Shown here piece by piece: positions 1 through 64,000 of a stretch of 64,000 nt of DNA. How positions within the stretch are numbered: position 1 is the first letter of the stretch; each line of letters opens with the position of its first letter. The translations under genes were made by a program, and so were the position numbers. The stretch lies in IMG/VR virus record IMGVR_UViG_3300032931_001151, positions 124,001 to 188,000 of that record. One strand, 5' to 3'. The notes beneath the pieces are model-generated. The model was not told where the DNA came from. It ran no database searches and saw nothing but the letters and a program-made list of their open reading frames with translations. This stretch comes from a virus.

Positions 1-19
1 TATTTCCGTATAATGACAT
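1..19 (-). CDS. 5' end of an unidentified structural gene (runs off the window)
   Basis: An ATG at position 19 on the minus strand opens a frame (M-S-L-Y-G-N) that runs off the window edge. A purine-rich AAGG lies about 8 nt before it, and it follows the upstream gene by only two bases, the tight spacing typical of this morphogenesis operon. Too little is visible to name it; by position it should be another baseplate or tail gene. Confidence 0.45.
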
Positions 20-21
20 TT

Positions 22-681
22 TTAAACCTTTTTAATAACATATCTATCGGATGGAACTATACCGGAATGCACCCATGTAATTGGTAATATAATCTTATCC
101 GGTTCACTTTCTTTTAGTTGAATTTGGCCTATTGATGCGGGATGTAAATCTTTTATTTCCATTTCAAATACTTTTTCTTGGTGATTATTCAATATAAGTA
201 ATGTGCCATTTACATAGAATCTCTTATAATACTCATATTCTTGAAACTTCATATGTTCTTCGGGATTATGTGCCGCCAATAACCAAAAATACATTAATCT
301 ATATACAAACCAATCTTCATCATTCATTACATTCATTGTTAAATCGCCAAACTCCAATTTACCCATAACATGCTTTACCGTAGCCATTTGAGTTTGCATA
401 GATGCATACCCCACGTTCATTTCTGGCAAGTCTACATTTTGTACAAATAATAAAAAGTTTTTAAGGTCAGTATTTCGTTCTACGAAAACTTCTTGTCTTA
501 TTTTCTCTAACTCTATATTATTCTTTCCAAATTGCAATTGTAAGTTTAATAAATATTCATCTGTAAATTTAGAAAGAAGATAACTAGTTGGAATGGAATC
601 TAATATGAATATATACTTATTAGTATGAGATTCATTAATGAGTAACTCTGAATTAAATACTATTTGATCACAAATGGCCAT
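22..681 (-). CDS. Tail-tube-like baseplate protein (gp19/gp54 family candidate)
   Basis: 219 aa. The C-terminal third has the tail-tube family signature: an aromatic/hydrophobic strand, then DLHPASIGQIQLK, then a beta-rich segment ending in a Thr-Trp-Val-His run. In T4 both the tube protein gp19 and the tube initiator gp54 share this fold. The true tube gene of this phage is at 7735-8391, so this second member, lying among baseplate genes, is best read as a tube-initiator or baseplate tube-like protein. It starts at an ATG preceded by AAGGA. The family assignment comes from the motif and context; which paralogue it is remains inference. Confidence 0.55.
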   Translation of the reverse strand: MAICDQIVFNSELLINESHTNKYIFILDSIPTSYLLSKFTDEYLLNLQLQFGKNNIELEKIRQEVFVERNTDLKNFLLFVQNVDLPEMNVGYASMQTQMATVKHVMGKLEFGDLTMNVMNDEDWFVYRLMYFWLLAAHNPEEHMKFQEYEYYKRFYVNGTLLILNNHQEKVFEMEIKDLHPASIGQIQLKESEPDKIILPITWVHSGIVPSDRYVIKKV

Positions 682-690
682 AAAATATCC

Positions 691-1077
691 TTAATAAAGA
701 TCCATTAGTCTAAAATAAGTAACTTTTACATCACTCATAGTAGTTGAAGGTGCTCCAGAAGTACCAGAAGTGCCGGATGTCCCCGATGTTCCGGGGGTTA
801 AGGTGGTTGTAAGTCTAACTATAACTCGATATACGCCTTTAATCCACGATTCATCAGTTTGGAGTCTATATGAGTACCATCCAGGTCTTGAATATATTTG
901 ATCCATTTGCGTGGAAACTAATAAGTTATCTTCAGTGTCATGAATCTCTATGGTAGCTCCGTCTGCCCAACGATAATCATTGGACTCGGGGGGAATAGAT
1001 TGGTCAACATATGGCTTATTACTCACTTCAATGGTAACACTCTGTCCAATTCGTATTGCGATATCTTTTGCGTACAT
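691..1077 (-). CDS. Hypothetical tail/baseplate protein with Gly-Thr-Ser repeat
   Basis: 128 aa, not recognised. The first ~90 residues look beta-rich and Ig-like (alternating hydrophobic strands, a conserved-looking GWYSYRL and GVYRVIVRL). A short low-complexity linker of four Gly-Thr-Ser triplets follows, then a short C-terminal tail. Such GTS runs are common as linkers in phage surface and fibre proteins. It sits between baseplate genes and has a good AAAGGA ribosome site before its ATG. A structural or decoration role is inferred from position only. Confidence 0.5.
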   Translation of the reverse strand: MYAKDIAIRIGQSVTIEVSNKPYVDQSIPPESNDYRWADGATIEIHDTEDNLLVSTQMDQIYSRPGWYSYRLQTDESWIKGVYRVIVRLTTTLTPGTSGTSGTSGTSGAPSTTMSDVKVTYFRLMDLY

Positions 1078-1086
1078 ATAAGTCCT

Positions 1087-1293
1087 TTAGGCAATAAAGT
1101 ATATATCTATTTTATTAGTTTCAAAAATTATTAAATCTGATATTAGTGGTTGATATTTTGTTGTATCTTCTATGGGGATAATAGGAGTTACTGGAACTAT
1201 AGGAGTTGGACTAATGCATTCCTCAACCTCATGGGTATTGCCCCAATCGGCCCACCAACTTCTATTATTAGCATTAGGTACTTCGTCCGTCAT
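1087..1293 (-). CDS. Small hypothetical protein in baseplate operon
   Basis: 68 aa, not recognised. N-terminal half is Trp/Asn-rich, the middle is Pro/Val/Ile-rich, the end hydrophobic. The ATG at 1293 is preceded by AAAGGTAG and lies one base from the end of the upstream hub-like gene, so translation is probably coupled. No better gene overlaps it on either strand. Confidence 0.45.
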   Translation of the reverse strand: MTDEVPNANNRSWWADWGNTHEVEECISPTPIVPVTPIIPIEDTTKYQPLISDLIIFETNKIDIYFIA

Positions 1294-1294
1294 A

Positions 1295-2749
1295 TTAACT
1301 ACCTTTAAGTTGTGAATTAGAGGATAAGGTACTTATCCTTGGTATAAAGTTATTTATCCGTTTAGAATCTATTAAGAAGTATGAATCTCTAACTAATTCA
1401 ATCTCGGATACGGCTTTACCACTTGAGGATATCTTATCGGTAATACTCCATATAACCCAATCCCCCGAATTCATTAAGTCTATCCCAACCGATTTATCGG
1501 AACTTGGTAATGTTATATTTACTTTTTCTCCTGGATTTCTAAATTCATTTGCATAGGAATATATAACTATTCTATTTGCTCCAAGCATTATTCTTTTACT
1601 ATATAAATTTCTAAAGTAGTTTTGTACTTGATTTGTATCATATGAGGTAGCACCCATAAATGTATTGTTAATGGAAGACCATTGATTTCCCCAAGATTTC
1701 TTATTTGCTTCCTTTTGATACACACTCCACATGCCCAATCCAGAATATGATTGTAAGAAATTCTCAAATGTGGTTGAGAAATATGAAGTTCCCCCTATTG
1801 CATCTCTACCTACAATAGTTTCCCCATTCATACCAAAGAAAAGCATACTACCATCGAATGATTTTTGCATTCTACCTAAAATAACATCTTGAGGACTATA
1901 ATCTTTGTCTTTTCCATCGGCTGGAGATTTGAATTGTTGTGGAGTTGTATTTTCCGTGCCCGGAGTAGGATCACGGAGCATTTGGTCAGATCTTTGAGAA
2001 GAAAATTGTCTAAATGCCTTTCCCTTCAACAAATTAAATATTGAGTTATAATGAATTGTTTGGTGCTTCATTGAGCTAACGGTGGTAGACATGTCATCTT
2101 GTCTAATAGTAAGAACATAAAACGGCTCATTGTTTGTAGTAACCGCAAACTTTTGTAAGTATTTTAATGTTTTTATTAATGTCCAATTAGGAACCCAAAA
2201 GTCTATTAACCCTTTAGTTGGTTGAGGTTTTGCTATATTGTAGTAATCTTCAATAAAATTAATTCCCTTTAAACTATCATATACTATATCAGAAATTGCG
2301 GCTTGATTATTGGGGTATGTTTTATAAATTGAAGAATTACTAAACATTTCAAATGCTGGAAATTCAACTAAATGAATAACCATAAATTTACTACCAGGAT
2401 TCGCATTAATTAAATTAAAGTTATCTACCATTTGTATGTCAAATACTCTAAAATAAACTATTTTTTCTCCGGTGTTTTGGTCACTTGCTTTATTCTTATA
2501 TCTTACCCCTATAATCTCATTTCCAGTAAACGGAGTTGATTCCGCTAATTGAGTTTGATCGTGTAATACTATTTTACCAATTTTAAAATATTGATCTAGC
2601 GAATCCGTTATTTCTACCCCGATTACGTTTGGCAACATAGTCCCAGTAGAAAATAATTTATGACCATCAAGACCTTTTGCGAAGTCTTGCATTCTAACCA
2701 TGCTCACTCCATATGAGCAACTTTCAACTAGTGTAGAAACTTCATTCAT
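1295..2749 (-). CDS. Putative baseplate hub protein (gp27-like)
   Basis: 484 aa. The layout resembles contractile-tail hub proteins: a beta-rich first domain concerned with an ITDSLDQYFKIGKIVLHD strand, then the characteristic phrase 'PNWTLIKTLKYLQKFA' around residues 185-205, in which a hub searches a helix that leads into a second tube-like domain. T4 gp27 is 391 aa. Its start codon overlaps the stop of the gp53-like gene by one base (TAATG), so the two are coupled. Neighbours gp53-like, gp48-like and the tube-like protein support a central baseplate location. Sequence similarity to T4 gp27 itself is not evident by eye, so gp27 is a role assignment. Confidence 0.5.
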   Translation of the reverse strand: MNEVSTLVESCSYGVSMVRMQDFAKGLDGHKLFSTGTMLPNVIGVEITDSLDQYFKIGKIVLHDQTQLAESTPFTGNEIIGVRYKNKASDQNTGEKIVYFRVFDIQMVDNFNLINANPGSKFMVIHLVEFPAFEMFSNSSIYKTYPNNQAAISDIVYDSLKGINFIEDYYNIAKPQPTKGLIDFWVPNWTLIKTLKYLQKFAVTTNNEPFYVLTIRQDDMSTTVSSMKHQTIHYNSIFNLLKGKAFRQFSSQRSDQMLRDPTPGTENTTPQQFKSPADGKDKDYSPQDVILGRMQKSFDGSMLFFGMNGETIVGRDAIGGTSYFSTTFENFLQSYSGLGMWSVYQKEANKKSWGNQWSSINNTFMGATSYDTNQVQNYFRNLYSKRIMLGANRIVIYSYANEFRNPGEKVNITLPSSDKSVGIDLMNSGDWVIWSITDKISSSGKAVSEIELVRDSYFLIDSKRINNFIPRISTLSSNSQLKGS

Positions 2750-3171
2750 TAAATATTTCCGCCCTTTGCGTTTACTTCGTCATTGATAGCCTTTATTCGT
2801 TTCATCTCTGATATTATACTCGAAATATATTGTATTTTTAATATATTAATAACTCCATTATTCAAATTCTTATTTACTACATCGTCAATATATGTAAAAG
2901 GATCTTCTACGTTATTAACTATTAAAGTTATCCACCATAACCTATCGGATTGATAAAATAATTTTGCTAGTCTTTCTAATGTGTCTTCTTGAGTCGGCCT
3001 ATATAAAAAAGTTGGCAATCTATTATTGCTACCACGAGTTATGTTATCAATTTGATATGCGTCCCATATATCTAAACTATTTTGTGCTATTTGAGAAGAG
3101 TCATAAACTATTTCAGAGAATAGATTTACGAAACTTTCTTGTGGTACATTTTTTTTATTATTAACAATCAT
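2749..3171 (-). CDS. 53: Baseplate wedge protein gp53-like (LysM-like domain)
   Basis: 140 aa. Residues ~60-95 (QEDTLERLAKLFYQSDRLWW followed by a V-N-N-V-D-P-F pattern) match the LysM-like module of T4 gp53, which clamps wedges to the central hub. T4 gp53 is 196 aa, so this is shorter at the C terminus. A good AAGG ribosome site lies upstream, and the stop overlaps the start of the hub-like gene by one base. The domain match and the baseplate context agree. Confidence 0.7.
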   Translation of the reverse strand: MIVNNKKNVPQESFVNLFSEIVYDSSQIAQNSLDIWDAYQIDNITRGSNNRLPTFLYRPTQEDTLERLAKLFYQSDRLWWITLIVNNVEDPFTYIDDVVNKNLNNGVINILKIQYISSIISEMKRIKAINDEVNAKGGNI

Positions 3172-3179
3172 AAGAACCT

Positions 3180-4382
3180 TTAAGGATTGTTTTGACGGTT
3201 ATTTGAACCGTATTGATTTTGTAATACAATGAAATCATCAGAGAATAACGGCTCAGAAGTCTTAAGTTGTAATTCACATTCCGCAATAGCTGGATATGCT
3301 ATGTTAGCATTACTTAAAGATGCCTCCGTGATAGTTTGCCCTTGTCCTAAAGAATTCTTTAATGATGGGCCAGATCCGTCAATTGAAACCCTAAACTTAT
3401 ATCTAAATTTAGTTATGTAACAATTCTTATAACTAAATAATCCCCCATTGTGAAATACATTAACATATGCGGGAGGTTTTGAAACGAATACTCTAAATCC
3501 AGGATTAATAGCAGACATTTTAGCTTCTATATCCATATCACTTTGACCTTTAGGCGGTTGTCCTTGTGAATCGGTTCCATTTACACCCGTTGGAGTTTGT
3601 GGAATTATATTCATTGATTTTCCAAAACTATTTAATGCTCCATTAATTCCGGGAGTTGTAGTATTATCTCTTTTAGGATATGAAATTTGGGTAAGTAACA
3701 TTATAGGATCATATATATCTCTAATAAAATTTTCTTCCCCGCCGGCGGTGAATAGTACGAATGGTATAGTTATACTTTGCTTCTCGGTATATTGATATGT
3801 CTCAACAAAATCTCTTCTTCTATTAGGAGTCGCTTCAAATGGCCCAGTAATACCACTAGCACCTTTTGCTAAATTCTCAAATTTAGTTCTAGTATCATCT
3901 ATTCCGCCTATTATTTTAGACGCACCATCTAAAATTTGATCAAATATACTAGGATTTTTGTCCCAGTTGTGAACGTGTTCAATTTCAACTCCAATCGCAC
4001 CGTCGTCTGGTTGAGTTGGAGAGATATGAATCTCATATAGTGGTTCTGGTGGAGAGGTTGATGATCCATCCGCATTAGTCCCATAAGAATACTTACTTAT
4101 TATAGACCCATTAGCTCCCTTTTCAGTAGTTGTCTTAAATGGTTGATTAGTTAATACTTGTATTACTATATCACGGGGATTGAATAAATCATGCGTTTTT
4201 AAATTCATTAATGATTGTGCTTGCGACGTATCACCAAATTTTTTATATTGAACACCTATAGAAGATGATGCTTCTCTATTACTATTAGCAGGAGAACTTC
4301 CCGAATATTTTGTTGGAAATCTCTTTAATCCTACATCAGAACAAGCCTCGGGTGTTGGAAGGAATTTTTTAGTAACAGCCAT
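3180..4382 (-). CDS. Putative baseplate tail-tube cap (gp48-like)
   Basis: 400 aa, rich in Ser, Gly, Pro and Asn with beta-strand patterning. The C-terminal region (a strand ending PAIAECELQLK followed by TSEPLFSDDF) has the shape of the gp48 family tube-like domain. It directly follows the tape-measure gene in transcription order, as gene 48 follows gene 29 in T4 (gp48 is 364 aa). GGAGAT before the ATG is a good ribosome site. The call depends partly on gene order. Confidence 0.55.
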   Translation of the reverse strand: MAVTKKFLPTPEACSDVGLKRFPTKYSGSSPANSNREASSSIGVQYKKFGDTSQAQSLMNLKTHDLFNPRDIVIQVLTNQPFKTTTEKGANGSIISKYSYGTNADGSSTSPPEPLYEIHISPTQPDDGAIGVEIEHVHNWDKNPSIFDQILDGASKIIGGIDDTRTKFENLAKGASGITGPFEATPNRRRDFVETYQYTEKQSITIPFVLFTAGGEENFIRDIYDPIMLLTQISYPKRDNTTTPGINGALNSFGKSMNIIPQTPTGVNGTDSQGQPPKGQSDMDIEAKMSAINPGFRVFVSKPPAYVNVFHNGGLFSYKNCYITKFRYKFRVSIDGSGPSLKNSLGQGQTITEASLSNANIAYPAIAECELQLKTSEPLFSDDFIVLQNQYGSNNRQNNP

Positions 4383-4385
4383 AAA

Positions 4386-6491
4386 TTATCTCCTACCCAA
4401 TAAGCCAGTAGCAATCATTTTAGCAATGCTCATTTGATCATCTTGAGTTTGCCCATGTGATTTTGATGTTTGTGGAATATCATCTATTTTTTTAATTATT
4501 TCGGATAATGTTTTCATTATAATATCACTTGGAGACTCTTTTTTATTCGGTTTAGCGGTTGTAGTTCCGCCAGTGTACATACTTGTATAACTTTGAGTTA
4601 TGCTTTCGTAAAATGAAGGGGTTTCCATAGTATCCATCTTATAACTTATATCACTAACAATATCTTTAATTTCAATATTTTGATCTTTGATATCTATAAT
4701 AGCTTTAAATAATTCCGAATTATTTAGCATAGAACTAAAAGAGTTATCATCAATATTAAATGTTTTCTTTAAGAATGCCAACCCTTGCTCATTTAATGGT
4801 ATAGCAGCCTCCGGACCCGCCTCTGCGAATACCGCACGCATAGGTTGTAATGCTATCTTACCTTCAGCGAACCAATTCATGGGATTTATGGTATCTACTA
4901 CACTCTTTCCCCAACTTGCCAATTTATCTGTTACTGCGGAGAATTTCTCAGCTACAATATTGCCAACTTTAGAAGCGGCTTGTGATATCATTTTAGCAGG
5001 ATTAGAAATGAATTCCCAAATACTATTAATTATACCAGAAATGAAATCCCATCCAGATTTAAATGCTTCCCATATCCATGAAATAACGACCATTAAAGTC
5101 TTTGTTATCCAATCAATTACGGGTTGTAGATAAGTATTCCAAAGACCGACTATCTTATCAACCCACGGTTTTATATGCTCTTCATAGAACGCAAAAGCCC
5201 ATTTAAACAGTTTATATAACATATACCCAATTATTAATACTACGGCAATTATAATTATTCCCGCAATTGATGATATTAGACTTAATACGGTTATAAATGC
5301 CAACATTGGTGTTATCACCCCAATTAAATATGCCAATATGCTAAACACTAATGGTACTATGAAAAATAGCGTAGTAAACAATAACACTCCGGTCATTAGT
5401 AAAGTTGCTGCACTAAATAAAACAACTGCCATAAGTAAAGGTATTAAAAAGAATACAACTGCGAATATGGTAGCAACTACTAATAATGCCATTATTGAAG
5501 CTATGAGTAGCAATTCCAAAACAGTAAATATCATAAATGCGAATAAAGTCATTACAACTAAGAATACGGTAGCCATTGTCGTCATTGCAATTATAAACAA
5601 TGAAGCCATAAGAGTGATTGCCGTTATTGCTACCGATGCCATAAATCCAACTATTATACCTACTATAGTCAATAAACCCGTAACTATAGCCGTTGCTAAT
5701 GAAAATAGTAATGTAATTACTGTTGTCGCTAGTGCAAATACTAACGATACTATAGTGGTAGTCAAAGTAAACAAGAATGTTATAACTGATAATGTCAATG
5801 AGAATAAAAAGGATATAACCGTCATTAGTAATTCAAATGCTATTACTACTATCTCCATAATAAATCTAATAACCGTCATTATCATCTCACCAACAAATTT
5901 AATAGCATCTATTAATGGATCAAATAACTTCTTAACATATTCCATTATTTTAGCAACGGGATTGAATGATGCTAACTTAGAAGAAAATGAAGATATAGCA
6001 CCCTTAATGCTCGTAAAAGCACTTGATAGTGCTTTAATTGGTGCAATATTTTGAACTTTAGTTTTTATAGTTTCTGATAATTGCTCAATTACACTTTTGC
6101 TAAATGATATAGCTTTGAGTGGAGCCGACATAACATTACTAACGCTTGTTGCTATATTTTTATATAATATACTTGATGTATTGTTTAATCCTGCTTGAAT
6201 TGACGCCATAGTATCATAATTAGTGCCAACCTTATTATTAATATTCTCTATTATTTTCTTTTGTTCTTTAATAGGAAACTCTTCAAATCCTATTTCTTTT
6301 TTAAATTTATTAACTAATTCATCTCTTTCTTTAATAAATTCATTAGATTTCGGATCTAATCTAGTTGATAGATCGTCCAATGTGCTTTTTAATTTATTAA
6401 ATTTATCATCAATGTCGGCATTAGGCTTAGATGAAGGGATTACTCTCCTCATCAAATCTCCAGCCATTGATGCTGTTATTGTTCCTGCCAT
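4386..6491 (-). CDS. 29: Tape measure protein (gp29 role) with giant hydrophobic core
   Basis: 701 aa. Identification rests on three features. The C-terminal third carries AEAGPEAAIPLNEQG (about residues 560-575), a motif seen in many tail tape-measure proteins. The gene follows two overlapping chaperone-like genes and precedes the tube cap. The N-terminal 200 residues are helical. Residues ~205-440 form an almost uninterrupted hydrophobic block of Leu/Ile/Val/Ala/Phe/Thr segments with an 11-12 residue rhythm, enough for ten or more membrane spans; T4 gp29 (590 aa) has nothing so extensive. Tape measures often carry membrane-active segments for DNA delivery. A late promoter box lies 42 bp upstream and AAGGT precedes the ATG. 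Confidence 0.8.
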   Translation of the reverse strand: MAGTITASMAGDLMRRVIPSSKPNADIDDKFNKLKSTLDDLSTRLDPKSNEFIKERDELVNKFKKEIGFEEFPIKEQKKIIENINNKVGTNYDTMASIQAGLNNTSSILYKNIATSVSNVMSAPLKAISFSKSVIEQLSETIKTKVQNIAPIKALSSAFTSIKGAISSFSSKLASFNPVAKIMEYVKKLFDPLIDAIKFVGEMIMTVIRFIMEIVVIAFELLMTVISFLFSLTLSVITFLFTLTTTIVSLVFALATTVITLLFSLATAIVTGLLTIVGIIVGFMASVAITAITLMASLFIIAMTTMATVFLVVMTLFAFMIFTVLELLLIASIMALLVVATIFAVVFFLIPLLMAVVLFSAATLLMTGVLLFTTLFFIVPLVFSILAYLIGVITPMLAFITVLSLISSIAGIIIIAVVLIIGYMLYKLFKWAFAFYEEHIKPWVDKIVGLWNTYLQPVIDWITKTLMVVISWIWEAFKSGWDFISGIINSIWEFISNPAKMISQAASKVGNIVAEKFSAVTDKLASWGKSVVDTINPMNWFAEGKIALQPMRAVFAEAGPEAAIPLNEQGLAFLKKTFNIDDNSFSSMLNNSELFKAIIDIKDQNIEIKDIVSDISYKMDTMETPSFYESITQSYTSMYTGGTTTAKPNKKESPSDIIMKTLSEIIKKIDDIPQTSKSHGQTQDDQMSIAKMIATGLLGRR

Positions 6492-6532
6492 TAAATTACC
6501 TTTTTAGTTAATATTCATACATATACAAAGAG

Positions 6533-6540
6533 TATTTATA
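6533..6540 (-). promoter_or_regulatory. T4-type late promoter box
   Basis: Exact TATAAATA on the minus strand, about 42 bp before the tape-measure start. Confidence 0.75.
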
Positions 6541-6545
6541 ATAAT

Positions 6546-6830
6546 TTAATGCTTCTTTAGTTCGTTGGCACCAGAATTGGTTCCATATGCCCCGGCGATA
6601 GTCTTACAAATAACTTCGACCGCTTTATTAGCAAATTCAAAGGTGTTTTCTATGAACTTCTTCTTTTGTTCATTATCATCTGTATATTTTTTCTTGAAAA
6701 AGATTCTAAAAAATTCAAACTCAAGGTGATCAAGCTCGTTGATTTGATCTATATTTAATAAACCATTAGACCACACAAGTAACTCAATAATTTGGTTTAT
6801 CGCATTACGATACCCCAAATCAAAGGTCAT
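6546..6830 (-). CDS. Tail assembly chaperone, second (C-terminal) part; gp51-like position
   Basis: 94 aa from the ATG at 6830, helical and charged, with no recognised domain. It overlaps the stop of the upstream zinc-ribbon protein (TGATG) and lies just before the tape-measure gene, the standard place for the second tail-assembly chaperone frame (lambda gpT-like; T4 gp51 position). A perfect -1 slippery heptamer, T TTT TTT, lies at 6839-6845 in the upstream gene, and the -1 frame runs open without a stop into this gene. It may therefore be made both alone and as a fusion. The frameshift is predicted, not proven. Confidence 0.65.
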   Translation of the reverse strand: MTFDLGYRNAINQIIELLVWSNGLLNIDQINELDHLEFEFFRIFFKKKYTDDNEQKKKFIENTFEFANKAVEVICKTIAGAYGTNSGANELKKH

Positions 6831-7627
6831 CAACTGATAAAAAAAACGGCTACGTTAACCTCCTCTTGAGAAGTATGCTCACAATTAGTACAAGTGAAAC
6901 TAAATGGCAAAGTTACACCAAATTCAAGAGATTCTACATAATCCGTAATAACTTTTAAGTCATTTGAGGTTAAATTGTCCATAAATGACACTTTTTCACC
7001 AATATCCTTGAAGTCAACCTTTTGAGGCTCGCCACCCCCTATTTTAATATATACATTTTTAATAACCGCAGCAAGAATAGCAAATTGCTTATCGGTCATT
7101 GTTTTTAGTTTATTCTTTTTTATATATTCTTCACTTTGGATTTCATCGCTTCTCGTAACAACGCCTAATTCTAATACTAATTGATTATCCCCATTTTTAA
7201 TATTAATTTTAGCATTTTCCCCATCACCCTCATAGAATTTTAAATTTAAACTATCAGTTTTAAATGATATATTCTTATTTACAAATTCACATTTTGGGCA
7301 TTGGTGTGCTATTTTGCATTCCTCTTCACCGTTTGCAACTCTAATGTAGACAAGTATTTGTTGTCTTTCTTGGGTTGTCAACTCTTTTGGATTAAACTCA
7401 CCACCATCTGGTAACTCAACATACTTCATAATTATATCATCAAGTACACTATTGACTATAATCTCATTTTTACTTTCAATAGACTTTAGAAGTTCTTTTT
7501 TATCTTTTACTTTTAGCGGCCTAACTAGAATTGTTTTTCGTGAATAGCACAACTCTATAGACATTTGTGCTGAAATAACGGATTGAGAATAGGCTTTCTT
7601 GAGATCTGTAATAGAAATAGTTGACAT
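6830..7627 (-). CDS. 26: gp26-like tail/baseplate assembly protein with zinc ribbon
   Basis: 265 aa. Cys110-x2-Cys113 (with Cys104 nearby) and Cys246-x2-Cys249 form a split zinc ribbon, the signature of the T4 gp26 family of baseplate or tail assembly proteins. T4 gp26 is 208 aa. The rest is helical. It sits between tube and tape-measure genes where tail assembly chaperones lie. Codons 262-263 are Phe-Phe within T8, giving an in-frame slippery site before the stop (see the downstream gene). The minus strand carries an extended -10-like TATGTTATAAT about 20 nt before the ribosome site. Structural fate in the virion is unknown. Confidence 0.65.
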   Translation of the reverse strand: MSTISITDLKKAYSQSVISAQMSIELCYSRKTILVRPLKVKDKKELLKSIESKNEIIVNSVLDDIIMKYVELPDGGEFNPKELTTQERQQILVYIRVANGEEECKIAHQCPKCEFVNKNISFKTDSLNLKFYEGDGENAKINIKNGDNQLVLELGVVTRSDEIQSEEYIKKNKLKTMTDKQFAILAAVIKNVYIKIGGGEPQKVDFKDIGEKVSFMDNLTSNDLKVITDYVESLEFGVTLPFSFTCTNCEHTSQEEVNVAVFFIS

Positions 7628-7680
7628 AATAAATCTCCTTTATTATTAATTATAACATAAATTGTATTTTTATTCAATAA

Positions 7681-7709
7681 AATAAGCCAACTTTTTTAGT
7701 TGGCTTATT
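7681..7709 (-). terminator. Rho-independent terminator after tail tube gene
   Basis: Perfect 11-bp stem AATAAGCCAAC/GTTGGCTTATT with a 7-nt loop, followed on the minus strand by a T-rich tract. It ends the sheath-tube unit, so the tail-assembly genes beyond need their own promoter. Confidence 0.85.
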
Positions 7710-7734
7710 CTATATAAGCAAATTTTAAATACTT

Positions 7735-8391
7735 TTAGAATACGTTTTGGACTTGTAATCCGAACGTTCCAGCAATTGAGCCAATAGTTCCGCTAACTGT
7801 CGCCGCAACTGATCCAATTCCAGTGTCAACCGATATACCAACGAAGAACGAGTCCGCATTTGCATTGGTTCCAGATCCGGCCATGGTCCAATAATCATAT
7901 GTAAATTCAACTTCAAATTGCTCTGGTTGTTCTCCACCTTCTTGGGCAACTTCAATATTTCCGACTTTTGTGGGGAACATACCAACGAATTGGTATTGAA
8001 CTACCGATTGTGACATTCTATCAAGTTGAACAACTTTAATGTTATCAGCCTTATATTCAATCGGAGCACCATTTCTCATAATTGAGGGGTCGTATTCTCT
8101 TTGCATCCATCCAACCAATTTATTACGGATTGAGTGACCTTCATCACAAAGAAACTTAACTGACCATTTTCCGTCAAATTGAGCAGTATGAGCGATACGC
8201 CACTTTTGAGTTTGGAATGGCACTTCAACGGTCCCAATAGTATACTCGGGAAGTGTAGTAGATCTTGCGAATGCTGTTACTTTTTCGTCAGACGCAAGAT
8301 AGGGAATGCTAATAAGGAATAAGTACGGACGAGAGATATCTCTTATTACATTACCAAATTGTTTAATATTTTGAATTCCATTTAGAGCCAT
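7735..8391 (-). CDS. 19: Tail tube protein gp19
   Basis: 218 aa (T4 gp19 is 163 aa). The typical tube-protein layout is present: N-terminal strand pair, a PEYTIGTVEVPFQTQKWRIA segment, a central helix carrying VGWMQREYDPS, then VVQYQFVGMFPTKVGNIEV, the family's conserved proline/glycine turn region. A C-terminal Gly/Ser/Ala-rich extension of ~40 residues is additional. It lies immediately downstream of the sheath gene, as in T4, has AAAGGAG before its ATG, and ends at a strong terminator. Confidence 0.85.
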   Translation of the reverse strand: MALNGIQNIKQFGNVIRDISRPYLFLISIPYLASDEKVTAFARSTTLPEYTIGTVEVPFQTQKWRIAHTAQFDGKWSVKFLCDEGHSIRNKLVGWMQREYDPSIMRNGAPIEYKADNIKVVQLDRMSQSVVQYQFVGMFPTKVGNIEVAQEGGEQPEQFEVEFTYDYWTMAGSGTNANADSFFVGISVDTGIGSVAATVSGTIGSIAGTFGLQVQNVF

Positions 8392-8415
8392 AGTAATTCT
8401 CCTTTAATTTTTAGA

Positions 8416-10362
8416 TTATCCGTTTGATACGACTTCGGAGAAACTAACTCCGGTAGATACCGCAGTGAAAGTTAATGTAATAAATTCTGCAACTCTATTT
8501 GGCTTAACCATGATTTGAGCAACGAATTCGTTATTATCAATAACATCTGGGGTATTATTTGATGTATCGCAAACAACTTTATAGTCTGTTATACCTCTTT
8601 GCGACTTAATTCCGGATAAGAATGAATTGGCTAAACTTGAGAATCTTGCTCTTGTGAAGTCATCATTGAATTCAAAGATAAGGAATCTTGCCATCTTTTC
8701 AATGCTTCTTTCCATATTAAGGAATAGTCTACGAACATTGATACGATCGAATGCGGTTGGAGCAGCCGAAAGTGTCTTTTGACCCCAAATAACAACCCCT
8801 TGTCCAAAGAAATTTGGAATTGGATTGATTCTATTTGAATACATTACGTCTCTTTGGGCTTGATTTGGATTAATAGCAACCGCATTTATTCCACTAATGA
8901 TACCACGATTCAATCCAGCGGGTGCCCACCATTGAGCGTTGTTGAAATCTACATCTGCAATTATTTGACCAACATAACCAGCAACGGGAACCCAACGATT
9001 TACTTGATTATATTTGTCATAAATATTAAAATATTGTCCATATATTGCTGAATATGAAGAATTAATATTTAACGATCCCAATGGATCTCCACCTTGGACA
9101 TATGCTTTCATCAAAGAGTATGCATTTGCATAAGGCTTTGAATTGTTTATATTAAACATTTTTGATGCGGGCATACTTAAAATTGAGAAACAATCTTTAC
9201 GGATTTGACTTGAAATGAAATCAAGAGTTCTCTTAAGATCGTCAACATATCCTGGATCTAAAAGAAGATCTATTTCAAGAGTTTCTTTATTGGTGAAATT
9301 ATTAAACCATTGTTCTGAGATTTCACCCGTTAAGTTTCCAAGACTTGAACTTAATGAGTCCGCACCCATTAGATTGAATTGACCAGTTGATTGAACTATA
9401 ACGCCGTCTGCACCACTCTCTGACCCATCAACGAAGAAGTAGATATAACTACTTGCCCCATTTATAACAAGAGGACCAAAATCTCTATTTCCTTGACTAT
9501 CAACACTATCTGCATTTTTTGAAACTAAGAATTGTTCTACGAGAGATCCGGCAGGACTCCACACATATACGGCAAATTTATCTTGTTGCGCTATACCAAA
9601 TGCCGTAGCTGGAACTACTGAAGTATCCATTTCTATAATTGGACCAGTTTCAAATGAAACGTATTCAGAAAGTAAAGTTGTATTAATAGCATAATCGTTA
9701 TTAACATCAATTAATTCATCTCTTAATAACGGACTATCGGAAAGATAAGGAACAGCGGGGGATGAGGTTGTGGATGGAGTTCCATTGTACCAAGTTTCTC
9801 CAAGTGTTTGTAAATCATCTAGTGAAACAGCTTGAGAAATTTCTTCTTTGAATTGCTTTAGAAGATCATAATCTAAAGCACTTATAATAGATACTTTAAC
9901 TCCATCATAGTAAGGTCCAGCACCAACTGCGTAAACGTGGAACATTTCACTATCAAGAAGTTCTACATTTCCATCAATCGCTTCATGAGCAGAAATATTG
10001 TCATATGAAAGGGGATAATCGGAAACTGGTTTTTGAGTTGGAAGAATTGTTAAGTTTGCACCCGACAATCCAACCGTGGCACCCGCACAAAGGGTATTTG
10101 CATTTTCTGTTCTAACAACATAAAGTTTATTACTTCCACCTAAGAAGGCGGCGGATGTAAAGAAGTGTGGATAATTTACAGCGTCCGGTTGGCCGAATGT
10201 ATTAACATAGTCTTGCTCATCCGAGACAAGAGTTACAACATTAATAGGACCTTTTTCGGCAGCTACAACTATAGCACCGACCGAACTTGTTACGCTTGGA
10301 ATTCTTAGTGTTTCGTTCGTCTCTACTATTGCTACGCCGGGAGATTGAAGTACTATTGCCAT
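8416..10362 (-). CDS. 18: Contractile tail sheath protein gp18
   Basis: 648 aa, close to T4 gp18 (659 aa). The N terminus IVLQSPGVAIVETN and the following GAIVVAAEKGPIN are typical sheath-family starts; the C-terminal domain carries the conserved PNFFGQGVVIWGQKTLSAAP and an Arg-Ile-Asn-Val-Arg-Arg segment, as in other myovirus sheaths. Sheath subunits polymerise around the gp19 tube and contract on infection. Two exact late promoter boxes lie 40-80 bp upstream and the ribosome site AAAGGAG is strong, in keeping with an abundant product. Confidence 0.92.
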   Translation of the reverse strand: MAIVLQSPGVAIVETNETLRIPSVTSSVGAIVVAAEKGPINVVTLVSDEQDYVNTFGQPDAVNYPHFFTSAAFLGGSNKLYVVRTENANTLCAGATVGLSGANLTILPTQKPVSDYPLSYDNISAHEAIDGNVELLDSEMFHVYAVGAGPYYDGVKVSIISALDYDLLKQFKEEISQAVSLDDLQTLGETWYNGTPSTTSSPAVPYLSDSPLLRDELIDVNNDYAINTTLLSEYVSFETGPIIEMDTSVVPATAFGIAQQDKFAVYVWSPAGSLVEQFLVSKNADSVDSQGNRDFGPLVINGASSYIYFFVDGSESGADGVIVQSTGQFNLMGADSLSSSLGNLTGEISEQWFNNFTNKETLEIDLLLDPGYVDDLKRTLDFISSQIRKDCFSILSMPASKMFNINNSKPYANAYSLMKAYVQGGDPLGSLNINSSYSAIYGQYFNIYDKYNQVNRWVPVAGYVGQIIADVDFNNAQWWAPAGLNRGIISGINAVAINPNQAQRDVMYSNRINPIPNFFGQGVVIWGQKTLSAAPTAFDRINVRRLFLNMERSIEKMARFLIFEFNDDFTRARFSSLANSFLSGIKSQRGITDYKVVCDTSNNTPDVIDNNEFVAQIMVKPNRVAEFITLTFTAVSTGVSFSEVVSNG

Positions 10363-10400
10363 TGTGGATTCTCCTTTAAAGGTAATGTCTCGCTAAATCA

Positions 10401-10408
10401 TATTTATA
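10401..10408 (-). promoter_or_regulatory. T4-type late promoter box (proximal) for sheath gene
   Basis: Exact TATAAATA on the minus strand 39 bp before the sheath ATG. Confidence 0.7.
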
Positions 10409-10437
10409 AGCAAAACAAATACTTTATCGGTTACTAG

Positions 10438-10445
10438 TATTTATA
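10438..10445 (-). promoter_or_regulatory. T4-type late promoter box (distal) for sheath gene
   Basis: Second exact TATAAATA on the minus strand, 37 bp further upstream and just past the terminase stop. Tandem late boxes suit a gene whose product is needed in large amounts. Confidence 0.65.
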
Positions 10446-10458
10446 CAAAATGGCTTTT

Positions 10459-12198
10459 TTAATCTTCGGATTGCATCTCTTTTTCAAAATTTTCCATGTC
10501 TTGTTCTGGACTTGTATAGCCATCCATGTTGAATATTTTCTTAAAATCACTCAATACTTCTTCGTCTTGAACTTCTTCGGGTCGAGTAGATTGTTGAACT
10601 ACTATTTTACTATAAAAATCATTTTTATTATCATCCCACCACTTTGACCTTAACATATATGATACCCAGTAACTTGCGGCTACTTGGTCGTCCATATTGC
10701 CATTCCCACGTTTAGCAGCAAACTTGCCCGGCTTATTACCCTCTTCATATATTCTTAATTCAACTAATATTGAATTAGCATATATCTTACATACATCACC
10801 TTCAACGTCTTCTTTGAAATTAGTAGTTGCCAAAGGCTTTGTTTGAGCATTGGCGTTTACGCCTAATGTTTGGTTGTCATAATCGTAATAAACGTTCTCG
10901 TAGCCCTTTTCCATATATATTTCGTTTAATAGAATGACGCCTAATCCGGTTCCATTATTTTCACATATAATAGAAGCATTATTATATCTTTTAGCTATAG
11001 TTTGTGCAATAGAAGCAAAATCAAATACATTTATATCATTTCTCTTGTATAGTGCTGCTAATTCATAGTAACCTTCTGTATAGTAATTAGTTACATCATA
11101 TATCGCAACCACCGAATTATCGCTTCCTGCTCCGGAAGATACGTCAAGACCTGCAATATATACTCTTCCGGGTTGAGGGTTAGACCATATGTTGAACCAT
11201 TGACTTTCTTGCTTAATAGGGGTCTTTATCATCTTACCCAACGAATCAAGAGCCGCACCACTTAATAAGGTCTTTGAAGAACCCTCAAATTTACATTCAT
11301 ACTCTTGCAACCACGACTGTAAGGAGCCGAGAGCCGCTATAGTGTCTTTCTTAAATTGCTCATCTCTACCCGGAACCTCCCACCATTCTACTTTGAATGG
11401 AGCAAACGGATAAGTACCATCTTGTTTATTAGCACTTTGCCAAATCTCGTAAAATAGGCCGGCTGGACCATTTGGAGTAGACACCAATATAACTTGACCT
11501 TTATTTCCAATAATTGGAAAATTTGATTTCCAAAATTTATCCGCAATATTCTTAGGAACGAATGCGAATTCATCACAAAAAAGTATCTTAGCCGAGAAAC
11601 CACGCAAGGCATTTTCGGAAGTCGCTGCGCCAAATATTGCCGACCCATTTTCAAATTCTATCTTTGTGTTATTATATTCCGTAACACCTGGCTTCATAAA
11701 TGCGGGCAATCCCTCGTATGCTTTACGAATATCGTCAAGAATTTCAATGGCATTCTTTTGCTTATTAGCCAAAACTGCTATATTGCAATGCTCGTTGAAT
11801 ATAGCCGACCAAAGTAGATATATACAAGAAGTTGTAGTGTTATGACTCACTAAACCATTAGAATAAAATTCATGCTCTTCCGAATCTACTTCAACGTCAT
11901 ACATATTCTCTTCATATCCAAGATTTGATATGTAATTACATGCATAATACCCAACGTCCGTTTCAATTAAAGTTCCAATTTGAATGTCTTGTAAATATAT
12001 CGGAGTATGATCTATTGTATAAAGAATATGTGTATCGGCGGCTTTTAATTCATCTCCGTTAACCAACTTAATGTGCCATACTTCATATGGTATAGTCTTC
12101 ATTACCTTATTGATATTTTTAAATCCTTGTGGAGTTTTTATAAGATAGTTAGAAGGTACGGTAAATACTTCTTCAAATTTTCGTATCGGTTGTTCCAT
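10459..12198 (-). CDS. 17: Terminase large subunit gp17, C-terminal half fused behind the C-part of a split intein
   Basis: 579 aa. Residues 1-120 are the C-terminal part of an intein: a block-B-like ADTHILYT (Thr56/His57) and a block F/G ending EHEFYSNGLVSHN with penultimate His119 and Asn120. The extein begins at Thr121 with TTTS, which completes the Walker A motif started in the gene at 13409-13756. Walker B is ILFCDE (Asp209-Glu210); the nuclease domain shows AGLDVSSGAGSD near 351-362 and MDDQVAASY near the end. After trans-splicing the packaging motor would be about 541 aa (T4 gp17 610 aa). ATG at 12198 has GAGG 8 nt upstream and overlaps the endonuclease gene by 26 bp. Confidence 0.93.
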   Translation of the reverse strand: MEQPIRKFEEVFTVPSNYLIKTPQGFKNINKVMKTIPYEVWHIKLVNGDELKAADTHILYTIDHTPIYLQDIQIGTLIETDVGYYACNYISNLGYEENMYDVEVDSEEHEFYSNGLVSHNTTTSCIYLLWSAIFNEHCNIAVLANKQKNAIEILDDIRKAYEGLPAFMKPGVTEYNNTKIEFENGSAIFGAATSENALRGFSAKILFCDEFAFVPKNIADKFWKSNFPIIGNKGQVILVSTPNGPAGLFYEIWQSANKQDGTYPFAPFKVEWWEVPGRDEQFKKDTIAALGSLQSWLQEYECKFEGSSKTLLSGAALDSLGKMIKTPIKQESQWFNIWSNPQPGRVYIAGLDVSSGAGSDNSVVAIYDVTNYYTEGYYELAALYKRNDINVFDFASIAQTIAKRYNNASIICENNGTGLGVILLNEIYMEKGYENVYYDYDNQTLGVNANAQTKPLATTNFKEDVEGDVCKIYANSILVELRIYEEGNKPGKFAAKRGNGNMDDQVAASYWVSYMLRSKWWDDNKNDFYSKIVVQQSTRPEEVQDEEVLSDFKKIFNMDGYTSPEQDMENFEKEMQSED

Positions 12199-13354
12199 TT
12201 AATTCCTCATTTATTAAATTAACACAATAGTTAATTATAGCATGTTTGTCTTTTTTATAGTCCTTTTCTTTAATATGTATTATTTTTAAAGTAGGATTGA
12301 ATTTTATAATGTTTTCTTCTCTAATTCTATCCCTTTCTTGATTTCCCCTCTTTTCCCCGTGCCAATAATCCCCGTCAAATTCAATACATAGGTTAATTGA
12401 GGGAATAAAAAAATCAAGAAACATCATTTTCTTTTCGGGGGTTATTATCATATATTCAAAATTATCTCCAAATGGATTAATTATGTCTTCATTTTTCCGA
12501 GTTGCATAGTACACTTTTAATTCGTAAGGCAAAAATGACATTATGCTATTAAATAAATCTTGGGATATTTGCGAATAACCCTTACCATTATTCATCTTGG
12601 CTCTTGCTATTCTTTCAATTTCCTCGTCTGGTTTATTTAATAATGTTTCTTGCCATTTATTTTGTCTTTCTTTCCATCTTTTAATTCCCTCTTCCTCACC
12701 AAATTTTTCAATCATTATCTTTTTTGAAAATGTTTGTTGTCTCTCATGAACTTTTTGTTTTGCTTCTTGCTCGGAATATCCCTTTAGTACCCAATATCTC
12801 TCTGATGATGTTGACAAATGGTAGTCCGGATTTTCTTCTTTTCTTTTGGTGAGAGTATCCATCGCCCGTTCTATTCTATTGGTGTTTTTTGCATACCATG
12901 CAGTACTACAAGAAAAGCTACAAAAATCATTAAATCCCCTATCAAATCTAAATCCGTTCTTCTTTCCACATTGCTTACAATGGGTAAAATCTATAGGTTT
13001 CATCATATATTTAATATAATACTCTTCTGTTACCATATTATGTTTCTTTAAATGTCTACTTAAATTTTTCAAAGAGTCAAACAATTCCCCACATTCTTCA
13101 CATTTTATGGTTTTAATAGATTCTCTTCTCTCTTGTTCTAATTCTCTTGTAGATTTTATACTATGTACTTTTTTCTTGTGAGTAGCAAGAGAGATTTTAG
13201 TAGTGCATTTCTCTCCACACACATCGCATATAAAAGGAACTATTCCTTCATATTTCTCAAAATATTCTGCTATATTACACTTATGCACATCTCTTAAGTG
13301 TTGATATAAACAAACATAATTTGGGAACTCTTTATTACATAATTTACAAAGCAT
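12173..13354 (-). CDS. Free-standing Vsr-like homing endonuclease inside the split-intein terminase locus
   Basis: 393 aa. The N terminus has three C2H2-like fingers (CKLCNKEF...HLRDVH, CDVCGEKC...HKKKVH, CEECGELF...HLKKH) and a fourth Cys cluster (CKQCGKK...CSFSC near 125-150), probably for DNA recognition. The C-terminal domain (about 300-380) carries FLDFFIPSINLCIEFDGDYWHG, shown here only as its parts LDFFIP and CIEFDGDYWHG, matching the very-short-patch-repair (Vsr) nuclease fold with catalytic acidic residues. This nuclease type is known from 'fractured genes' where it lies between split-intein halves. It has its own exact late promoter 21 bp upstream. It likely spreads the split locus into intein-free terminase alleles. 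Confidence 0.88.
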   Translation of the reverse strand: MLCKLCNKEFPNYVCLYQHLRDVHKCNIAEYFEKYEGIVPFICDVCGEKCTTKISLATHKKKVHSIKSTRELEQERRESIKTIKCEECGELFDSLKNLSRHLKKHNMVTEEYYIKYMMKPIDFTHCKQCGKKNGFRFDRGFNDFCSFSCSTAWYAKNTNRIERAMDTLTKRKEENPDYHLSTSSERYWVLKGYSEQEAKQKVHERQQTFSKKIMIEKFGEEEGIKRWKERQNKWQETLLNKPDEEIERIARAKMNNGKGYSQISQDLFNSIMSFLPYELKVYYATRKNEDIINPFGDNFEYMIITPEKKMMFLDFFIPSINLCIEFDGDYWHGEKRGNQERDRIREENIIKFNPTLKIIHIKEKDYKKDKHAIINYCVNLINEELNGTTDTKI

Positions 13355-13374
13355 AGTTATTCTCCTTCATAGTA

Positions 13375-13382
13375 TATTTATA
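13375..13382 (-). promoter_or_regulatory. T4-type late promoter box for the homing endonuclease
   Basis: Exact TATAAATA on the minus strand in the 54-bp gap between the terminase N-half and the endonuclease. It would also drive the downstream C-half of the terminase. Confidence 0.65.
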
Positions 13383-13408
13383 TTAGTATACCATATAGGA
13401 AAGAAAGT

Positions 13409-13756
13409 TTAAATACTTTTTATCATATTGAAAAATTCTCCAATTTCTATCTTTTCAATTTTACCACTTATTTTGTCTAATATTTCAACATATTGTTGAG
13501 ATTGAACACATTTTCCACTTTGTCTACCACTCATAACAACTTTGTGACGATTTCCAACGAAATGCTCAAGTAGCCTTTCTTGGAACTCTCTTAAGTTAAT
13601 TACATGTTCTCCCGCATCACTAATAACCTTATAGTAATTGTTAGCAAAATATTTTATGTCTTGTTTACATCTTAAAATTTCGATAACTTGTTCTTCAGTT
13701 AAATTTCTAGTTTGATTTGGCTTTATAACTCCATTTTCATCATATGTAATTGGCAT
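13409..13756 (-). CDS. 17: Terminase large subunit gp17, N-terminal half plus short split-intein N-part
   Basis: 115 aa. Residues 1-82 are the terminase N terminus (NLREFQERLLEHF then VVMSGRQSGK, the first part of Walker A; T4 has SRQLGKTT). Cys83 begins a 33-residue intein N-fragment, CVQSQQYVEILDKISGKIEK and onward, carrying block A only, after which the frame stops. Splitting after block A is atypical: canonical split inteins break much later. Short N-inteins of this kind are known for TerL (the AceL-TerL type). Splicing would join Lys82 to Thr121 of the other half and restore GRQSGKTTTS. Without splicing there is no working ATPase. Confidence 0.92.
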   Translation of the reverse strand: MPITYDENGVIKPNQTRNLTEEQVIEILRCKQDIKYFANNYYKVISDAGEHVINLREFQERLLEHFVGNRHKVVMSGRQSGKCVQSQQYVEILDKISGKIEKIEIGEFFNMIKSI

Positions 13757-13765
13757 AAATTTATT

Positions 13766-14320
13766 TTATTCCTTTCTAACTTCTGCTTTAACTTCTATTG
13801 TTTTTGGGGAAGACTTTCCTGCTACATTTATTTGTTTCATTAAATCTTGTAATGTTCCTGTAAATGCTATATTTTGTGTTATACTGGCAGGACCGTCTCT
13901 TTTCGCTTCTATCTTTTGTCTCTCTATAGCAAATTCTTTTTCTTTAATATCTATATCTCTATAACTATCGGCGGCAGATACTACCGCATTACTTAAAGTA
14001 GCTATCACTTCAACATATCGAGGTGAAGGATCAATTTCCATTTCGCTTTTAGTCATTTGTAGAAGACCGAATCCCTCAAGAGCCAATTCTTTATACATAT
14101 TTTTTGCGAAGGCATCACCCTCTAAACTTCCCATTTTTTCTAACTTCTCTTTAATTGCTTTTGCTTGTTCTTGACGTTCTTCAATTTTATCAAGAGCATC
14201 TTCACTAGGGGAAGATTCAATAGATCCACTATCTAAATCTGATAGATCGTTAACATTAGATGATATACCTAATGATTTTTCTATCTTTTTTTCGGACAAT
14301 GACTTTATTCTTTCACTCAT
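13766..14320 (-). CDS. 16: Terminase small subunit gp16
   Basis: 184 aa (T4 gp16 is 164 aa). The central SPRYVEVIATLSNAVVSAAD and the C-terminal NIAFTGTLQDLMKQI align with T4's SPRHMEVFATLMG and VFVGSPTELMDEI. The protein is helical with an acidic, Ser-rich N terminus. It forms the DNA-recognition part of the packaging motor with gp17, whose N-half begins 9 bp downstream. AAAGGG precedes the ATG. Confidence 0.85.
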   Translation of the reverse strand: MSERIKSLSEKKIEKSLGISSNVNDLSDLDSGSIESSPSEDALDKIEERQEQAKAIKEKLEKMGSLEGDAFAKNMYKELALEGFGLLQMTKSEMEIDPSPRYVEVIATLSNAVVSAADSYRDIDIKEKEFAIERQKIEAKRDGPASITQNIAFTGTLQDLMKQINVAGKSSPKTIEVKAEVRKE

Positions 14321-14328
14321 AAAACCCT

Positions 14329-15435
14329 TTAAATTTGTAAGGGTGGTGGCCCTATTGTATTATTCCAATCCTCATACTCTTGTGGTGCCTTCGGGTCTGG
14401 CATAACCGGAGCCTCCGGATTTAAACTATTATAATAATTATACGACAAATTTCCCGATTCTGGCCACAAATATCTTAGTGGGGGATTATGAGTATCTTGA
14501 AATTGCCCTATTGTTATATCAATTTCACCTTTACCAGAATTGCTAGTAGGAGTAAACACAACCTTATTTTGATTTTGCCAAGTATCTACATTAATAATAT
14601 AATTAGCACCACTTATTTGAGCTGTAGCACTACTTGATTGGTCTAAATCTGCTATTCTTGATAGTAATGTAGCATCAACTCCATACATTAGAGAACCACT
14701 TACTCCAGTAGTTATAACCTCGCCATGTGCTCTTAAACTACTTGATTTACTCATATCCGCAATACTTATACGAGTTACAAAAATCTCTTTATCAAAGTAA
14801 ATTGGCTTATATAAATTACATTCTACGGTAAATGATAGATTCCATTGTAGTAATCTTCTATCCGGCTCATTTAATTCAGAAACGAAATTTGGATTAACAC
14901 TATTCAATCTAACCATACATTTACGTTCAGACTCTACTCCACGCTCTTTCAATGAAATATATAGTTCTGGGGCAAAAAATGGCAATAGATTTTCAAGTAT
15001 CTGCACTCCATCATCCATGTACTTAGTCCACAATACAACTTCCATTTCAAGAGAATATGGGACCGTTTGAAAGTCATAATTTTTAACTCTTGTTTGACCC
15101 GTTGATGTATCTAAATATTCAATAAATAGATTTCTCTTTTGAAGTTGGCCACGCATTCTTTCCGGAACCCACGAAATACCATTCCAAGCAACGCTAATTT
15201 TTGGCAATGTATTATCCACTTCCGCACGATCTTTTCCTAATTGAACCGTTAGTGCTGAAATAACTTTCTCTTTTGGAGAAAGAATAACAGGAACGGTTTT
15301 ATAACCAATTATTTGTCCATATTGAGGGGAATTTCTATCCTTCTCGTATATGTGAAGCCGAATGTCCTCAAATAACTCAGCAAATGCTGCTATATGACTC
15401 CAAATTGTTCTATAGTAATAGACTGTGCGGCTCAT
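14329..15435 (-). CDS. 15: Tail terminator / neck protein gp15
   Basis: 368 aa from the ATG at 15435; an upstream in-frame ATG at 15456 exists, but GGGGAG lies 6 nt before 15435, and this start makes an ATGA overlap with the gp14 stop. The N terminus SRTVYYYRTIWSHIAAFAEL and the segment MEVVLWTKYMDDGVQILENL match T4 gp15 (FRRYATLMGDLF; LSIFTRYEDDMFQIVEQILPYF). T4 gp15 is 272 aa, so the C-terminal ~100 residues are an addition. gp15 caps the finished tail and joins it to the head. Confidence 0.85.
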   Translation of the reverse strand: MSRTVYYYRTIWSHIAAFAELFEDIRLHIYEKDRNSPQYGQIIGYKTVPVILSPKEKVISALTVQLGKDRAEVDNTLPKISVAWNGISWVPERMRGQLQKRNLFIEYLDTSTGQTRVKNYDFQTVPYSLEMEVVLWTKYMDDGVQILENLLPFFAPELYISLKERGVESERKCMVRLNSVNPNFVSELNEPDRRLLQWNLSFTVECNLYKPIYFDKEIFVTRISIADMSKSSSLRAHGEVITTGVSGSLMYGVDATLLSRIADLDQSSSATAQISGANYIINVDTWQNQNKVVFTPTSNSGKGEIDITIGQFQDTHNPPLRYLWPESGNLSYNYYNSLNPEAPVMPDPKAPQEYEDWNNTIGPPPLQI

Positions 15436-16175
15436 AAATCTCCCCATCCATTCCATATTTCTCTATTGTGGACTATCGCAACATCTTTAGCCGCTTTAGT
15501 GATCTCGGAAGCGTCCCCTTTATTTGCATCTTGACTCGGTTGAGGTACTTGATACTTATCTGCAATTCTCCCCGATCCATCGCTTACAAGGGCATCTGCT
15601 GGGGCATTAGGAACAAGATTACCTTGAGAATCCACAACTCCGTATTGTTCCCCTCGACCTTCCGTAGCGGGGGAAATCTCGGCTTCTTTACAAGTTAAAT
15701 CGTAACAAGTTCTACGACCAAATACATTTCCTTTGGTTCCCAATGTAGTTAAAACCACGTTAGTCACTTCAAATTTCAACTTTGAGTTATTCGGAAACAT
15801 AAATAAGTCACCTGGAAGTGGATCTCTATTAAATCCTATAAGACGTTTCCAAGTATTGATATGAAGATACATTGAGAAATCCACCGTATTTAATTGTCCA
15901 AATCCGTTAAAAAGCAATGATTCTTCAACGGTTCCATCTTTTAAAATAGTTGTAAGTTGCCTCTTGTCTTGATATTTCTTAGTATCATCTTCTCCAAATA
16001 TACGATCTTTATTAGGATCGGTTATTTGATGGAAGTAATCAATTGGCAACCCATATATTCCAAAATATTCAGCAATCATATTGTCAAGGTACTCTATCTC
16101 AGTACCTTGATTTATTTCTCCAGTAAACTGGGGAAAATATTCTTTATAACTTAAAGGATGTTGAAGTCCGCTCAT
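15432..16175 (-). CDS. 14: Neck protein gp14
   Basis: 247 aa (T4 gp14 is 256 aa). DRIFGEDDTKKYQ and PLPGDLFMFPNNSKLKFEV match T4's LIFGEDLKNKF and PKEGDLIYFPMDNSLFEI. gp14 works with gp13 to form the collar on which the tail docks. Order 13-14-15-16-17 is conserved here. The ribosome site (AGGT) is weak. Confidence 0.87.
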   Translation of the reverse strand: MSGLQHPLSYKEYFPQFTGEINQGTEIEYLDNMIAEYFGIYGLPIDYFHQITDPNKDRIFGEDDTKKYQDKRQLTTILKDGTVEESLLFNGFGQLNTVDFSMYLHINTWKRLIGFNRDPLPGDLFMFPNNSKLKFEVTNVVLTTLGTKGNVFGRRTCYDLTCKEAEISPATEGRGEQYGVVDSQGNLVPNAPADALVSDGSGRIADKYQVPQPSQDANKGDASEITKAAKDVAIVHNREIWNGWGDL

Positions 16176-16182
16176 AAAAATT

Positions 16183-17184
16183 TTAACCTACGAAGAAATC
16201 GGTCGGAGTGTTGAAGGAATTGTCTCTAATTTGTTCTTCTAAATCTTTAATTTCTTCTTTTGCTTCTGCTAGATAGAAGTCCCAATCAATTGTTACGCCA
16301 CCTGGAAATACCGCATCTTTGTACAACTTGCCATTATAAGCAATTTGTTTCTTCGCTAAAGCGCATGCATACCTTCTAACCCACATATGTTCGTACATCC
16401 ATTCTTCACTAACTCTTGCCCAAACACCAATTACTATAAATCCGTCTCTTGGTGGTGCTGGAGAGAATCTTACTTTTCTTTCTTGCTCTAAAAACTGCAT
16501 TCTCATTTTAACAGTGAACATTTGTTTAACCATTTCAAGATATTGAAGGCTCATCATGTAACTTACTAAATCAACTCCACCACCTGCGCCACGAACACCA
16601 CCACGAGTACCAAACGCATCAAATCCGGGAGTTCCACCTGGAACGAATAATCCCGTAGTAGTTGCAGTTCCCATACCACCACCCAAACCACCGACACCCC
16701 CTAAACCAAAATTACCAAAAGCCGATTGCCAAGCAGATGTATCTAATAAACTCTGGTCGTCATTAGATGCTCCAGCATTGACATTTCCATAATTTTTTGA
16801 ACTACCACCCGAACTTAAAAAATCAGACAATGCTATAACACTTCTAGGCAATTGATACTCTTGCTTGTATCGCATAATCGCACCAGCGGAAGTATTAATT
16901 GACATGCTTGTCGGATTGTTTCTAATATCCGAATTCTTTATTAATCTAGTATCTTTATCTTGTAATAAATTAGTATTCTCAATTTCGCAATCGCCCTTAG
17001 TCCATATAATAGCCATTTGCTCTTCATTACCAATCCCACCCATAAATTCACCACCATACAACACGGCTTCATCAATTACGTCGTCTAATTGCTCTGGAGC
17101 CAAAGGAATCGCTCTAAGTATTGGAGCACCCAATCTTCTTCTAATCCAATCCGCTAATTCCTGCTTTTTGTTGTATATTTGCAT
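16183..17184 (-). CDS. 13: Neck protein gp13
   Basis: 333 aa (T4 gp13 is 309 aa). The N terminus, an LADWIRRRLGAPI helix followed by an Asp-rich ID-EAVLYGGEF helix, matches the gp13 start (FKDYCLRRLGAPVI...). The middle (about 130-200) is a Gly/Ala/Thr-rich, probably flexible, segment containing GGVGGLGGGMGTAT. The C-terminal third is helical with the conserved pattern VRRYACALAKKQI and DWDFYLAEAKEEI. It lies directly before gp14, as expected. Confidence 0.82.
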   Translation of the reverse strand: MQIYNKKQELADWIRRRLGAPILRAIPLAPEQLDDVIDEAVLYGGEFMGGIGNEEQMAIIWTKGDCEIENTNLLQDKDTRLIKNSDIRNNPTSMSINTSAGAIMRYKQEYQLPRSVIALSDFLSSGGSSKNYGNVNAGASNDDQSLLDTSAWQSAFGNFGLGGVGGLGGGMGTATTTGLFVPGGTPGFDAFGTRGGVRGAGGGVDLVSYMMSLQYLEMVKQMFTVKMRMQFLEQERKVRFSPAPPRDGFIVIGVWARVSEEWMYEHMWVRRYACALAKKQIAYNGKLYKDAVFPGGVTIDWDFYLAEAKEEIKDLEEQIRDNSFNTPTDFFVG

Positions 17185-17189
17185 TTAAT

Positions 17190-17723
17190 TTATAAATCCT
17201 TTATAATTCCCTTTATAAACTTTACCAAGTCCCATTTAGTTTTGGGTACATGTGAAAAATCTATATTTGCTTCCGTTAATAATTTGATACTTTGATCTTT
17301 TGTTACAGAAAACCATTCTTTATTTGTTAACTTCTTTAGTTCTTTTAACTTATCAATATTCACTTCAATTGATGGAGTAGGTGGAATTGCTCTATCAATT
17401 TCTTCTTGTCTACTCTTTTCTATTGATTCGTAGAAATTTACAACTTCTTTTATTTGATCATCTTCGGATTTCCCCTCATTCCACGAAGGAGAGTCCATTT
17501 GTATTACTTTTGGTTCATATGAAGGACGTTGTATAGGTTGTGGCATCGGTTTTGGTGCAACAACTCTTTGTTGATTCATAAGAGCTTGTGACGGTTGTTT
17601 GAGATACATCCATCCACCCTCTCGATGTTCCATAATAGCATCATAATCGGCTTTTATTATATCGCCGGTTTTAATGTTACCTATTGGTGGCCCAACTCTT
17701 TTAAAAAAGCCTATTCTTGCCAT
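17190..17723 (-). CDS. Hypothetical late protein with C-terminal HeH/SAP-like segment
   Basis: 177 aa, not recognised. The middle is rich in Pro, Gln and Met and probably disordered. The last ~45 residues (SIKLLTEANIDFSHVPKTK then LVKFIKGIIK) resemble the helix-extended-loop-helix fold found in many phage structural and nucleic-acid-binding proteins. It is co-oriented with the neck genes, has a late promoter 19 bp upstream and AAAGGG before the ATG. A virion or assembly role is inferred. Confidence 0.5.
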   Translation of the reverse strand: MARIGFFKRVGPPIGNIKTGDIIKADYDAIMEHREGGWMYLKQPSQALMNQQRVVAPKPMPQPIQRPSYEPKVIQMDSPSWNEGKSEDDQIKEVVNFYESIEKSRQEEIDRAIPPTPSIEVNIDKLKELKKLTNKEWFSVTKDQSIKLLTEANIDFSHVPKTKWDLVKFIKGIIKDL

Positions 17724-17741
17724 AATGGTCCCTTTCTAATG

Positions 17742-17749
17742 TATTTATA
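17742..17749 (-). promoter_or_regulatory. T4-type late promoter box for the neck-gene unit
   Basis: Exact TATAAATA on the minus strand 19 bp before the 177-aa gene. Confidence 0.7.
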
Positions 17750-17754
17750 AGAAT

Positions 17755-18045
17755 TTAAACGGCGTTCAATTCGGAAATTTCTCGCTTAAGATCCGATATT
17801 TCTTTTTCGGTATCTTCCATAGCCCTTTCGGCTTCCATTCTTTTTGTCGCATGCGATATGTCCAATTTTAAAGTAAATTGTGCCACGTCTTGCTTTGCAT
17901 ACCATAAAGCCTCTTCAAGTTGATCAATATGCTCCTTAAGAGATTGAATCTTCCACTGGCGTTGCTCTTGAGTCATCTCGTGTGGAGTAAGAGGCTTAGG
18001 TTTAATTCTAATAGGACCGGTTAATTTAATAATTCTCTCAGACAT
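17755..18045 (-). CDS. Small coiled-coil protein
   Basis: 96 aa, not recognised. After a basic, Pro-rich start (KLTGPIRIKPKPLTPHEM) the rest is one long heptad-patterned helix pair (about 25-93). The gene has AAGGAG before its ATG, and that ribosome site lies in a palindrome (CTCCTTTAAGGAG, 18053-18065). An extended -10 box TGTTATAAT lies upstream, so it may be expressed early, unlike the surrounding late genes. Confidence 0.5.
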   Translation of the reverse strand: MSERIIKLTGPIRIKPKPLTPHEMTQEQRQWKIQSLKEHIDQLEEALWYAKQDVAQFTLKLDISHATKRMEAERAMEDTEKEISDLKREISELNAV

Positions 18046-18080
18046 ATAATATCTCCTTTAAGGAGTATTATAACATATTA

Positions 18081-19889
18081 TCAACAAATCATATTAAATC
18101 TCATATGTCCACAATCATAAATTCTAAATAATCCATTATCTCTCGCAAGTTGTTCTTCGGTTTTCGTGGGATCCCCTTTAAATATCTCTATTAGTTTTTG
18201 TTTTGTATAAGCAAATCTATGCTTTCTTTCAAATGAAGTCCCCTCTCCAACATAATAGTATCCTGGACGAGTATTATAGTCATATGTAAATCCTAGTTTC
18301 TCGTATACTCCACCATTACCCCATCTCAAGTCACAAAATGTTATTAATCTACTATTTTTATGCCCTTCCTTAAATGCTTTAAGTAACTTATTAGCTCCAC
18401 CCATAACTATTGAATCTAATTTAGAACAAAATCTATTTAATTCCCAGTCGTACACATCAATAGATCCTCTCTTTACGATTGACGGTTTGCTAAAAGTCAT
18501 CACGGCAATTAGATCGTCTTTATTAAATAGACCATAAGCAATGTGGGATTTTCCTTGTCCTTGTATATGATTTTCTTCGCAAAACTTTAATGCTATGATA
18601 TTATCTATTTGTTCACAAGTAGTCTCTCTTGCTCCAATTTTATTTTTTGTTTTACCAAAAATATGTGATAATCTCGATTGACAAATATTCTTCTTGAGTC
18701 CCCATTCATCACTAAATATGGTAACTAATCTAATTCCTTTTTCTTTACATTTCTCAAACTTATCCTTATGATAATTAGGATCTACTTTATATTCCGTAGA
18801 ATGCCAATTCAAGCCACAAAATTCAATAGCCGTTTTTGTTTGCTCGTCGTAAATATCTAACTCTAATGGGCTTATAATACTCCTATTGTCATTAGAAATT
18901 TTTCGTCCTAATAGTCCCTCTAAATAATCTTGAACTTCGGTTTGTTGTTTTCTTTTAGTTCCTTTAAAACATTCTGGACATGATAGGTTGTATCTATTAG
19001 CATTTATTTTCTCCCAACTTTTAGAAAATTCATGTCCACAATTATTACATTTAAAGTCTATTGGGGTTGAAATGTTTGAATAAAATTTTGGATTTTTTGG
19101 AAATATATTGCTTGTTTTAAATACTTCAATTGCATGATCGTATAACTTCTTTCTATTAAAAATTTTAGCACATTGTAAGCATTTTACCCCTTTTATAAAA
19201 AGATTAAACGGCGGCTCTTCTTTCACATATCCACAAGTTTTACATTGAAACACTCCTTTATGTCTTGTACCATTATATTTGACAATATGCCAATTTGATG
19301 TTTTAAATTTTTCAACAAGTGTATCTGTTAATGCTTTATTTAGGGTAGTCGGAAGTAACTCTATAGGTTCTATAATAGGAGTCGAGTTATCTTTAATGTC
19401 TTCAATAAATATTTCTACTTTTTTCATCGGCATTAGACCAAAATTTTCTATTTTACACGATTCGCATACGTGTACTTTTCCTATATTATTCCTCTCCCAA
19501 TGAAACAAGGCTTTTATACTATCCTCTTTCCCACATTTTTTACAAATTATATTTAAAACGTCGTCCCATCTACTATAAAAATCTTTTTTCGGATAATATT
19601 CCAAATTATTAGAGTCGCAATATTTTTGTATTAACTCTTTTGGTATTTGTTTTTCGGCATTTCGCTTTTCAGTATTACAATGCGGACACCCTTTACTTAA
19701 ATCAATATTTTTACCTTCTATATTTGATATACTTTTAACGAATATATGTGATGGATTTTGAGAACATCTTAATTTTAAAAGCATATTCTTATTGAAGTTT
19801 TGAATATCTACTTTCTCTACAATTTCACAACCTTTGTTTATAATATACTTTTTAGTTAATTCTTCAAAACTTGGCTTTGGTCTTGGCAT
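18081..19889 (-). CDS. Large zinc-ribbon, Vsr-like homing endonuclease (Hef-type)
   Basis: 602 aa from the ATG at 19889, which has AAGGAA upstream; a frame extends to 19946 but would run through the capsid terminator. Residues 1-330 hold repeated zinc-ribbon modules with paired CxxC (CPHC, CKKC, CESC, CKTC/CLQC, CNNC/CPEC). Then comes a Vsr-type nuclease core, SPLELDIYDEQTKTAIEF followed by CGLNWHSTEY and later VTIFSDEW. The last ~150 residues resemble an acyltransferase-like or DNA-contact domain also seen in phage Hef-type homing enzymes. It is inserted between the capsid and neck genes and carries its own TTTTGGAT promoter motif. A selfish element rather than a structural gene. Confidence 0.82.
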   Translation of the reverse strand: MPRPKPSFEELTKKYIINKGCEIVEKVDIQNFNKNMLLKLRCSQNPSHIFVKSISNIEGKNIDLSKGCPHCNTEKRNAEKQIPKELIQKYCDSNNLEYYPKKDFYSRWDDVLNIICKKCGKEDSIKALFHWERNNIGKVHVCESCKIENFGLMPMKKVEIFIEDIKDNSTPIIEPIELLPTTLNKALTDTLVEKFKTSNWHIVKYNGTRHKGVFQCKTCGYVKEEPPFNLFIKGVKCLQCAKIFNRKKLYDHAIEVFKTSNIFPKNPKFYSNISTPIDFKCNNCGHEFSKSWEKINANRYNLSCPECFKGTKRKQQTEVQDYLEGLLGRKISNDNRSIISPLELDIYDEQTKTAIEFCGLNWHSTEYKVDPNYHKDKFEKCKEKGIRLVTIFSDEWGLKKNICQSRLSHIFGKTKNKIGARETTCEQIDNIIALKFCEENHIQGQGKSHIAYGLFNKDDLIAVMTFSKPSIVKRGSIDVYDWELNRFCSKLDSIVMGGANKLLKAFKEGHKNSRLITFCDLRWGNGGVYEKLGFTYDYNTRPGYYYVGEGTSFERKHRFAYTKQKLIEIFKGDPTKTEEQLARDNGLFRIYDCGHMRFNMIC

Positions 19890-19916
19890 TAATGTTTTCC
19901 TTTTTTGGTCTATAGA

Positions 19917-19934
19917 TATATTATAAATCCAAAA
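19917..19934 (-). promoter_or_regulatory. TTTTGGAT-type promoter before the homing endonuclease
   Basis: Minus strand reads TTTTGGATTTATAATAT. The same TTTTGGAT motif precedes several replication genes, which suggests early or middle expression independent of the capsid gene. Confidence 0.55.
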
Positions 19935-19935
19935 T

Positions 19936-19967
19936 AAAAAAGGCAAGGGTTTTATCCCCTGCCTTTT
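19936..19967 (-). terminator. Rho-independent terminator after the major capsid gene
   Basis: Minus strand AAAAGGCAGGGG, 5-6 nt loop, CCCTTGCCTTTTTT: a G-C rich stem with one wobble and a T run. It insulates the very highly expressed capsid gene from the downstream endonuclease. Confidence 0.82.
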
Positions 19968-19996
19968 CTAACTTACTACTATCTAACTATTTAGAA

Positions 19997-21352
19997 TCAG
20001 TAGAGACTACCGGCCAACGATGAAGCGGTTAAGCCACGAACGTCGATGTAACGATAGTATAATTCTGAACCAAAGAGGTTGTTAGCGATGGCATAACGTG
20101 TCATTACGCCGACTCTTGGTTGGAATTCTTCTTGACCGACTGCACGGCTGAACATGAGGGGGATGTATGGGCAGTAGATTAATCCTGCGTCATTGTCCTT
20201 TGGTCCCTTATATCCAACTACGGCATAATCGTTAACAGCGAACATATCACGGTAGACCGTGAAGCGTCCGATGGTTCCGACTTTAGCAACGCCCGAGGTT
20301 TCGGTTGCAAGGTTGGTGGCAACACTTGAAATTGCGAATTGTGCAAGAGATTCTAGAGCGGCGATAACGCCAGGTGAAGCGAGAATAAAGTTACCAGCGC
20401 CTCTACGGGTTGATTGAGCGATTTCGTTAGAAGCCTTCAAGCAAGTGGTGTAGAGGGTACGGAACTTCTCTTGTTCCCAACGACCATCAGCTGAACCAAC
20501 TTGGTTCGCTTGGTAGTTCCAAACGAGAACGCCGCCAACTTGACCGATGGCGATGAGGTTATTCTTAACTTCAGCGTCAATTTCGGCTGAAACTTCATAA
20601 GCAAGCAAGTCGGTCATCTCTTCTTCGATGTCGACTCCGTGCATATGAGCCAAGTCTTGTTGAGCTTCAAGTGACCAACGAGCTTTGAGCTTACGAGTCT
20701 TAGCTCTGATCTCTTGTTGTTCAACTGAGAGACTCATCTCTCTCATTTGCATTGCACCATTGTATAGTGCGGCATTGGTGTCAACTCCACCTGGGAAGTT
20801 ACCAGTCGCAAGACGTTGCTCAGTGTTGAGTAATTCGCCTTGTTCTGTTGAGTAGCCCCACTTGTTTTGTTGTGCGTTATCTCCACCAACGATATTGGAG
20901 GTTGCTCCAAAGTCGGATGATGTAGGAACGGTTGGGCCAGCGCCAGCGTTTGCTGAGGCGGGATTTGAACCAGAGTACAACGAGTAAACGGTGTTATATC
21001 CAGCTTCGGCTCCGGCAGTTGCGCCGCCGCCGGTTGAGGCGTAGCGATAGCGTAGAGCATAAGCTAGACCAACTGGGGTACTCATGGGCTGAACGCCAAC
21101 GAGGTCATTGGATACTAATTCTGGGAATACACGAGCAACGAGAGGCATAACGATGGGCTTGAATTGAGCCACGCCTTGACTATTGAAGCCAGGTCCGTTA
21201 TTTCCAGCGGTTGAGGATGTACCCGCAGCTTCTGCGAAGTATTTGGTTTGAGCTTCAAGAAGTTTGCTGGTGATTACACGCTTACGCTCGCTCTTGATGT
21301 GCTTGGTCATTGGTGCCCATTTTTCCATGAGCTTTTCGGTTGCTTTCGACAT
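19997..21352 (-). CDS. 23: Major capsid protein gp23
   Basis: 451 aa (T4 gp23 is 521 aa). VMPLVARVFPELVSNDLVGVQPMSTPVGLAYALRY, seen here in parts such as PELVSNDLVGVQPM, is the family hallmark, as are LKARWSLEAQQDLAHMHGVDIE and QPRVGVMTRYAI. The N-terminal ~40 residues probably form a delta domain removed by gp21; candidate sites are after Glu in KLLEA and YFAEA. The coding sequence is visibly more G+C-rich than its neighbours, as expected for codon selection in the most abundant virion protein. It has AAAGGAG before the ATG and ends at a strong terminator. Confidence 0.95.
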   Translation of the reverse strand: MSKATEKLMEKWAPMTKHIKSERKRVITSKLLEAQTKYFAEAAGTSSTAGNNGPGFNSQGVAQFKPIVMPLVARVFPELVSNDLVGVQPMSTPVGLAYALRYRYASTGGGATAGAEAGYNTVYSLYSGSNPASANAGAGPTVPTSSDFGATSNIVGGDNAQQNKWGYSTEQGELLNTEQRLATGNFPGGVDTNAALYNGAMQMREMSLSVEQQEIRAKTRKLKARWSLEAQQDLAHMHGVDIEEEMTDLLAYEVSAEIDAEVKNNLIAIGQVGGVLVWNYQANQVGSADGRWEQEKFRTLYTTCLKASNEIAQSTRRGAGNFILASPGVIAALESLAQFAISSVATNLATETSGVAKVGTIGRFTVYRDMFAVNDYAVVGYKGPKDNDAGLIYCPYIPLMFSRAVGQEEFQPRVGVMTRYAIANNLFGSELYYRYIDVRGLTASSLAGSLY

Positions 21353-21383
21353 TTGAAATATCTCCTTTAGAGAGGTTGTTTGT

Positions 21384-21391
21384 TGTTTATA
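21384..21391 (-). promoter_or_regulatory. Near-consensus late promoter box for capsid gene
   Basis: Minus strand TATAAACA (one mismatch to TATAAATA), 32 bp before the capsid ATG. Confidence 0.5.
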
Positions 21392-21394
21392 ACT

Positions 21395-22537
21395 TTAGTT
21401 GTCCTTGGACATTCTAATTTGACGATTTAGTGTTCCTGCCCATTCTGCCATTTCTGGATTTTGGGATATTACACCTTCGGAAAGGATCTCAGCTTTAAGT
21501 TTTTCAACTTTCTTTTGAGCGGCCTCGCCTAACACGACCGGTTTTTTCTCAACGGGTTTAGATTCACTTGAGGTTATTGGGCGACTTGGTGCGCTTTCAG
21601 TAAGGATAATATCCTTAATTGCAGCGAACTTGTCTTCCATTTCTTCAGCCTTGTAAGACTCAAGAACCTTTTGTGTTTTTCTTCTTTGGGCAACGGTCAT
21701 GCCCTCAGTTAATTCAAAGAGTTTGGCTTTCTTTTTCAACTCTTGAACTTCCGATGTTAGATGAACAATGTCCTTTGTTTTAGCATTTACGCTTTCGGAC
21801 AACTTTTCATTTGCTACCTGTGCTTCCTTGACAAGTTTATATGAAGCATCATCTAGTTTGATATAATTCTTACCAAATGTTGCTACTATACCCTCAACAA
21901 GTGGCTCATAAGCAGCCAATTTTGTTGCAGACTCCATAATACTTTCAGGAATTGATTTCTTAAGTTCCGATTCCAAGAATGCGGATACTTTTTCAACCAT
22001 TTCTTCCTTAAATGCACCAACCTCTTCTTGCAAGGTCTGCTCTTGCTTACTTGAATGGTTTCCGGCTTCCTCAAGGACTACGGATTCCAAAACTTGTTTG
22101 TAATTTCCAGCTTCTTCCATTACAATAGATTCAAGACTTGATTTGTAAGAAGCGGCTTCTTCCGCAACTATCTTCTCAAGTGATTCTCTATATGTTGAAG
22201 CTTCTGTACGAATAGTATTTTCCACTTCTTCACGATATCCATTTACTTCCTCAAGCATAATGGCTTCTTTAGCTACCATTGCTTCTGCTAACTCTTTAGC
22301 AAAATTTTGTGCTTCGGATTTTAGAATTGCTTCTTTTTCTTCAAATTGATTCTTTAAATCTTGAGCAGCTTCAAGAAGAGTTGCTTCATTTTTAGCACTC
22401 TCCTCTACTATAGCCTTTGCTCTTGCTTCAACCAATTGGTTGATTAAAGATTCAGTATGTGTTCGAACTTCATCCGATTGAAGTTTCTCGGTAATTCCGA
22501 GATTCTCGAATAGTTTTTCTATAACTGTTTTTTCCAT
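21395..22537 (-). CDS. 22: Prohead scaffold (core) protein gp22
   Basis: 380 aa, Glu/Ala/Lys-rich and almost wholly helical, lying between protease gp21 and capsid gp23 as in T4 (gp22 269 aa). Residues 96-185 are six consecutive 15-residue repeats of the form EEAxxYKxxLESIVx, a regular coiled coil that explains the added length. Likely gp21 cleavage sites of the L-x-E type occur in the C-terminal part (LTE-G, LTE-S, LSE-G). The scaffold is degraded as the head matures. A late promoter lies 22 bp upstream. Confidence 0.88.
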   Translation of the reverse strand: MEKTVIEKLFENLGITEKLQSDEVRTHTESLINQLVEARAKAIVEESAKNEATLLEAAQDLKNQFEEKEAILKSEAQNFAKELAEAMVAKEAIMLEEVNGYREEVENTIRTEASTYRESLEKIVAEEAASYKSSLESIVMEEAGNYKQVLESVVLEEAGNHSSKQEQTLQEEVGAFKEEMVEKVSAFLESELKKSIPESIMESATKLAAYEPLVEGIVATFGKNYIKLDDASYKLVKEAQVANEKLSESVNAKTKDIVHLTSEVQELKKKAKLFELTEGMTVAQRRKTQKVLESYKAEEMEDKFAAIKDIILTESAPSRPITSSESKPVEKKPVVLGEAAQKKVEKLKAEILSEGVISQNPEMAEWAGTLNRQIRMSKDN

Positions 22538-22558
22538 ACTAGAGTCTCCTAATAATTA

Positions 22559-22566
22559 TATTTATA
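22559..22566 (-). promoter_or_regulatory. T4-type late promoter box for scaffold gene
   Basis: Exact TATAAATA on the minus strand 22 bp before the gp22 ATG. Confidence 0.7.
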
Positions 22567-23269
22567 ATGATTTATTAAAATCTTTAAAGAATTTTGTAAG
22601 TGCCTCGGTTAAATACGCATTAACTTCTTTTTTTGGCAAATAAGATAGGGTTTTATCAAGGTTTTCATATGCTCTCGCTTGAACTTCTTGATATTTTCCA
22701 GAATCAATTATATAATTTCTGCTCTCGCAAATGCCTCTTACCCAACCTTGTGGGGCAGAAGGATCTGCGACTATATCAATAGCAACCAAGTCAAATTCAA
22801 CTACCTTATCGCCGGGTCCATTATATGATTCATCTAATGCACCCATACCACGAGTTGATACTCCTAATTTGCAATTAGAATTTAATATAGTATTTGCTAT
22901 TCTTCCATTTGCGGTATCAAGTAATTGACACTTTCCTAATACATCATTGCCTTCCCATCTCATCTCGGCTACATAATGTGAGACTCTATCTAGATTAATT
23001 TCAACGCCTTCGGGATGTCCTAGTTCACCGTATGATCTATATGCTCCTGGAATAACTCTATCTTTTATATACTTTTCTACTACTGGAACCATAACGGATT
23101 TTGGATAATTTCTACCATTTCTATTTTCTATTTCGGTTTGAATTAGTCTTGCTTCAAATTTAGCAAGCCCCATTTTACCGCCGGCAGTTTCTTCCGTAAA
23201 TACCTTTATGATACCACCATCGGATGATTCATCATAACGATTTTCAACGATGAGTTTGTGATATCTCAT
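22562..23269 (-). CDS. 21: Prohead maturation protease gp21
   Basis: 235 aa (T4 gp21 is 212 aa). Catalytic His85 lies in GELGHPEGVE and Ser138 in KLGVSTRGMGAL, with the acidic partner likely Asp160-something in VEFDLVAIDIVADPSAP; this is the herpes-type assembly protease triad arrangement. The enzyme sits in the core, cleaves scaffold and capsid after L/I-x-E, and destroys itself; a self-cleavage candidate is YLTE-ALTK near its C terminus. Its ATG overlaps the stop of the upstream gene (TAATG). Confidence 0.93.
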   Translation of the reverse strand: MRYHKLIVENRYDESSDGGIIKVFTEETAGGKMGLAKFEARLIQTEIENRNGRNYPKSVMVPVVEKYIKDRVIPGAYRSYGELGHPEGVEINLDRVSHYVAEMRWEGNDVLGKCQLLDTANGRIANTILNSNCKLGVSTRGMGALDESYNGPGDKVVEFDLVAIDIVADPSAPQGWVRGICESRNYIIDSGKYQEVQARAYENLDKTLSYLPKKEVNAYLTEALTKFFKDFNKSL

Positions 23270-24324
23270 TACTTAGTCTCTCTTACTTTTTTAGCGATAT
23301 CTTCCGCTAAAGATTTTTGATATTGTACTTTTCTATCGCTAATCATTGAATTGACACAAGAATTGGCCATTTCTTTGATGGTTTCTTTCGCTTCAACATA
23401 TCTATCTTTGGCAATATGCTCAAGGAAAGTTTCAATAGTTGCTCCAAGTTTTTGTCTTTCAGTCATTTTTTTCTTTGCCTCTTGTAAAAATATATCGTTT
23501 ACTTTTCTATCAAAATTAGTTTTAACTTCTAGCCAAAATTTTCTTGAACTACGAACGTGTTGTCCCTTCTCTTGTTCTTCAACGCACTCTTTCCATATTT
23601 TTTCTAATGAATTTACTCCAATATCGCTATTTCTTGAGGTTTTTGAAAGATATAAATTAATAGATTCGTCAAACTTCTTCCAATCTGTGGTTTTTCTATC
23701 ATATTTCTTTTTATCTTTTTCAACTTTTTTAGCGGGAGGCATATGTTTATTTCCTTTGCGGTCTTTTCCCGCACCGGCGGCTTTTACTTGCTTTAGTTCT
23801 TCTTTTTTACTTTTCTTTTCCATTATTGCAACATCTGCGGGTGATTTTTCTACCCCAGTTAAAATTCCATCATCTTTTGGATCTGATGCTCCGGGTAAAT
23901 TTCCTTGTGGTGGAATTTTACTAGTCATAGGAGGTTCATCTAATTTAGTGGAGTTTTCTTCTACTGGAGGAACTACATTAACTCCCGGAACGGTTTCAGG
24001 TAATCCTTGAGGGGTTCCGTGTGAAACTCCACTTGGAGGTAATGGCGATGCCACGATTAGTGAAACGGCGGATGGCTCACCCATTGGGAGTTGTGAAGTT
24101 GGACCATCTAATGGAGTGGGGGTTTCCGGAGCATTTGGATCCGCAACAACTCCATGTATATTTGCCATTTCTTCATCTATAACTTTATCAAGATTGAATT
24201 CCTCTTCTTCCTTTTTGAAAGTCTCGGGATTTCTATCTTGCTTGTTGGCAGTGGCGTAATATATTTGCTTACCTTTTTCTTTACCATATTGGTCTTGAAA
24301 TTTCTTTATAATTTCTTCGGGCAT
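23269..24324 (-). CDS. Putative prohead core protein (gp67/gp68 position)
   Basis: 351 aa. Residues 1-36 contain KFQDQYGKEKGKQIYYATAN, a short motif seen at the start of several phage head-associated proteins. A long disordered Pro/Gly/Ser region (about 60-150) and a Lys/Glu-rich stretch (165-215) follow, then a helical C-terminal domain (about 220-351). It lies between portal and protease, where T4 has core proteins gp67 and gp68, so a core or minor head role is likely. The assignment is positional; I do not see convincing similarity to gp67 or gp68. Confidence 0.55.
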   Translation of the reverse strand: MPEEIIKKFQDQYGKEKGKQIYYATANKQDRNPETFKKEEEEFNLDKVIDEEMANIHGVVADPNAPETPTPLDGPTSQLPMGEPSAVSLIVASPLPPSGVSHGTPQGLPETVPGVNVVPPVEENSTKLDEPPMTSKIPPQGNLPGASDPKDDGILTGVEKSPADVAIMEKKSKKEELKQVKAAGAGKDRKGNKHMPPAKKVEKDKKKYDRKTTDWKKFDESINLYLSKTSRNSDIGVNSLEKIWKECVEEQEKGQHVRSSRKFWLEVKTNFDRKVNDIFLQEAKKKMTERQKLGATIETFLEHIAKDRYVEAKETIKEMANSCVNSMISDRKVQYQKSLAEDIAKKVRETK

Positions 24325-24353
24325 ATATAAAACTCCTTGTGACTATTTAATAT

Positions 24354-24361
24354 TATTTATA
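24354..24361 (-). promoter_or_regulatory. T4-type late promoter box
   Basis: Exact TATAAATA on the minus strand 30 bp before the core-protein gene; it would also serve the protease gene. Confidence 0.7.
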
Positions 24362-24374
24362 TAGATGATATGAA

Positions 24375-25985
24375 TTATGCGGGAGGTTCTGCTTCACTAC
24401 TACCACCTTCTTCTGCTAATGCCGCTTCTTCAGCTATTAATAATTCTTGGTTCTTGTCCCAATCATCATCTGAAACTTCAAGGAACTTCTTAGCAACCCA
24501 TTCACGAGAAAGCATAGGCTTCTCAGTATTAATAAGACTACTATATGTATCGAATCTTTGGTGATTGATTTCATCAATTTTTGCTTGGAAGAACTTATCA
24601 AATAGATTATTACTATGCATATGAACCGCTATATCTTCTTGAGTTATACCAAATTCTTTTGTTATTCCTCTAAGTTCTAAATGATATATAAAGGCTTGTT
24701 TAAATAAATTAGCAAATCTCTTTGAATATTGTTTTACTTGTTTGGAGAAACTTACTTCCTCTCTTGTAATATCCGAAGTATCGCCAATACTAAATCCCGT
24801 ATCGGATTGGTATCTCTTGAGCGGTATAGATAAGCCTCTAAACATTTTATCTCTAAAGTATATTACATCATCCATTTGTCCAAGATTTTCGCCGCCGGCT
24901 AATGTATCTATTTTTGATTGTCTACCACCATTAAATACCGGGAACCAATAATCTTCCGTCATAGCCATAACATCTAATCCGTCAGTAGCCTCTCCGGTTC
25001 TTGGATCAAATAACTTTCTTTGACGATATTTAATAATTAAGTCTTTAATATATTGTTCGGCTTTCCCTTTTGGTAGATTTCCGACATCAATATTAAATAC
25101 TCTTCTTTCTGGAGCACGAACTAGTCTATATATGACCAAAGAGTCTTCAAGTTGCTTAAGGCGCTTATAAGTAGTTTTAGCGGGTTCTAAGAAACTTAAG
25201 ACTACTTTGTCGTCTTCCGTTTGATTGTATTCAAATAATCCAGAATTAGCATAAGCAACCATTCCACTATCTAATGCAAGAATATTCGATTCCGTTTTGT
25301 ACGCAAAGGATGATATCTTATCTATTTCCAAGTCATCCCAAAGAGGATGCAATTTAGTAGTTCTCAACTTCTTCATCTTTTTGATACCATCTTGCGGATT
25401 TTCGTTGTCTATAACATTTTCAAATCCTATTTCTCCATCAACTATAAATTCTCTAAACCATTGAATAACATGCTCATCGGCTTGAATGATATCATATATT
25501 AGTCTATTCCATTCGGAAGTAATAGTTTTTCTAATATTGGCGTTGCTTTTTAAAGCGTCGGACTTGATTATCAAATCCATGAATTTACCTTCATCATCAC
25601 AATTTACGGCTTCTAGAACATATTGATCTACGGCGAATTGTATTTCCGGATATTTAGCCATTTCACGATAGAGTGCTAATCGTTGTTCTTTACTAGCTTC
25701 CACCGAATAAACATAGTTGTTATATACATCTATCATTCCACCAAATGCGCCAGCGGCACTAAATCCTTCAAGATCGGTTACGGCCATTTGTTCTGCGGTT
25801 GGATCCGGCGAACGACTTCTCTTTAAGTGAGCAAATACGTTAAATCTATTTTTATAAACTGCTTCTTTTTGTGCTGGGGATAATTCAAGATTTGCTCTAT
25901 TTTTAGTAGATTGCATACCTTTTCTTCTTCCTCCAAAGAAGAACGAGCCGCCAAATCCGTATCCAAAGAAATTTCGTAAACCCAT
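24375..25985 (-). CDS. 20: Portal vertex protein gp20
   Basis: 536 aa (T4 gp20 is 524 aa). Diagnostic segments include YREMAKYPEIQFAVDQYVLEA, WFREFIVDGEIGFENVID, YRLVRAPERRVFNIDVGNLP and YFRDKMFRGLSIPLKRYQ, all characteristic of T4-type portals. The dodecameric portal nucleates the head, is the entry channel for DNA and docks the terminase and then the neck. A run of Gly and Phe at the N terminus (about 5-20) is unusual. Its start follows the preceding stop by 2 bp, so it is coupled to the 202-aa gene. Confidence 0.94.
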   Translation of the reverse strand: MGLRNFFGYGFGGSFFFGGRRKGMQSTKNRANLELSPAQKEAVYKNRFNVFAHLKRSRSPDPTAEQMAVTDLEGFSAAGAFGGMIDVYNNYVYSVEASKEQRLALYREMAKYPEIQFAVDQYVLEAVNCDDEGKFMDLIIKSDALKSNANIRKTITSEWNRLIYDIIQADEHVIQWFREFIVDGEIGFENVIDNENPQDGIKKMKKLRTTKLHPLWDDLEIDKISSFAYKTESNILALDSGMVAYANSGLFEYNQTEDDKVVLSFLEPAKTTYKRLKQLEDSLVIYRLVRAPERRVFNIDVGNLPKGKAEQYIKDLIIKYRQRKLFDPRTGEATDGLDVMAMTEDYWFPVFNGGRQSKIDTLAGGENLGQMDDVIYFRDKMFRGLSIPLKRYQSDTGFSIGDTSDITREEVSFSKQVKQYSKRFANLFKQAFIYHLELRGITKEFGITQEDIAVHMHSNNLFDKFFQAKIDEINHQRFDTYSSLINTEKPMLSREWVAKKFLEVSDDDWDKNQELLIAEEAALAEEGGSSEAEPPA

Positions 25986-25987
25986 AT

Positions 25988-26596
25988 TTAAACCCTCTCA
26001 TCCGGTAGTTGTTTTTGTAAACTTACATGTTTTGGCGCAACATTAATTATAACATTAGCAGCATCAATATTTAAAGAAATGTTACCATTCGACACTTTAA
26101 GAAAATTATCCATTATAATTTTCATATTCTTAGGAGTATAACCCCTCCAATATTCTCTTAATAAATTAACATTTTTCATTTCATTATTTATTAATTTACG
26201 ACCTTTAACCATACTATACATGTCTAAATTCTCGTAAGTAAAAGCATTAGGACTATTATATGCTATATTTCTTTTAACTTTAGACATTTGATTAGTTTGT
26301 GGGTCTATTTTTTGGTCCCAATATACCTTTTCAAATCTTCTAAGAAACGATACCCCTATAGATGGTTGTTTATCCATGTAGAACATTCTAAGGTTTGGGC
26401 CATATATAAGATTATTAGTAGCATCATATCCAGCAAATACTATTAATGGATTAATAATCTCATCATCTCTATTTGCCCCAGTGTATCCAAAATATAATAT
26501 ATCACCCCTCTCCAAGCCTTCAGCCGAGAAGTTCCCAAATGCCATCTTTTTTATATACGGCTGTAATTTAGCATTTTTCGGTCTATCCCCAAACAT
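25988..26596 (-). CDS. Hypothetical late protein upstream of portal
   Basis: 202 aa from the ATG at 26596, which has GGAGGA 6 nt upstream; an earlier in-frame ATG at 26632 lacks a ribosome site and would begin beyond the late promoter. The core LYFGYTGANRDDEIINPLIV followed by NNLIYGPNLRMFYM resembles a conserved small phage protein in which a Pro-containing strand is followed by a G-x-N-L turn. Function is unknown; coupling to the portal gene suggests a head-assembly role. Confidence 0.55.
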   Translation of the reverse strand: MFGDRPKNAKLQPYIKKMAFGNFSAEGLERGDILYFGYTGANRDDEIINPLIVFAGYDATNNLIYGPNLRMFYMDKQPSIGVSFLRRFEKVYWDQKIDPQTNQMSKVKRNIAYNSPNAFTYENLDMYSMVKGRKLINNEMKNVNLLREYWRGYTPKNMKIIMDNFLKVSNGNISLNIDAANVIINVAPKHVSLQKQLPDERV

Positions 26597-26613
26597 AGAA
26601 TCCTCCAAATATC

Positions 26614-26621
26614 TATTTATA
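26614..26621 (-). promoter_or_regulatory. Late promoter box for portal unit, overlapping a divergent near-match
   Basis: Exact TATAAATA on the minus strand 17 bp before the 202-aa gene. On the plus strand the adjoining AATAAATA (26621-26628, one mismatch) lies 17 bp before gp4, so the two late genes may share a divergent control region. Confidence 0.6.
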
Positions 26622-26644
26622 ATAAATAACATTTAGGAGAAATT

Positions 26645-27133
26645 ATGAAAAAACCACACACCCATTTAAATGATAGAAAAGAAGGCTTTAAGCAAGATTA
26701 TTTCATTCCAAAAAATAAAGAAAAATACATAGGAACTTGGCCAATTACTTATCTTAGTTCGTGGGAACATAAATTCATGCGCTTTCTAGATATTAATGAA
26801 AATATACTTCAATGGGGAAGTGAAAGTATACAAATTAGATATATGTACTTTGACCCTATTAAAAAGACTCAAAGCGAGCACACCTACTTTCCAGACTTTA
26901 TTATAAGAATAAAGAAGTCCGAAACCGTCACGAGAACTCAAGTAATAGAAATAAAACCATTTAGAGAGACTAAAGCTCCTAAATTAGCCAAGAATAGAAA
27001 TACCAAGACAATGTTATACGAAGTGAAAACATATGCCAAGAATCAAGCAAAATGGGCCGCCGCTAAAGAATATTGTAGAGTTAGGGGTTGGGACTTTGTA
27101 GTGATAACGGAAAAGGATTTACCGAATTGTTAG
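26645..27133 (+). CDS. 4: Head completion protein gp4 (TnsA-like nuclease fold)
   Basis: 162 aa (T4 gp4 is 150 aa). The segments YLSSWEHKFMRFLDIN, TYFPDFIIRIK, VIEIKPFRETKAPK and NQAKWAAAKEYCRVRGWDFVVITEKDL follow T4 gp4 almost element by element (SLWERRFM, YFVDFLI, LVEVKPYAETIKP, NQAKWEAAKNYC). The Glu, Asp and Glu-x-Lys residues form a restriction-endonuclease-like active site. gp4 trims or finishes packaged heads. It is the only late gene on the plus strand in this block, and its last 53 bp overlap RNase H on the other strand. Confidence 0.9.
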   Translation: MKKPHTHLNDRKEGFKQDYFIPKNKEKYIGTWPITYLSSWEHKFMRFLDINENILQWGSESIQIRYMYFDPIKKTQSEHTYFPDFIIRIKKSETVTRTQVIEIKPFRETKAPKLAKNRNTKTMLYEVKTYAKNQAKWAAAKEYCRVRGWDFVVITEKDLPNC

Positions 27134-27995
27134 GATTTAATTTTTTGAGTATCTTTTCAATCTTTCCAATCTTATAAAACATATCTCTCATTTTATGTTT
27201 AACTATATAATCATAAAATCCTTTTGACGAGGCTGGATGAGCGTCATCAACAACTTTTTCTAATATATCAATAAGTTGGGCCGGGGTTTTAGTTAAATCT
27301 ATTAATTTTTTATTTCTATTATAATTTTTAACTAACTCGGTTGGTCCACCTTCTGGAGTTGTTTCTTTTAGTAATTCGTCTAATTTCCCAGACTCTATTA
27401 ATTCGGCGCTTCGTACTTTACCCAAACCTACACGAATCGAAGGTATATTATCCGAATTCTTATCACCCATTACAATCTTTCTCTCAAGATGAAATATAGG
27501 ATTGTCGAACTCAATGTATGTTTTCTTTAATGGGCAATATATTTTTGTATTTGGATATCTCAACAATTGAACGAAATCCGAGTCAGATGAAATAATTAAC
27601 TTTTCATCATTGATATTCTTTCTAACTAAATATGAAATAATATCATCTGCCTCAAGCCAATCTACTTGAAGGACATAAAAAGGAAAACTAGATTTAAATC
27701 CCATTTTAACTTCTTCAACTATTTCTTGGAATTGGTTCCAATCAATATCAGTTTTTTCTTTTGCGGCGGCTCTATGTGCCTTGTAAGGCTCATAGAACTT
27801 CTTACGCCAATTTCTTGGAGCATCACAACAAATAAAAACTTTATTAGGTTCAAATTTTTCAACATTATATAAAACGCTTGTTATAATTGCGTGACGTAAA
27901 ATACCGTAACCATTAGACTTTAGATCCGGTCCTAATTGGTGAACATTTCTATAACAAATATTAGATAAGTCTATATATAGATGTTTTTCTGGCAT
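27081..27995 (-). CDS. rnh: RNase H (T4 Rnh-type 5'-3' FEN nuclease)
   Basis: 304 aa, essentially the T4 length (305). The FEN active-site acids are visible: LYIDLSN (Asp9), FICCDAPRNWRKKFYEPYKAHR in parts, VDWLEADDIISYL, and SSDSDFVQLL, followed by VMGDKNSDNIPSI, the helix-hairpin-helix region. The enzyme removes RNA primers from Okazaki fragments behind gp32 and the clamp. It has its own TTTTTGGAT promoter motif and AAAAGGAA ribosome site, and overlaps gp4 tail-to-tail by 53 bp. Confidence 0.92.
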   Translation of the reverse strand: MPEKHLYIDLSNICYRNVHQLGPDLKSNGYGILRHAIITSVLYNVEKFEPNKVFICCDAPRNWRKKFYEPYKAHRAAAKEKTDIDWNQFQEIVEEVKMGFKSSFPFYVLQVDWLEADDIISYLVRKNINDEKLIISSDSDFVQLLRYPNTKIYCPLKKTYIEFDNPIFHLERKIVMGDKNSDNIPSIRVGLGKVRSAELIESGKLDELLKETTPEGGPTELVKNYNRNKKLIDLTKTPAQLIDILEKVVDDAHPASSKGFYDYIVKHKMRDMFYKIGKIEKILKKLNPNNSVNPFPLSLQSPNP

Positions 27996-28010
27996 TGGAA
28001 TTCCTTTTCA

Positions 28011-28028
28011 ATAGGATATATCCAAAAA
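28011..28028 (-). promoter_or_regulatory. TTTTTGGAT-type promoter for RNase H
   Basis: Minus strand TTTTTGGATATATCCTAT, containing the palindrome GGATATATCC, 16-33 bp before the RNase H ATG. Confidence 0.55.
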
Positions 28029-28037
28029 CAAAAAAAT

Positions 28038-28062
28038 AAAGGGAGCCAATTAGGCTCCCTTT
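28038..28062 (-). terminator. Rho-independent terminator after low-complexity late gene
   Basis: Perfect 10-bp stem AAAGGGAGCC/GGCTCCCTTT with a 5-nt loop and, on the minus strand, TTTATTTTTTTG. It separates late transcription from the RNase H promoter. Confidence 0.9.
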
Positions 28063-28089
28063 ATTTAGAACAACTAACTTATCTTTAGA

Positions 28090-28662
28090 TTACTTACCTT
28101 TATTGAGGCCCTTATTTGGTTCGTTTAGAGGTCCGTTTACTATTTTTTCGTTACCGGCAAGGCCGAGTATATTACGAACTTTGCTACGGAAATCGGCATA
28201 AGGTTCTGCGCCTTCTTTCGTTTCGCCGGTTTCAACTTTGGTTCCTTTTGCTGCTCCACCCTTTGAGGCTTCTTCAGCGCCTTCACCACGTTTAACGCCA
28301 CCATCTTCACCAGCCGCTTTCTTTGAGCCAATATCAGCTTTCTTTGCTTCGGGTTGGGCATCTTTGACGCCTTCGCCACGAGCAACGGGTTTTACTCCGT
28401 CGCCGGTAGCAGACTTGTCGCCATGCTCGGTTTCATTTTTTACTTCTACTTGTTCGCCCGTTTTTGCTTTTGTTCCAGTTGAGCCGGCTACATCAGCGCC
28501 GCCTGCGGCACCAACTTCACGGCTTACTTCGGTTGGCTTTTTATCGCCATATCCTTTTATGGGTTTAATGCCTTGACCGGCGGGGAGAGTATTGTAAGCT
28601 TCACCTTCGGTTAGATTTTTATAGGCTTTTCTGATTTCGCTGAGAGTTACATCTTCTTGCAT
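28090..28662 (-). CDS. Disordered Gly/Lys/Glu/Ala-rich late protein
   Basis: 190 aa, not recognised. Residues ~30-155 are low-complexity Gly, Ala, Lys, Glu and Thr and certainly disordered; short helical pieces remain at both ends (LSEIRKAYKNLTEGEAY; YADFRSKVRNILGLAG). The G+C content is higher than around it. KNLTE-G is a plausible gp21 cleavage site. The phrase PTEVSREVGAAGG recurs in related form (PTEVAREQGVEG) in the next gene. With a late promoter and terminator of its own, an abundant internal head protein is a fair guess. Confidence 0.5.
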   Translation of the reverse strand: MQEDVTLSEIRKAYKNLTEGEAYNTLPAGQGIKPIKGYGDKKPTEVSREVGAAGGADVAGSTGTKAKTGEQVEVKNETEHGDKSATGDGVKPVARGEGVKDAQPEAKKADIGSKKAAGEDGGVKRGEGAEEASKGGAAKGTKVETGETKEGAEPYADFRSKVRNILGLAGNEKIVNGPLNEPNKGLNKGK

Positions 28663-28700
28663 TTTATTTCTCCTTAAAGAAGTATTGTTGTTCTAAATAT

Positions 28701-28708
28701 TATTTATA
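28701..28708 (-). promoter_or_regulatory. T4-type late promoter box
   Basis: Exact TATAAATA on the minus strand 39 bp before the low-complexity gene. Confidence 0.7.
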
Positions 28709-28717
28709 TGAGATCGG

Positions 28718-29752
28718 TCAAATTTCATTTGACTCTTTTATGGCTCGTAGAAATAATCTTAAATTTGTTTGATAATTTGAATTTTCTTCCATTTTTATAT
28801 ACTCTTTTATTCCAGCCGATTCAACCCCTTGCTCTCTTGGAACTGGATTATCTATGTCCATTTTTGCTTTAGAAGGAGTAAACTCGGATATGTTAGATCC
28901 TTCAACACCTTGCTCTCTTGGAACTGGATTATCCACGTCCATTTTTACTTTAGAAGGGGCGAATTCTTTTATTCCAGACCCTTCAACACCTTGCTCTCTA
29001 GCCACTTCCGTTGGAGCCTTAGAATTTCCATCTTTATACCAAATAAAATCTTTCTTCTCACCTTTTCTATATAAGTTTTTGCCTTCCGGCTTTATTTGTG
29101 CTATTACCGCAACTTCTTCAGCCTTAATAGACGGATTTGTTAAAGGTTGAGTTGACGGTTCATTAGGAGCTGCGCCCAAAGTTTTTCCATCGTTATTAGA
29201 CCCTACACTATGGACAACATCTGGAGATTTTTCTGAAGTACCATTAGTATACGGTTGCTCTGTTTTTTGAGCTTCATCTAAACTATATGTTTTTGATGGT
29301 GTTGGAATTATATTAGAATCTATATGTTTTGTTGAAGTAGATAAAATATCTTTGTTTTCATGCATAAATTTTTGTACCGATTTTATAGTAGATTTTAATA
29401 TACCCTCAGATAATGAATCAACCCAATTTTTTAATTTAGTTTGAATATCTATAAAAATTGCCTCACTTGAGTCTTCCGATTTAAACTCTCTTAGACTTAA
29501 CTCGCTATTTGAATTATCTAACATAGTTGCATTATACACTATTTTATCTTTATTTTGTTCAATTTGCTCTTTAAGCCCATCCACATATGATTTTAAGTCC
29601 TGATCGGAGTCTTTATTTGTCCAAGAATCTAGTCTTTTGTTTATTATTTGTATAGCTTCATCATAAGATTCCACTTCTTTCTCAAATAGAAGACTTTCAT
29701 CTACTTGAGGTGATGTAACTTGACTAAATGATTCCGGATCGGTAAGTGCCAT
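28718..29752 (-). CDS. Late protein with 27-residue tandem repeats
   Basis: 344 aa, not recognised. Residues 1-130 are helical and acidic, 130-230 disordered. Residues ~250-330 hold two full and one partial copy of a 27-residue repeat of the form REQGVEGxxIxEFxPSKxKM plus DxDNPVP. A final short helix (NLRLFLRAIKESNEI) echoes the end of the neighbouring 190-aa protein. AGGAG precedes the ATG and a late box lies 20 bp further up. Probably a virion or core protein; the function of the repeat is unknown. Confidence 0.5.
   Translation of the reverse strand: MALTDPESFSQVTSPQVDESLLFEKEVESYDEAIQIINKRLDSWTNKDSDQDLKSYVDGLKEQIEQNKDKIVYNATMLDNSNSELSLREFKSEDSSEAIFIDIQTKLKNWVDSLSEGILKSTIKSVQKFMHENKDILSTSTKHIDSNIIPTPSKTYSLDEAQKTEQPYTNGTSEKSPDVVHSVGSNNDGKTLGAAPNEPSTQPLTNPSIKAEEVAVIAQIKPEGKNLYRKGEKKDFIWYKDGNSKAPTEVAREQGVEGSGIKEFAPSKVKMDVDNPVPREQGVEGSNISEFTPSKAKMDIDNPVPREQGVESAGIKEYIKMEENSNYQTNLRLFLRAIKESNEI
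28810..29003 (-). repeat. 81-bp tandem repeat (2.4 copies) in coding sequence
   Basis: The phrase CTTGCTCTCTTGGAACTGG recurs at about 28828 and 28909, with a diverged third start near 28990, giving an exact 81-bp (27-codon) period that keeps the reading frame. Confidence 0.8.
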
Positions 29753-29760
29753 AAAAACTC

Positions 29761-30252
29761 CTATTTTACATTATTTATAGTAATCGTTCCATAATGACCG
29801 ATACAAATTGAATCGGCTTTTCCGTCGTGTGGAACTTTACATCTTGCCGATTTTAATAAGTTCATAGTCGGGTATGTATCTTTTACGAAATCTATTGCTC
29901 CACTTTTCTCGTCGTGTATGTATTTTTCACCCAATACATTCTTTTTCCATTTTTGTGGAGATATTTCCTTATATTCTATCCCAAGACACTCACATACCCC
30001 CTTAACCACTCCAACTCCTTCTCCGAAATTCCAAATGGACGTTCTTCCCTGGCCGGCAAATGCATGAACATGTTCCAAGTATACTAATTCAACTTTATTG
30101 GTTTTTAGATAATTAGATAGTTCTTTACCGTTTATTTTATTTTTTCCGTTTTCCTTTTCTTCTATTGGCATAATGATACAATCAATAAGATTTGTATCAT
30201 TAAAGATAGAAATTCCACCACTAAAACCAGGATCAATCCCGCATATAATCAT
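29761..30252 (-). CDS. RuvC-like Holliday junction resolvase
   Basis: 163 aa. The RNase H-fold acids are in the expected order: Asp7 in ICGIDPGFSGG, Glu60 in LVYLEHVHAF, and Asp143/Asp147 in VPHDGKADSICIG. The 'DPG' start and 'HDxxDA' end are the RuvC family signature. T4 resolves branched DNA before packaging with the unrelated endonuclease VII (gp49); this phage seems to use a RuvC-type enzyme for that task. AGGGGA precedes the ATG. It lies in late-oriented DNA, which fits a role at packaging. Confidence 0.88.
   Translation of the reverse strand: MIICGIDPGFSGGISIFNDTNLIDCIIMPIEEKENGKNKINGKELSNYLKTNKVELVYLEHVHAFAGQGRTSIWNFGEGVGVVKGVCECLGIEYKEISPQKWKKNVLGEKYIHDEKSGAIDFVKDTYPTMNLLKSARCKVPHDGKADSICIGHYGTITINNVK
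29772..29779 (-). promoter_or_regulatory. T4-type late promoter box inside the resolvase 3' end
   Basis: Exact TATAAATA on the minus strand, 20 bp before the 344-aa gene, overlapping the end of the resolvase gene. Confidence 0.6.
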
Positions 30253-30267
30253 TTGTTCCCCTAAAAG

Positions 30268-30299
30268 AATAAACCTTCCCGATTAAAGGAAGGTTTATT
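30268..30299 (-). terminator. Hairpin terminator between late gene and resolvase
   Basis: Perfect 12-bp stem AATAAACCTTCC/GGAAGGTTTATT with an 8-nt loop; on the minus strand it is followed by CTTTTAG, a modest T tract. Confidence 0.75.
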
Positions 30300-30318
30300 G
30301 TAGTACATTATAGTAAAC

Positions 30319-31275
30319 TTATAGTCCTATATTGGTTCCAATATTAGTTAAACCAATTCCACCTTTGCTCCCGCTTCTATCACCCTCTTCTGCACTCTTT
30401 TTTGCAGTTTCTTCTAATTCTTTTTTCATCATTTCTTCATATGCATTGGATAAGTTACCCATTAATTCGCCACTATTCTCATTATACTCACCTTCGCCAA
30501 CATATCCATATGATTCATCAATAGCGGGATTTCCACGACTCGTGCAAGCATCTTCGTAAACTGAATGAATCTCTTCCATTGAATTTCCGCACATTTCGCC
30601 CAATGATTGTAGTGCGGCACCACGATCTCCATTTTCATGTAGACCATTTGATTTTATGTGATTATATAATTCGTTCTTTTCCATTATACGTGATTCTTGT
30701 TTTGGCATCATTTCGGGTTCCAATTCGGCAGGCCCCCCACAACCTTGGGCAGATTCTACTGAATTCATTTCCATAGTCTCATATATTTTTCTCAAGTCGC
30801 TAACACTATCTTCAAATCTTTCACGGTGTATTTCAACTCCCTCGATATGCTCAACAATCATTTCCGTTGGATTTACTATCATTTTTCTTAGACCACAACG
30901 AAGTCCAAATTTAGCAGAATCTTCGTTTAATTTAATTGATTCAATAATCCACTCACGATTCTTTATATTATTAATACAAACCGTATCACCAACTTTAAAT
31001 TCATTATACGATTCTGCTATTGAGTCGCCGTTTCCAGTCATTGAGCCTCCAAATTTTTTCCCGGTAGATCCTTTTACGCTATGTTTTCCTTTTGCTTTCT
31101 CGTCATCTTCGTCGTCTTCGTCATCTTCATTTCGCAAATTATTACCTTTTAATATTTCCGAATCTTTTACCATATCGTCCTTATCACCTTTTAGTAAAGG
31201 ATCTTGAGTAAAAGGGATAGGACCCTTTTTTACTCCGGCTACTAAATATTCACCTTCTTTAAGTTCTGTTTCCAT
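30319..31275 (-). CDS. Acidic late protein with SH3/KOW-like module
   Basis: 318 aa, not recognised. An Asp/Glu run (about 50-60) is followed by a Gly/Lys/Ser-rich linker, then FKVGDTVCINNIKNREWIIES (about 93-113), which has the pattern of a small KOW or SH3-like barrel. The rest is helical and acidic with several Cys and Met. A related barrel (GQDVIFENEHWVIMEIQGD) occurs in the next gene upstream, so the two may share a partner. SIAE-SYNEF is a possible gp21 cleavage site. Late orientation; AAAGGA precedes the ATG. Confidence 0.5.
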   Translation of the reverse strand: METELKEGEYLVAGVKKGPIPFTQDPLLKGDKDDMVKDSEILKGNNLRNEDDEDDEDDEKAKGKHSVKGSTGKKFGGSMTGNGDSIAESYNEFKVGDTVCINNIKNREWIIESIKLNEDSAKFGLRCGLRKMIVNPTEMIVEHIEGVEIHRERFEDSVSDLRKIYETMEMNSVESAQGCGGPAELEPEMMPKQESRIMEKNELYNHIKSNGLHENGDRGAALQSLGEMCGNSMEEIHSVYEDACTSRGNPAIDESYGYVGEGEYNENSGELMGNLSNAYEEMMKKELEETAKKSAEEGDRSGSKGGIGLTNIGTNIGL

Positions 31276-31285
31276 ATATTATCCT

Positions 31286-33133
31286 TTAGGGCTGTACATT
31301 TGAATTGGGTAGGGTGTCTTCTATTGGGGAAATTTCAACATTCGGATTAGGTGCATCTTCGTATGCTATTCCGAATCCCTTTCCGCCGATTCTTTCTTCT
31401 GGGTCAAATGATTTATTTTTTTGTTCGGCGGGAGTTCCGCCTTTTGGCAATTGTATGGCACCGGATTTGTTAAAATTCTTTAAACTACTCGGAGTTCTTT
31501 TTGGGGGAGCAAGAGTTGCTTCCGGATCAAAATTTTCTATACCTTTTTGTTTTGCTTTAAATTTAGTAGGATCAAACATTCTATCTACTTGCAAAAGAGG
31601 AGCAGATTCGCCAATGCTCTTTTCTATCTTTTCCCATTCTTTTCTTAAATTGTCAGTACCACGTTCATAATGGTCTTCCATTTCGTCAAATCCTTGCCTA
31701 TCTGATAATTCTATATTTTCCATATTAGTTTCGGCGGTTTCGCCGTTATCAGACTCAAGCAATACCGTATCGCCTTGTATCTCCATTATAACCCAATGTT
31801 CGTTCTCAAATATTACATCTTGTCCTTGTTTATAATTTCCTAGTGGAATATCTTCAATTTCTCCAGGTTCTTCTTTTTCATCTTCAAATCCTGGATCTCC
31901 GAAATATGCACCTGGGGAATGTTGCGTGAAATTATTATTTGTGTTAAATGCCAACTCAGATTCTTCCGATGGTGGAATTGATGTTTCTGGAGTAAGTAAC
32001 TCGGGATCTATTCTGTCAATATTAGACTCGGTAACGGTTGGATTTTCCATATCTCTAGTGTCTACTTGAGAGTCGCCCATTTCTTTAGTAGACGTGCTTA
32101 TTGATTGATCTTTTTGGACATTTACTTCATCATGGGTAACTAATTCTGCATCTTCTTTCATGTTAATTCCACATTCTTGTAACATATTGCACGCCTCGTC
32201 GCATACGGTTTGCATGTCTTGCTTCATAGAAGTGATATCGCCATGTCCAATATTAGCATTAAGTTGTTCAGAGATAGTATCTACCGCTCTTCTAATATCG
32301 GGAGCACTATAATGTGCATTTACTTCATTTTGTAAATAATCATTAAGATTAGATTGTATATCATTTATAGCAGACTTTAATTTTTCAAGTATTTGAGCCT
32401 CTTGCTCTTCATGATCATGTCCTTCATCGGACCCATATTGTCTTTCTTGTTCTTCCGCATTATTAAGTAGATTTAAGGCATTTTTAAGACCTTCTACGTT
32501 ATTTTTGAGGGTAGCAAGGGCTAAATGCTCTATTTTTTCGGCGGCAGGAGCATTTTGATCAACCATGCCCATTGGATCCATCGCTTGAGAGCCATCTTCG
32601 GCATCAAACGTTTCGCTTGGGGTTTTTATTTCTATATCACTACCGACTCCAATTTCATCCTCATCATCATCATTTCCCACCATCATATTATTTTCTTGCT
32701 CTTCTTCTTCTTCTTCGGGATAATCAAAATCGGCATCATTTGGATTCTGTATATTATGGAATTCTATTAATTTTTCTATGCCTTCCATAATTGCAGAAAA
32801 GTCATACTCTTCTCTTAACCCGGCTTTATAATCCATATATAATTCGGTGGCAATGCTACTTAATCTTTCAATAAAGTCTTTAGTATATTCTGGACCGTCA
32901 TTAATATAGCCCTCTTTTATTTCACCAATAGCCGATGAAATAATAGCATCATTAAGATTTGATCTCATTCTCTTGATTATAGTTTCACAAAATAATCTAT
33001 AGTTTGGGGATGTATATGCTTCGTTGGTTACTTCTGAGAATTCGGAGCCGCAATCGTTACAAACATATTCTTCACTCAACATAGTTGGTGTGAATTCATT
33101 TGTATTTCCGCAGCAAGGACATTTTTTATCCAT
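31286..33133 (-). CDS. Large acidic late protein with N-terminal zinc ribbon and SH3-like module
   Basis: 615 aa, not recognised. The N terminus is a zinc ribbon (CPCCGNTNEF and CNDCGSEF, residues 5-32). A helical domain follows (to ~120), then Asp/Glu-rich tracts including seven consecutive Glu residues near 140, another helical block (about 190-320), a disordered Thr/Ser/Glu region, a KOW/SH3-like strand set (about 440-485), and a basic, Pro-rich end. Zinc ribbon plus long acidic tracts could suit DNA mimicry or DNA handling inside the head, but this is speculation. An exact late promoter lies 42 bp upstream. Confidence 0.5.
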   Translation of the reverse strand: MDKKCPCCGNTNEFTPTMLSEEYVCNDCGSEFSEVTNEAYTSPNYRLFCETIIKRMRSNLNDAIISSAIGEIKEGYINDGPEYTKDFIERLSSIATELYMDYKAGLREEYDFSAIMEGIEKLIEFHNIQNPNDADFDYPEEEEEEQENNMMVGNDDDEDEIGVGSDIEIKTPSETFDAEDGSQAMDPMGMVDQNAPAAEKIEHLALATLKNNVEGLKNALNLLNNAEEQERQYGSDEGHDHEEQEAQILEKLKSAINDIQSNLNDYLQNEVNAHYSAPDIRRAVDTISEQLNANIGHGDITSMKQDMQTVCDEACNMLQECGINMKEDAELVTHDEVNVQKDQSISTSTKEMGDSQVDTRDMENPTVTESNIDRIDPELLTPETSIPPSEESELAFNTNNNFTQHSPGAYFGDPGFEDEKEEPGEIEDIPLGNYKQGQDVIFENEHWVIMEIQGDTVLLESDNGETAETNMENIELSDRQGFDEMEDHYERGTDNLRKEWEKIEKSIGESAPLLQVDRMFDPTKFKAKQKGIENFDPEATLAPPKRTPSSLKNFNKSGAIQLPKGGTPAEQKNKSFDPEERIGGKGFGIAYEDAPNPNVEISPIEDTLPNSNVQP

Positions 33134-33174
33134 TTTTTAAACTCCCTTTAATGAAGCGTAATAATCTATATTCT

Positions 33175-33182
33175 TATTTATA
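33175..33182 (-). promoter_or_regulatory. T4-type late promoter box
   Basis: Exact TATAAATA on the minus strand 42 bp before the zinc-ribbon acidic gene. Confidence 0.7.
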
Positions 33183-33188
33183 ATGCTT

Positions 33189-34307
33189 TTAAAATCCTTC
33201 TTCGGTGCCACTAGCCCCTTCGGGTGGAGTTTCGGACGCCGTAGATGATTCGCCACCCGAAGCAGATTCCGCACCACTAGTATCTTCCGGATTGGTTGGT
33301 TCTGCACTAGCACCGGATTCGGCTGACGCACTTCCGCCCGCACCACCACTAGTTGAACTACTAATAACCGGTTTCAATCCTATTTCTTCGCTAACTTCTT
33401 TTTGTGCTTCTTGTTGTCTATCCGAAACCCTATTTTGATATAACTCTCTCAAGTACATCTTTTTTAATAATTCCATAATAAAAATATAGTTTATATCTTT
33501 TTCGTCTTCTTCTTCGTCGCCAAATACCGACAAATCCGGAAATAGTGCTCTAAATGCTAGTAGATATTTCTCTCCCATAACTTTGAAATGTATCGTTCTA
33601 ACTAGATCTAAAATGTTTGCCAATTTATACTTATAACAAAAACTTTTTAATTCGTCCGGGTTTGGTCTTTCAAAATCCATAAGACAAATAGCTTTGATTA
33701 TTTGCCCCGACATTTTAGCATTACCTAAGAACTCAACGGGGGTGGTTTCTTTTGGCCTCCATGTAATAAATCCAATATTTAAATCTTGGTCAGAGAATTT
33801 TTTAGTTATTTCGTCTGTAGCATTATTATTCTCGGGAAAATCGTCAACGCTTAAAACTATTAATATATTTGCTCTTTGAAATGATTTTTTCAAATTATTA
33901 ATAGAATCTTTAAAATTTTCTTCTTTATCCGTATAATTTTGCTTTTCGTCGGTGGCTAATATTAAGTCTTTAAAGTCCAAAGGGAACATTCGTAACCCGA
34001 AAATCTTCGCAGTAATGAATTCTTTTTCGTCGTTAGTTAAATTGTATTTAAACTTATCTAATATAGCAGATTGGGAAGTTTTTTCTTCGTTACATATTAG
34101 ACCAAACTCTACTTTAGGTGAAAACTTATCTTTATGTTGTCCAGTTTGAACTACCTCTTTTATAAATTTCTTAATCTTCTCATGTTCATCCCTTGTAATA
34201 GGATCATATGTTCCACTAAATAATACAACATCCCATTGATCATTAGTTTTGGGTGTGTTGTTATTTATTCCACTCGCATTTCCAAAAAAAGTTTTAAATG
34301 TTGACAT
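33189..34307 (-). CDS. Cytidylyltransferase-fold-like protein with disordered Ser/Gly/Glu tail
   Basis: 372 aa. VVLFSGTYDPITRDEHEKI (residues 27-45) resembles the nucleotide-binding start of the HxGH/TxGH nucleotidyltransferases, for example GTFDPITNGH of phosphopantetheine adenylyltransferase, but there is one extra residue and the Gly is replaced, giving T-R-D-E-H. ITWRPKETTPVEFLGNAKMSG (in part) later could be the second substrate region. The last ~70 residues are Ser, Gly, Ala, Glu and Thr only. Cytidylyltransferase-like proteins occur in other large myoviruses with unknown roles. It may be catalytically altered. Late orientation, with a late box 36 bp upstream. Confidence 0.55.
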   Translation of the reverse strand: MSTFKTFFGNASGINNNTPKTNDQWDVVLFSGTYDPITRDEHEKIKKFIKEVVQTGQHKDKFSPKVEFGLICNEEKTSQSAILDKFKYNLTNDEKEFITAKIFGLRMFPLDFKDLILATDEKQNYTDKEENFKDSINNLKKSFQRANILIVLSVDDFPENNNATDEITKKFSDQDLNIGFITWRPKETTPVEFLGNAKMSGQIIKAICLMDFERPNPDELKSFCYKYKLANILDLVRTIHFKVMGEKYLLAFRALFPDLSVFGDEEEDEKDINYIFIMELLKKMYLRELYQNRVSDRQQEAQKEVSEEIGLKPVISSSTSGGAGGSASAESGASAEPTNPEDTSGAESASGGESSTASETPPEGASGTEEGF

Positions 34308-34319
34308 TATTACCCCGTA

Positions 34320-34676
34320 TTATTTTATATTGCTCAACAAAGTATTTATAAGTTCACGGTCTTTTCTTTTTAAAAATGGGGTCTTTACTAGTTCCCCGCC
34401 AACAACTATAAACTTTTGTCTTGTTAGTAATATATCATTATTTTCCCCTAGACCATAGAAATTCAAAAATTTACTAATTAATATAGCATTGTACACGTCA
34501 TCTTTTGAATTCTTTATAGAATAAATTAATATATCTATAAGCGGAGTTAAATCTTTATCAATATTTTTGAATAATTCCAATAACTCGGTTATCTTACTTT
34601 TAGTTAGAGAATACTCCTTTGCTTCTATATCATCTAACTTTAATTTCAGTTTCTCTTTTATTGAAGATTCTTCCAT
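34320..34676 (-). CDS. Hypothetical helical protein
   Basis: 118 aa, not recognised; Lys/Leu/Asp-rich and helical, with an ISKFLNFYGLGENNDILL turn segment and a basic C-terminal region. GAGGAA precedes its ATG. It diverges from uvsY, sharing the short intergenic region with the inverted repeat at 34694-34721. A late promoter for the downstream gene lies inside its 3' end. Confidence 0.5.
   Translation of the reverse strand: MEESSIKEKLKLKLDDIEAKEYSLTKSKITELLELFKNIDKDLTPLIDILIYSIKNSKDDVYNAILISKFLNFYGLGENNDILLTRQKFIVVGGELVKTPFLKRKDRELINTLLSNIK
34343..34350 (-). promoter_or_regulatory. T4-type late promoter box
   Basis: Exact TATAAATA on the minus strand inside the 118-aa gene, 36 bp before the nucleotidyltransferase-like gene. 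Confidence 0.6.
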
Positions 34677-34693
34677 AATATTTCCTCATAATT

Positions 34694-34721
34694 TGGTATA
34701 ATAGGTAAGTTAATTATACCA
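34694..34721. promoter_or_regulatory. Divergent extended -10 promoters within a 9-bp inverted repeat
   Basis: TGGTATAAT (34694-34702) and its reverse complement ATTATACCA (34713-34721) form a perfect 9-bp inverted repeat. Each arm reads TGnTATAAT, an extended -10 box, on its own strand, so one element could drive both uvsY and the 118-aa gene, or bind a regulator. Confidence 0.55.
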
Positions 34722-34740
34722 TATACAAGGAATATATTTT

Positions 34741-35211
34741 ATGGCCGAAAATGATAAGACAAATGAAGAAAAAAAGGCAATATTGGACGAACTTGATAAT
34801 AGATACAATGAAAAATATCAAGAAATAAAAAAAGAAATTGACGAAATGTTTAAAATCAATCAATTTGAATTGGCCGAAGAAAGTGTAAAACATGTATCAA
34901 AAATGCACTTCTATAATAGTAGACTTTCAGAAGAGAAAATGATGTTATTTAAGATTAAAAGAAAGATGGATGAAATTCATGGAGAATTATTTGAGAAATA
35001 TAGATTTAATAATAGTTTTAAAATAACTACTAAGGGTGAAGTAGAGGAATGGATAAATAGAGACATAAAATGGCAGAATATTAATACAAGATATGAAAAT
35101 CAAAAAATAATGGTAGATCATTATCAACGAGTAGTTGAAGCTATTAAGGATAAAGGGTATATGATTAAAAACTTAATTGACTTAAAAAAGATTGAACTAG
35201 GTCTTCGATGA
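34741..35211 (+). CDS. uvsY: Recombination mediator UvsY
   Basis: 156 aa (T4 UvsY is 137 aa). The helical pattern matches T4: VKHVSKMHFYNSRLSEEKMMLFKIK corresponds to T4 VMLYSKWLNKHSSIKKEMLRIE, and VVEAIKDKGYMIKNLIDLKKIELG to T4's LDAIKSRGFAIKHIQDMRAFEAG. UvsY loads UvsX recombinase onto gp32-coated single strands. The stop overlaps the start of uvsW (ATGA), an ordering (uvsY-uvsW) that is reversed but still adjacent in T4. Confidence 0.88.
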   Translation: MAENDKTNEEKKAILDELDNRYNEKYQEIKKEIDEMFKINQFELAEESVKHVSKMHFYNSRLSEEKMMLFKIKRKMDEIHGELFEKYRFNNSFKITTKGEVEEWINRDIKWQNINTRYENQKIMVDHYQRVVEAIKDKGYMIKNLIDLKKIELGLR

Positions 35212-36728
35212 GTCTAATTAGCAAAGATATATACATCGTAAAACTCAATAACGTTTGGGGTCAAATTTCATGTGAAGACTATGAAGTTATTGAAGGTGCA
35301 TATCAACAATTTGGTTTATTTGCAGATGGATATTTCTTTGATAAAAGATATAAGGCTGGTATATGGGATGGAAAGGTTCGAGGAGTTAGAAGAGATGGAA
35401 CGTTCTATCTTGGATTATATAAAGAAGTTAAAGACTATCTTGAAAAACAATCAGAATATTCATTACAAATAGATCCAAAGTTTATTTCTACCATTGAAGA
35501 TAAAGAAGAGTTAAAAGATGACTTAGTGATAGTTACTAATAAGATGTTAGATTCTGTTAAATGTGATCTCTCTCCTAGATATTATCAATGGCGGGCCGCA
35601 CTTAAGGCATATTATTATAAAAGAATGATAGTAGAGCATTGTACTAGTGCGGGTAAGTCATTAACTATTGCTATTATAATAAATTACATATTACATAAAA
35701 ATCCAAATTTTAAAATATTAATATTAGTCCCAAGGCTTGATCTTGTTGAACAAATGACCGAAGATTATACTAAATATGGAATTGATCCTAGTAAAATGGG
35801 AAAATTTACCGGAGAATTTAAAGATTTTAATGAACAAATAATAGTTAGTACTTGGCAAAGCATGAACTCTCAAAAATTTCTTTTGGGTAAATTTAATGCT
35901 ATTATAGCTGACGAATGTCACTCTTTAAAAGCTTCCGTAGTTAGATCGGTTGCGGAAGATGCTATTAATGCTGAGTATCGGATAGGAATGACTGGTACTA
36001 TGCCTGATCCGCCGGCAGAGCAAATGCTAATTAAAGGAGTTTTAGGTTTCGTCGGTGATATAGTTAAAGTAGCCGAATTGGCCGAACAAAAAATGATTGC
36101 GATACCGAAAATACATATACCTTATTTGAAATACTCTAAAGAAGATGTTAAGTCTATAGTGTCAGCACAAAAGAATCTTGAAGGAAGAGACGCTTATAGG
36201 TTTGAACAAGAGTTTTTATTTAATCACGATAAAAGAAATGAATTAATTTATAAAATAACTAAAAAGTTCATTCAACGAAAGCAAAATATTCTTATATTAG
36301 TTTCTAAACATGACCATTGTGAAAAAATTAAAGAAAAGTTAATGAGTAGGGGTATTATACCACTAGTAGTCACGGGCGAATTAAAAGATATGGGTGAAAG
36401 AAATAGAATTAGAAAATCATTAGAAGATGAAGGCGGGCAAGTCATATTAGCAACGGTTGGCGTTTATTCAACCGGTATTTCAATTAAGAGACTACATGCT
36501 ATAATATTTGCGGCGGCAGGTAAAAGTAAAATCCAAACATTACAATCTGTTGGTAGAGGTCTTAGACTAGATAAGAGGAATGACAAAACTCAATTATACC
36601 TTTACGACTTTGCCGATGATTTGAAATATTCTAATGACGGGTTAACAACCCGAATGGAATATTATGCTAGAAATGAGTTTAATGTTAAAATTAAGGAAAT
36701 AGATCTTTATGCCGAAATTCCAGAATAA
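35208..36728 (+). CDS. uvsW: ATP-dependent recombination helicase UvsW
   Basis: 506 aa (T4 UvsW is ~503 aa). An N-terminal domain (1-115) with the YKAGIWDGKVRG motif is followed by SF2 motor motifs: HCTSAGKS (Walker A, 144-151), ADECHS (motif II, ~234-239), RIGMTGTMP (motif III), and motif VI SVGRGLRLDKRND. UvsW unwinds R-loops and branch-migrates Holliday junctions, turning origin replication over to recombination-dependent replication. ATGA coupling to uvsY. Confidence 0.93.
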   Translation: MSLISKDIYIVKLNNVWGQISCEDYEVIEGAYQQFGLFADGYFFDKRYKAGIWDGKVRGVRRDGTFYLGLYKEVKDYLEKQSEYSLQIDPKFISTIEDKEELKDDLVIVTNKMLDSVKCDLSPRYYQWRAALKAYYYKRMIVEHCTSAGKSLTIAIIINYILHKNPNFKILILVPRLDLVEQMTEDYTKYGIDPSKMGKFTGEFKDFNEQIIVSTWQSMNSQKFLLGKFNAIIADECHSLKASVVRSVAEDAINAEYRIGMTGTMPDPPAEQMLIKGVLGFVGDIVKVAELAEQKMIAIPKIHIPYLKYSKEDVKSIVSAQKNLEGRDAYRFEQEFLFNHDKRNELIYKITKKFIQRKQNILILVSKHDHCEKIKEKLMSRGIIPLVVTGELKDMGERNRIRKSLEDEGGQVILATVGVYSTGISIKRLHAIIFAAAGKSKIQTLQSVGRGLRLDKRNDKTQLYLYDFADDLKYSNDGLTTRMEYYARNEFNVKIKEIDLYAEIPE

Positions 36729-38553
36729 TAGTAAAAAAAGGATAGATATTATATATCAAGGAAGAAAGATAGTAATTCCAATTGGCGGATTTATTGAAGG
36801 ACCGCCACATTTAAAATTATATAAGGGACTTGAATTATGTATAGATGCTACTAATAAGGTAGCACTCAACTCCTCCAAAAAAATAGAGTCAACTTTAGAT
36901 ATAAACCAAGAGAATATAAACAACATAAATAAAACAATTCAATATATTAGCGATTATACGACTCTACCATCTATATCTATTTGTATATTAACAAAGAATA
37001 AATTACATTTTATCTCCGATTGCATAAATTCTATTCTTGATAAAGTTAAATATCCTAATACAAAAATATTGTTATTTGATACTGGAACAACCGAGCAAGA
37101 AGTTTTAAATTATTATAAAACACTTTCTAATACAAGAATACCTATTATTATTCATAATATAGGAAAATATCATTTTTCAACAAATTACAACGATGGAATA
37201 TTTAAATGCGTTGATACTGATTATTGTCTAATTCAAAATAATGATACTATTGCGTTGAATGATTACGTTAGTAAATTAATGAAAATTTCTATTATTGAAA
37301 AAGTGGGTGCTTGTGGACCTAGAATGTTATATAAAAATGGCACTATACAACACGACGGTCAATATATGTTTAACCATCAAGTAGGATCCGGATTTGTTAA
37401 TCCAGGCCATTTAGGAATGGGAAAATTACCATCTGAAGTTGGAGGAGGTAGACATCTAGTTGATGGCATAACTGCGGCAGGTCAACTTGTTAGAACTAAA
37501 TTATTTAAGAAATTAGGAGGATTTAATACTAATTTTAAAGACATCTATCAAGATGTCCATTTTAATATGACATTAAGAGGGAATGGATATATTTCTATTT
37601 GTGATAGAGATGCGGTAATTAATCACTATGACAATTCTTCTCGTAAAGATTCGTTTCATATACAGGAAGAAGTTGCAAAGATGTGGAAAGATAGTAACTA
37701 TCTATTCCATGAATTAATCCCTCGTGATGGCACATTACGGAATTTTAAAAGAAAAACGCCAATATTTAGCATTATTACATTAGTAAACGATAAAAAACAA
37801 TATATTGATTTTCTAGAAGATCTAAAAAATCAAAAATTTAATGGAATATTTGAAGTAATAGCCTTGCCAAATTTTAATGACGAATATAAAAGTGCAGCGG
37901 AAGCACTTAATGTTGGTAAAGATATAGCAGAAGGTGACTATGTAATGTATTGTCATCAAGATTTAAAAGTTCCATGTGATTGGCTTCTAAAAATATCAAA
38001 TAATATAAACTCATTAAATATGAAATCTATTGGGTTTCTTGGAATGGCTGGAGTTCTTTACAAAGAAGAAAATAATAAAAAGCAAGATGCTGCCATATTT
38101 CTTTCTAATTTAAATAGCAATAAACAAAAATTGTCGGATTACTATATGAAATTAGTGGGAGACAAACTTGAAGTTCAATGTTTAGACGAATTATGTATTA
38201 TAGGGTCTAGATCTGACCGCTATAGATTTGATGAGATTAATTTTGATCACTATCATTGGTATGGAGCCGACATATGCTTACAAGCATTGGTAGATAGTAG
38301 AAAGAATTATGCCATTAATGCCGAATGCTATCATTTATCCAATGGAGTATCCAATTTCAATAGAAGTGGGCATAGTGAAAAATATATAGAAGGTTCAAAA
38401 AAACTATATATTAAGTGGACACCTAAAATAAGTGAATTTAGAACAACTACCGCAACGTTCATTAAATCTACGAAAACTATTAAATTTTTAGTATATAAAG
38501 TATTACCAAATGAATTAAAAAAGAATTTTATTGAAACAATCTTAATGACTTGA
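36709..38553 (+). CDS. Tandem GT2-family glycosyltransferase
   Basis: 614 aa. A first GT-A domain begins near residue 85 (SISICILTKNKLHFISDCI) and shows a D-x-D-like TDYCLIQNNDT (about 167-178) and later EVGGGRHLVDGITAAGQLV with the acceptor-site DVHFN. A second, weaker GT-like domain starts near 350 (FSIITLVNDKKQYIDFLEDL) with DYVMYCHQDLKVP. The N-terminal ~60 residues form a small extra domain. It overlaps uvsW by 20 bp. With the RmlB/RmlCD genes and the second glycosyltransferase, it may build or transfer a phage-made sugar onto DNA, protein or host surface; acceptor unknown. Confidence 0.8.
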   Translation: MPKFQNNSKKRIDIIYQGRKIVIPIGGFIEGPPHLKLYKGLELCIDATNKVALNSSKKIESTLDINQENINNINKTIQYISDYTTLPSISICILTKNKLHFISDCINSILDKVKYPNTKILLFDTGTTEQEVLNYYKTLSNTRIPIIIHNIGKYHFSTNYNDGIFKCVDTDYCLIQNNDTIALNDYVSKLMKISIIEKVGACGPRMLYKNGTIQHDGQYMFNHQVGSGFVNPGHLGMGKLPSEVGGGRHLVDGITAAGQLVRTKLFKKLGGFNTNFKDIYQDVHFNMTLRGNGYISICDRDAVINHYDNSSRKDSFHIQEEVAKMWKDSNYLFHELIPRDGTLRNFKRKTPIFSIITLVNDKKQYIDFLEDLKNQKFNGIFEVIALPNFNDEYKSAAEALNVGKDIAEGDYVMYCHQDLKVPCDWLLKISNNINSLNMKSIGFLGMAGVLYKEENNKKQDAAIFLSNLNSNKQKLSDYYMKLVGDKLEVQCLDELCIIGSRSDRYRFDEINFDHYHWYGADICLQALVDSRKNYAINAECYHLSNGVSNFNRSGHSEKYIEGSKKLYIKWTPKISEFRTTTATFIKSTKTIKFLVYKVLPNELKKNFIETILMT

Positions 38554-38575
38554 AAGAATTATGTTGAAGAATATG

Positions 38576-38592
38576 TTTTTGGATTGTATAAT
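38576..38592 (+). promoter_or_regulatory. Promoter candidate for the structured RNA
   Basis: TTTTTGGATTGTATAAT combines the recurrent TTTTGGAT motif with a TATAAT box, just after the glycosyltransferase stop and about 29 bp before the first stem of the RNA candidate. Confidence 0.6.
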
Positions 38593-38596
38593 GAAT

Positions 38597-39060
38597 AGGT
38601 CGCTCTTTAAAACTATCTTATCTAATGGAGATATAAAAGTACATTAGAGATTTTTAGACATCATTTTTATTAAAATGATTCCACGATGCTACATATAAGG
38701 TTATTATTATCCTTATATTCTGGAGAGAAGGGTTGGAGATCCTGTAGTATGGTACGCTAGTGATAGTCTACCCAACAAATTGCTTTGACGGTAATCATAT
38801 AGTTTAATTGATTACTAACACGCAAAAAAAATAAATTATACATAAAACTAATCAAAGTATAACTCCGCAACTTAGGAGTTTATTACCTCTACTTAAGCTA
38901 AAATCTTCTTTAGTGGCTACTAATTAACCAAAGTGGTGGAAGTAACTAAAAAGAAATAAAAGTTCGTGTAACTTGAAATAACTAGTAAAAAGCCTTCTTA
39001 AAAGAAAATGTAAATAAAATAACACGGAAGGATTTTAAGGAAGAATTGTTTTTAATTTTG
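38597..39060 (+). ncRNA. Candidate large structured non-coding RNA
   Basis: This 578-bp gap has no credible ORF but a dense series of perfect stems: TCTAATG/CATTAGA (38621-38648), ATCATTTT/AAAATGAT with a TATT loop (38660-38679), ATATAAGG/CCTTATAT (38693-38718), a nested GTTGG..GTAG/CTAC-CCAAC element (38732-38776), GTAATCA/TGATTAC (38791-38815), AACTCC/GGAGTT (38861-38880), TTAGT/ACTAA (38910-38923), AAGTT/AACTT (38960-38974) and CTTCTTAAAA with TTTTAAGGAAG (~38995-39043). The unpaired parts are A-rich on the plus strand, and a promoter motif lies just upstream. No tRNA, tmRNA, RNase P or intron hallmarks are seen. Size and style recall the ornate phage RNAs ROOL and GOLLD, but no consensus was matched. 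Confidence 0.6.
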
Positions 39061-39081
39061 TTTTATATAATAGATAATAAA

Positions 39082-39108
39082 AAACCACCATATTGTGTAT
39101 GGTGGTTT
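39082..39108 (-). terminator. Terminator after gp46 (possibly bidirectional)
   Basis: Perfect 10-bp stem AAACCACCAT/ATGGTGGTTT with a 7-nt loop. The minus strand continues with TTTTTTATTATC, a good T tract for the gp46-gp47 unit. On the plus strand the tail is weaker but could still end the RNA candidate. Confidence 0.85.
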
Positions 39109-39131
39109 AATTTAATAAATATGTTAATGTA

Positions 39132-40952
39132 TTATATAATTTTATCTATTGAAGTAAATTCATTCTTTTTAATTAAATGTATAATACTATCAAATATTTC
39201 TTCACCCAGTTCTTTTTTATGTGAAATAATGTAAATACATTTATCAGGACAATTAGTTTTAAATCCATTCTTTAAATGCTCTAAAAATGATTCGGCTCCT
39301 ACGGTATCCAATGATGTATCAAGTACTTCATCAAGTACTAATATATTTGTATCAATTGAATTTCTCTCTTTTGATACATCCATTAAAGCAAGAAGTAATG
39401 CTAAATCTATTCTTTTCTTTTCTCCACCAGAAAACGACTCGTATGATCTTATATCTTTATTTCTTGCTATTAATTTTTCTTTTAGTTCACTATCAAACGT
39501 AATAGTATAATCGGAACCTAACATTGATAAGTAAAAATTAACTTTTTTGTTCAAAATAGGTAATACTTTCATCGTTACATATTTTCTTACACCATCTTCT
39601 CCAAGTAAACCTCTAATAAATTTATTGTACTTAAAGTCTTTTTGGGCAATATTAAATTTTTCTTCGGCTAATTTAACTAAATTTTCTAATTTATTATATT
39701 CTTGTTGGGATATAATCTCTTTTATTTCAAGTTTTCTTTTAATTTCTCTTTCTAAGTTATCATTAGAATTTTTAATTGACATTTCTAATTCACGAATTTT
39801 ATTTTTAGCCATTCGTAATTTATCAACATTATCTTCAAGTTTTGAAATTTTTTCTGTTATTAATTTTGAATTTGTATAACATTCGTTAATAAATGTAGTA
39901 TATTCATTAATTTTTTTATTTAAGTCGTTAACTTTAAGTTTTAAATTATTAACATATTCGGTAATTAATGGATTATTGGTTGAAGTTTGGCATAGCGGAC
40001 AATGTTCCGTATGTTCAAGTTTAGCCAATACACTATTATTCATTTTTATTTCTGTTTCTAATTTTGATTTATCATTAATATAACCATTTCGTTTAATTGT
40101 AATATCATTAAGTTCTTTCTTCAATGTATGAAGTAAATCATCAAAATTGACATCTTTAATTTTTTCTTCTATCTTATTTTTATTAATTTCAAATGATTGT
40201 ATTTCATCTTTTAAATCTTGAATTCTTTTTTGTTTATCCGTTTCAAACTTCAAAGTTTCAATAAGCAATGACTCTCTTCTATCTTTAGTTAAAGAAAGAG
40301 TATTAACCGCATTCTTTAGATCATTTTCAAGTACTGTTATATCACTTTTGGCATTTAGATGTTTAGTTTTAGCCTTATCACTCATTCTTCCATAGATTGA
40401 AAGAGATAGAATGTCTTCTAACACCGATCTTTTAGATGCAGGATCCATACTTAAAAATGGTACAGAGTGGTTTACATTTAAAATAATCATATTAGTGAAG
40501 CAAGTAAAACTAATTTTTATTTTTTCTTCAAGTAACGATTGGGTGTGTTTAATACTGTCCAATTGAATTTCATTGTCATCTTCCCAAACATCTGGGTTAA
40601 TTTCCCAATCCTTTATATCCTTTTCCCAAATTTTCAATAAATTCGGTTTAATTCCTCTTTCGATTTTATAAGCTTTATCTCCAATTTTGAAAGTTCCACT
40701 TAATAAACATCCATCACCATTTGTAGTATTAATAATTTCATCTTTATTAATATTTCTTAATGTTTTACCATAAAGTAAGTATGTTAACGATTCGGCTAAT
40801 AAAGTAGTTTTACCAATACCATTTCTTATAGTAGTATTTGGGACTAAATTGCCGGTTACAGCATGTATTCCCGGAGTATATTTGAAGGTTGTTGGAATAT
40901 TTCCAAAAGATAGAAAGTTTTGGATAGTTATATCAATGAACTCTAATTTCAT
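39132..40952 (-). CDS. 46: Recombination endonuclease subunit gp46 (Rad50/SbcC-like)
   Basis: 606 aa (T4 gp46 is 560 aa). Walker A RNGIGKTT (43-50), a long coiled coil broken by the zinc hook CPLC near 318-321, ABC signature SFSGGEKKRIDLA near 505 and Walker B ILVLDEVLD near 537. Together with gp47 it resects double-strand breaks to make 3' ends for UvsX. Its start lies one base past the gp47 stop, so they are translationally coupled, and a strong terminator follows. Confidence 0.94.
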   Translation of the reverse strand: MKLEFIDITIQNFLSFGNIPTTFKYTPGIHAVTGNLVPNTTIRNGIGKTTLLAESLTYLLYGKTLRNINKDEIINTTNGDGCLLSGTFKIGDKAYKIERGIKPNLLKIWEKDIKDWEINPDVWEDDNEIQLDSIKHTQSLLEEKIKISFTCFTNMIILNVNHSVPFLSMDPASKRSVLEDILSLSIYGRMSDKAKTKHLNAKSDITVLENDLKNAVNTLSLTKDRRESLLIETLKFETDKQKRIQDLKDEIQSFEINKNKIEEKIKDVNFDDLLHTLKKELNDITIKRNGYINDKSKLETEIKMNNSVLAKLEHTEHCPLCQTSTNNPLITEYVNNLKLKVNDLNKKINEYTTFINECYTNSKLITEKISKLEDNVDKLRMAKNKIRELEMSIKNSNDNLEREIKRKLEIKEIISQQEYNKLENLVKLAEEKFNIAQKDFKYNKFIRGLLGEDGVRKYVTMKVLPILNKKVNFYLSMLGSDYTITFDSELKEKLIARNKDIRSYESFSGGEKKRIDLALLLALMDVSKERNSIDTNILVLDEVLDTSLDTVGAESFLEHLKNGFKTNCPDKCIYIISHKKELGEEIFDSIIHLIKKNEFTSIDKII

Positions 40953-40953
40953 A

Positions 40954-42033
40954 TTAGTCCCCCTCTTTCAATGATTCGCTATAAATCTCCATAAGATAAC
41001 TCTTTAACTCCGTTTTATCTATTCCATCTTCGTCTATATCAAGATTTTCTACACATTCCATTAGTAAACTAAATGGATCGCTAATTTTAGTAATATCTAT
41101 ATCGGAATCCTCTACTATTGAATCAATAATAGTGTTTTCTACTTCAAAAGTTAAAGATTCCATGCTTTCTAGTTTTGCTCTTGCTTTTATAAGCCACGAC
41201 TCATCAACTTTTTTATCAATCATAAATTTAATATGATTTCCCTTAATCTTCTTTAAAATAGTCATATTTTTAGTTTCAACATCATTAATGAATACCTTAA
41301 CAAATTCTGGGCTTTTGTCATTTTTTATAAAAGTGTGTTTTTCTTCATCTATATCCCAAATATTAATACCTTTGTCGTCACCATAGTCGCCCCAATTTTG
41401 TTGAAATGGGCATCCTAAATAGGTAACATTATCAATAGTATTCCTTATATGGTAATGTCCAGTAAATACTTTTTTAAAGTTCTTAAATGCTGATATTGGT
41501 AAATTTTCAGTGTCATAAGTACCTCTACTTATTTCAAACCCTCTTACTTCAAAGTGACCTAAACAAAGATCATAGAATACATCATTCGATGAAGTTGATA
41601 GAAAATGAGTATGTTCATTGCCACCCGGAACCAACCAAGGATATGTAATTATTTTTTTGCCGTTTATAGTTTCCGTGGTTACTTTATCAATAATTTCAAT
41701 ATTACCTATATGCCTTAAACAATCAATTGAATTAACATCAATTCTATTTTTATAGTAAATATCGTGATTTCCTAATAATATTTTGAATTTTACGTTAGGT
41801 CTATTGGTTTTATACCATCTAAAGGCATCCATAGCCACTGAAAGGGTTCTTACATTAATATTATTGCGACAATCAAATAAATCACCCAATATTCTTACGT
41901 CGGTTATTTTTTGATTATCTAACACATCAAGAAAAGTCTCGGTTAATAACTTTTTAATTATTTCTAGATATGTTTCACTATTATTACGGCACCCGAAGTG
42001 AATGTCGCTTATTAATGCTATTTTATATCCCAT
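40954..42033 (-). CDS. 47: Recombination endonuclease subunit gp47 (Mre11/SbcD-like)
   Basis: 359 aa (T4 gp47 is 339 aa). Calcineurin-type phosphoesterase motifs in order: ISDIHFG (Asp10, His12), LGDLFDCRNN (Asp51), LLGNHD (Asn89-His90-Asp91), LCLGHFEV and FTGHYHIRN. These bind two metal ions at the nuclease centre. It is the partner of gp46. AAGGGGATAGG precedes the ATG, and TTGGACCTATAAT upstream looks like the unit's promoter. Confidence 0.94.
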   Translation of the reverse strand: MGYKIALISDIHFGCRNNSETYLEIIKKLLTETFLDVLDNQKITDVRILGDLFDCRNNINVRTLSVAMDAFRWYKTNRPNVKFKILLGNHDIYYKNRIDVNSIDCLRHIGNIEIIDKVTTETINGKKIITYPWLVPGGNEHTHFLSTSSNDVFYDLCLGHFEVRGFEISRGTYDTENLPISAFKNFKKVFTGHYHIRNTIDNVTYLGCPFQQNWGDYGDDKGINIWDIDEEKHTFIKNDKSPEFVKVFINDVETKNMTILKKIKGNHIKFMIDKKVDESWLIKARAKLESMESLTFEVENTIIDSIVEDSDIDITKISDPFSLLMECVENLDIDEDGIDKTELKSYLMEIYSESLKEGD

Positions 42034-42066
42034 ATCCTATCCCCTTATCTATAGTTCCATTTGTTA

Positions 42067-42080
42067 ATTATAGGTCCAAG
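42067..42080 (-). promoter_or_regulatory. TTGGAC/TATAAT promoter for gp47-gp46
   Basis: Minus strand CTTGGACCTATAAT, a variant of the TTTTGGAT motif merged with a -10 box, 34-47 bp before gp47. Confidence 0.5.
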
Positions 42081-42102
42081 AAACGGGGATAAAAATGAAA
42101 TA

Positions 42103-42558
42103 TTAAAGGTCTTCGGCAATAGAAAATGATAATTTTTGAAGAGATACTTTATCTTGATTTTTAATTAAGGCGTCTTTAACCTTACTTTGATGTTTCTCTT
42201 TGTACATAACTTGAATAAATGCTCTTACTATTATAGTAGTACAGTAGCTAAAAGCATCGGTTGGTTTTCCCTCTCTCGTTTTTCTAGTTGGATCGTAATT
42301 ATGACTATATTTTAGAAGATGTAATAGAGCCGTCCCTTCCATATCAGATTTATACGTATAGTCTTTAAAATTATGGGCACTTGATACTCTAGATACATGT
42401 AACATGAATAATTCACCAAGTCTATCGGTGGCTTTACCAGTTTTAGTATATTTTATCAATTCATTAGAATATTCGTCTTTATCAATATAATACCGTGATT
42501 CGTCAGAGAACGTTCTTCTTTTTCTTAGAATAATTCTCTTCTTTTCTTTTTTGGACAT
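42103..42558 (-). CDS. 55: Late sigma factor gp55
   Basis: 151 aa (T4 gp55 is 185 aa). The region-2-like core FKDYTYKSDMEGTALLHLL, KYSHNYDPTRKTR and SYCTTIIVRAFIQVMYKEKHQ matches T4's [28 protein letters not shown] and AYITQACFNAFVQRIKKE. It directs host RNA polymerase to TATAAATA boxes, many of which occur in this window. The C-terminal LSFSIAEDL could be the clamp-binding tail, as T4 gp55 ends with a hydrophobic-acidic motif. Adjacent to gp47 as in T4. AAGGAG precedes the ATG. Confidence 0.92.
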   Translation of the reverse strand: MSKKEKKRIILRKRRTFSDESRYYIDKDEYSNELIKYTKTGKATDRLGELFMLHVSRVSSAHNFKDYTYKSDMEGTALLHLLKYSHNYDPTRKTREGKPTDAFSYCTTIIVRAFIQVMYKEKHQSKVKDALIKNQDKVSLQKLSFSIAEDL

Positions 42559-42575
42559 ATAATATCTCCTTATAG

Positions 42576-42592
42576 ATTTAACTATATTATAA
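42576..42592 (-). promoter_or_regulatory. Extended -10 promoter for gp55
   Basis: Minus strand ATGTTATAATATAG (TGnTATAAT), about 20-30 bp before the gp55 ATG; host sigma70 type by sequence. Confidence 0.55.
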
Positions 42593-42642
42593 CATTAAGA
42601 TACAATATATTGTAAATTATTTAGTTATAAAATTTACGAACT

Positions 42643-42656
42643 ATGTGTTATAATAT
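42643..42656 (+). promoter_or_regulatory. Extended -10 promoter for glycosyltransferase
   Basis: TGTGTTATAATATT contains TGnTATAAT about 30 bp before the ATG at 42683. It diverges from the gp55 promoter. Confidence 0.5.
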
Positions 42657-42682
42657 TTTTATTAATACCTTGAAAGGAATTT

Positions 42683-43726
42683 ATGACTACTCAAAATCAA
42701 CCTGATAAAAATATTGTTAACTTTCCATCAGACAAGAATGGGTGTGGATATTATAGAACATTTATACCCTATGGCTATTTAGCTTGTAAATATAATTATA
42801 ATGTTACGAACCTAATGGAATTCGTATTTGATTTAAATTTTATAGCAAGATCGCAATCTATAAGATTTCAACGTCAAGTAACAGAAGCACAAAAGAAAGT
42901 AGTTTTTGAGTATAAAAAAGTAATTCAACGAGTTGGCGCAAAAACTAAGTTAATTTACGAGATTGACGATAATGTACATGAAATTATGCCGTCCAATATA
43001 GTAGCATATCAATTCTACACCGAGACGAAAAAGAATAATATGCTTCAGATTATGAGGAATGTTGATAAAGTAACCTTTAGTACACAATTCCTTAAAGATT
43101 ATTACAAAGAGAGATTTGGCATTGAAAATTCTATAGTTGTTCCAAATTATCTACCAAAATTCCTTTGGGGTGGAGCCGGTAAGAGAGATAAGTACAAAAA
43201 AGGATCAAAGCCAAGAATTTTATGGGCAGGTTCCGCCTCGCACGTAGGAAAAGGGGGAGATTTAGAATTCTTATTACCTTTAATTAAGAAGACGAAGGAT
43301 GAGTTTGAATGGGTATTCTTTGGTGTAATTCCCCCAGAATTAACTGGTCAATTTGAATTCCACAATTGGTCGGATTTTTATTCTTATCCCGCCGCACTAG
43401 ACGCTATTAATGCGGATATAGCTTTAGCTCCAATTTGTGATAATGCTTTCAATTATGGAAAATCCGATTTGAAATTGCTTGAATATGCGGCATTAGGTCT
43501 TCCCGGAGTATACTCATCAATAGGTGATGGTCTAGGCCCATACGATCTAGTTGAAGGTATTCCATGTGTTAAAAATAATATGGATGAGTGGTATCAAGCT
43601 ATTAAAGGGCTAACTAGCGATCAAGCAAAATGGGATGCGGCACTTCAAGCATCACAAAGAGAATTATCAAAGCGTTGGTTAGAGGATGAGAGTAATATAA
43701 AAGTTTACCACGATGTACATTCTTGA
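42683..43726 (+). CDS. GT4-like glycosyltransferase
   Basis: 347 aa. N-terminal GCGYYRTFIPYGYLA and LIYEIDDNVHEIMP, the second-domain start PRILWAGSASHVGKGGDLEFL, and the nucleotide-sugar site YGKSDLKLLEYAALGLPGVYS are typical of GT-B fold glycosyltransferases of family 4 type (the E-x7-E-like K-L-L-E-Y element). It starts a plus-strand unit leading to DNA polymerase. Likely partner of the RmlB/RmlCD sugar pathway; the acceptor is unknown. AAAGGAA precedes the ATG. Confidence 0.82.
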   Translation: MTTQNQPDKNIVNFPSDKNGCGYYRTFIPYGYLACKYNYNVTNLMEFVFDLNFIARSQSIRFQRQVTEAQKKVVFEYKKVIQRVGAKTKLIYEIDDNVHEIMPSNIVAYQFYTETKKNNMLQIMRNVDKVTFSTQFLKDYYKERFGIENSIVVPNYLPKFLWGGAGKRDKYKKGSKPRILWAGSASHVGKGGDLEFLLPLIKKTKDEFEWVFFGVIPPELTGQFEFHNWSDFYSYPAALDAINADIALAPICDNAFNYGKSDLKLLEYAALGLPGVYSSIGDGLGPYDLVEGIPCVKNNMDEWYQAIKGLTSDQAKWDAALQASQRELSKRWLEDESNIKVYHDVHS

Positions 43727-43741
43727 TAAAAGGAATATAAA

Positions 43742-44143
43742 ATGGATGACCCAACGAATGTATTAGTTGACCAAGAAGTATCCGATGCCATATCAAAAAG
43801 ATGTGCTGAAGAAAAAAGAAAAGAAGAAATTCGTCAAGAAATGAAGATGGCAGACGCAAGAGCGAAAATGAAAAATAAAAATGTTGTAAATGATGCAAAA
43901 GTAATAGCTCAACCATCGGAAATTGTCCAACCAACAAAAAAAGAAGAAATTTCCGAGCCGATTAAGGTAGAAAACGGAGAAGAGTTGGTAACTAAACAAA
44001 AATTAGTGGAAGTTGTTGGCGGAATAAACAAAAGTTTTGCATGGTTAGAGAAGTTTATACAAGCACAAAATACGCAAAATGCAAAAGTTAATAAATTTAT
44101 TTCAGATATTTCAAAGGCAATTGAAGAATATAATAAAAAGTAA
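43742..44143 (+). CDS. Hypothetical charged helical protein
   Basis: 133 aa, not recognised. N-terminal half Lys/Glu/Arg-rich helix, a short Pro-containing linker near 58-70, then a C-terminal helix (LVEVVGGINKSFAWLEKFIQ). AAAAGGAA before the ATG, 15 bp after the glycosyltransferase stop. Early or middle expression by location. Confidence 0.5.
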   Translation: MDDPTNVLVDQEVSDAISKRCAEEKRKEEIRQEMKMADARAKMKNKNVVNDAKVIAQPSEIVQPTKKEEISEPIKVENGEELVTKQKLVEVVGGINKSFAWLEKFIQAQNTQNAKVNKFISDISKAIEEYNKK

Positions 44144-44156
44144 TTTCTATTTTTGA

Positions 44157-44173
44157 TTTTGGATTTATATTAT
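44157..44173 (+). promoter_or_regulatory. TTTTGGAT-type promoter
   Basis: TTTTGGATTTATATTAT, about 30 bp before the ATG at 44204. Confidence 0.55.
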
Positions 44174-44203
44174 GGTCATCACCTAATGAAAAGGAGTATA
44201 TGT

Positions 44204-44593
44204 ATGGGTAAAAAACCTAACGACGTTGAAGAAGATAAGAAACCACCAAAACCAAAGAAAATTTTTATGTTAACATATGAATTTTGGGACGATGGCGAAG
44301 TGACTTGTTCTAGAATAGAAAAGGTCCCTCAAGAAAGAGGTGCTCCAAAAAATCTTCCTTATTTTGAAGAGAATAAATTAGATTTTGTTACTTCTCTTAA
44401 GTCAAGGTTGGCCAAGGATAAATATGAAATTTTCCAAGAGGTTATAAAAGCAATTTCAATAACGGAAGATGAAATTAAGCATTTTTATGCTCCAACTACA
44501 AAAAAAGTAATGACCAAAGAGGACGCTGATATAGTTAGCGAAGTTAACAAAAAAGATTCTAAAGTAGATGGGTTTGATTTTGAAGAAAAATGA
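44204..44593 (+). CDS. Hypothetical protein upstream of DNA polymerase
   Basis: 129 aa from the ATG at 44204, chosen because AAGGAG lies 8 nt upstream; a longer frame from 44153 would run through the promoter motif. Not recognised: a basic, Pro-rich start (EDKKPPKPKKIFML), a strand pair (FWDDGEVTCSRIEKVP), then helices and an acidic end. It precedes the 10-bp repeat array and the terminator, so it is the last gene of its unit. Confidence 0.5.
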   Translation: MGKKPNDVEEDKKPPKPKKIFMLTYEFWDDGEVTCSRIEKVPQERGAPKNLPYFEENKLDFVTSLKSRLAKDKYEIFQEVIKAISITEDEIKHFYAPTTKKVMTKEDADIVSEVNKKDSKVDGFDFEEK

Positions 44594-44600
44594 AATAATT

Positions 44601-44670
44601 TAAAATTATTTAAAATTATTTAAAATTATTTAAAATTATTTAAAATTATTTAAAATTATTTAAAATTATT
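44601..44670. repeat. 10-bp tandem repeat TAAAATTATT, seven perfect copies
   Basis: Seven head-to-tail copies of TAAAATTATT, plus degraded copies at both edges (GAAATAATT on the left, TAAAT on the right). It is made only of A and T, with AAAA tracts spaced one helical turn apart, which should bend and easily unwind the DNA. It lies between a stop codon and a terminator, so it is not coding. Confidence 0.95.
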
Positions 44671-44675
44671 TAAAT

Positions 44676-44708
44676 AAAGGGGAAGTAAATCTTCCCCTTT
44701 ATTTTTTT
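44676..44708 (+). terminator. Rho-independent terminator before DNA polymerase
   Basis: Perfect 10-bp stem AAAGGGGAAG/CTTCCCCTTT, loop TAAAT, then ATTTTTTTG. It separates the upstream genes from gene 43. Confidence 0.92.
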
Positions 44709-44710
44709 GT

Positions 44711-44729
44711 TCTTGGATGTTAAATAGGT
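44711..44729 (+). promoter_or_regulatory. Promoter candidate for DNA polymerase
   Basis: TCTTGGATGTTAAATAGGT matches the TTGGAT motif just after the terminator and 45-63 bp before gene 43. Weaker than other members of the class. Confidence 0.4.
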
Positions 44730-44737
44730 AATACATC

Positions 44738-44755
44738 AAGACGAAACCCCGTCTT
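44738..44755 (+). promoter_or_regulatory. Leader hairpin of DNA polymerase mRNA
   Basis: AAGACG/CGTCTT, a perfect 6-bp stem with loop AAACCC, 18 nt before the polymerase ATG and just upstream of its AGGATA ribosome site. In T4 the polymerase represses its own translation through a hairpin at this place. A similar role is possible; sequence and loop differ from T4's. Confidence 0.5.
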
Positions 44756-44773
44756 ACTCAATAGGATATAAAA

Positions 44774-47650
44774 ATGTATTCATCTATCTACTTTAATAGG
44801 TCTAAATCTATAATCCATCTATGGGAATATATTGATGGAGTAAAAACCCATAATACATTTGAGGCTCCACTCTATTTTTACAAACAAGATAAAGATGGTC
44901 CTTTTACTTCAATATATGGCGAAAAACTAAAAAAAGTTGAATGTAAAACATATAACGAATATCAAGAGAAGATTGAAAATCTCAAAAAGATGGGTAAAAA
45001 GTTATATGAATCCGACGTTTCAATAGATTCTAAATTTATTATTGATCATTACATAGGACAAGATTTACAACCACCAAAATTCAATATACACTTTATTGAT
45101 ATTGAGGTTCATTCTGAGGATGGATTTCCTTCACCCGACGAAGCAAAACATCCTATTACGGTTATAACCGTGTGGTCAACAAAGCACGAAAAATTTTTCA
45201 TTTTTGCTGAAAAAGATTTTGAAGTTAATTTTCTTCGTGAAGGTGAGAGTTGTCAAAAAATAATTTGCTCCGATGAGGCTGGCAGATTAAGGGAATTCGT
45301 TAATTTTATCAATGAAGAGCATCCGGATGTGATTTCCGGGTGGAACTCGGATGGATTTGATATACCATATATTATTCGTAGAACAGAACAATTATGTGGA
45401 GAACGATGGGTAAAAAAGTTAAGTCCTATTGGGGTAGTTAGAGAAGTGGAAATGACCGTAGGAAAAGGTGCAAACAAAAAGAAAGAAAAAAGATTCATAA
45501 TTGGGGGAATTAATTGTCTTGATCTATTATGGGTTTATAGAAATTATACTTTCTCGGATAGAGAAAACTATAGATTGGGATATATAGCCGAACTTGAGAT
45601 AGGGGAAACGAAGCTTGAGTATGACGGATCTTTGTCGGATCTATATAAAGACTGGCAAAAGTATATGGAATATAACGTTCAAGATACTCGTCTTTTAAAA
45701 TTAATTGAACAAAAACTTGGATATCTTGGTTTATTATTTACCTTTTGTTATGGATGCCGTGTTCCATTTGATCAATATAGTAAAACTACAAGAGTCCTTG
45801 ATGGGGCTTTTATCTCGGAACTATCAAGAGAAGGCATAATTCTCCCCGATGTAAATAGAGACATCACGGACGTTCAATATCCTGGTGGGTTCGTGAAGGA
45901 TCCGGATAGAGGTGTTCACGATTGGATTATGTCGTTTGACGCAACCTCGCTTTATCCATCAATTATGATGAATTGGAATATAAGCCCCGAAACTAAATAT
46001 GCCGTATTAAATAAGAAATTTATTGATGCTACCGTTGAAGCATATCGTGGGGTTTCGCTTAACGATGATTTAAAATTTAATCTTCCGGGAAAAGCACAAA
46101 ATAAAACAATTTATGAAATAGTATCATATGTAAGACAAAAAGGATTGAAAGAGGTAAACAAAGAAGACGGTGGAATACATGGTTTATTTAATGACGAACC
46201 TATAAAGCACATAACAAATGCTTTAGCTAATCTTCCATATGAAAACATTGAGGTATATTTTAATAATGAATTAACTAACATAGTTAATGTCGTAAAGATT
46301 ATAAAAGATAAGAACTTATGTCTATCTGGAAATGGGATTTTATATACTCAAGATAAGATCGGGGTTATTCCAAGATTCGTTAAAATATGGTTTGATAAGA
46401 GAAAAGAATATAAAAAGAAAATGCTTGAAGCCGAAACTCTAGGTGATAAAGATAAGAAGAAATACTACGATTTACTCCAATTAAATTTTAAGATTCTAAT
46501 TAATAGCGTATATGGTTATTTAGGTACTTGCCATTCAAGGTTCTACGATTTTGATAATGCTGTGGCGGTTACGATAAATGGTCAAAATATTATTAAAGAT
46601 GCATCATATTCTATTGAAAACTTCTTTCTTAATAAATGGTCAACCCATTTCATGGGAGAAAAGTTAAAAGCAAGTAACTTTGAAGGTGTTATTACATATA
46701 ACGATACGGATAGCGTATATGTAAATGGTGGAAGAATTATTAATAGTATTAAAGCAATAGACATGAACTCTTATGACATGAATAAAATAAAGAACTTTAT
46801 AATATTTGGAAAGCCATATTCCAATGAAGATTTGTACGATATCCACGAAGAAAAAGGTAAGAAGAATCTAAAAATAAAAGAACAATTTAAAAAATTAGAA
46901 GATAACGCTAAAAGTATTCAAAATATTATTCAAAAACTTATAACGGACTCCATGATACATTTAACGACTATAAAATTTAATTGTAAAGAAAATAAAATCT
47001 TCTTCAAGAGAGAGGCGGTTGCAAGGCGAGCTGGGTTCTTACAACGAAAGAGATATGTTGCATGGGTTCTTAATAATGAAGGAGTTGAATGTGATAAGAT
47101 GAAATGTGTTGGGGTTGAAATGGTTAGATCTTCAACCCCATTATTCATTCAAGATGTTCTTGAAGATGTTGTTTTTGATATGTTGAAGTATAAATCTCTT
47201 GAAAAAAGCGATGAAAAGGTAAAAGATATTAGAGATAAATTTCTTAAGGCTCCTATAGAACAAATCTCATTTCCAAGAGGTATTCATGGGATGGACAAAT
47301 ATGAAGAAGGCGGTGAAAGTGAAAATAAATCCCAACCCATTCATGTTAGAGCGTCTATGTTATATAATGATATGATAAGTTCAAATCCTATACTTAAAAA
47401 TAAATATAATTTAATTAAGAATGATTCAAAGTTAAAATTCATATATATGAAACCATCGGCTATCTTTAGATCAAATGTTATTGCTTTCGTCGATAAATGG
47501 CCTAAAGAGTTTAATCTTGAAGCCAATATTGATAAAGATTTACAATTTGAAAAGACTTTTATTATGCCTATGACACAGTTTTATGAGTTGTTTGGCTGGA
47601 CTATGCCAAATTTAAAAAATGTAGATGTTTCTGATCTATTCGTTTTTTAA
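44774..47650 (+). CDS. 43: DNA polymerase gp43 (family B)
   Basis: 958 aa (T4 gp43 is 898 aa). Exonuclease motifs FIDIEVHS (Asp109/Glu111) and ISGWNSDGFDIPYI; polymerase motifs SFDATSLYPSIMM (A, Asp ~389), KILINSVYGYLG (B) and YNDTDSVYV (C, ~642-650). The C terminus DVSDLFVF resembles the clamp-binding tail of T4 gp43, so it should tether to gp45. A complete proofreading replicase with no intein or intron seen. The leader has a hairpin at the ribosome site. Confidence 0.96.
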   Translation: MYSSIYFNRSKSIIHLWEYIDGVKTHNTFEAPLYFYKQDKDGPFTSIYGEKLKKVECKTYNEYQEKIENLKKMGKKLYESDVSIDSKFIIDHYIGQDLQPPKFNIHFIDIEVHSEDGFPSPDEAKHPITVITVWSTKHEKFFIFAEKDFEVNFLREGESCQKIICSDEAGRLREFVNFINEEHPDVISGWNSDGFDIPYIIRRTEQLCGERWVKKLSPIGVVREVEMTVGKGANKKKEKRFIIGGINCLDLLWVYRNYTFSDRENYRLGYIAELEIGETKLEYDGSLSDLYKDWQKYMEYNVQDTRLLKLIEQKLGYLGLLFTFCYGCRVPFDQYSKTTRVLDGAFISELSREGIILPDVNRDITDVQYPGGFVKDPDRGVHDWIMSFDATSLYPSIMMNWNISPETKYAVLNKKFIDATVEAYRGVSLNDDLKFNLPGKAQNKTIYEIVSYVRQKGLKEVNKEDGGIHGLFNDEPIKHITNALANLPYENIEVYFNNELTNIVNVVKIIKDKNLCLSGNGILYTQDKIGVIPRFVKIWFDKRKEYKKKMLEAETLGDKDKKKYYDLLQLNFKILINSVYGYLGTCHSRFYDFDNAVAVTINGQNIIKDASYSIENFFLNKWSTHFMGEKLKASNFEGVITYNDTDSVYVNGGRIINSIKAIDMNSYDMNKIKNFIIFGKPYSNEDLYDIHEEKGKKNLKIKEQFKKLEDNAKSIQNIIQKLITDSMIHLTTIKFNCKENKIFFKREAVARRAGFLQRKRYVAWVLNNEGVECDKMKCVGVEMVRSSTPLFIQDVLEDVVFDMLKYKSLEKSDEKVKDIRDKFLKAPIEQISFPRGIHGMDKYEEGGESENKSQPIHVRASMLYNDMISSNPILKNKYNLIKNDSKLKFIYMKPSAIFRSNVIAFVDKWPKEFNLEANIDKDLQFEKTFIMPMTQFYELFGWTMPNLKNVDVSDLFVF

Positions 47651-47651
47651 A

Positions 47652-49094
47652 TTATTTTATATCCGGGGTGGATCCTCCCATTTTACTCCAAGTATCACCC
47701 GCTTGTTGGAGATAATCATTTAATCCCCCTAATATATTCTTAACAAATCTACCAGATAAAATGCCATCGACTACTTTAAATGAAGCTCCGACAGCTTTAA
47801 GCCAAGCAAACCCTTTAGCATAGTTTACTTTAGATACAAGTTTAGATTCAACGTCTTTAAATTTATTTTGTGGCTTTCCTTTACTAATAACAAATGCTTT
47901 AGTTAAAGGTTTGTTATTAATAGAGTTATCAATAATTTTTGCTTTTGTATTTCCATCAAAATTAACCAATTGAATATGCATCATCTTCGTTCCCGAAGAT
48001 TTAGCTTCTTTAGTATCTTCAATTTGCGCTTTAATATCAACTATTTCTTTAATTGCTTCTTCAAATTGCGGACTACTAGCTTTTTCTTCCAAAGCTTTTC
48101 TTAAAGCGGTATTTCCCATAACTTTTGTATACATAACATCGGTTTTTTCTTTTTGTATAGCATCCGCATTAACTTTAGTATTTAAAGGCGATCCACTTTT
48201 TAGATTAGAACATATTTGTGCTATTTTATTCTCATATATAGTTGTAGCCTTTTCAACATTTCTATCTGCTTGATAATATCCGAATTGAATACATTCCGTA
48301 ATAGTCGCCCTATCTAATATTAAATCAACTAATTTTACTACCACTTCTTTTCCCTTTTCTGGTCCGTCAGTATATACTACTTTAGCCGTTCCATTTTTTT
48401 CGTCAATATATTTAGGTGGAAGTTTATTATCTTTAGTATCAATTGGGGGTTTCGGGTCTTCAATTTGTTTGGGGTCTTCCGAGGTGGAATCAGGAGTAGA
48501 GGTCGGAGCATTGAGATCTTCCGCCGCTTCGTAAAACAAAGACGATATATGTTCTTTTAACTCTTTGATATTATTATCTTTAGGCGCATTCATATCAACG
48601 AACTTCACATGATACTTATCAATTTTAATCTTTCCTTCTAATTGTTCTGGTTTTTTGAGTTTATTTAATAGCGTTTCGGTGTCAACGTACCATACCATAT
48701 CTCCGGGAGTAGCATCTTTTGATGTTGACATAGTTTCAGAATCTTCCGCTTCTTTCATATAAAAAGATTCGCTCACTACTTTTTTAATTTTACTTTTTAT
48801 TTTTTTCTTTTTTGTTTTCTTATCAACCATAGATTTAGGTCCAATTACTTTTGTAATCTCGTCATGAGTCGGAGACTGGCTAATGGGTGTATCATCTATT
48901 TTTCCGCCAACTTGAGTTACTTTTTTATCCATACTAATTTTGTTCAATGCGTCTCCTACTACTAAAGAGGGATTATCAAATCCAGATTTTATATCACTTA
49001 CGGCACCTTTAAATTTACTCCAAATTCCTTCCTTTTTATTAGAATCCGCCTCATTTTTTTGTTCTTCTAATAATGTCTTGAAAAAGTCTTCCAT
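47652..49094 (-). CDS. Hypothetical late protein, isolated among replication genes
   Basis: 480 aa, not recognised. A basic tract (Lys-rich, residues ~93-105), two similar phrases SFYMKEAEDS (~110) and LFYEAAEDL (~190), a disordered Asp/Pro/Thr section (about 195-230), then a helical domain to ~350 and an alpha/beta C-terminal part ending in SGRFVKNILGGLNDYLQQAG. It is on the minus strand inside a plus-strand early region and has an exact late promoter 74 bp upstream, so it is probably a virion or packaged protein. The E-A-E-D phrases could be protease sites. Confidence 0.5.
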   Translation of the reverse strand: MEDFFKTLLEEQKNEADSNKKEGIWSKFKGAVSDIKSGFDNPSLVVGDALNKISMDKKVTQVGGKIDDTPISQSPTHDEITKVIGPKSMVDKKTKKKKIKSKIKKVVSESFYMKEAEDSETMSTSKDATPGDMVWYVDTETLLNKLKKPEQLEGKIKIDKYHVKFVDMNAPKDNNIKELKEHISSLFYEAAEDLNAPTSTPDSTSEDPKQIEDPKPPIDTKDNKLPPKYIDEKNGTAKVVYTDGPEKGKEVVVKLVDLILDRATITECIQFGYYQADRNVEKATTIYENKIAQICSNLKSGSPLNTKVNADAIQKEKTDVMYTKVMGNTALRKALEEKASSPQFEEAIKEIVDIKAQIEDTKEAKSSGTKMMHIQLVNFDGNTKAKIIDNSINNKPLTKAFVISKGKPQNKFKDVESKLVSKVNYAKGFAWLKAVGASFKVVDGILSGRFVKNILGGLNDYLQQAGDTWSKMGGSTPDIK

Positions 49095-49130
49095 TTTATC
49101 CTCATTTTAGTGATACCAAGTTTGTATTGG

Positions 49131-49156
49131 TTTTTGGATTTATGTGCGATATAATA
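49131..49156 (+). promoter_or_regulatory. TTTTTGGAT plus TATAAT promoter for uvsX
   Basis: TTTTTGGATTTAT followed after 7 bp by ATATAATA, 37 bp before the uvsX ATG. Confidence 0.6.
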
Positions 49157-49167
49157 ACTACAATTCA

Positions 49168-49175
49168 TATTTATA
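49168..49175 (-). promoter_or_regulatory. T4-type late promoter box for the 480-aa gene
   Basis: Exact TATAAATA on the minus strand between uvsX and the divergent late gene; it overlaps the uvsX leader. Confidence 0.6.
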
Positions 49176-49192
49176 CAAAAGGAGAAATTGAT

Positions 49193-50350
49193 ATGGCTAG
49201 AAAATCATCCACCCCAGAAGATGGCGAAGCAAAACAAAGTAAGTCTTTAATTGCAGATTTCTTAAAGAAATCACAAATAAAAGGACTTGAAATGGCGAGT
49301 GTGTTAAGCACTAGTCTTCTTTCAAACGTGTCGGAATGGGTTAGTACCGGTAGTCTATCTCTTAATAAGATAATATCTGGTGATATCTATAAAGGTTTAC
49401 CAAGAGGTAGAATTATGGCCTTTGCTGGACCTTCTGGTGTCGGTAAAACCTATTTACTTATGTCTTCAGCAAGAGAAGCTCAAAAACAAGGATATACTAT
49501 ATTAGTATTAGATTCGGAAAACGCTTTTGACGCTGACTCTTTTCGAAGACTCGGCGGAAATCCTGACGAGGTTCTGCATTTCCCGGTTATAACTGTTACG
49601 GAGTGCCGTAATAAATGTGTTCAAATAATGGACGAATGGATGAAACTTCATCCCGAGTCAAAGTTGTTTATTATAGTGGACTCATTAGGTGGACTAACTA
49701 CGGAAAAGGTATTTGAAGATATAGAAAAGGATGAAGGTAAGGCCGACATGGGTAATAGAGCCAAACAACTTCGTGAGATGGCTAAAGTATTCACTAATTA
49801 TATTGCCAAGCATCAAGCTATCATGATCGTTTCCAATCACACGTATGAGCAACCACCCCCAAATCCAAAAATGCCACCCGTTGTTAAATTTGGTGGCGGT
49901 GAGGGATTTGTATATGCTACTTCTGGCATAGTATTCTTAAAAAAGAGTCAAATCCGTGAAGAAGAAGTTGACGCTCAAGGCAATTCCGTTAAGGTTAAAA
50001 AGGGAAATATTCTCAAAGCAACCGCTGAAAAAAATAGATTCGTCCCAGAAGGCATGGTTGGGGAGATTTATCTTTCGTTTGAAACCGGACTTAATAAGTG
50101 GTATGGATTACTTAATGATGCGCTTGAAGCACAATTAATAACTGAGCCGTCTCAAGGTTGGTATCACTTTGCACACCAAGAAGGCAATGTTAGAAAGAAA
50201 GAATTATATAAAACGGCAAATTGGGTTGGATTAATTGATAAGTTGGCTGAACATATTAGAAATAAATACAAATATACCAAATTTACTACCGATGAAGAGA
50301 TTGAGGCTACCTTGGGGTCAGTAGAAAAAGAAGAAGATAAAGGCGATTGA
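49193..50350 (+). CDS. uvsX: RecA-like recombinase UvsX
   Basis: 385 aa from the ATG at 49193, preceded by AAAAGGAG; a longer frame from 49127 would start before the promoter's -10 box. T4 UvsX is ~391 aa. Walker A GPSGVGKT (79-86), Walker B LFIIVDSLGGL, and loop region VKFGGGEGFVYATSGI are clear. UvsX forms filaments on single strands for strand invasion, aided by UvsY. It heads the recombination-replication unit uvsX-41-HTH-59-32. Confidence 0.95.
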   Translation: MARKSSTPEDGEAKQSKSLIADFLKKSQIKGLEMASVLSTSLLSNVSEWVSTGSLSLNKIISGDIYKGLPRGRIMAFAGPSGVGKTYLLMSSAREAQKQGYTILVLDSENAFDADSFRRLGGNPDEVLHFPVITVTECRNKCVQIMDEWMKLHPESKLFIIVDSLGGLTTEKVFEDIEKDEGKADMGNRAKQLREMAKVFTNYIAKHQAIMIVSNHTYEQPPPNPKMPPVVKFGGGEGFVYATSGIVFLKKSQIREEEVDAQGNSVKVKKGNILKATAEKNRFVPEGMVGEIYLSFETGLNKWYGLLNDALEAQLITEPSQGWYHFAHQEGNVRKKELYKTANWVGLIDKLAEHIRNKYKYTKFTTDEEIEATLGSVEKEEDKGD

Positions 50351-50388
50351 CATATAGTTATTTTGGAACTATAGTTAGAATTATCAAC

Positions 50389-50408
50389 CAAGGAGGTAGC
50401 GGCGAGTG
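50389..50408 (+). promoter_or_regulatory. Strong ribosome site and GTG start of gene 41
   Basis: AAGGAGGT, a full Shine-Dalgarno match, stands 9 nt before GTG at 50406. No ATG fits the family N terminus better, so the start is GTG. Confidence 0.75.
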
Positions 50409-51833
50409 TCGGACAACAATATTCAATATTATATTTTAAACGGGCTTCTATCAATAGAAGATTATGCGTCTAAATATATTGATAAAATAGATGCCTCGCA
50501 TTTTGCAATAGAAATGCGACCAATTATAAAGGGGATTCAGAAGTTCCATTTAAAGAACTTGAAAATCCCCTCAATTGGCATCCTTATTGATAGAGTTATT
50601 CCAGTAATTACGAAAAATGATCCAGAGCAACAACAAAAATGTGAAGATATAATTCAATCCGCAATGGCTATTGAGTTTAAGAAAAATGACTTTTATGATT
50701 GGTTAAAAACGGAAACTAATGAGTTTATCAAGAAACAACGAGTTATTGATGCTTTGATGAAAGCCGTAGATATTGTAAATAACGGTGACGTGGACGAAGC
50801 CAAAAAACTAATGGATGAGGCTTATCAAATTACATTTGATGATAATCTCGGATTAGATTATTTTGGAAATTTAGAAGATAGAATGAAAAGACTTAAAACT
50901 GGAGCAAACATAATTAATACTGGATTAGAAATACTTAATAATATGATTGGTGGTGGTTGGAGAAATAAGTCATTAATAGTGTTTGGTGCTGGAACTAACG
51001 TAGGTAAAACTCTAATTTTAAGTGATATATCATTTAAGTTAATAAAGCAAGGTCTTAACGGATTATATGTAACTCTTGAAATTTATGAAGATAGTTTGGC
51101 GAATAGAATAGATGCTAATTTATCTAATATTGAATTAAGTGAGTTACCTTCAAATGTTGATTATTTAATGCAAAAAATATTAGAAGAAAAGAAAAACGCC
51201 GAAGCTTCGGGTAATCCGTTTGGAAGATTTATTATCAAAGAATTCCCACCTGGCATTAATTGTAATACTATTCTTTCTACCATTAGAGAATTAAATCTTA
51301 AACAAGGATTTAAACCGGATTTCCTTGTGATAGATTATATTGGATTATTGGCTCCAAATGGAAAAACTGCCGATAATTCTTTTACGGATTTAAAGAAAGT
51401 ATCGGAACAAGTTAGAACTCTATCGTCAATGTTGAATATTCCCGTATTTACCGCCCAACAAACAAATCGTGATAGTTACGGGTTGAGTGAAATCGGACTT
51501 GAATCCACCTCGGAATCAATGGGTATACCTTTTACCGCCGATATTATGATTATGTGTTCACGGACGAAAGATATGGAAGAAGAAAATCAAATGTATTGGT
51601 ATATAGCCAAGAGTAGATTTAGTAAAAATAACGTTGGATTCTTTGTAAATGTTGAATATCCATATATGAGAATATCTGAAACTAACGTATCTATCCAAAA
51701 TATATCCCAAAATGTATCTACAAAACCCAAGGCTGAAAAAAGAAAAGTTGAAGTAAACTTTTCTTCTCATTCCCCAAATATTAGCGGAGGCATAGATGAA
51801 ACCGAAGAATGGACAAAGACAATTAACTTATGA
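50406..51833 (+). CDS. 41: Replicative DNA helicase gp41 (DnaB-like)
   Basis: 475 aa, the same length as T4 gp41. An N-terminal helical domain (1-140) is followed by the RecA-type motor: Walker A GAGTNVGKT (194-202), FLVIDYIGLL (Walker B), VFTAQQTNR and a C-terminal arginine-finger region FTADIMIMCSRTK. It unwinds the fork and partners primase gp61, whose gene lies at 62450. GTG start with a perfect ribosome site. Its 3' end overlaps the next gene by 38 bp. Confidence 0.94.
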   Translation: MSDNNIQYYILNGLLSIEDYASKYIDKIDASHFAIEMRPIIKGIQKFHLKNLKIPSIGILIDRVIPVITKNDPEQQQKCEDIIQSAMAIEFKKNDFYDWLKTETNEFIKKQRVIDALMKAVDIVNNGDVDEAKKLMDEAYQITFDDNLGLDYFGNLEDRMKRLKTGANIINTGLEILNNMIGGGWRNKSLIVFGAGTNVGKTLILSDISFKLIKQGLNGLYVTLEIYEDSLANRIDANLSNIELSELPSNVDYLMQKILEEKKNAEASGNPFGRFIIKEFPPGINCNTILSTIRELNLKQGFKPDFLVIDYIGLLAPNGKTADNSFTDLKKVSEQVRTLSSMLNIPVFTAQQTNRDSYGLSEIGLESTSESMGIPFTADIMIMCSRTKDMEEENQMYWYIAKSRFSKNNVGFFVNVEYPYMRISETNVSIQNISQNVSTKPKAEKRKVEVNFSSHSPNISGGIDETEEWTKTINL

Positions 51834-52086
51834 CGAAATAGCTCGTAAGTACGATATGACCCCCGCCAAAGCACATTCGGTGGTCAAACAAGCATACAAT
51901 AAAATGGTCAAAGCATTGATAGAAAGAGAAAAAATAAATATTTTTGATGCAATTTTAGCACTTCGAGAATATTTTAATATGTCAGAGCAAGAAGCATATG
52001 ATAAACTAACCGACGAACATAAAGAATTATTAAAAGAATATGCTATAAAAGAGTTTGATATAAGATCAAAGAAAGGCAAGGCGTAA
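51796..52086 (+). CDS. Small sigma-region-4-like helix-turn-helix protein
   Basis: 96 aa. Residues 10-40 (LTYDEIARKYDMTPAKAHSV then VKQAYNKM) read like sigma70 region 4: an 'LT-EIA-k-gvt---v--i-k-A--km' helix-turn-helix. A second helical segment follows with the repeated idea of EYFNMSEQEAYDKL. ATG at 51796 has GGAGG upstream and overlaps gene 41 by 38 bp, so it is translationally coupled. It could bind the polymerase flap as T4 gp33 does for gp55, or be a DNA-binding regulator; neither is shown. Confidence 0.6.
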   Translation: MKPKNGQRQLTYDEIARKYDMTPAKAHSVVKQAYNKMVKALIEREKINIFDAILALREYFNMSEQEAYDKLTDEHKELLKEYAIKEFDIRSKKGKA

Positions 52087-52087
52087 A

Positions 52088-52678
52088 GTGATTCCGCACG
52101 ATCTATTTAAATTATGCATGGGGTGTTTACATAGATCGTGTGGCACTACTATACAAGATTTTAACGAGTCTAAACATTATAATTTTTTTAATATGCTACT
52201 TAAATATTTTAAAAATGAATTGAAGTTTAATAGTATACAAATAAGACAATATGTAACGGTATTAGCCAAAATACATGAAAATAGTTTTGACCCTTGGAAG
52301 TTAGATTCTCAAGAATACTTTAATGATTTTAAGGCTTGGTATAAAGTCAACTCCTCTAAAGATGCTTACTTAAATAATGTTAAAGAAAGCGTTAAGACCA
52401 TAATAAAATTTTGTAAAACGAAAAAAATAAAAAAGTTAGAAGACTATGTAAAGAATTGGGGTGTAACACATTATATCTCCGGAGTGCTTAACGAAAACGT
52501 CGCATATGCAATAGGTTTACATGAACTTACTCTATCTAAACCTGAAAAATTTATGGTAAAAAGATTTTTGAAGAATGTTCCAATGATAAAAGAGAGACTT
52601 GAGAGAGAAGGTCGCTTAAAAGTATTATTAGAAGATGAAATAAAACAAGCCAAAGAAATGTTGATTTGGATTTCTTGA
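52088..52678 (+). CDS. 59: gp59-like helicase loader
   Basis: 196 aa (T4 gp59 is 217 aa), starting at GTG 52088 with AAGG 6 nt upstream. It lies just before gene 32 as in T4. The pattern (FFNMLLKYFKNELKFNSIQI, a 'Phe-Asp-Pro-Trp-Lys-Leu' bend, EYFNDFKAWYK, then TIIKFCKTKKIKKLEDYV) follows T4's LSEKYKLKELALIFISNLV, DAWIGDIS, VFYREYIGRLKQIKF and IYYFSKKVEVSAFKEIFEY. gp59 loads gp41 onto gp32-coated DNA. Divergent, but position and pattern agree. Confidence 0.65.
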   Translation: MIPHDLFKLCMGCLHRSCGTTIQDFNESKHYNFFNMLLKYFKNELKFNSIQIRQYVTVLAKIHENSFDPWKLDSQEYFNDFKAWYKVNSSKDAYLNNVKESVKTIIKFCKTKKIKKLEDYVKNWGVTHYISGVLNENVAYAIGLHELTLSKPEKFMVKRFLKNVPMIKERLEREGRLKVLLEDEIKQAKEMLIWIS

Positions 52679-52690
52679 CTTGCTATAATA
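52666..52690 (+). promoter_or_regulatory. Promoter for gene 32
   Basis: TTGGATTTCTTGACT followed by TGCTATAAT (extended -10, 52681-52689), overlapping the end of gene 59 and about 90 bp before gene 32. Confidence 0.6.
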
Positions 52691-52703
52691 AATAAAGAAT
52701 GAG

Positions 52704-52766
52704 TTGGGAATGTTTCCCGATTTCTATATCTAGTTAGAAGTATCTAACGTATCCAATATATCCCAA
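52704..52766 (+). promoter_or_regulatory. Structured leader of gene 32 mRNA
   Basis: Two hairpins: TTGGGAA/TTCCCGA (52704-52720, one wobble) and GTTAGA/TCTAAC with loop AGTA (52733-52748). TTGGGA can instead pair with TCCCAA (52761-52766) right beside the AAAAGG ribosome site. T4 gp32 represses its own mRNA via a leader pseudoknot; this leader has the right place and the alternative pairing for a similar control. Confidence 0.5.
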
Positions 52767-52778
52767 AAGGAAATATCC

Positions 52779-53756
52779 ATGTCAAAATTCGACACATTAT
52801 CCCAAAACACTAAATTTGAAGAACTTCGCCAGAAACTTCAAAAGCAACGCACCGATGCTGAAAATAAAAAGAACGGTGGGACTACCCGAGATGATACTTG
52901 GAAGTTTCTTCCCGAGCTTCCAGCCGATAAGCCAAGTGCAAAATACACACTAAGAATTCTACCAAATCGCCACGATATGGAATCGTCATATCCTTGGATT
53001 GATGGTTATTTCCATATGTTCCGTAGAAGCGATGGTAAGTTCATCTATACTATGTGTCCTACTACGGTGGACGAAAAAGCCCCATGTCCAATTTGTGAAA
53101 AAGCTAAAAAACTATTCGCAACTAAAGATAAAGCAGACGAGGATGCCGCTTTTAAACTCTATAGAAAACAACGCTTCTTCGTTAACGTTTACGTAAAAGC
53201 GGATCCGAGAGTTGGCGAAACCAATCAAGCAGGTAAAGTCGTTGTATACGAATTTGGTAAGAAATTATTTGATAAGTTCTCGGATGCTATTCTTGAGCAA
53301 CAACTTGAAATTGTTAATACTTTAAACGGACACGATTTCATGCTTGTACTTAAGAAACAAGGCGAATATACAAACTATGATAGTTCGCTATTCGTTGCTA
53401 AAGAAAGTGTAGTCCATGAAGAGGAAGAAGAGTTGAATAAGATTTATGATTCGATAATTAATCTTAAAGAGAAAGTTATAGGTCGTGGACCGCAAACTTA
53501 CGAGAAACTTCAAGAGATGCTTACTGGTCAACCCGCTAATGGGGCTTCAGTATCAAATGCTCCTAAAGTTTCAATTACGAGTGATTCGGCTAAAGGTGGA
53601 GCAAAGGTAATTGAAAAGCCATCAGAAGGGGTAGTTCCCGACGAAGCCGCATTCAATGAAGGTCTTGGTGCTAAACCAAAGGTAGAAACGAAAGTAAAAG
53701 CCGATGTCGCTAAAAAGAGCGACGATGACTTTGACTTTGATTTTGATGAAAAGTGA
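52779..53756 (+). CDS. 32: Single-stranded DNA-binding protein gp32
   Basis: 325 aa (T4 gp32 is 301 aa). N-terminal basic 'LAST-like' region KLQKQRTDAENKK, OB-fold core with the structural zinc site His79-Cys93-Cys103-Cys106, the same spacing style as T4 (His64, Cys77, Cys87, Cys90), and an acidic C-terminal tail DDDFDFDFDEK that recruits partner proteins. It coats single strands in replication, recombination and repair. The gene has its own promoter and structured leader, and a terminator follows. Confidence 0.95.
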   Translation: MSKFDTLSQNTKFEELRQKLQKQRTDAENKKNGGTTRDDTWKFLPELPADKPSAKYTLRILPNRHDMESSYPWIDGYFHMFRRSDGKFIYTMCPTTVDEKAPCPICEKAKKLFATKDKADEDAAFKLYRKQRFFVNVYVKADPRVGETNQAGKVVVYEFGKKLFDKFSDAILEQQLEIVNTLNGHDFMLVLKKQGEYTNYDSSLFVAKESVVHEEEEELNKIYDSIINLKEKVIGRGPQTYEKLQEMLTGQPANGASVSNAPKVSITSDSAKGGAKVIEKPSEGVVPDEAAFNEGLGAKPKVETKVKADVAKKSDDDFDFDFDEK

Positions 53757-53780
53757 TAATCTTATAAAATAGGATATAAT

Positions 53781-53815
53781 AAAGGGGTGCTCAATTGAGT
53801 GCCCCTTTATTTTTG
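53781..53815 (+). terminator. Rho-independent terminator after gene 32
   Basis: AAAGGGGTGCTC, AATT loop, GAGTGCCCCTTT (two G-T wobbles) then ATTTTTG. Confidence 0.88.
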
Positions 53816-53826
53816 AAAGGAACTAA

Positions 53827-54852
53827 ATGGATAAAGTTTTAATATTGACTGGAATGGCCGGATTTATAGGAATGAATGTATTAAAAGAAATGGCAAAAGA
53901 TGAAAATTTTATAAAATCATATAAAGATGTAATTTCTATAGATAAAATGGGATATGCTACCAAATATAACGATGCCGAATATAAAAAAATATGCGATTTG
54001 CATTGTATTAATATAATTAACATAAATATTAACGATTTACCTAAATCTAAATATAAATTAGAATATAAAGACGTTAAATATGATATTTTAGATATGGCTT
54101 CAGAATCGCATGTTGACAATAGCATACTAGATCCCTTTTCAATATATAATCAAAATACATCAATACCAGCAAAGTTACTTGAGTGGATTGGAAAAGAAAA
54201 TTGGAAAAATATTGGAACATATTACCATATTAGCACTGACGAAATATACTCAGAAATACCTTTAAATAAAGTAAATGATGATAAAAATTGGTTTAAAATC
54301 GATGACTCATTTAAGCCGAACAACCCATATTCAGCGTCAAAGGCGGCACAAGATTGTTTCTTAATAGCAATGAGACATACCTTTGGGTTAAATGTCAAAT
54401 TTATTAGGATGGCGAATCAAGTTGGCACATTCCAACATATAGAAAAAATGGTTCCCGCAAGCACATTAAGAATTTTAAAAGGCGAGGCTATAAAGATTTA
54501 TGGAGAGGGATTAAATGTCCGTCAATGGACCCCTGTTAATGTGACGGCTAAAATAATAGTTGATATATTAAGAGAAAAAGTTATCTTTAATGATATATTA
54601 CACATTGCTTATAGATACGGGATATATAACAATAATGAAATTTCAAATTTGATATCGGAATGCATGTTAGACTTTGGGTATAATGCTAAAATAGAATATA
54701 TTGAAGATAGATTGGGGCATGATTCCGCATACGCATTGGATACAACTCCAATAGTTGATGAATATTTTGAAGAAATAATAAACTTCAAAGACTACTTAAA
54801 ATCAACTATTGAGTTCTATGTTAAAAATAAAGAATTATATTTAGGAAAATAA
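53827..54852 (+). CDS. rmlB: RmlB-like dTDP-glucose 4,6-dehydratase
   Basis: 341 aa. An extended SDR enzyme: NAD-binding G9-x-x-G12-x-x-G15 (LTGMAGFIG), DMASESHVDNSI (91-100 region), the catalytic STDEIY (136-141) in place of the usual STDEVYG, and YSASK (Tyr168, Lys172). The 'ESHVD' and 'STDE' phrases point to RmlB rather than to other epimerases. It makes dTDP-4-keto-6-deoxyglucose, the feedstock of dTDP-rhamnose and related sugars. It is followed within 2 bp by the RmlC-RmlD fusion. AAAGGAA before the ATG. Confidence 0.85.
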   Translation: MDKVLILTGMAGFIGMNVLKEMAKDENFIKSYKDVISIDKMGYATKYNDAEYKKICDLHCINIINININDLPKSKYKLEYKDVKYDILDMASESHVDNSILDPFSIYNQNTSIPAKLLEWIGKENWKNIGTYYHISTDEIYSEIPLNKVNDDKNWFKIDDSFKPNNPYSASKAAQDCFLIAMRHTFGLNVKFIRMANQVGTFQHIEKMVPASTLRILKGEAIKIYGEGLNVRQWTPVNVTAKIIVDILREKVIFNDILHIAYRYGIYNNNEISNLISECMLDFGYNAKIEYIEDRLGHDSAYALDTTPIVDEYFEEIINFKDYLKSTIEFYVKNKELYLGK

Positions 54853-54853
54853 A

Positions 54854-56152
54854 ATGAAAACCGTAGCACATAAAAATATACATAATTGGTGGGATGGAAA
54901 AGTTATTATTGATGAAGTTAGGGAATATATAGACGATCGAGGATCGTTGACGGAATTGTGGAGAACTGATGACGAGGTAATGTGCGAAGACCCATATTGC
55001 CCGCAAATGTCATATTGGTCAATAACAAAGCCATATGTAATGCGTGGAATGCATCAGCATTCAATGGCTCAATGTGACTGGTTCTATACTTTCAAAAGTA
55101 AAATGGTGTATCAATTATATAACGAAGAAACTAAAGAGATGCGATGCTATTTCACCAATCCTAATGCTATAACAAGAGTTAAAGTGTCGCCCCCTATAAT
55201 TCACGGATATAGATCCCTAGAAAATAGAGATATAGTTACCGCAAATTTCCCATCTTCGCTATTCATGGGGGAGAATAAAAAAGAACCGATTGATGAAATT
55301 AGATGGGAAGATAAATTTAAGGATGTACCCGTAGTCTTCATTTTTGGCGCTAATGGTAGATTGGGTAAAGCTTTAACAAAATCTTTTTTTGATAATATGG
55401 GGTTTTGTACTTATGAGGTAGTTCCATGCTATGAGAAACTTAATAGTGTTGAAGAAGTTTCAAAATTGTTTAAGACACTTGAGGCATTGTTTAAAGGTAG
55501 AAAACTATATTTCTTTAATTGTGCTGCGCTAACAAATGTTCAAGATAAAAATACACTTTTTGATATTTGGGAATGGGCTAATGCTAAAATGCCATCATAT
55601 ATGGCAAACTATTGCGTTGCCAATGATTGGAAATTTATAGGGTTTAGCACGGATTATATATATCAAAATAGCGAAGAAACTAAAAATAATTATACGTTAT
55701 CAAAGAAGTTATTTGAGAAATTAATTGAGACTAATTCAAGAAATGATGGGATATCTATATTAAGAGTAGCAAATCTCTATTCAAAAGACCCTAATGATGT
55801 TCATAATGCCATTATTAAGTTTTGTAATGTTATAAAATCGTGTAAAGAAGCAACTATAGACCCAAAATTAAGTATATTCCCAACAAACGTAGAAATATTA
55901 TCTTTTAAAATTGTTGGATTATTTAAAAATTCATCATTTGATCATATGGATTGCAAGTATTTCAATATAATACCGAAAAAATATAAACTTGATAATTTTA
56001 TATCCACGTTCTTTCCTAACACTCCGATTAAAACTATTGACTCTAAATTAACTCCGTGGGATATAAAATTTGAAACCGATAAAGAGCCAATTAAATTAAA
56101 TATAGGTCAATCGGAAAATGCCATCCAAAATATAATTTCATTAAATAGTTAG
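54854..56152 (+). CDS. RmlC-RmlD fusion: sugar 3,5-epimerase plus 4-reductase
   Basis: 432 aa with two domains. Residues 1-150 are a cupin like RmlC: SYWSITKPYVMRGMHQHSMA with catalytic-type His67 and PPIIHGYRSLEN. Residues ~160-430 are a Rossmann reductase like RmlD: FIFGANGRLGKAL (~163-175), FFNCAALTNV, FSTDYIYQN (~265) and YTLSKKLFE (Tyr-x3-Lys, ~279-283). The product of RmlB would be epimerised and reduced to a dTDP-6-deoxyhexose. RmlC and RmlD are normally separate proteins. No RmlA is in the window; it may come from host or from elsewhere in the genome. Confidence 0.82.
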   Translation: MKTVAHKNIHNWWDGKVIIDEVREYIDDRGSLTELWRTDDEVMCEDPYCPQMSYWSITKPYVMRGMHQHSMAQCDWFYTFKSKMVYQLYNEETKEMRCYFTNPNAITRVKVSPPIIHGYRSLENRDIVTANFPSSLFMGENKKEPIDEIRWEDKFKDVPVVFIFGANGRLGKALTKSFFDNMGFCTYEVVPCYEKLNSVEEVSKLFKTLEALFKGRKLYFFNCAALTNVQDKNTLFDIWEWANAKMPSYMANYCVANDWKFIGFSTDYIYQNSEETKNNYTLSKKLFEKLIETNSRNDGISILRVANLYSKDPNDVHNAIIKFCNVIKSCKEATIDPKLSIFPTNVEILSFKIVGLFKNSSFDHMDCKYFNIIPKKYKLDNFISTFFPNTPIKTIDSKLTPWDIKFETDKEPIKLNIGQSENAIQNIISLNS

Positions 56153-56165
56153 AATGTCATATTAG

Positions 56166-56173
56166 TATAAATA
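56166..56173 (+). promoter_or_regulatory. T4-type late promoter box (plus strand)
   Basis: Exact TATAAATA 22 bp before the lipoprotein gene; the only exact late box seen driving a plus-strand gene here. Confidence 0.75.
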
Positions 56174-56194
56174 CTAGTAAAAGGAATTACTATT

Positions 56195-57037
56195 ATGAAA
56201 AATATTAAATATATAGCAATGGGATATTTATTAGCAACAATAACCTTTGTTTTACTTAGTTGTGCTGATAATAGACCCATACAACAACCAGAAACTAAAC
56301 CGGAACAACAAATAGCGACCAATGTTCCGCAAGCACCAAAGGAAACTAAAACTCCATTGGAGCAGAAAATAGATGCTTTACAAAAGCAACTTGATGTATT
56401 AAATACAAAAGCGGATACGGCAGCGTCATCCGGAAATAAAGTAGATCAATTAACTGCCGAAAAAGATGCATTGTTAATAAAAACTCAATTAGCAGAAGCA
56501 TATGCCACGGAATGGAAGAATAACGCTGCCGCCTATAGTAGTCAAGGAAAAGAAAAAGAAAAAGAGTTAGCACAAGCAAAACTTGATGCTTGGAAGGTAA
56601 AACTTTGGTGGATGGCTGGGATTTGTGGGTTTTTAGCTATAGTTAGTGCGGGATTGGCTTGGGGAATGCCATTACTTAGACCTATAGCAAAAAAGGCAGC
56701 AATTATATTTGCGGCTATAGCTGGATTGATGTTATTTGTAGCGGAAAGTATATCAACAATTGCTTGGCTATTAGGATTAGTTCCATATATTATAGGTATT
56801 GCGGTTGTGATAGCAATGATATACATAGTAGTTGGCCTCTATCATTGGTGGTTAGATCACCATAGTTTATCTCAAGTCATACAAGCAATTGATCCTATTA
56901 AAACTCAAGTTTCCAACTTTGGAGAACATATGGAAAAGAATCTTGATTCGTCTTTAATAAAAAATATAGATAAGTATAGAGTTGGATTGGGAATAAAAAA
57001 AGTAAAATCTAAAATTCTAGATATACCGCAAAAGTGA
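56195..57037 (+). CDS. Late membrane lipoprotein with coiled coil and three membrane spans
   Basis: 280 aa, not recognised. A type II signal peptide with lipobox VLLSC (Cys23) is followed by a Pro/Gln-rich linker (25-52), a helical coiled-coil stretch (53-135), and three hydrophobic segments (about 137-160, 167-185, 187-217), then a cytoplasm- or periplasm-facing basic tail. A lipidated N terminus with a coiled coil and membrane spans could bridge envelope layers like a spanin or act as holin or superinfection-exclusion factor. It is flanked by a late promoter and a strong terminator, so it forms a one-gene late unit. Function is open. Confidence 0.6.
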   Translation: MKNIKYIAMGYLLATITFVLLSCADNRPIQQPETKPEQQIATNVPQAPKETKTPLEQKIDALQKQLDVLNTKADTAASSGNKVDQLTAEKDALLIKTQLAEAYATEWKNNAAAYSSQGKEKEKELAQAKLDAWKVKLWWMAGICGFLAIVSAGLAWGMPLLRPIAKKAAIIFAAIAGLMLFVAESISTIAWLLGLVPYIIGIAVVIAMIYIVVGLYHWWLDHHSLSQVIQAIDPIKTQVSNFGEHMEKNLDSSLIKNIDKYRVGLGIKKVKSKILDIPQK

Positions 57038-57059
57038 AAAATAAATAATTTTATTTATT

Positions 57060-57100
57060 AAAACTCTAGTTAGAAATAACTAGAGTTTTTCTTTTTTGGA
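57060..57100 (+). terminator. Rho-independent terminator after late lipoprotein gene
   Basis: Perfect 13-bp stem AAAACTCTAGTTA/TAACTAGAGTTTT closed by a GAAA tetraloop, then TTCTTTTTT. The T tract merges with the next promoter motif. Confidence 0.92.
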
Positions 57101-57110
57101 TATAGTATAG
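57092..57110 (+). promoter_or_regulatory. TTTTTTGGAT-type promoter for topoisomerase gene
   Basis: TTTTTTGGATATAGTATAG, directly after the terminator and 19 bp before the ATG at 57129. Confidence 0.6.
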
Positions 57111-57128
57111 AGGTATATAGGAGATATT

Positions 57129-59009
57129 ATGACTAATGTGAATGATGTAAAGATACTCACCGATAATGACCATGTGTTATTACGAAGTGAAATGTACATT
57201 GGAACTGTTAGTTTAGAAAAACAACCTTTTTTCGTTCCAATAAATGATAAATTTAAAATTAAAGAAATTAATAATATTCCCGGACTATATAAAATAGTAA
57301 ATGAGATAATTGATAATGCTATCGATGAACATCAGAGAGGATTTTGTAGTGAGATTTGGATTTCGGCTGATACCGAAGAAGGAATTTATTCAGTAAAAGA
57401 CAACGGAAGAGGAATAAGCCCGGATAAACATGAGTGTGGCAAACATGTGCCCGAAGTTCTATTCACAATGTTAAGATCTGGTACTAATTTTGATGATAGT
57501 AAAAGAAATACACTGGGAATGAATGGAGTTGGAGCGGCACTAACTAATATATTTTCCACTAAATTTACGGTTGAAATACACCGTGATAACAAAATTTATA
57601 TTCAAACATATTCAAATAATAATAAAGATATCTCGTCGCCCCAAATATTAAAAGAAAAAACGAAACAAACTGGAACAAAAGTAACATTTATCCCCGATCA
57701 AAACATATTCAAAACCACTCTTAACCCGTTATTATTAAAAAAGAGATGTTTAGAGTTGGCCTACATGTTCCCCGAATTAACTATTAATCTTAGAGTTAAT
57801 GGGGAGACGGAAACATATAAAGGAAAAGACTTTGAAGAATTAGTAAAAATGTTTGGTGAAGAATACTATATATTAGATGAAAAGAAACTTGGGGTTAGAT
57901 TAGCCATAGTAAAAGGTGATGGTGAATCGTTCTCACACTTTTCAATAGTAAATGGAGCAGATACTATTAGAGGCGGAACCCACGTTGATTACATAAAAGA
58001 TTGCATAATTGATAAATTAAAAGAAGTCATAAAAAAAGAATATAAATTAGAAGCCACTTCAATTGACCTAGCTAAACATTTACATATTGTTAATTTTCTA
58101 AAAATGAATGCCCCTAGATTTGATAGTCAAACAAAAGAAAAATTGTCATCTTCTAAGGAGGATATTGCTAAGATATACGATCCTTTATTTACGACACGTA
58201 GAATTAATATGATACTTGATTCTATGAAGGGTTTAATAAATCAAATACACGAATCATTAATGTCAAAAAATGAAGCAAGGGAATTAGCGGATCTTAAAAA
58301 AGCACAAAAAGATATAAAATCAAAAAAAGTCGCAAAATTAATTGATTGTTCATCAAAAGATAGAAAAAATTGCACAATATTTCTAACTGAAGGAGATTCG
58401 GCTGTTGCAGGGTTATCGGCTATTAGAGACACTAAACATCATGCGGGTCTACCCTTGAGAGGTAAAGTGCTAAATGTGTCTGGAATGACACCTAAAGATA
58501 TTATAGAAAATAAAGAAATACAAACCCTTATGGGGGTTATTGGATTGGAATTTGGAAAATCTCCTATAACAATATCAAGAGGCAAACCAGATTTGAATGG
58601 TCTGAGATATGGTAATATTTCCATATTGACCGACGCTGACCATGATGGTAGTGCCATTAGGTGTTTATTGATTAATTTTTTCTTTAGATTTTGGCCAGAA
58701 TTATTTGAACATGGGTTTATAACCATTTCAGAGGCTCCGCTATATGAGGTCATAGAAAAGAAATCTGGAAAACAAGAATTTTTTTATGATAAGATAGAAT
58801 TTACTAGTTTCTTAAAAGGAAAGAATTCTTTAGATTATGAAATAAGTTATTTTAAAGGTCTTGGTTCATGTGATAAGAACGGATGGGATTTTTTCATAAA
58901 CAAAAAACCTAAAATGTATAAGGTTGATAAAGACGAGCAATCAAAATCAAAATTATTAATGGCATTTGGAGATGATGCGGATTTAAGAAAGCAATGGCTC
59001 CGTAAATAA
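57129..59009 (+). CDS. 39: Topoisomerase II large (ATPase) subunit, gp39/gp60 unsplit
   Basis: 626 aa. GHKL ATPase motifs: NEIIDNAID (58-66), VKDNGRGI (89-96), NTLGMNGVGAALTN; transducer region; then the Toprim part FLTEGDSAVAG (~418-428), LPLRGKVLN and LTDADHDGSAI (~499-509). In T4 the subunit is broken into gp39 and gp60 (with the gene 60 bypass); here it is one uninterrupted chain. It pairs with gp52, which starts at 63567. AGGAG before the ATG. Confidence 0.93.
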   Translation: MTNVNDVKILTDNDHVLLRSEMYIGTVSLEKQPFFVPINDKFKIKEINNIPGLYKIVNEIIDNAIDEHQRGFCSEIWISADTEEGIYSVKDNGRGISPDKHECGKHVPEVLFTMLRSGTNFDDSKRNTLGMNGVGAALTNIFSTKFTVEIHRDNKIYIQTYSNNNKDISSPQILKEKTKQTGTKVTFIPDQNIFKTTLNPLLLKKRCLELAYMFPELTINLRVNGETETYKGKDFEELVKMFGEEYYILDEKKLGVRLAIVKGDGESFSHFSIVNGADTIRGGTHVDYIKDCIIDKLKEVIKKEYKLEATSIDLAKHLHIVNFLKMNAPRFDSQTKEKLSSSKEDIAKIYDPLFTTRRINMILDSMKGLINQIHESLMSKNEARELADLKKAQKDIKSKKVAKLIDCSSKDRKNCTIFLTEGDSAVAGLSAIRDTKHHAGLPLRGKVLNVSGMTPKDIIENKEIQTLMGVIGLEFGKSPITISRGKPDLNGLRYGNISILTDADHDGSAIRCLLINFFFRFWPELFEHGFITISEAPLYEVIEKKSGKQEFFYDKIEFTSFLKGKNSLDYEISYFKGLGSCDKNGWDFFINKKPKMYKVDKDEQSKSKLLMAFGDDADLRKQWLRK

Positions 59010-59027
59010 ACTACTTTTATTCTATGA

Positions 59028-59052
59028 TTTTGGACTTACGATGTGGGTATAA
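59028..59052 (+). promoter_or_regulatory. TTTTGGAC-type promoter for sliding clamp gene
   Basis: ATTTTGGACTTACGATG followed by GGGTATAAG, 13-37 bp before gene 45; a near-match to the TTTTGGAT class. Confidence 0.45.
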
Positions 59053-59064
59053 GGAGTTTATAAA

Positions 59065-59838
59065 ATGAGTGAATTTAATATACAAGCGACTCTTACGGAT
59101 AAACAAGCAAAGGACTTTTTTACTCCATTAAACGATATTTTGAGAAATTGTGGCCAAAAAGTTGTAATTAGATTTTTCAAAGAGAAGAAAATAATTATTA
59201 AGACTATTACTGAGCAACGAGATTTAATTCAATTTGTTAACTATAATGATAGTATTTCTTCTCTTTTCAATATAGAGAATGATTATAGAACTGGAATTTA
59301 TGACTTAAGTGAATTTGTTAATCTTTTCAAGATATTTGACACGGGATTAGATTTTAAGTATCACGCAAATGAGAAAAAAATAGAGTTAAGCAATAATGTT
59401 AACGGTGAGGATCAATCCCTTCAATACTATATTTGCGACGAAACTGTAGTCCCAAAGCCACCCGAAGGCATTGATTTTTCGAAGATTACATGGTCCACTT
59501 CATTTGTTTGGAATATCTCTAAATACGATACTCTTTTTAATGCAATGAAGAGTCTTAAATATCCCAATATAATTATAGTAGGAAAGAAGGACGAAAAGCA
59601 TCTAACGGTTTCAATTACCGAAAGTGATATCAAAACTACTACTTTTAAATCAAAGATAAATCTTGATGCTCCTATAGTATCAAGCTTCAATATAATTGTT
59701 GATAAGGCTAAATTCATCAACATAGTATCAAGTAGTATAAAAGAGTTTAATATTAATATATGTGAAAGATTGCTACATTTCAAGGGGAAGTCTGACATTT
59801 GTGATGTAGAATATATGCTTTCACCTTTGAAGAAATGA
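59065..59838 (+). CDS. 45: Sliding clamp gp45
   Basis: 257 aa (T4 gp45 is 228 aa). Two clamp-type repeats are visible: IQATLTDKQAKDFFTPLNDI at the start and the second-domain segments TTFKSKINLDAPIVSSFNII and LLHFKGKSDICDVEYMLSPL at the end, typical of the trimeric T4-type clamp. It tethers gp43 and also activates gp55-dependent late transcription. Order 45-44-62-regA follows T4, with one extra gene. AAGGAG before the ATG. Confidence 0.88.
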   Translation: MSEFNIQATLTDKQAKDFFTPLNDILRNCGQKVVIRFFKEKKIIIKTITEQRDLIQFVNYNDSISSLFNIENDYRTGIYDLSEFVNLFKIFDTGLDFKYHANEKKIELSNNVNGEDQSLQYYICDETVVPKPPEGIDFSKITWSTSFVWNISKYDTLFNAMKSLKYPNIIIVGKKDEKHLTVSITESDIKTTTFKSKINLDAPIVSSFNIIVDKAKFINIVSSSIKEFNINICERLLHFKGKSDICDVEYMLSPLKK

Positions 59839-59848
59839 GAAATATAAT

Positions 59849-60748
59849 ATGTCCGATTTACTTGTAGAAAAATATAGACCTACTACTTTATCCGATATTA
59901 TTCTATCGGAACAACTTAAAGAGAAGTTTAAAGAATATATTGACCAAAAGTATATTCCTCACATACTTTTAAATGGGCCACCGGGAATAGGGAAAACTAC
60001 GATAGCTAAAATACTAGCTAAAAGTATAACCGAAGATTATTTATTTGTATGTGCGAGCGATCACAATTCGGTTGAGGATATTCGTGGTAAAGTAAAAGGG
60101 TTTTGTATTACGATGGGATTCTCAAAATTTAAAATAGTTATTCTAGATGAATGTGATGCCATATCATTAAATGGCCAAATGATGTTGAGAAATCTAATGG
60201 AAGAGTTTCATGAAACTTGTAGGTTTATATTGACTTGTAATCTTGGAGAGAAAGTTTTAGATGCCGTGAAATCTAGATGTCAATCTTTTGATTTAGTTGC
60301 CCCGGATATGAAAAGTGTTGCTATGAGATGCATGGAGATATTAAAGAGTGAAAATATAAAATGTGATAATAAAGAAGATATTAAATCATTAGTAAAGAGA
60401 TTTTACCCAGATATTAGAAGAGTAATTAATAACTTACAAAAGATGACTACTAACGGGGAGTTTAAATATACAGAATCAAAATCGTTGGAAGACCAAGATA
60501 TACTAATAGAATCTTTAAAAAATGGAGATTTAAAAAAGATATACAAAGAAATTCTCGGCCCTGGTTGCGATTATATATCATTATATAGAATTCTTTTTGA
60601 TAGATGCGACGAGATATCGGAGAGCCAAAAGATAGAAATTATGTTAATTGTTGGCGATTTTCATAAATATCACGGATTGGTAATTGATCCACAGATACAT
60701 TTTAAGACTTGTTTACTAACTATCGCTAAATTAATATTCAAAAAGTAA
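59849..60748 (+). CDS. 44: Clamp loader large subunit gp44
   Basis: 299 aa (T4 gp44 is 319 aa). AAA+ motifs: Walker A GPPGIGKT (43-50), Walker B ILDECDAI (98-105), sensor 1 FILTCN (~126-131) and the arginine-finger SRC (142-144), then the C-terminal collar domain. Four copies with one gp62 open the gp45 ring. It starts 10 bp after gene 45. Confidence 0.93.
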   Translation: MSDLLVEKYRPTTLSDIILSEQLKEKFKEYIDQKYIPHILLNGPPGIGKTTIAKILAKSITEDYLFVCASDHNSVEDIRGKVKGFCITMGFSKFKIVILDECDAISLNGQMMLRNLMEEFHETCRFILTCNLGEKVLDAVKSRCQSFDLVAPDMKSVAMRCMEILKSENIKCDNKEDIKSLVKRFYPDIRRVINNLQKMTTNGEFKYTESKSLEDQDILIESLKNGDLKKIYKEILGPGCDYISLYRILFDRCDEISESQKIEIMLIVGDFHKYHGLVIDPQIHFKTCLLTIAKLIFKK

Positions 60749-60818
60749 TAGTTTTGTGGTAGAATATACAATGGAATTTCTAAAAACTATAAAAAACTTC
60801 TTTAAAAGGACTTTAAAC

Positions 60819-61520
60819 ATGGAATTATATCTTGTTACTATTGATACAACTTTCTCTCAAAAATTAGGGAAGTCTTTGCAAAATTACGGCATTTGCTTGG
60901 CTAGTGATCCCAACAATGCACGAGAAAGATTTATACAACCTCTTCGTACAAGAGTTCCACCCAACGTTCTTGCAGATATATATCCATATGTATATGCCTA
61001 TAAATTGAGTGACATAACAGAAACAATTAATGACCAACATCCTATGTGGGCATATGTTTCTAATTCTCAAAATAGAAGCGTTGGACAACAAACAAAATAT
61101 CCATTTTTTGTACCAGTTCCTAATACAATAGAATCCCCGCCTCCAATTCAAGAAGTCCAACCTACCGCACCCCCAATTCCTATCGTTGAAGAGTTTAAAG
61201 CCCCCGATGGAGTAACGGATCCGGTCCAATTAGCTATGTTGAAGACTATGTATGATATGGCCAAAGAAATAAAGAGCTTAAAATCCGCTCCTTCCAACCC
61301 TCAAACAGGCTCAAAAGTATCAATACTTGATTTGGAGTCCCAATTTCGTGCACCACCTCCAGCATCTATTATGCCGGGGTCTTCACCTCTTAATGTTAAT
61401 TCTATACCCGTTCCACAAGTTCCACATGTTACTTCATTTCCTAAAGGAAAAATTGACCGTGAAACGAAAGCAAGGTTAGAACAAAATATGCGACCAAGTA
61501 ACTTTGAAGTTATAGATTGA
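60819..61520 (+). CDS. Hypothetical Pro-rich protein inserted between genes 44 and 62
   Basis: 233 aa from the ATG at 60819, chosen for AAAAGGA 9 nt upstream; in-frame starts at 60756 (GTG) and 60771 (ATG) lack one. Residues 1-85 form a small alpha/beta domain (LYLVTIDTTFSQKLGKSL; PMWAYVSN). The rest is a Pro-rich linker (about 95-130), a short helix (DPVQLAMLKTMYDMAKEIK) and a disordered tail. T4 has nothing between 44 and 62. Not recognised; a clamp-loader or replisome accessory is possible from position only. Confidence 0.5.
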   Translation: MELYLVTIDTTFSQKLGKSLQNYGICLASDPNNARERFIQPLRTRVPPNVLADIYPYVYAYKLSDITETINDQHPMWAYVSNSQNRSVGQQTKYPFFVPVPNTIESPPPIQEVQPTAPPIPIVEEFKAPDGVTDPVQLAMLKTMYDMAKEIKSLKSAPSNPQTGSKVSILDLESQFRAPPPASIMPGSSPLNVNSIPVPQVPHVTSFPKGKIDRETKARLEQNMRPSNFEVID

Positions 61521-61531
61521 TATAATAAATT

Positions 61532-61966
61532 ATGGCAAAGCGTGAAGGACTATCAAAGCAAATAAAAGAGAAGCCAACAAATTATCTTTTTGAAATTTTA
61601 AATGATATTAAAGTTTATAAAAAAGGTAATTTGTTGGATATTTCGGAGTATGAAAGAGCATTTGATAAGTTTATAATTATGAAGTTTCTTTCTATGAATG
61701 ACGAAATTTGTGAAATAATTAATTATGTTAATGATTTTCATGATATTTTATCTAAAAAACAACTTTATAAATTACTAATTGAAATAGTTCCTATCACAAA
61801 ATCATATGACCCGTATATAAAGTCGGATGTTGAGGTTATTGAAGATGGGGCAAAGAAAGTTGCGGAATATTACGAATGTTCTCTTAAAGATGCTAATGAA
61901 TATATAAAAATTATGGGGTCAGATTGGTTAGTGCTTTTAAATGGAAAATTTGGACGTACAATATAA
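61532..61966 (+). CDS. 62: Clamp loader small subunit gp62
   Basis: 144 aa (T4 gp62 is 187 aa). YLFEILNDIKVYKKGNLLDI, YERAFDKFIIMKFLSMNDEI and the DPYIKSDVEVIEDGAKKVAE region followed by YYECSLKDANEYIKIM match T4's FFEIIGAINNKTKCSI, YSKFMVENALSQFPE and [31 protein letters not shown], in the same order. The C-terminal ~40 residues of T4 gp62 are missing. No clear ribosome site precedes its ATG, so it may depend on coupling to the upstream gene 12 bp away. Confidence 0.82.
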   Translation: MAKREGLSKQIKEKPTNYLFEILNDIKVYKKGNLLDISEYERAFDKFIIMKFLSMNDEICEIINYVNDFHDILSKKQLYKLLIEIVPITKSYDPYIKSDVEVIEDGAKKVAEYYECSLKDANEYIKIMGSDWLVLLNGKFGRTI

Positions 61967-62005
61967 ATAATGATTGATATAAAACCTTATAAGGATTGAA
62001 ATTAT

Positions 62006-62410
62006 ATGAATGATTTAGATATTATTAATAAGATTGGAATAAAAGTTCTTTTAAAGGCCGACTATCCGATAGTGTGTGAAACTCTTGAAAGAATTGGCAT
62101 AGTTAATAAAATCGAAAAAAAGATATTCCCAAGTTGCTATTGTATAAAATATCAAGACCAAGAAGGTAGTGAATGTTATAGAATATGCCACTTCAAGGAG
62201 ATGTTTTTGCTCCAAAATAAAGAATCAACTTTCAATGATCTTGACAAGGTTCGTAGAAATACAATTGGATATTTGCTTCAATCATGGAATCTAATTGAAG
62301 CACTTAATCCGGATGATATTGCAGATATTCTAAATAGAAAAATACCAGTTGTTCCTTACAAAGAAAAGAAAGACTATAGAATAATACATAAATTTAGAAA
62401 TATTCATTAA
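62006..62410 (+). CDS. regA: Translational repressor RegA
   Basis: 134 aa (T4 RegA is 122 aa). VLLKADYPIVCETLERIGIV, FPSCYCIKYQDQEG, RICHFKEMFLL and LDKVRRNTIGYLLQSWNLIE parallel T4's FLKVKETLTRMGIA, YQSCHILQKKG, YIVHFKEML and EDEVRRDSIAWLLEDWGLIE closely. RegA binds start regions of early mRNAs and blocks ribosomes; targets here are not known. It follows gp62 as in T4. AAGGA before the ATG. Confidence 0.92.
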   Translation: MNDLDIINKIGIKVLLKADYPIVCETLERIGIVNKIEKKIFPSCYCIKYQDQEGSECYRICHFKEMFLLQNKESTFNDLDKVRRNTIGYLLQSWNLIEALNPDDIADILNRKIPVVPYKEKKDYRIIHKFRNIH

Positions 62411-62420
62411 TTCCGTTTTT

Positions 62421-62436
62421 CCAACAATTTAGTTGG
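62421..62436 (+). promoter_or_regulatory. Hairpin in the primase leader
   Basis: CCAAC/GTTGG with loop AATTTA, 13 nt before the primase ATG, which lacks a good ribosome site. It may influence translation of the primase mRNA. Confidence 0.35.
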
Positions 62437-62449
62437 ATGTGAAAATATT

Positions 62450-63577
62450 ATGTCATATGTGAAATTACCAAGTTATGCTATTAAAACTTCATTTTTTAGG
62501 GTGATGCATACGCAATCGCCGGTAGAATCCCGTCACTCTTTCTTATTATTAAGTTGTAAATGTCCTCTATGTGGGGACTATAAGAGAAGAATGTACCTAA
62601 GAGAATATCCGGGCGATTATCTTCTATTTTGCCATAATTGTGGATACTCAAGGCCATATGGTCTATATTTAAAAGACGAGAAACCCGATGAAATAGAGAA
62701 TTTAAAAGAATATTTTCTTAAGTCTATTAGCGACGGTTCGGCATTTAAACCTAAATCAAATATAATTGAAAAAGAACCTAAAAGTAAATTTGATGAAGTA
62801 AATTATAAATTAAGAAAGTATTTATCTTTTAGATCATTCCCTATATTTGATGAACAACCTAATGAGAAAAAAGAGAAATTTAGGCAACTATGTCTAAATG
62901 AGATGAAAAGACGAAAAATATCCGAAGAAATCTATTCCGATTTTTATTGCATTACTAAAGGTCCATTAAAGGGATATCTAGGCATTCCATTTTTTGATAG
63001 AGAACAAAAGAATCTTATTCATATTCAAGGTAGAAGAATGTTTAAGCCTAAAGATGAGTATGAGGAAAGTTGTTGTCCAAAGTACCTATTCTTAAAAGAT
63101 TCCGAAGAAGACATTATGCTTGATAAAAAATATATATGGGGACAATGGAACGTTGATAGAAGTAAAGAGGTAATCGTAAATGAGGGAACTCTAAATGCTG
63201 GATTTTACGATAATGGTATAGCAACGTGTGGCGCAAGAGTATCTTCTTCTTTTATATCAAAGTTAAAAACTGAATATCCTAAAAGAATTTGGGCATTTGA
63301 TAATATATGGAACGACGAAACAGGTAGAGAATTAACCATATCATTATTACATTCCGATGAAACGTGTTTTATTATACCAAAGGAATTTAAGGCTAAAGAT
63401 GGAAATGACTTGGCTTTGGAAATGAATGTTGATAAAATTCCTATGGACTTCGTTATGAAGAATACCTATAAAGGAAAGTCGGGACTTATAAAATTGAGCC
63501 TAATGGATGAAAGAATATCTCAAATAATTAAATATCAAATTAAAAATATTGAAAGAAAGAGTAATTATGCAAATTAG
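62450..63577 (+). CDS. 61: DNA primase gp61
   Basis: 375 aa (T4 gp61 is 342 aa). An N-terminal zinc finger, Cys38-x2-Cys41 and Cys61-x2-Cys64 (CPLCGDYK; CHNCGYSR), and a Toprim-type core with VIVNEGTLNAGFYDNGIATC (~240-262) and RIWAFDNIWNDETGR. It makes RNA primers in complex with gp41. The ribosome site is weak. It overlaps gene 52 by 11 bp. Confidence 0.92.
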   Translation: MSYVKLPSYAIKTSFFRVMHTQSPVESRHSFLLLSCKCPLCGDYKRRMYLREYPGDYLLFCHNCGYSRPYGLYLKDEKPDEIENLKEYFLKSISDGSAFKPKSNIIEKEPKSKFDEVNYKLRKYLSFRSFPIFDEQPNEKKEKFRQLCLNEMKRRKISEEIYSDFYCITKGPLKGYLGIPFFDREQKNLIHIQGRRMFKPKDEYEESCCPKYLFLKDSEEDIMLDKKYIWGQWNVDRSKEVIVNEGTLNAGFYDNGIATCGARVSSSFISKLKTEYPKRIWAFDNIWNDETGRELTISLLHSDETCFIIPKEFKAKDGNDLALEMNVDKIPMDFVMKNTYKGKSGLIKLSLMDERISQIIKYQIKNIERKSNYAN

Positions 63578-64000
63578 TGATATCATAGAAGGCCAATATA
63601 AGCCATTTAGTCATTATGTGATTGAATCTCGTGCCATTCCAAAAATAGCGGATGGCCTAAAGCCAGTAGAAAGAAGATCACTTTGGGCAGCTAAAAAAGT
63701 AGCGGCGAAAGAGTGGTGCAAAGTTAGTAAGTTGGCAGGCGCAACTATGAGCAATCACCCCCACGGAAATATGTCAATTGAAGCCACTATATCTTCTATG
63801 GCTCAAGACTTTGCCGGAGCCAACAACGTCCCGTTCTTTGACGGAAAAGGAACCTTTGGGTCGAGATTAACCGGATCGGGAGATGGATATGCATCGGCAC
63901 GTTATGTTGCCGTCAAACTATCCGACAACTTTTATAAGTACTTTGATGTTGATTCGGATTTGGTTCCATTTGTGCCTAATTATGACGAGACGGATAAAGA
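63567..64000 (+). CDS. 52: Topoisomerase II medium subunit gp52 (partial, runs off the window)
   Basis: Begins with ATG at 63567 and stays open to the window end (about 144 residues seen). GQYKPFSHYVIESRAIPKIA and DGLKPVERRSLWA are the GyrA/ParC start; MSNHPHGNMSIEATI and FDGKGTFGSRLTG follow; the active-site tyrosine is Tyr113 in ASARYVAVKLS. This is the DNA-cleaving subunit that pairs with the ATPase subunit at 57129. An 11-bp overlap couples it to primase. Confidence 0.92.
   Translation, partial: MQISDIIEGQYKPFSHYVIESRAIPKIADGLKPVERRSLWAAKKVAAKEWCKVSKLAGATMSNHPHGNMSIEATISSMAQDFAGANNVPFFDGKGTFGSRLTGSGDGYASARYVAVKLSDNFYKYFDVDSDLVPFVPNYDETDK

Follow-up and report, generated by a model that had tools for sequence, protein, structure and literature searches.

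Does a tail assembly chaperone gene in a T4-like myovirus end in a programmed −1 ribosomal frameshift, and hence encode both a short and a long protein? The question is raised by a run of T near the end of a gp26-like gene in the window, by which we mean the whole 64,000-nucleotide stretch analyzed here, part of the 214 kb record of a T4-like virus of bacteria. Coordinates are those of the window, and every window feature named below lies on its minus strand. From comparison with related viral sequences, we consider a programmed −1 frameshift of the G/GT kind very probable at this gene.

Gene order and the short chaperone form

The gp26-like gene (6830–7627) is an open reading frame (ORF) of 265 codons with a TGA stop at 6830–6832, and its product is the candidate short chaperone form, TAC-N. 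The protein matches T4_baseplate (PF12322) with an E value of 1.9e-17 and 64.2 bits, against a curated cut-off of 24.5, and PHROG 150 (baseplate hub) with an E value of 6e-18. The 214 kb record holds one PF12322 copy. Upstream lies the gene for a predicted tail tube protein (7735–8391; PHROG 45 tail tube, E 1e-38), and the next gene downstream encodes a 701-aa predicted tape measure protein (4386–6491; PHROG 58 tail length tape measure, E 3e-13), as the first-pass annotation of this DNA had expected. The chaperone locus is thus flanked by the genes for tail tube and tape measure. An ORF of at least 694 aa comes next in most relatives as well, and it is shorter only at the ends of the available DNA.

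Neither the gp26-like protein nor the 94-aa frame that follows it has a tblastn match among 50,697 phage records, and a sequence search of the PDB gave nothing significant. No relative was found among the genome contigs searched, which therefore offer no clue to the host; the window contains no tRNA genes. The AlphaFold2 model of the 265-aa protein has a pLDDT of 85.6. Foldseek found no significant match to it in the PDB; in a realignment of 997 chains the HK97 tail assembly chaperone 2OB9 (HK97 gp13) came first with Z 7.2, followed by a chain at 4.2. The superposition takes in model residues 5–100 and 95 of the 107 residues of 2OB9, with an rmsd of 4.5. Because a Z of 7.2 lies where chance matches occur, we take this likeness as support and not as proof. 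Of the viral models that matched the 265-aa model, most of those that are named represent baseplate hub or hub assembly proteins.

Three other loci of the window deserve mention. The gene for the terminase large subunit is broken up (10459–13756, minus strand): an N part (13409–13756) ends in intein-like sequence, a free ORF (12173–13354) with a C2H2 zinc finger and a weak match to PvuRts1I-like endonucleases lies between the parts, and the C part (10459–12198) begins with an intein C-terminal-like stretch followed by Terminase_6N. This arrangement resembles a split intein whose two halves flank an endonuclease gene. Beside the major capsid gene, a 621-aa ORF (18081–19946, minus strand) has zinc-ribbon-like and weak Mom-like matches. 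Finally, a 128-aa ORF (691–1077, minus strand) carries the repeat GTSGTSGTSGTSG and has no Pfam match.

The slippery site and its conservation

On the minus strand the gp26-like gene ends ...GAGGAGGTTAACGTAGCC GTT TTT TTT ATC AGT TGA TG..., and with its flanks the junction reads ...CAAGAGGAGGTTAACGTAGCC GTT TTT TTT ATC AGT TGATGACC.... Read directly in the gp26 frame, the heptamer T_TTT_TTT occupies 6839–6845, within a run of eight T (A6839–6846 on the plus strand) and two codons ahead of the stop codon. After a slip of one base, reading would continue as TAT CAG TTG ATG ACC... with no stop until 6546. This −1 frame tail, TAC-C (6546–6839), consists of YQL followed by the 94-aa ORF (6546–6830), whose length is counted from the ATG at 6828–6830. 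For the 94-aa frame there was no PHROG match and no Pfam match above the cut-off; the tail is modeled as three helices. The first-pass annotation had called the heptamer an ideal slippery site leading without a stop into the 94-aa frame. The in-frame site and the open frame are as it described, whereas "ideal" is too strong: in E. coli, which may not be the host, U_UUU_UUU is a weaker slippery site than A_AAA_AAG (PMC5009743). The range it gave, 6828–6850, takes in the heptamer and misses the two putative RNA signals described below.

The motif is not rare here. The GC content of the window is about 32%, and its 56 genes hold 186 in-frame heptamers of the form XXXYYYZ, five of which are T_TTT_TTT. 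Since five lie in frame in window genes, the motif alone is weak evidence, and a position two codons short of a stop, from which the −1 frame stays open, is by itself no more than suggestive. Comparison between viruses carries the argument further. The 20-mer GTTTTTTTTATCAGTTRATG has 12 exact matches in 2.9 million viral contigs, all 12 at this gene junction, and these reach proteins only about 37% identical. Profile searches with both protein families, which work through the protein and were free to pick up other codons at the site, picked up none; they brought together 15 distinct sequences, counting the window, with amino-acid identities of 35–87%. T_TTT_TTT is in frame in every one of the 15, and the −1 frame is open in all. 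Loss of the T run or of the −1 frame among relatives had been named as grounds for giving up the frameshift, and both are kept in every relative found.

The codons at the junction are constrained as well. Of the 127 alignment columns in which 10 or more sequences share a residue, the only codon-invariant ones are GTT, TTT, TTT and ATC, which encode V-F-F-I at the site; the first three make up the heptamer. The fourth is ATC in 14/14 sequences, although ATC accounts for 16% of the Ile codons in these genes, and its C opens a Gln codon (CAG or CAA) in the −1 frame. That Gln, which lies ahead of the downstream ATG, is conserved in 14 of 15, while the zero-frame residue varies between Ser and Asn. 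One relative (L034) reads ATG TCC, and two others (L039 and L050) carry Asn codons. The conservation of the site, as judged from the aligned sequences, is far beyond chance.

A more distant group points the same way. In all 80 Kyanoviridae loci sampled, T_TTT_TTC stands one codon ahead of the stop, and the −1 frame is open. These 80 rank nearest among at least 587 matches and so form an uneven sample. One might take the run for a poly-T that arose by chance, the genome being AT-rich and the two adjacent genes ordinary ones, or for an assembly error, and the low GC and the five in-frame copies of the motif lean in that direction. The same site, frame and codons recur in 15 distinct relatives, however, and the Kyanoviridae loci (the closest 80 of at least 587) keep a heptamer too. 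We rejected both chance and assembly error as already refuted by this conservation and give them a negligible probability.

A different origin for the same fusion peptide would be slippage of the RNA polymerase on the eight T, giving mRNAs with an extra U. Eight consecutive T are indeed found in 14 of the 15 relatives, a length that nevertheless follows from a conserved Val together with the heptamer. The remaining relative, L050, has seven T (GCT TTT TTT) and still keeps the heptamer, and the Kyanoviridae have T6C (80 loci, the closest of at least 587). Runs such as T7 and T6C are too short for efficient transcriptional slippage. The RNA stem-loop conserved downstream of the site, moreover, fits slippage of the ribosome. 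Pure transcriptional slippage was rejected, a long homopolymer not being kept in all relatives, and we regard it as highly unlikely.

RNA signals and the overlapping ATG

The predicted stem-loop, a putative frameshift stimulator, spans 6780–6829 and starts 9 nt after the heptamer; its MFE is −18.8 with a z of −4.2. When the 15 relatives were scanned with sliding 45-nt windows for folding, one peak appeared, at +5 to +50 after the heptamer (mean z −3.35), and everywhere else between offsets −400 and +215 mean z stayed within −1.33 to +0.45. Against recoding that keeps the −1-frame protein, the stem-loop has a mean z of −3.48 and reaches p ≤ 0.05 in 12 of the 15 relatives; three fall short of that level. 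The RNAalifold consensus fold of all 15 contains no pairs, and the stems are out of register between subclades, with no common base pairs. The stem-loop thus appears to be kept in place and not in base pairs, and because no pairs are shared across subclades, its support within the clade comes from folding energy and not from covariation.

On the other side of the site, 13 nt before the heptamer, a Shine-Dalgarno-like AGGAGG (6859–6864, direct reading) is a possible second stimulator. GAGG occurs about 13 nt upstream of the heptamer in most relatives, and the Glu codon within the element is GAG in 12 of 14, compared with a background of 33%. Against synonymous recoding the combined Fisher p is 0.024, calculated over relatives that are not independent of one another. 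The case for this element as a stimulator is marginal.

The TGA of the gp26 frame (6832–6830) overlaps the downstream ATG (6828–6830) as TGATG, which offers a possible start for a free TAC-C by reinitiation. TRATG is found in 15/15 relatives of the clade, with an invariant Met while the five residues after it vary. Read at its simplest, this would mean that ribosomes terminate at TGA and restart at the ATG, that the 94-aa protein is made free and never fused, and that the T run is incidental. Such an account leaves the invariant T codons, the −1-frame Gln and the stem-loop unexplained, and Kyanoviridae can be without a start codon and yet keep heptamer and frame. The Gln is the telling residue: since it precedes the ATG, only ribosomes that had already shifted would translate it, and its conservation therefore separates frameshifting from reinitiation. 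We judge reinitiation on its own to be extremely unlikely.

A variant that is not an exclusive rival combines the two routes, with frameshifting giving the long form TAC-NC and reinitiation at TGATG giving free TAC-C in addition. We think it unlikely, though to be kept in mind, for the clade has TRATG universally on top of all the features of a frameshift. The Met may be a mere hydrophobic residue of the fusion, however, as Kyanoviridae have M or L near that point. Nor does the ATG have a Shine-Dalgarno sequence nearby, and it adjoins the start of the stem-loop. If both routes did operate, the locus would yield three products, an outcome foreign to the G/GT scheme.

The first-pass claim of a −1 frameshift that yields a long chaperone form is strongly supported by conservation, by the constraint on codons and RNA folding, and by the likeness of the modeled short form to a known chaperone. 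The junction has the anatomy of such a signal, is conserved and constrained at the level of codons and RNA folding, and codes in the −1 frame across the boundary between the two ORFs. From these observations we infer slippage itself at the heptamer, at a rate that involves a minority of ribosomes. The majority would read GTT TTT TTT ATC AGT, stop, and release the short TAC-N of 265 aa. The minority would be stalled by the stem-loop about 9 nt downstream of the heptamer, perhaps pushed toward slippage by the Shine-Dalgarno-like element 13 nt upstream, and would slip back one base on T_TTT_TTT to continue as ...VFF-YQLM... into the long TAC-NC of about 360 aa. By analogy with lambda gpG and gpGT, the tape measure protein would be coated by many short and few long copies, the long ones recruiting tube subunits through their tail part; this division of labor between the two forms is what we infer from the analogy. 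On the G/GT model, the fusion would also be made at a low, fixed ratio, and neither form would be part of the virion.

Comparison with Kyanoviridae, T4, lambda and dnaX

The gp26/'gp51' loci of the Kyanoviridae (P-SSM2, HTVC008M, Melnitz EXVC044M and C48C1) share with the window a PF12322 gene that carries the heptamer close to its end, a −1 tail (about 60 aa in the Kyanoviridae), a stem-loop after the site and a GAGG-like element before it. The last codons of gp26 in P-SSM2 are AGT TTT TTC GTA TAA, and there the −1 frame leads into the gene annotated as gp51. The gp26 genes of HTVC008M, Melnitz and C48C1 close with T_TTT_TTT TAA, beyond which lies a conserved −1 frame (...LSH..L..YY...) that begins without a start codon. 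The Kyanoviridae stem-loop has a mean z of −4.05 against protein-preserving recoding, with 52 of 58 at p ≤ 0.05. The stem of P-SSM2, which starts 5 nt after the heptamer, was tested in 56 distinct loci drawn from the closest 80 of at least 587 matches; within that set, pair 14–28 is found in three versions (U-A, A-U and G-C), and none of 1000 column shuffles reaches the observed paired fraction of 0.83. The Kyanoviridae differ from the window in their mostly T_TTT_TTC heptamer one codon before the stop and in a tail start codon that is not fixed, the downstream ATG not being at the same place in all of them. In sequence, their tail resembles that of the window clade weakly (hhalign E 0.0016, probability 16%).

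Some further points emerged from these loci. The annotated start of HTVC008M gp51 (L063, 16366–16503) falls some 50 nt into the conserved tail. Because the real tail begins at the frameshift, some small '51' gene annotations start at the wrong place. In three Kyanoviridae that lack the usual downstream stem (L065, L067 and L121), CCTC or CCCTC after the site might base-pair with GAGG or GAGGG ahead of it, which would close a hairpin around the slippery site. In the Rhodothermus phage RM378 (L069, about 2015–2260), the PF12322 gene ends TCC TTT TTT TGG ...; here it is the +1 frame, not the −1, that is open through a long tail-like stretch, and this phage might use +1 frameshifting.

T4 itself is arranged differently from the window, with two genes on opposite strands, which implies that T4 uses no frameshift here. 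T4 gp26 and gp51 both match PF12322, gene 51 being a paralogue of gene 26 plus a C-terminal tail. That tail is the best match to the Kyanoviridae −1 tail among the ORFs of the region (hmmsearch E 4e-6; hhalign E 1.9e-6, probability 90%), and the tail of the window clade has no match to the gp51 C-terminus. The shared family together with the tail match makes gp26 the short form and gp51 the long form, so that T4 encodes the two as separate genes. We reached this reading independently, yet it is already published and not new. According to a 2016 review (PMC5009743), the lambda-type layout is kept by long-tailed phages 'except T4'. Vladimirov, Gautam and Davidson (2022, Virology 566:9-15), as described where that work is cited (PMC10885494, PMC12846349), reported −1 frameshift chaperones in T4-like phages and gp26 and gp51 of T4 as the short and long forms. 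The earlier proposal that the gp26-gp51 pair is the T4-like counterpart of G/GT was therefore right but, going by those citing papers, not novel. Its equating of the 94-aa frame with gp51 needs qualifying: what matches the Kyanoviridae −1 tail is the C-terminal tail of gp51 and not the whole protein, and the window's own tail, weakly linked to the Kyanoviridae one, is at most a candidate homologue.

The kind of system is thus known, also in T4-like phages, and it is the lineage that is new among the phage records searched. Insofar as the citing papers describe it, the system of Vladimirov et al. shares with the window a short form of the gp26 family, a poly-T site near the 3' end and a long form made by −1 reading, all before the tape measure gene. 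Set against that description, the window lineage is divergent, having no tblastn match in the phage records, and it combines T_TTT_TTT with the TRATG overlap and a 94-aa tail of no recognized family.

Lambda gpG/gpGT offers the same general layout as the window, namely a short chaperone, a −1 frameshift near its end, a tail frame and then the tape measure gene. The slippery site of lambda is G_GGA_AAG, where the window has T_TTT_TTT, and lambda T has no start codon of its own. The E. coli dnaX frameshift signal consists of an upstream Shine-Dalgarno-like element, an A_AAA_AAG heptamer and a downstream stem-loop. The putative elements of the window follow in that order, in another gene and around another heptamer, with marginal support for the Shine-Dalgarno-like part. 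What emerges is a comparative definition of the signal in terms of a heptamer, a downstream stem-loop and perhaps a Shine-Dalgarno-like element. An undescribed T4-like lineage would thereby join the phages that use a G/GT frameshift, and with the Kyanoviridae alongside, it is the two-gene arrangement of T4 that looks like the exception.

What the first reader, a model, noticed from the sequence alone, without database searches (positions are those of the whole stretch)
10459..13756. Fractured terminase: atypically split intein in Walker A with a Vsr-like homing endonuclease between the halves
Seen in sequence: the N-half ends VVMSGRQSGK then Cys and a 33-residue tail before a stop; the C-half starts with 120 residues ending VSHN and then TTTS. 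Joining them restores GRQSGKTTTS, a proper Walker A. Between them lies a 393-aa protein with zinc fingers and a Vsr-like nuclease. Known: fractured genes with split inteins and Vsr-like endonucleases, and atypical TerL split inteins with a very short N-part (AceL-TerL type). Inference: the N-part here is about 33 residues and the +1 residue is Thr, which may give a fast and useful splicing pair. The packaging motor of this phage would be inactive until trans-splicing occurs.
Basis: partly seen in the sequence, partly recalled or inferred. Interest (0 to 1): 0.92.

Follow-up and report, generated by a model that had tools for sequence, protein, structure and literature searches.

The report
Split-intein terminase with homing endonuclease
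A phage's DNA-packaging motor gene is broken in two by a mobile element: each half carries part of a self-splicing intein that should rejoin the protein, with a DNA-cutting gene that spreads the element in between; this is a well-supported new example of a known arrangement, and relatives show it is widespread at this exact spot.

Summary
A T4-type large terminase (TerL) is encoded as an N-half (82 aa extein + 33 aa intein, starting Cys) and a C-half (120 aa intein ending VSHN + 459 aa extein, +1 Thr), with a 393-aa zinc-finger/Vsr-like endonuclease gene between. Joining the exteins gives 541 aa, the length of the intact TerL of the near relative L002. The C-part matches solved atypically split inteins (VidaL, Cat) by sequence and predicted fold. 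A leave-one-out N-intein profile hits only this N-half in the window (4.5e-9). The nuclease domain's best solved relative is I-Bth0305I (3r3p). About 50 viral loci, plus cultured phages PhiW-14 and Atu_ph07, carry a related intein at the same Walker A Lys/Thr junction; Kuttervirus-type phages carry it unsplit. Intact and interrupted TerLs interleave on the TerL tree, so the element is sporadic and probably mobile. It is not the AceL/GOS-TerL site, which corresponds to QEYx/CxFLG, also split in some relatives. Splicing and cleavage remain untested. The window is a new member of a known kind (fractured genes). Its clan is richer than the papers I could read describe, including a TerL in three pieces with halves 14 kb apart and a group I intron beside the intein.

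The parts
13511..13756 (-). TerL N-extein, 82 aa, ends ...VVMSGRQSGK (Walker A up to the invariant Lys)
   Evidence: phrog_5989 terminase 5.9e-16; 63-67% identical to intact L005/L002 over the first 86-89 residues
13412..13510 (-). Split intein N-part, 33 aa: CVQSQQYVEILDKISGKIEKIEIGEFFNMIKSI; stop codon at 13411-13409
   Evidence: leave-one-out profile 4.5e-9; homologous N-parts in more than 30 loci
13355..13408 (-). 54-nt spacer with AAGGAG Shine-Dalgarno-like site for the endonuclease; contains in-frame stops
12173..13354 (-). Putative homing endonuclease, 393 aa: N-terminal C2H2-type zinc fingers, central conserved region, C-terminal Vsr-like/EDxHD nuclease domain
   Evidence: zf-C2H2; phrog_3339 homing endonuclease 7.6e-10; AlphaFold2 pLDDT 90
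13040..13105 (-). Best-scoring C2H2 zinc finger of the endonuclease (residues 84-105)
   Evidence: PF00096/PF13894
12197..12472 (-). Nuclease domain (about residues 295-386): invariant or near-invariant D314, E325-F-D327-G, W331-H332, E363
   Evidence: alignments A4/A6; profile best hit 3r3p (I-Bth0305I) E 0.0023; MTES_1575 in 25 of 30 members
12173..12198 (-). 26-bp overlap of the end of the endonuclease gene with the start of the C-half gene; the GAGGAA site for the C-half lies inside the endonuclease gene
   Evidence: similar overlaps (about 3-40 bp) in most loci with an endonuclease
11839..12198 (-). Split intein C-part, 120 aa, ends ...FYSNGLVSHN; block-B-type His57, block F Asp101/His109, block G His119-Asn120
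   Evidence: PDB hits VidaL, CatC; predicted fold matches VidaL 6vgv, rmsd 2.0 over 97 columns
10459..11838 (-). TerL C-extein, 459 aa, starts TTTSCIYLLWS; rest of ATPase domain and RNase H-like nuclease domain; +1 nucleophile Thr
   Evidence: Terminase_6N 8.5e-16; Foldseek T4 gp17 3cpe 1e-31

Best explanation
A fractured T4-type terminase gene. A class-1 intein (Cys1, Thr+1), naturally split after its first helix, interrupts the large terminase between the invariant Lys and the following Thr of Walker A. The two precursors are translated separately (each with its own ribosome-binding site), the 33-aa and 120-aa intein parts associate into one Hint fold, and protein trans-splicing joins 82 + 459 residues into a normal 541-aa packaging motor. 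The gene between the halves encodes a zinc-finger, Vsr-like (EDxHD) homing endonuclease that most likely cuts the empty site in co-infecting relatives, so that repair copies the 1.7-kb N-intein/endonuclease/C-intein block. Shown here: anatomy, homology of every part, exact restoration of the intact sequence, sporadic distribution, purifying selection on related inteins. Inferred: splicing itself, cleavage of the empty site, mobility by homing.
For: ORFs and join; intact near relatives L005 and L002 have SGRQSGK-TTTS / -TVTS with nothing inserted. C-intein: VidaL 1e-11 and CatC 3.7e-7 by profile, Foldseek 6vgv/6dsl. N-intein leave-one-out 4.5e-9. Endonuclease: zinc fingers, phrog_3339, 3r3p best solved hit, MTES_1575/DUF559. 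Recurrence of N-half/endonuclease/C-half in about 20 contigs, with endonuclease-less split copies (L028, L053, L060) and unsplit copies (L050). TerL tree: window groups with intact L002/L005 at 100*, at least 9 gains/losses of the intein; holding the window with L004 and L019, hosts of two of its closest inteins, is rejected, p 2e-51, although those inteins form one clade at 100/99. Window and L004: C-intein 68% identical, C-extein 40%. dN/dS 0.12-0.18 in two pairs of related C-inteins.
Against: No splicing or cleavage data. The endonuclease match to I-Bth0305I/Vsr is weak by sequence (E 0.0023; Vsr 3.4) and the whole-protein fold search was swamped by zinc fingers. Sporadic distribution could also come from repeated loss. 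No contig with the window's exact TerL in both filled and empty state was found, so a recent homing event is not seen directly. PF14890 scores below its gathering cut-off.
Confidence: 0.92

Rival explanations
1. A decayed element: the intein no longer splices (or splices poorly) and the phage uses a second terminase or is defective.
For: Metagenomic record, no expression data.
Against: All class-1 intein residues and TerL motifs are intact; only one TerL match in the 214-kb record; related C-inteins are under purifying selection, and split inteins persist in copies that have lost the endonuclease.
Confidence: 0.03
2. Genes in pieces without splicing: the two TerL halves assemble non-covalently and work without protein splicing.
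For: A ribonucleotide reductase gene split by a homing endonuclease that works in two pieces is cited in PMC10448857.
Against: Walker A itself is broken and intein tails with all splicing residues are retained; recurrent conservation of both tails is not expected without splicing.
Confidence: 0.02
3. Assembly or sequencing artefact.
For: Single metagenomic record.
Against: Same architecture in about 20 other contigs and natural split copies in cultured phages PhiW-14 and Atu_ph07.
Confidence: 0.01
4. Domesticated regulatory switch: same anatomy, but the fracture is retained because trans-splicing times or gates DNA packaging.
For: Endonuclease-less split inteins persist and related inteins are under purifying selection; the break disables ATP binding until splicing.
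Against: The window copy still has an intact endonuclease and its nearest relatives do without any intein; explained equally well by selfish persistence.
Confidence: 0.06

Closest known systems
[quoted passage not shown] 2009, NAR 37:2560; full text not held here, known from its title and from memory)
   Same: Gene split within an intein, free-standing endonuclease gene between the halves, Vsr-like nuclease
   Different: Host gene here is T4-type TerL at Walker A; the split is atypical (33/120) rather than the usual long-N/short-C split
AceL-TerL / GOS-TerL / Cat atypically split inteins
   Same: Split after first helix, short N-part (25/37/30 aa; PMC11766414, PMC13014065), TerL host, class 1
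   Different: Those have Cys+1 and match the second TerL site: the L006 second-site C-intein hits CatC at 2.8e-18 while the window's hits it at 1.8e-5. Window: Walker A site, Cys1/Thr+1
VidaL atypically split intein (PDB 6vgv)
   Same: Nearest solved intein by family profile; predicted fold rmsd 2.0 over 97 columns
   Different: VidaL N-part is 16 aa (PMC13014065), here 33 aa
TerL1-a inteins of mycobacteriophages (Kelley et al. 2016, PMC5050341) and Kuttervirus-type TerL inteins (phage Marshall, PMC3853055; CBA120 read here)
   Same: Insertion between Walker A Lys and Thr of TerL (TerL1-a from the paper; CBA120)
   Different: Contiguous, spliced in cis; TerL1-a are in terminase_1 proteins
I-Bth0305I / EDxHD homing endonucleases
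   Same: Best solved relative of the nuclease domain; nuclease tethered to modular DNA-binding regions (PMC3943268)
   Different: Solved relative is listed as a mobile intron protein; here the gene sits between split intein halves and has C2H2-type fingers

Membership tests
Class 1 intein | Cys/Ser at position 1, block B His, block F Asp/His, C-terminal His-Asn, Cys/Ser/Thr at +1 | tested here: met
   Cys1, His57, Asp101, His109, His119-Asn120, Thr+1
Class 1 intein | Hint fold | tested here: met
   C-part of the AlphaFold2 model matches VidaL, Cat, gp41-1 and other inteins; the joined two-part fold could not be modelled
Class 1 intein | Protein splicing activity | not testable with these tools
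   needs expression
Naturally atypically split intein | N-part of about 15-37 aa, rest in the C-part | tested here: met
   33/120 aa; range from PMC13014065
AceL/GOS-TerL intein group | TerL host with Cys+1, same insertion site | tested here: not met
   Walker A site and Thr+1; AceL-like (CatC) inteins match the QEYx/CxFLG site
Fractured gene (Dassa type) | Both extein-intein halves encoded separately with an endonuclease gene between | tested here: met
Vsr-like/EDxHD homing endonuclease | Nuclease domain homologous to I-Bth0305I/Vsr | tested here: met
   Profile: 3r3p is the only match below E 0.5 (0.0023); Vsr listed at 3.4; Pfam MTES_1575, DUF559, Vsr in 25, 13, 1 of 30 members. Weak but consistent
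Vsr-like/EDxHD homing endonuclease | Cleaves the intein-free allele | not testable with these tools
   needs biochemistry
T4-type large terminase | Walker A/B ATPase plus RNase H-like nuclease after joining | tested here: met
   same length as intact L002

The most novel reading that the evidence does not exclude
The fracture is not only selfish: in this clan, trans-splicing of the Walker A break acts as a gate on DNA packaging, and the terminase has become a gene in up to three pieces whose assembly needs one or two protein trans-splicing events (and in one relative an RNA self-splicing event), with split inteins persisting after the endonuclease is lost.
Probability: 0.08. Interest if true: 0.8.

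Novelty: new member of a known kind. Interest (0 to 1): 0.55.

Why it matters
It defines a large, testable family of naturally split inteins at one site of one essential motor, with many intermediates present (endonuclease + split, split without endonuclease, endonuclease fused to the C-part, contiguous, empty), so the order of intein splitting and endonuclease gain or loss can be reconstructed. Cys1/Thr+1 with a short N-part is a different chemistry from AceL and GOS-TerL and could add labelling pairs. Two cultured phages (PhiW-14, Atu_ph07) make natural trans-splicing of a packaging motor directly checkable by mass spectrometry.

Tried and rejected
Endonuclease swapping between inteins: the endonuclease tree pairs the window with L020 (98/97*) and rejects window+L018 (p 0.0018), but the intein data do not reject window+L020 (p 0.17), so discordance is not shown. 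Whole-endonuclease fold search gave only zinc-finger hits in the rows shown; the nuclease domain was then tested alone by profile. No relative of the C-intein was confirmed in the GTDB genome collection. No other intein in this 214-kb record. Rfam finds no RNA family in the window. Dassa 2009 and two other key papers were looked up but are not held; Thiel 2014 (AceL-TerL) was read only through later papers. Sequencing-error rival rejected by recurrence. No sign of a co-conversion tract: DNA identity to L002/L005 in the 30-base bins next to the site is 0.73-0.83, no higher than elsewhere in the downstream extein.

Full report
OBSERVATION. The three ORFs exist as described on the minus strand. 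The N-half is 82 aa of terminase plus 33 aa starting with Cys; the C-half is 120 aa ending VSHN plus 459 aa starting TTTS; the join is 541 aa. Intact near relatives carry the joined site: L005 SGRQSGKTTTSC and L002 SGRQSGKTVTSC, the latter a 541-aa ORF. Each of the three genes has its own Shine-Dalgarno-like site; the endonuclease gene overlaps the C-half gene by 26 bp, and the C-half's site lies inside the endonuclease gene.

INTEIN. The C-part hits the engineered Cat intein and VidaL by single sequence; by profile VidaL scores 1e-11 and CatC 3.7e-7 (the two top rows there, Tako8, are sums of weak hits to a repeat protein). TIGR01443 is above its cut-off, PF14890 below. The AlphaFold2 model of the C-half (pLDDT 82) matches T4 gp17 (1e-31) and, in its first part, VidaL (rmsd 2.0 over 97 columns) and Cat. 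The N-part was tested with a profile that excluded it: 4.5e-9, next best 0.94.

ENDONUCLEASE. Zinc fingers, phrog_3339 homing endonuclease, AlphaFold2 pLDDT 90. Across 44 relatives the C-terminal domain keeps D314, E325-x-D327-G, W331-H332 and E363 invariant or nearly so. Its profile's best solved match is 3r3p, which from memory is the catalytic domain of I-Bth0305I (listed as 'Mobile intron protein'), at 0.0023, with Vsr at 3.4; MTES_1575 in 25 and DUF559 in 13 of 30 members. 'Vsr-like' is therefore supported, though by weak scores. EDxHD enzymes bind long targets through tethered modules (PMC3943268).

RELATIVES. A C-intein profile found 57 viral loci, most of them T4-type TerL broken at the same Lys/Thr(Ser) junction. 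In about 20 (some near-identical) the order is N-half, endonuclease, C-half, the last two genes overlapping by about 3-40 bp in most. Some split copies have no endonuclease (L028, L053, L060), one has it fused to the C-part (L069), one is contiguous (L050). The same intein clan also breaks other P-loop ATPases at GK/T or GK/S (helicase-like L030, L063; AAA-like L055, L062, L065, L071; function read from sequence only). Among cultured phages 314 records match the C-intein: Delftia PhiW-14 is split without endonuclease and its N-half ORF is unannotated; Agrobacterium Atu_ph07 is split with Ser1 and Thr+1, so its splice-junction nucleophiles are not Cys; Kuja and CBA120 are contiguous.

EVOLUTION. 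On the TerL tree intact and intein-bearing rows interleave (at least 9 changes). The window sits with intact L002 and L005 (100/100*), and holding it with L004 and L019, the hosts of two of its closest inteins, is rejected (p 2e-51), while the inteins of window, L018 (the L004 contig), L020 and L019 form one clade (100/99). Window and L004 are 68% identical in the C-intein but 40% in the C-extein. This is what horizontal movement predicts; repeated loss is not excluded. C-inteins of two related pairs show dN/dS of 0.12 and 0.18.

WHAT IT IS NOT. The well-known AceL/GOS-TerL group is a different insertion: a second fracture in L006 and L007 lies at QEYx/CxFLG with Cys+1, and the L006 one hits CatC at 2.8e-18. 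Walker A inteins in TerL were known in contiguous form (TerL1-a, PMC5050341), and a TerL intein was noted in phage Marshall (PMC3853055).

MECHANISM. Shown: anatomy, homology, restoration of the intact sequence, sporadic distribution. Inferred from established knowledge of class 1 inteins: association of the parts, thioester at Cys1, transfer to Thr+1, Asn120 cyclisation. Inferred: homing by cutting the empty site in co-infection. The motor should lack ATPase activity before splicing because Walker A is broken; no evidence says that this is used for regulation.

NOTABLE RELATIVE. In the 305-kb L006 record the TerL N-half lies about 14 kb from the C-half, contains a 310-base group I intron (RF00028, 56.1 bits, gathering 50) placed one codon before Cys1, and removing it gives the frame RQMGK-CVSPETKLTIRNK; a second split intein follows in the C-half. 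That motor would need one RNA splicing and two protein trans-splicing events. The distance rests on one assembly. Co-occurring intein and intron in TerL was reported for Campylobacter phage IBB_35 (PMC3322345).

VERDICT. Real, correctly interpreted in the main, a new member of a known kind; interest moderate, raised by the breadth of the clan and by the two cultured split examples.

Noticed in passing
L015:16230-16949 (-) and L015:951-2300 (-), record of L006: TerL N-half and C-half about 14 kb apart, with a 310-base group I intron one codon before the intein's Cys1 and a second split intein at QEYD/CNFLG: TerL in three pieces.
   Followed up: partly
L234:3519-5710 (Agrobacterium phage Atu_ph07): Cultured phage with naturally split TerL intein using Ser1 and Thr+1, no endonuclease; candidate cysteine-independent split intein.
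   Followed up: partly
L230:3400-5758 (Delftia phage PhiW-14): Cultured phage whose TerL is split at the same site; the N-half ORF (ending ARQMGK/CVQGDTEIKLRK...) is unannotated in GenBank.
   Followed up: partly
L055, L062, L065, L071; L030, L063: Same atypically split intein clan breaks other P-loop ATPases (AAA-like and DnaB-like helicase-like) at Walker A.
   Followed up: no
L069:4834-7932: Endonuclease fused in frame to the C-part of the split intein and C-extein (1033-aa ORF).
   Followed up: no
L057:5938-8223: TerL with a Walker A split intein and a second, contiguous intein near Walker B.
   Followed up: no
window 18081-19946 (-): 621-aa TTG-start ORF next to the major capsid gene, homing-endonuclease family (phrog_559/3339) with a Mom-like C-terminal stretch.
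   Followed up: no
G000:C1:109788-109988 (+), outside the window: Second ORF (392 aa) with the same nuclease domain type, E 3.9e-7.
   Followed up: no
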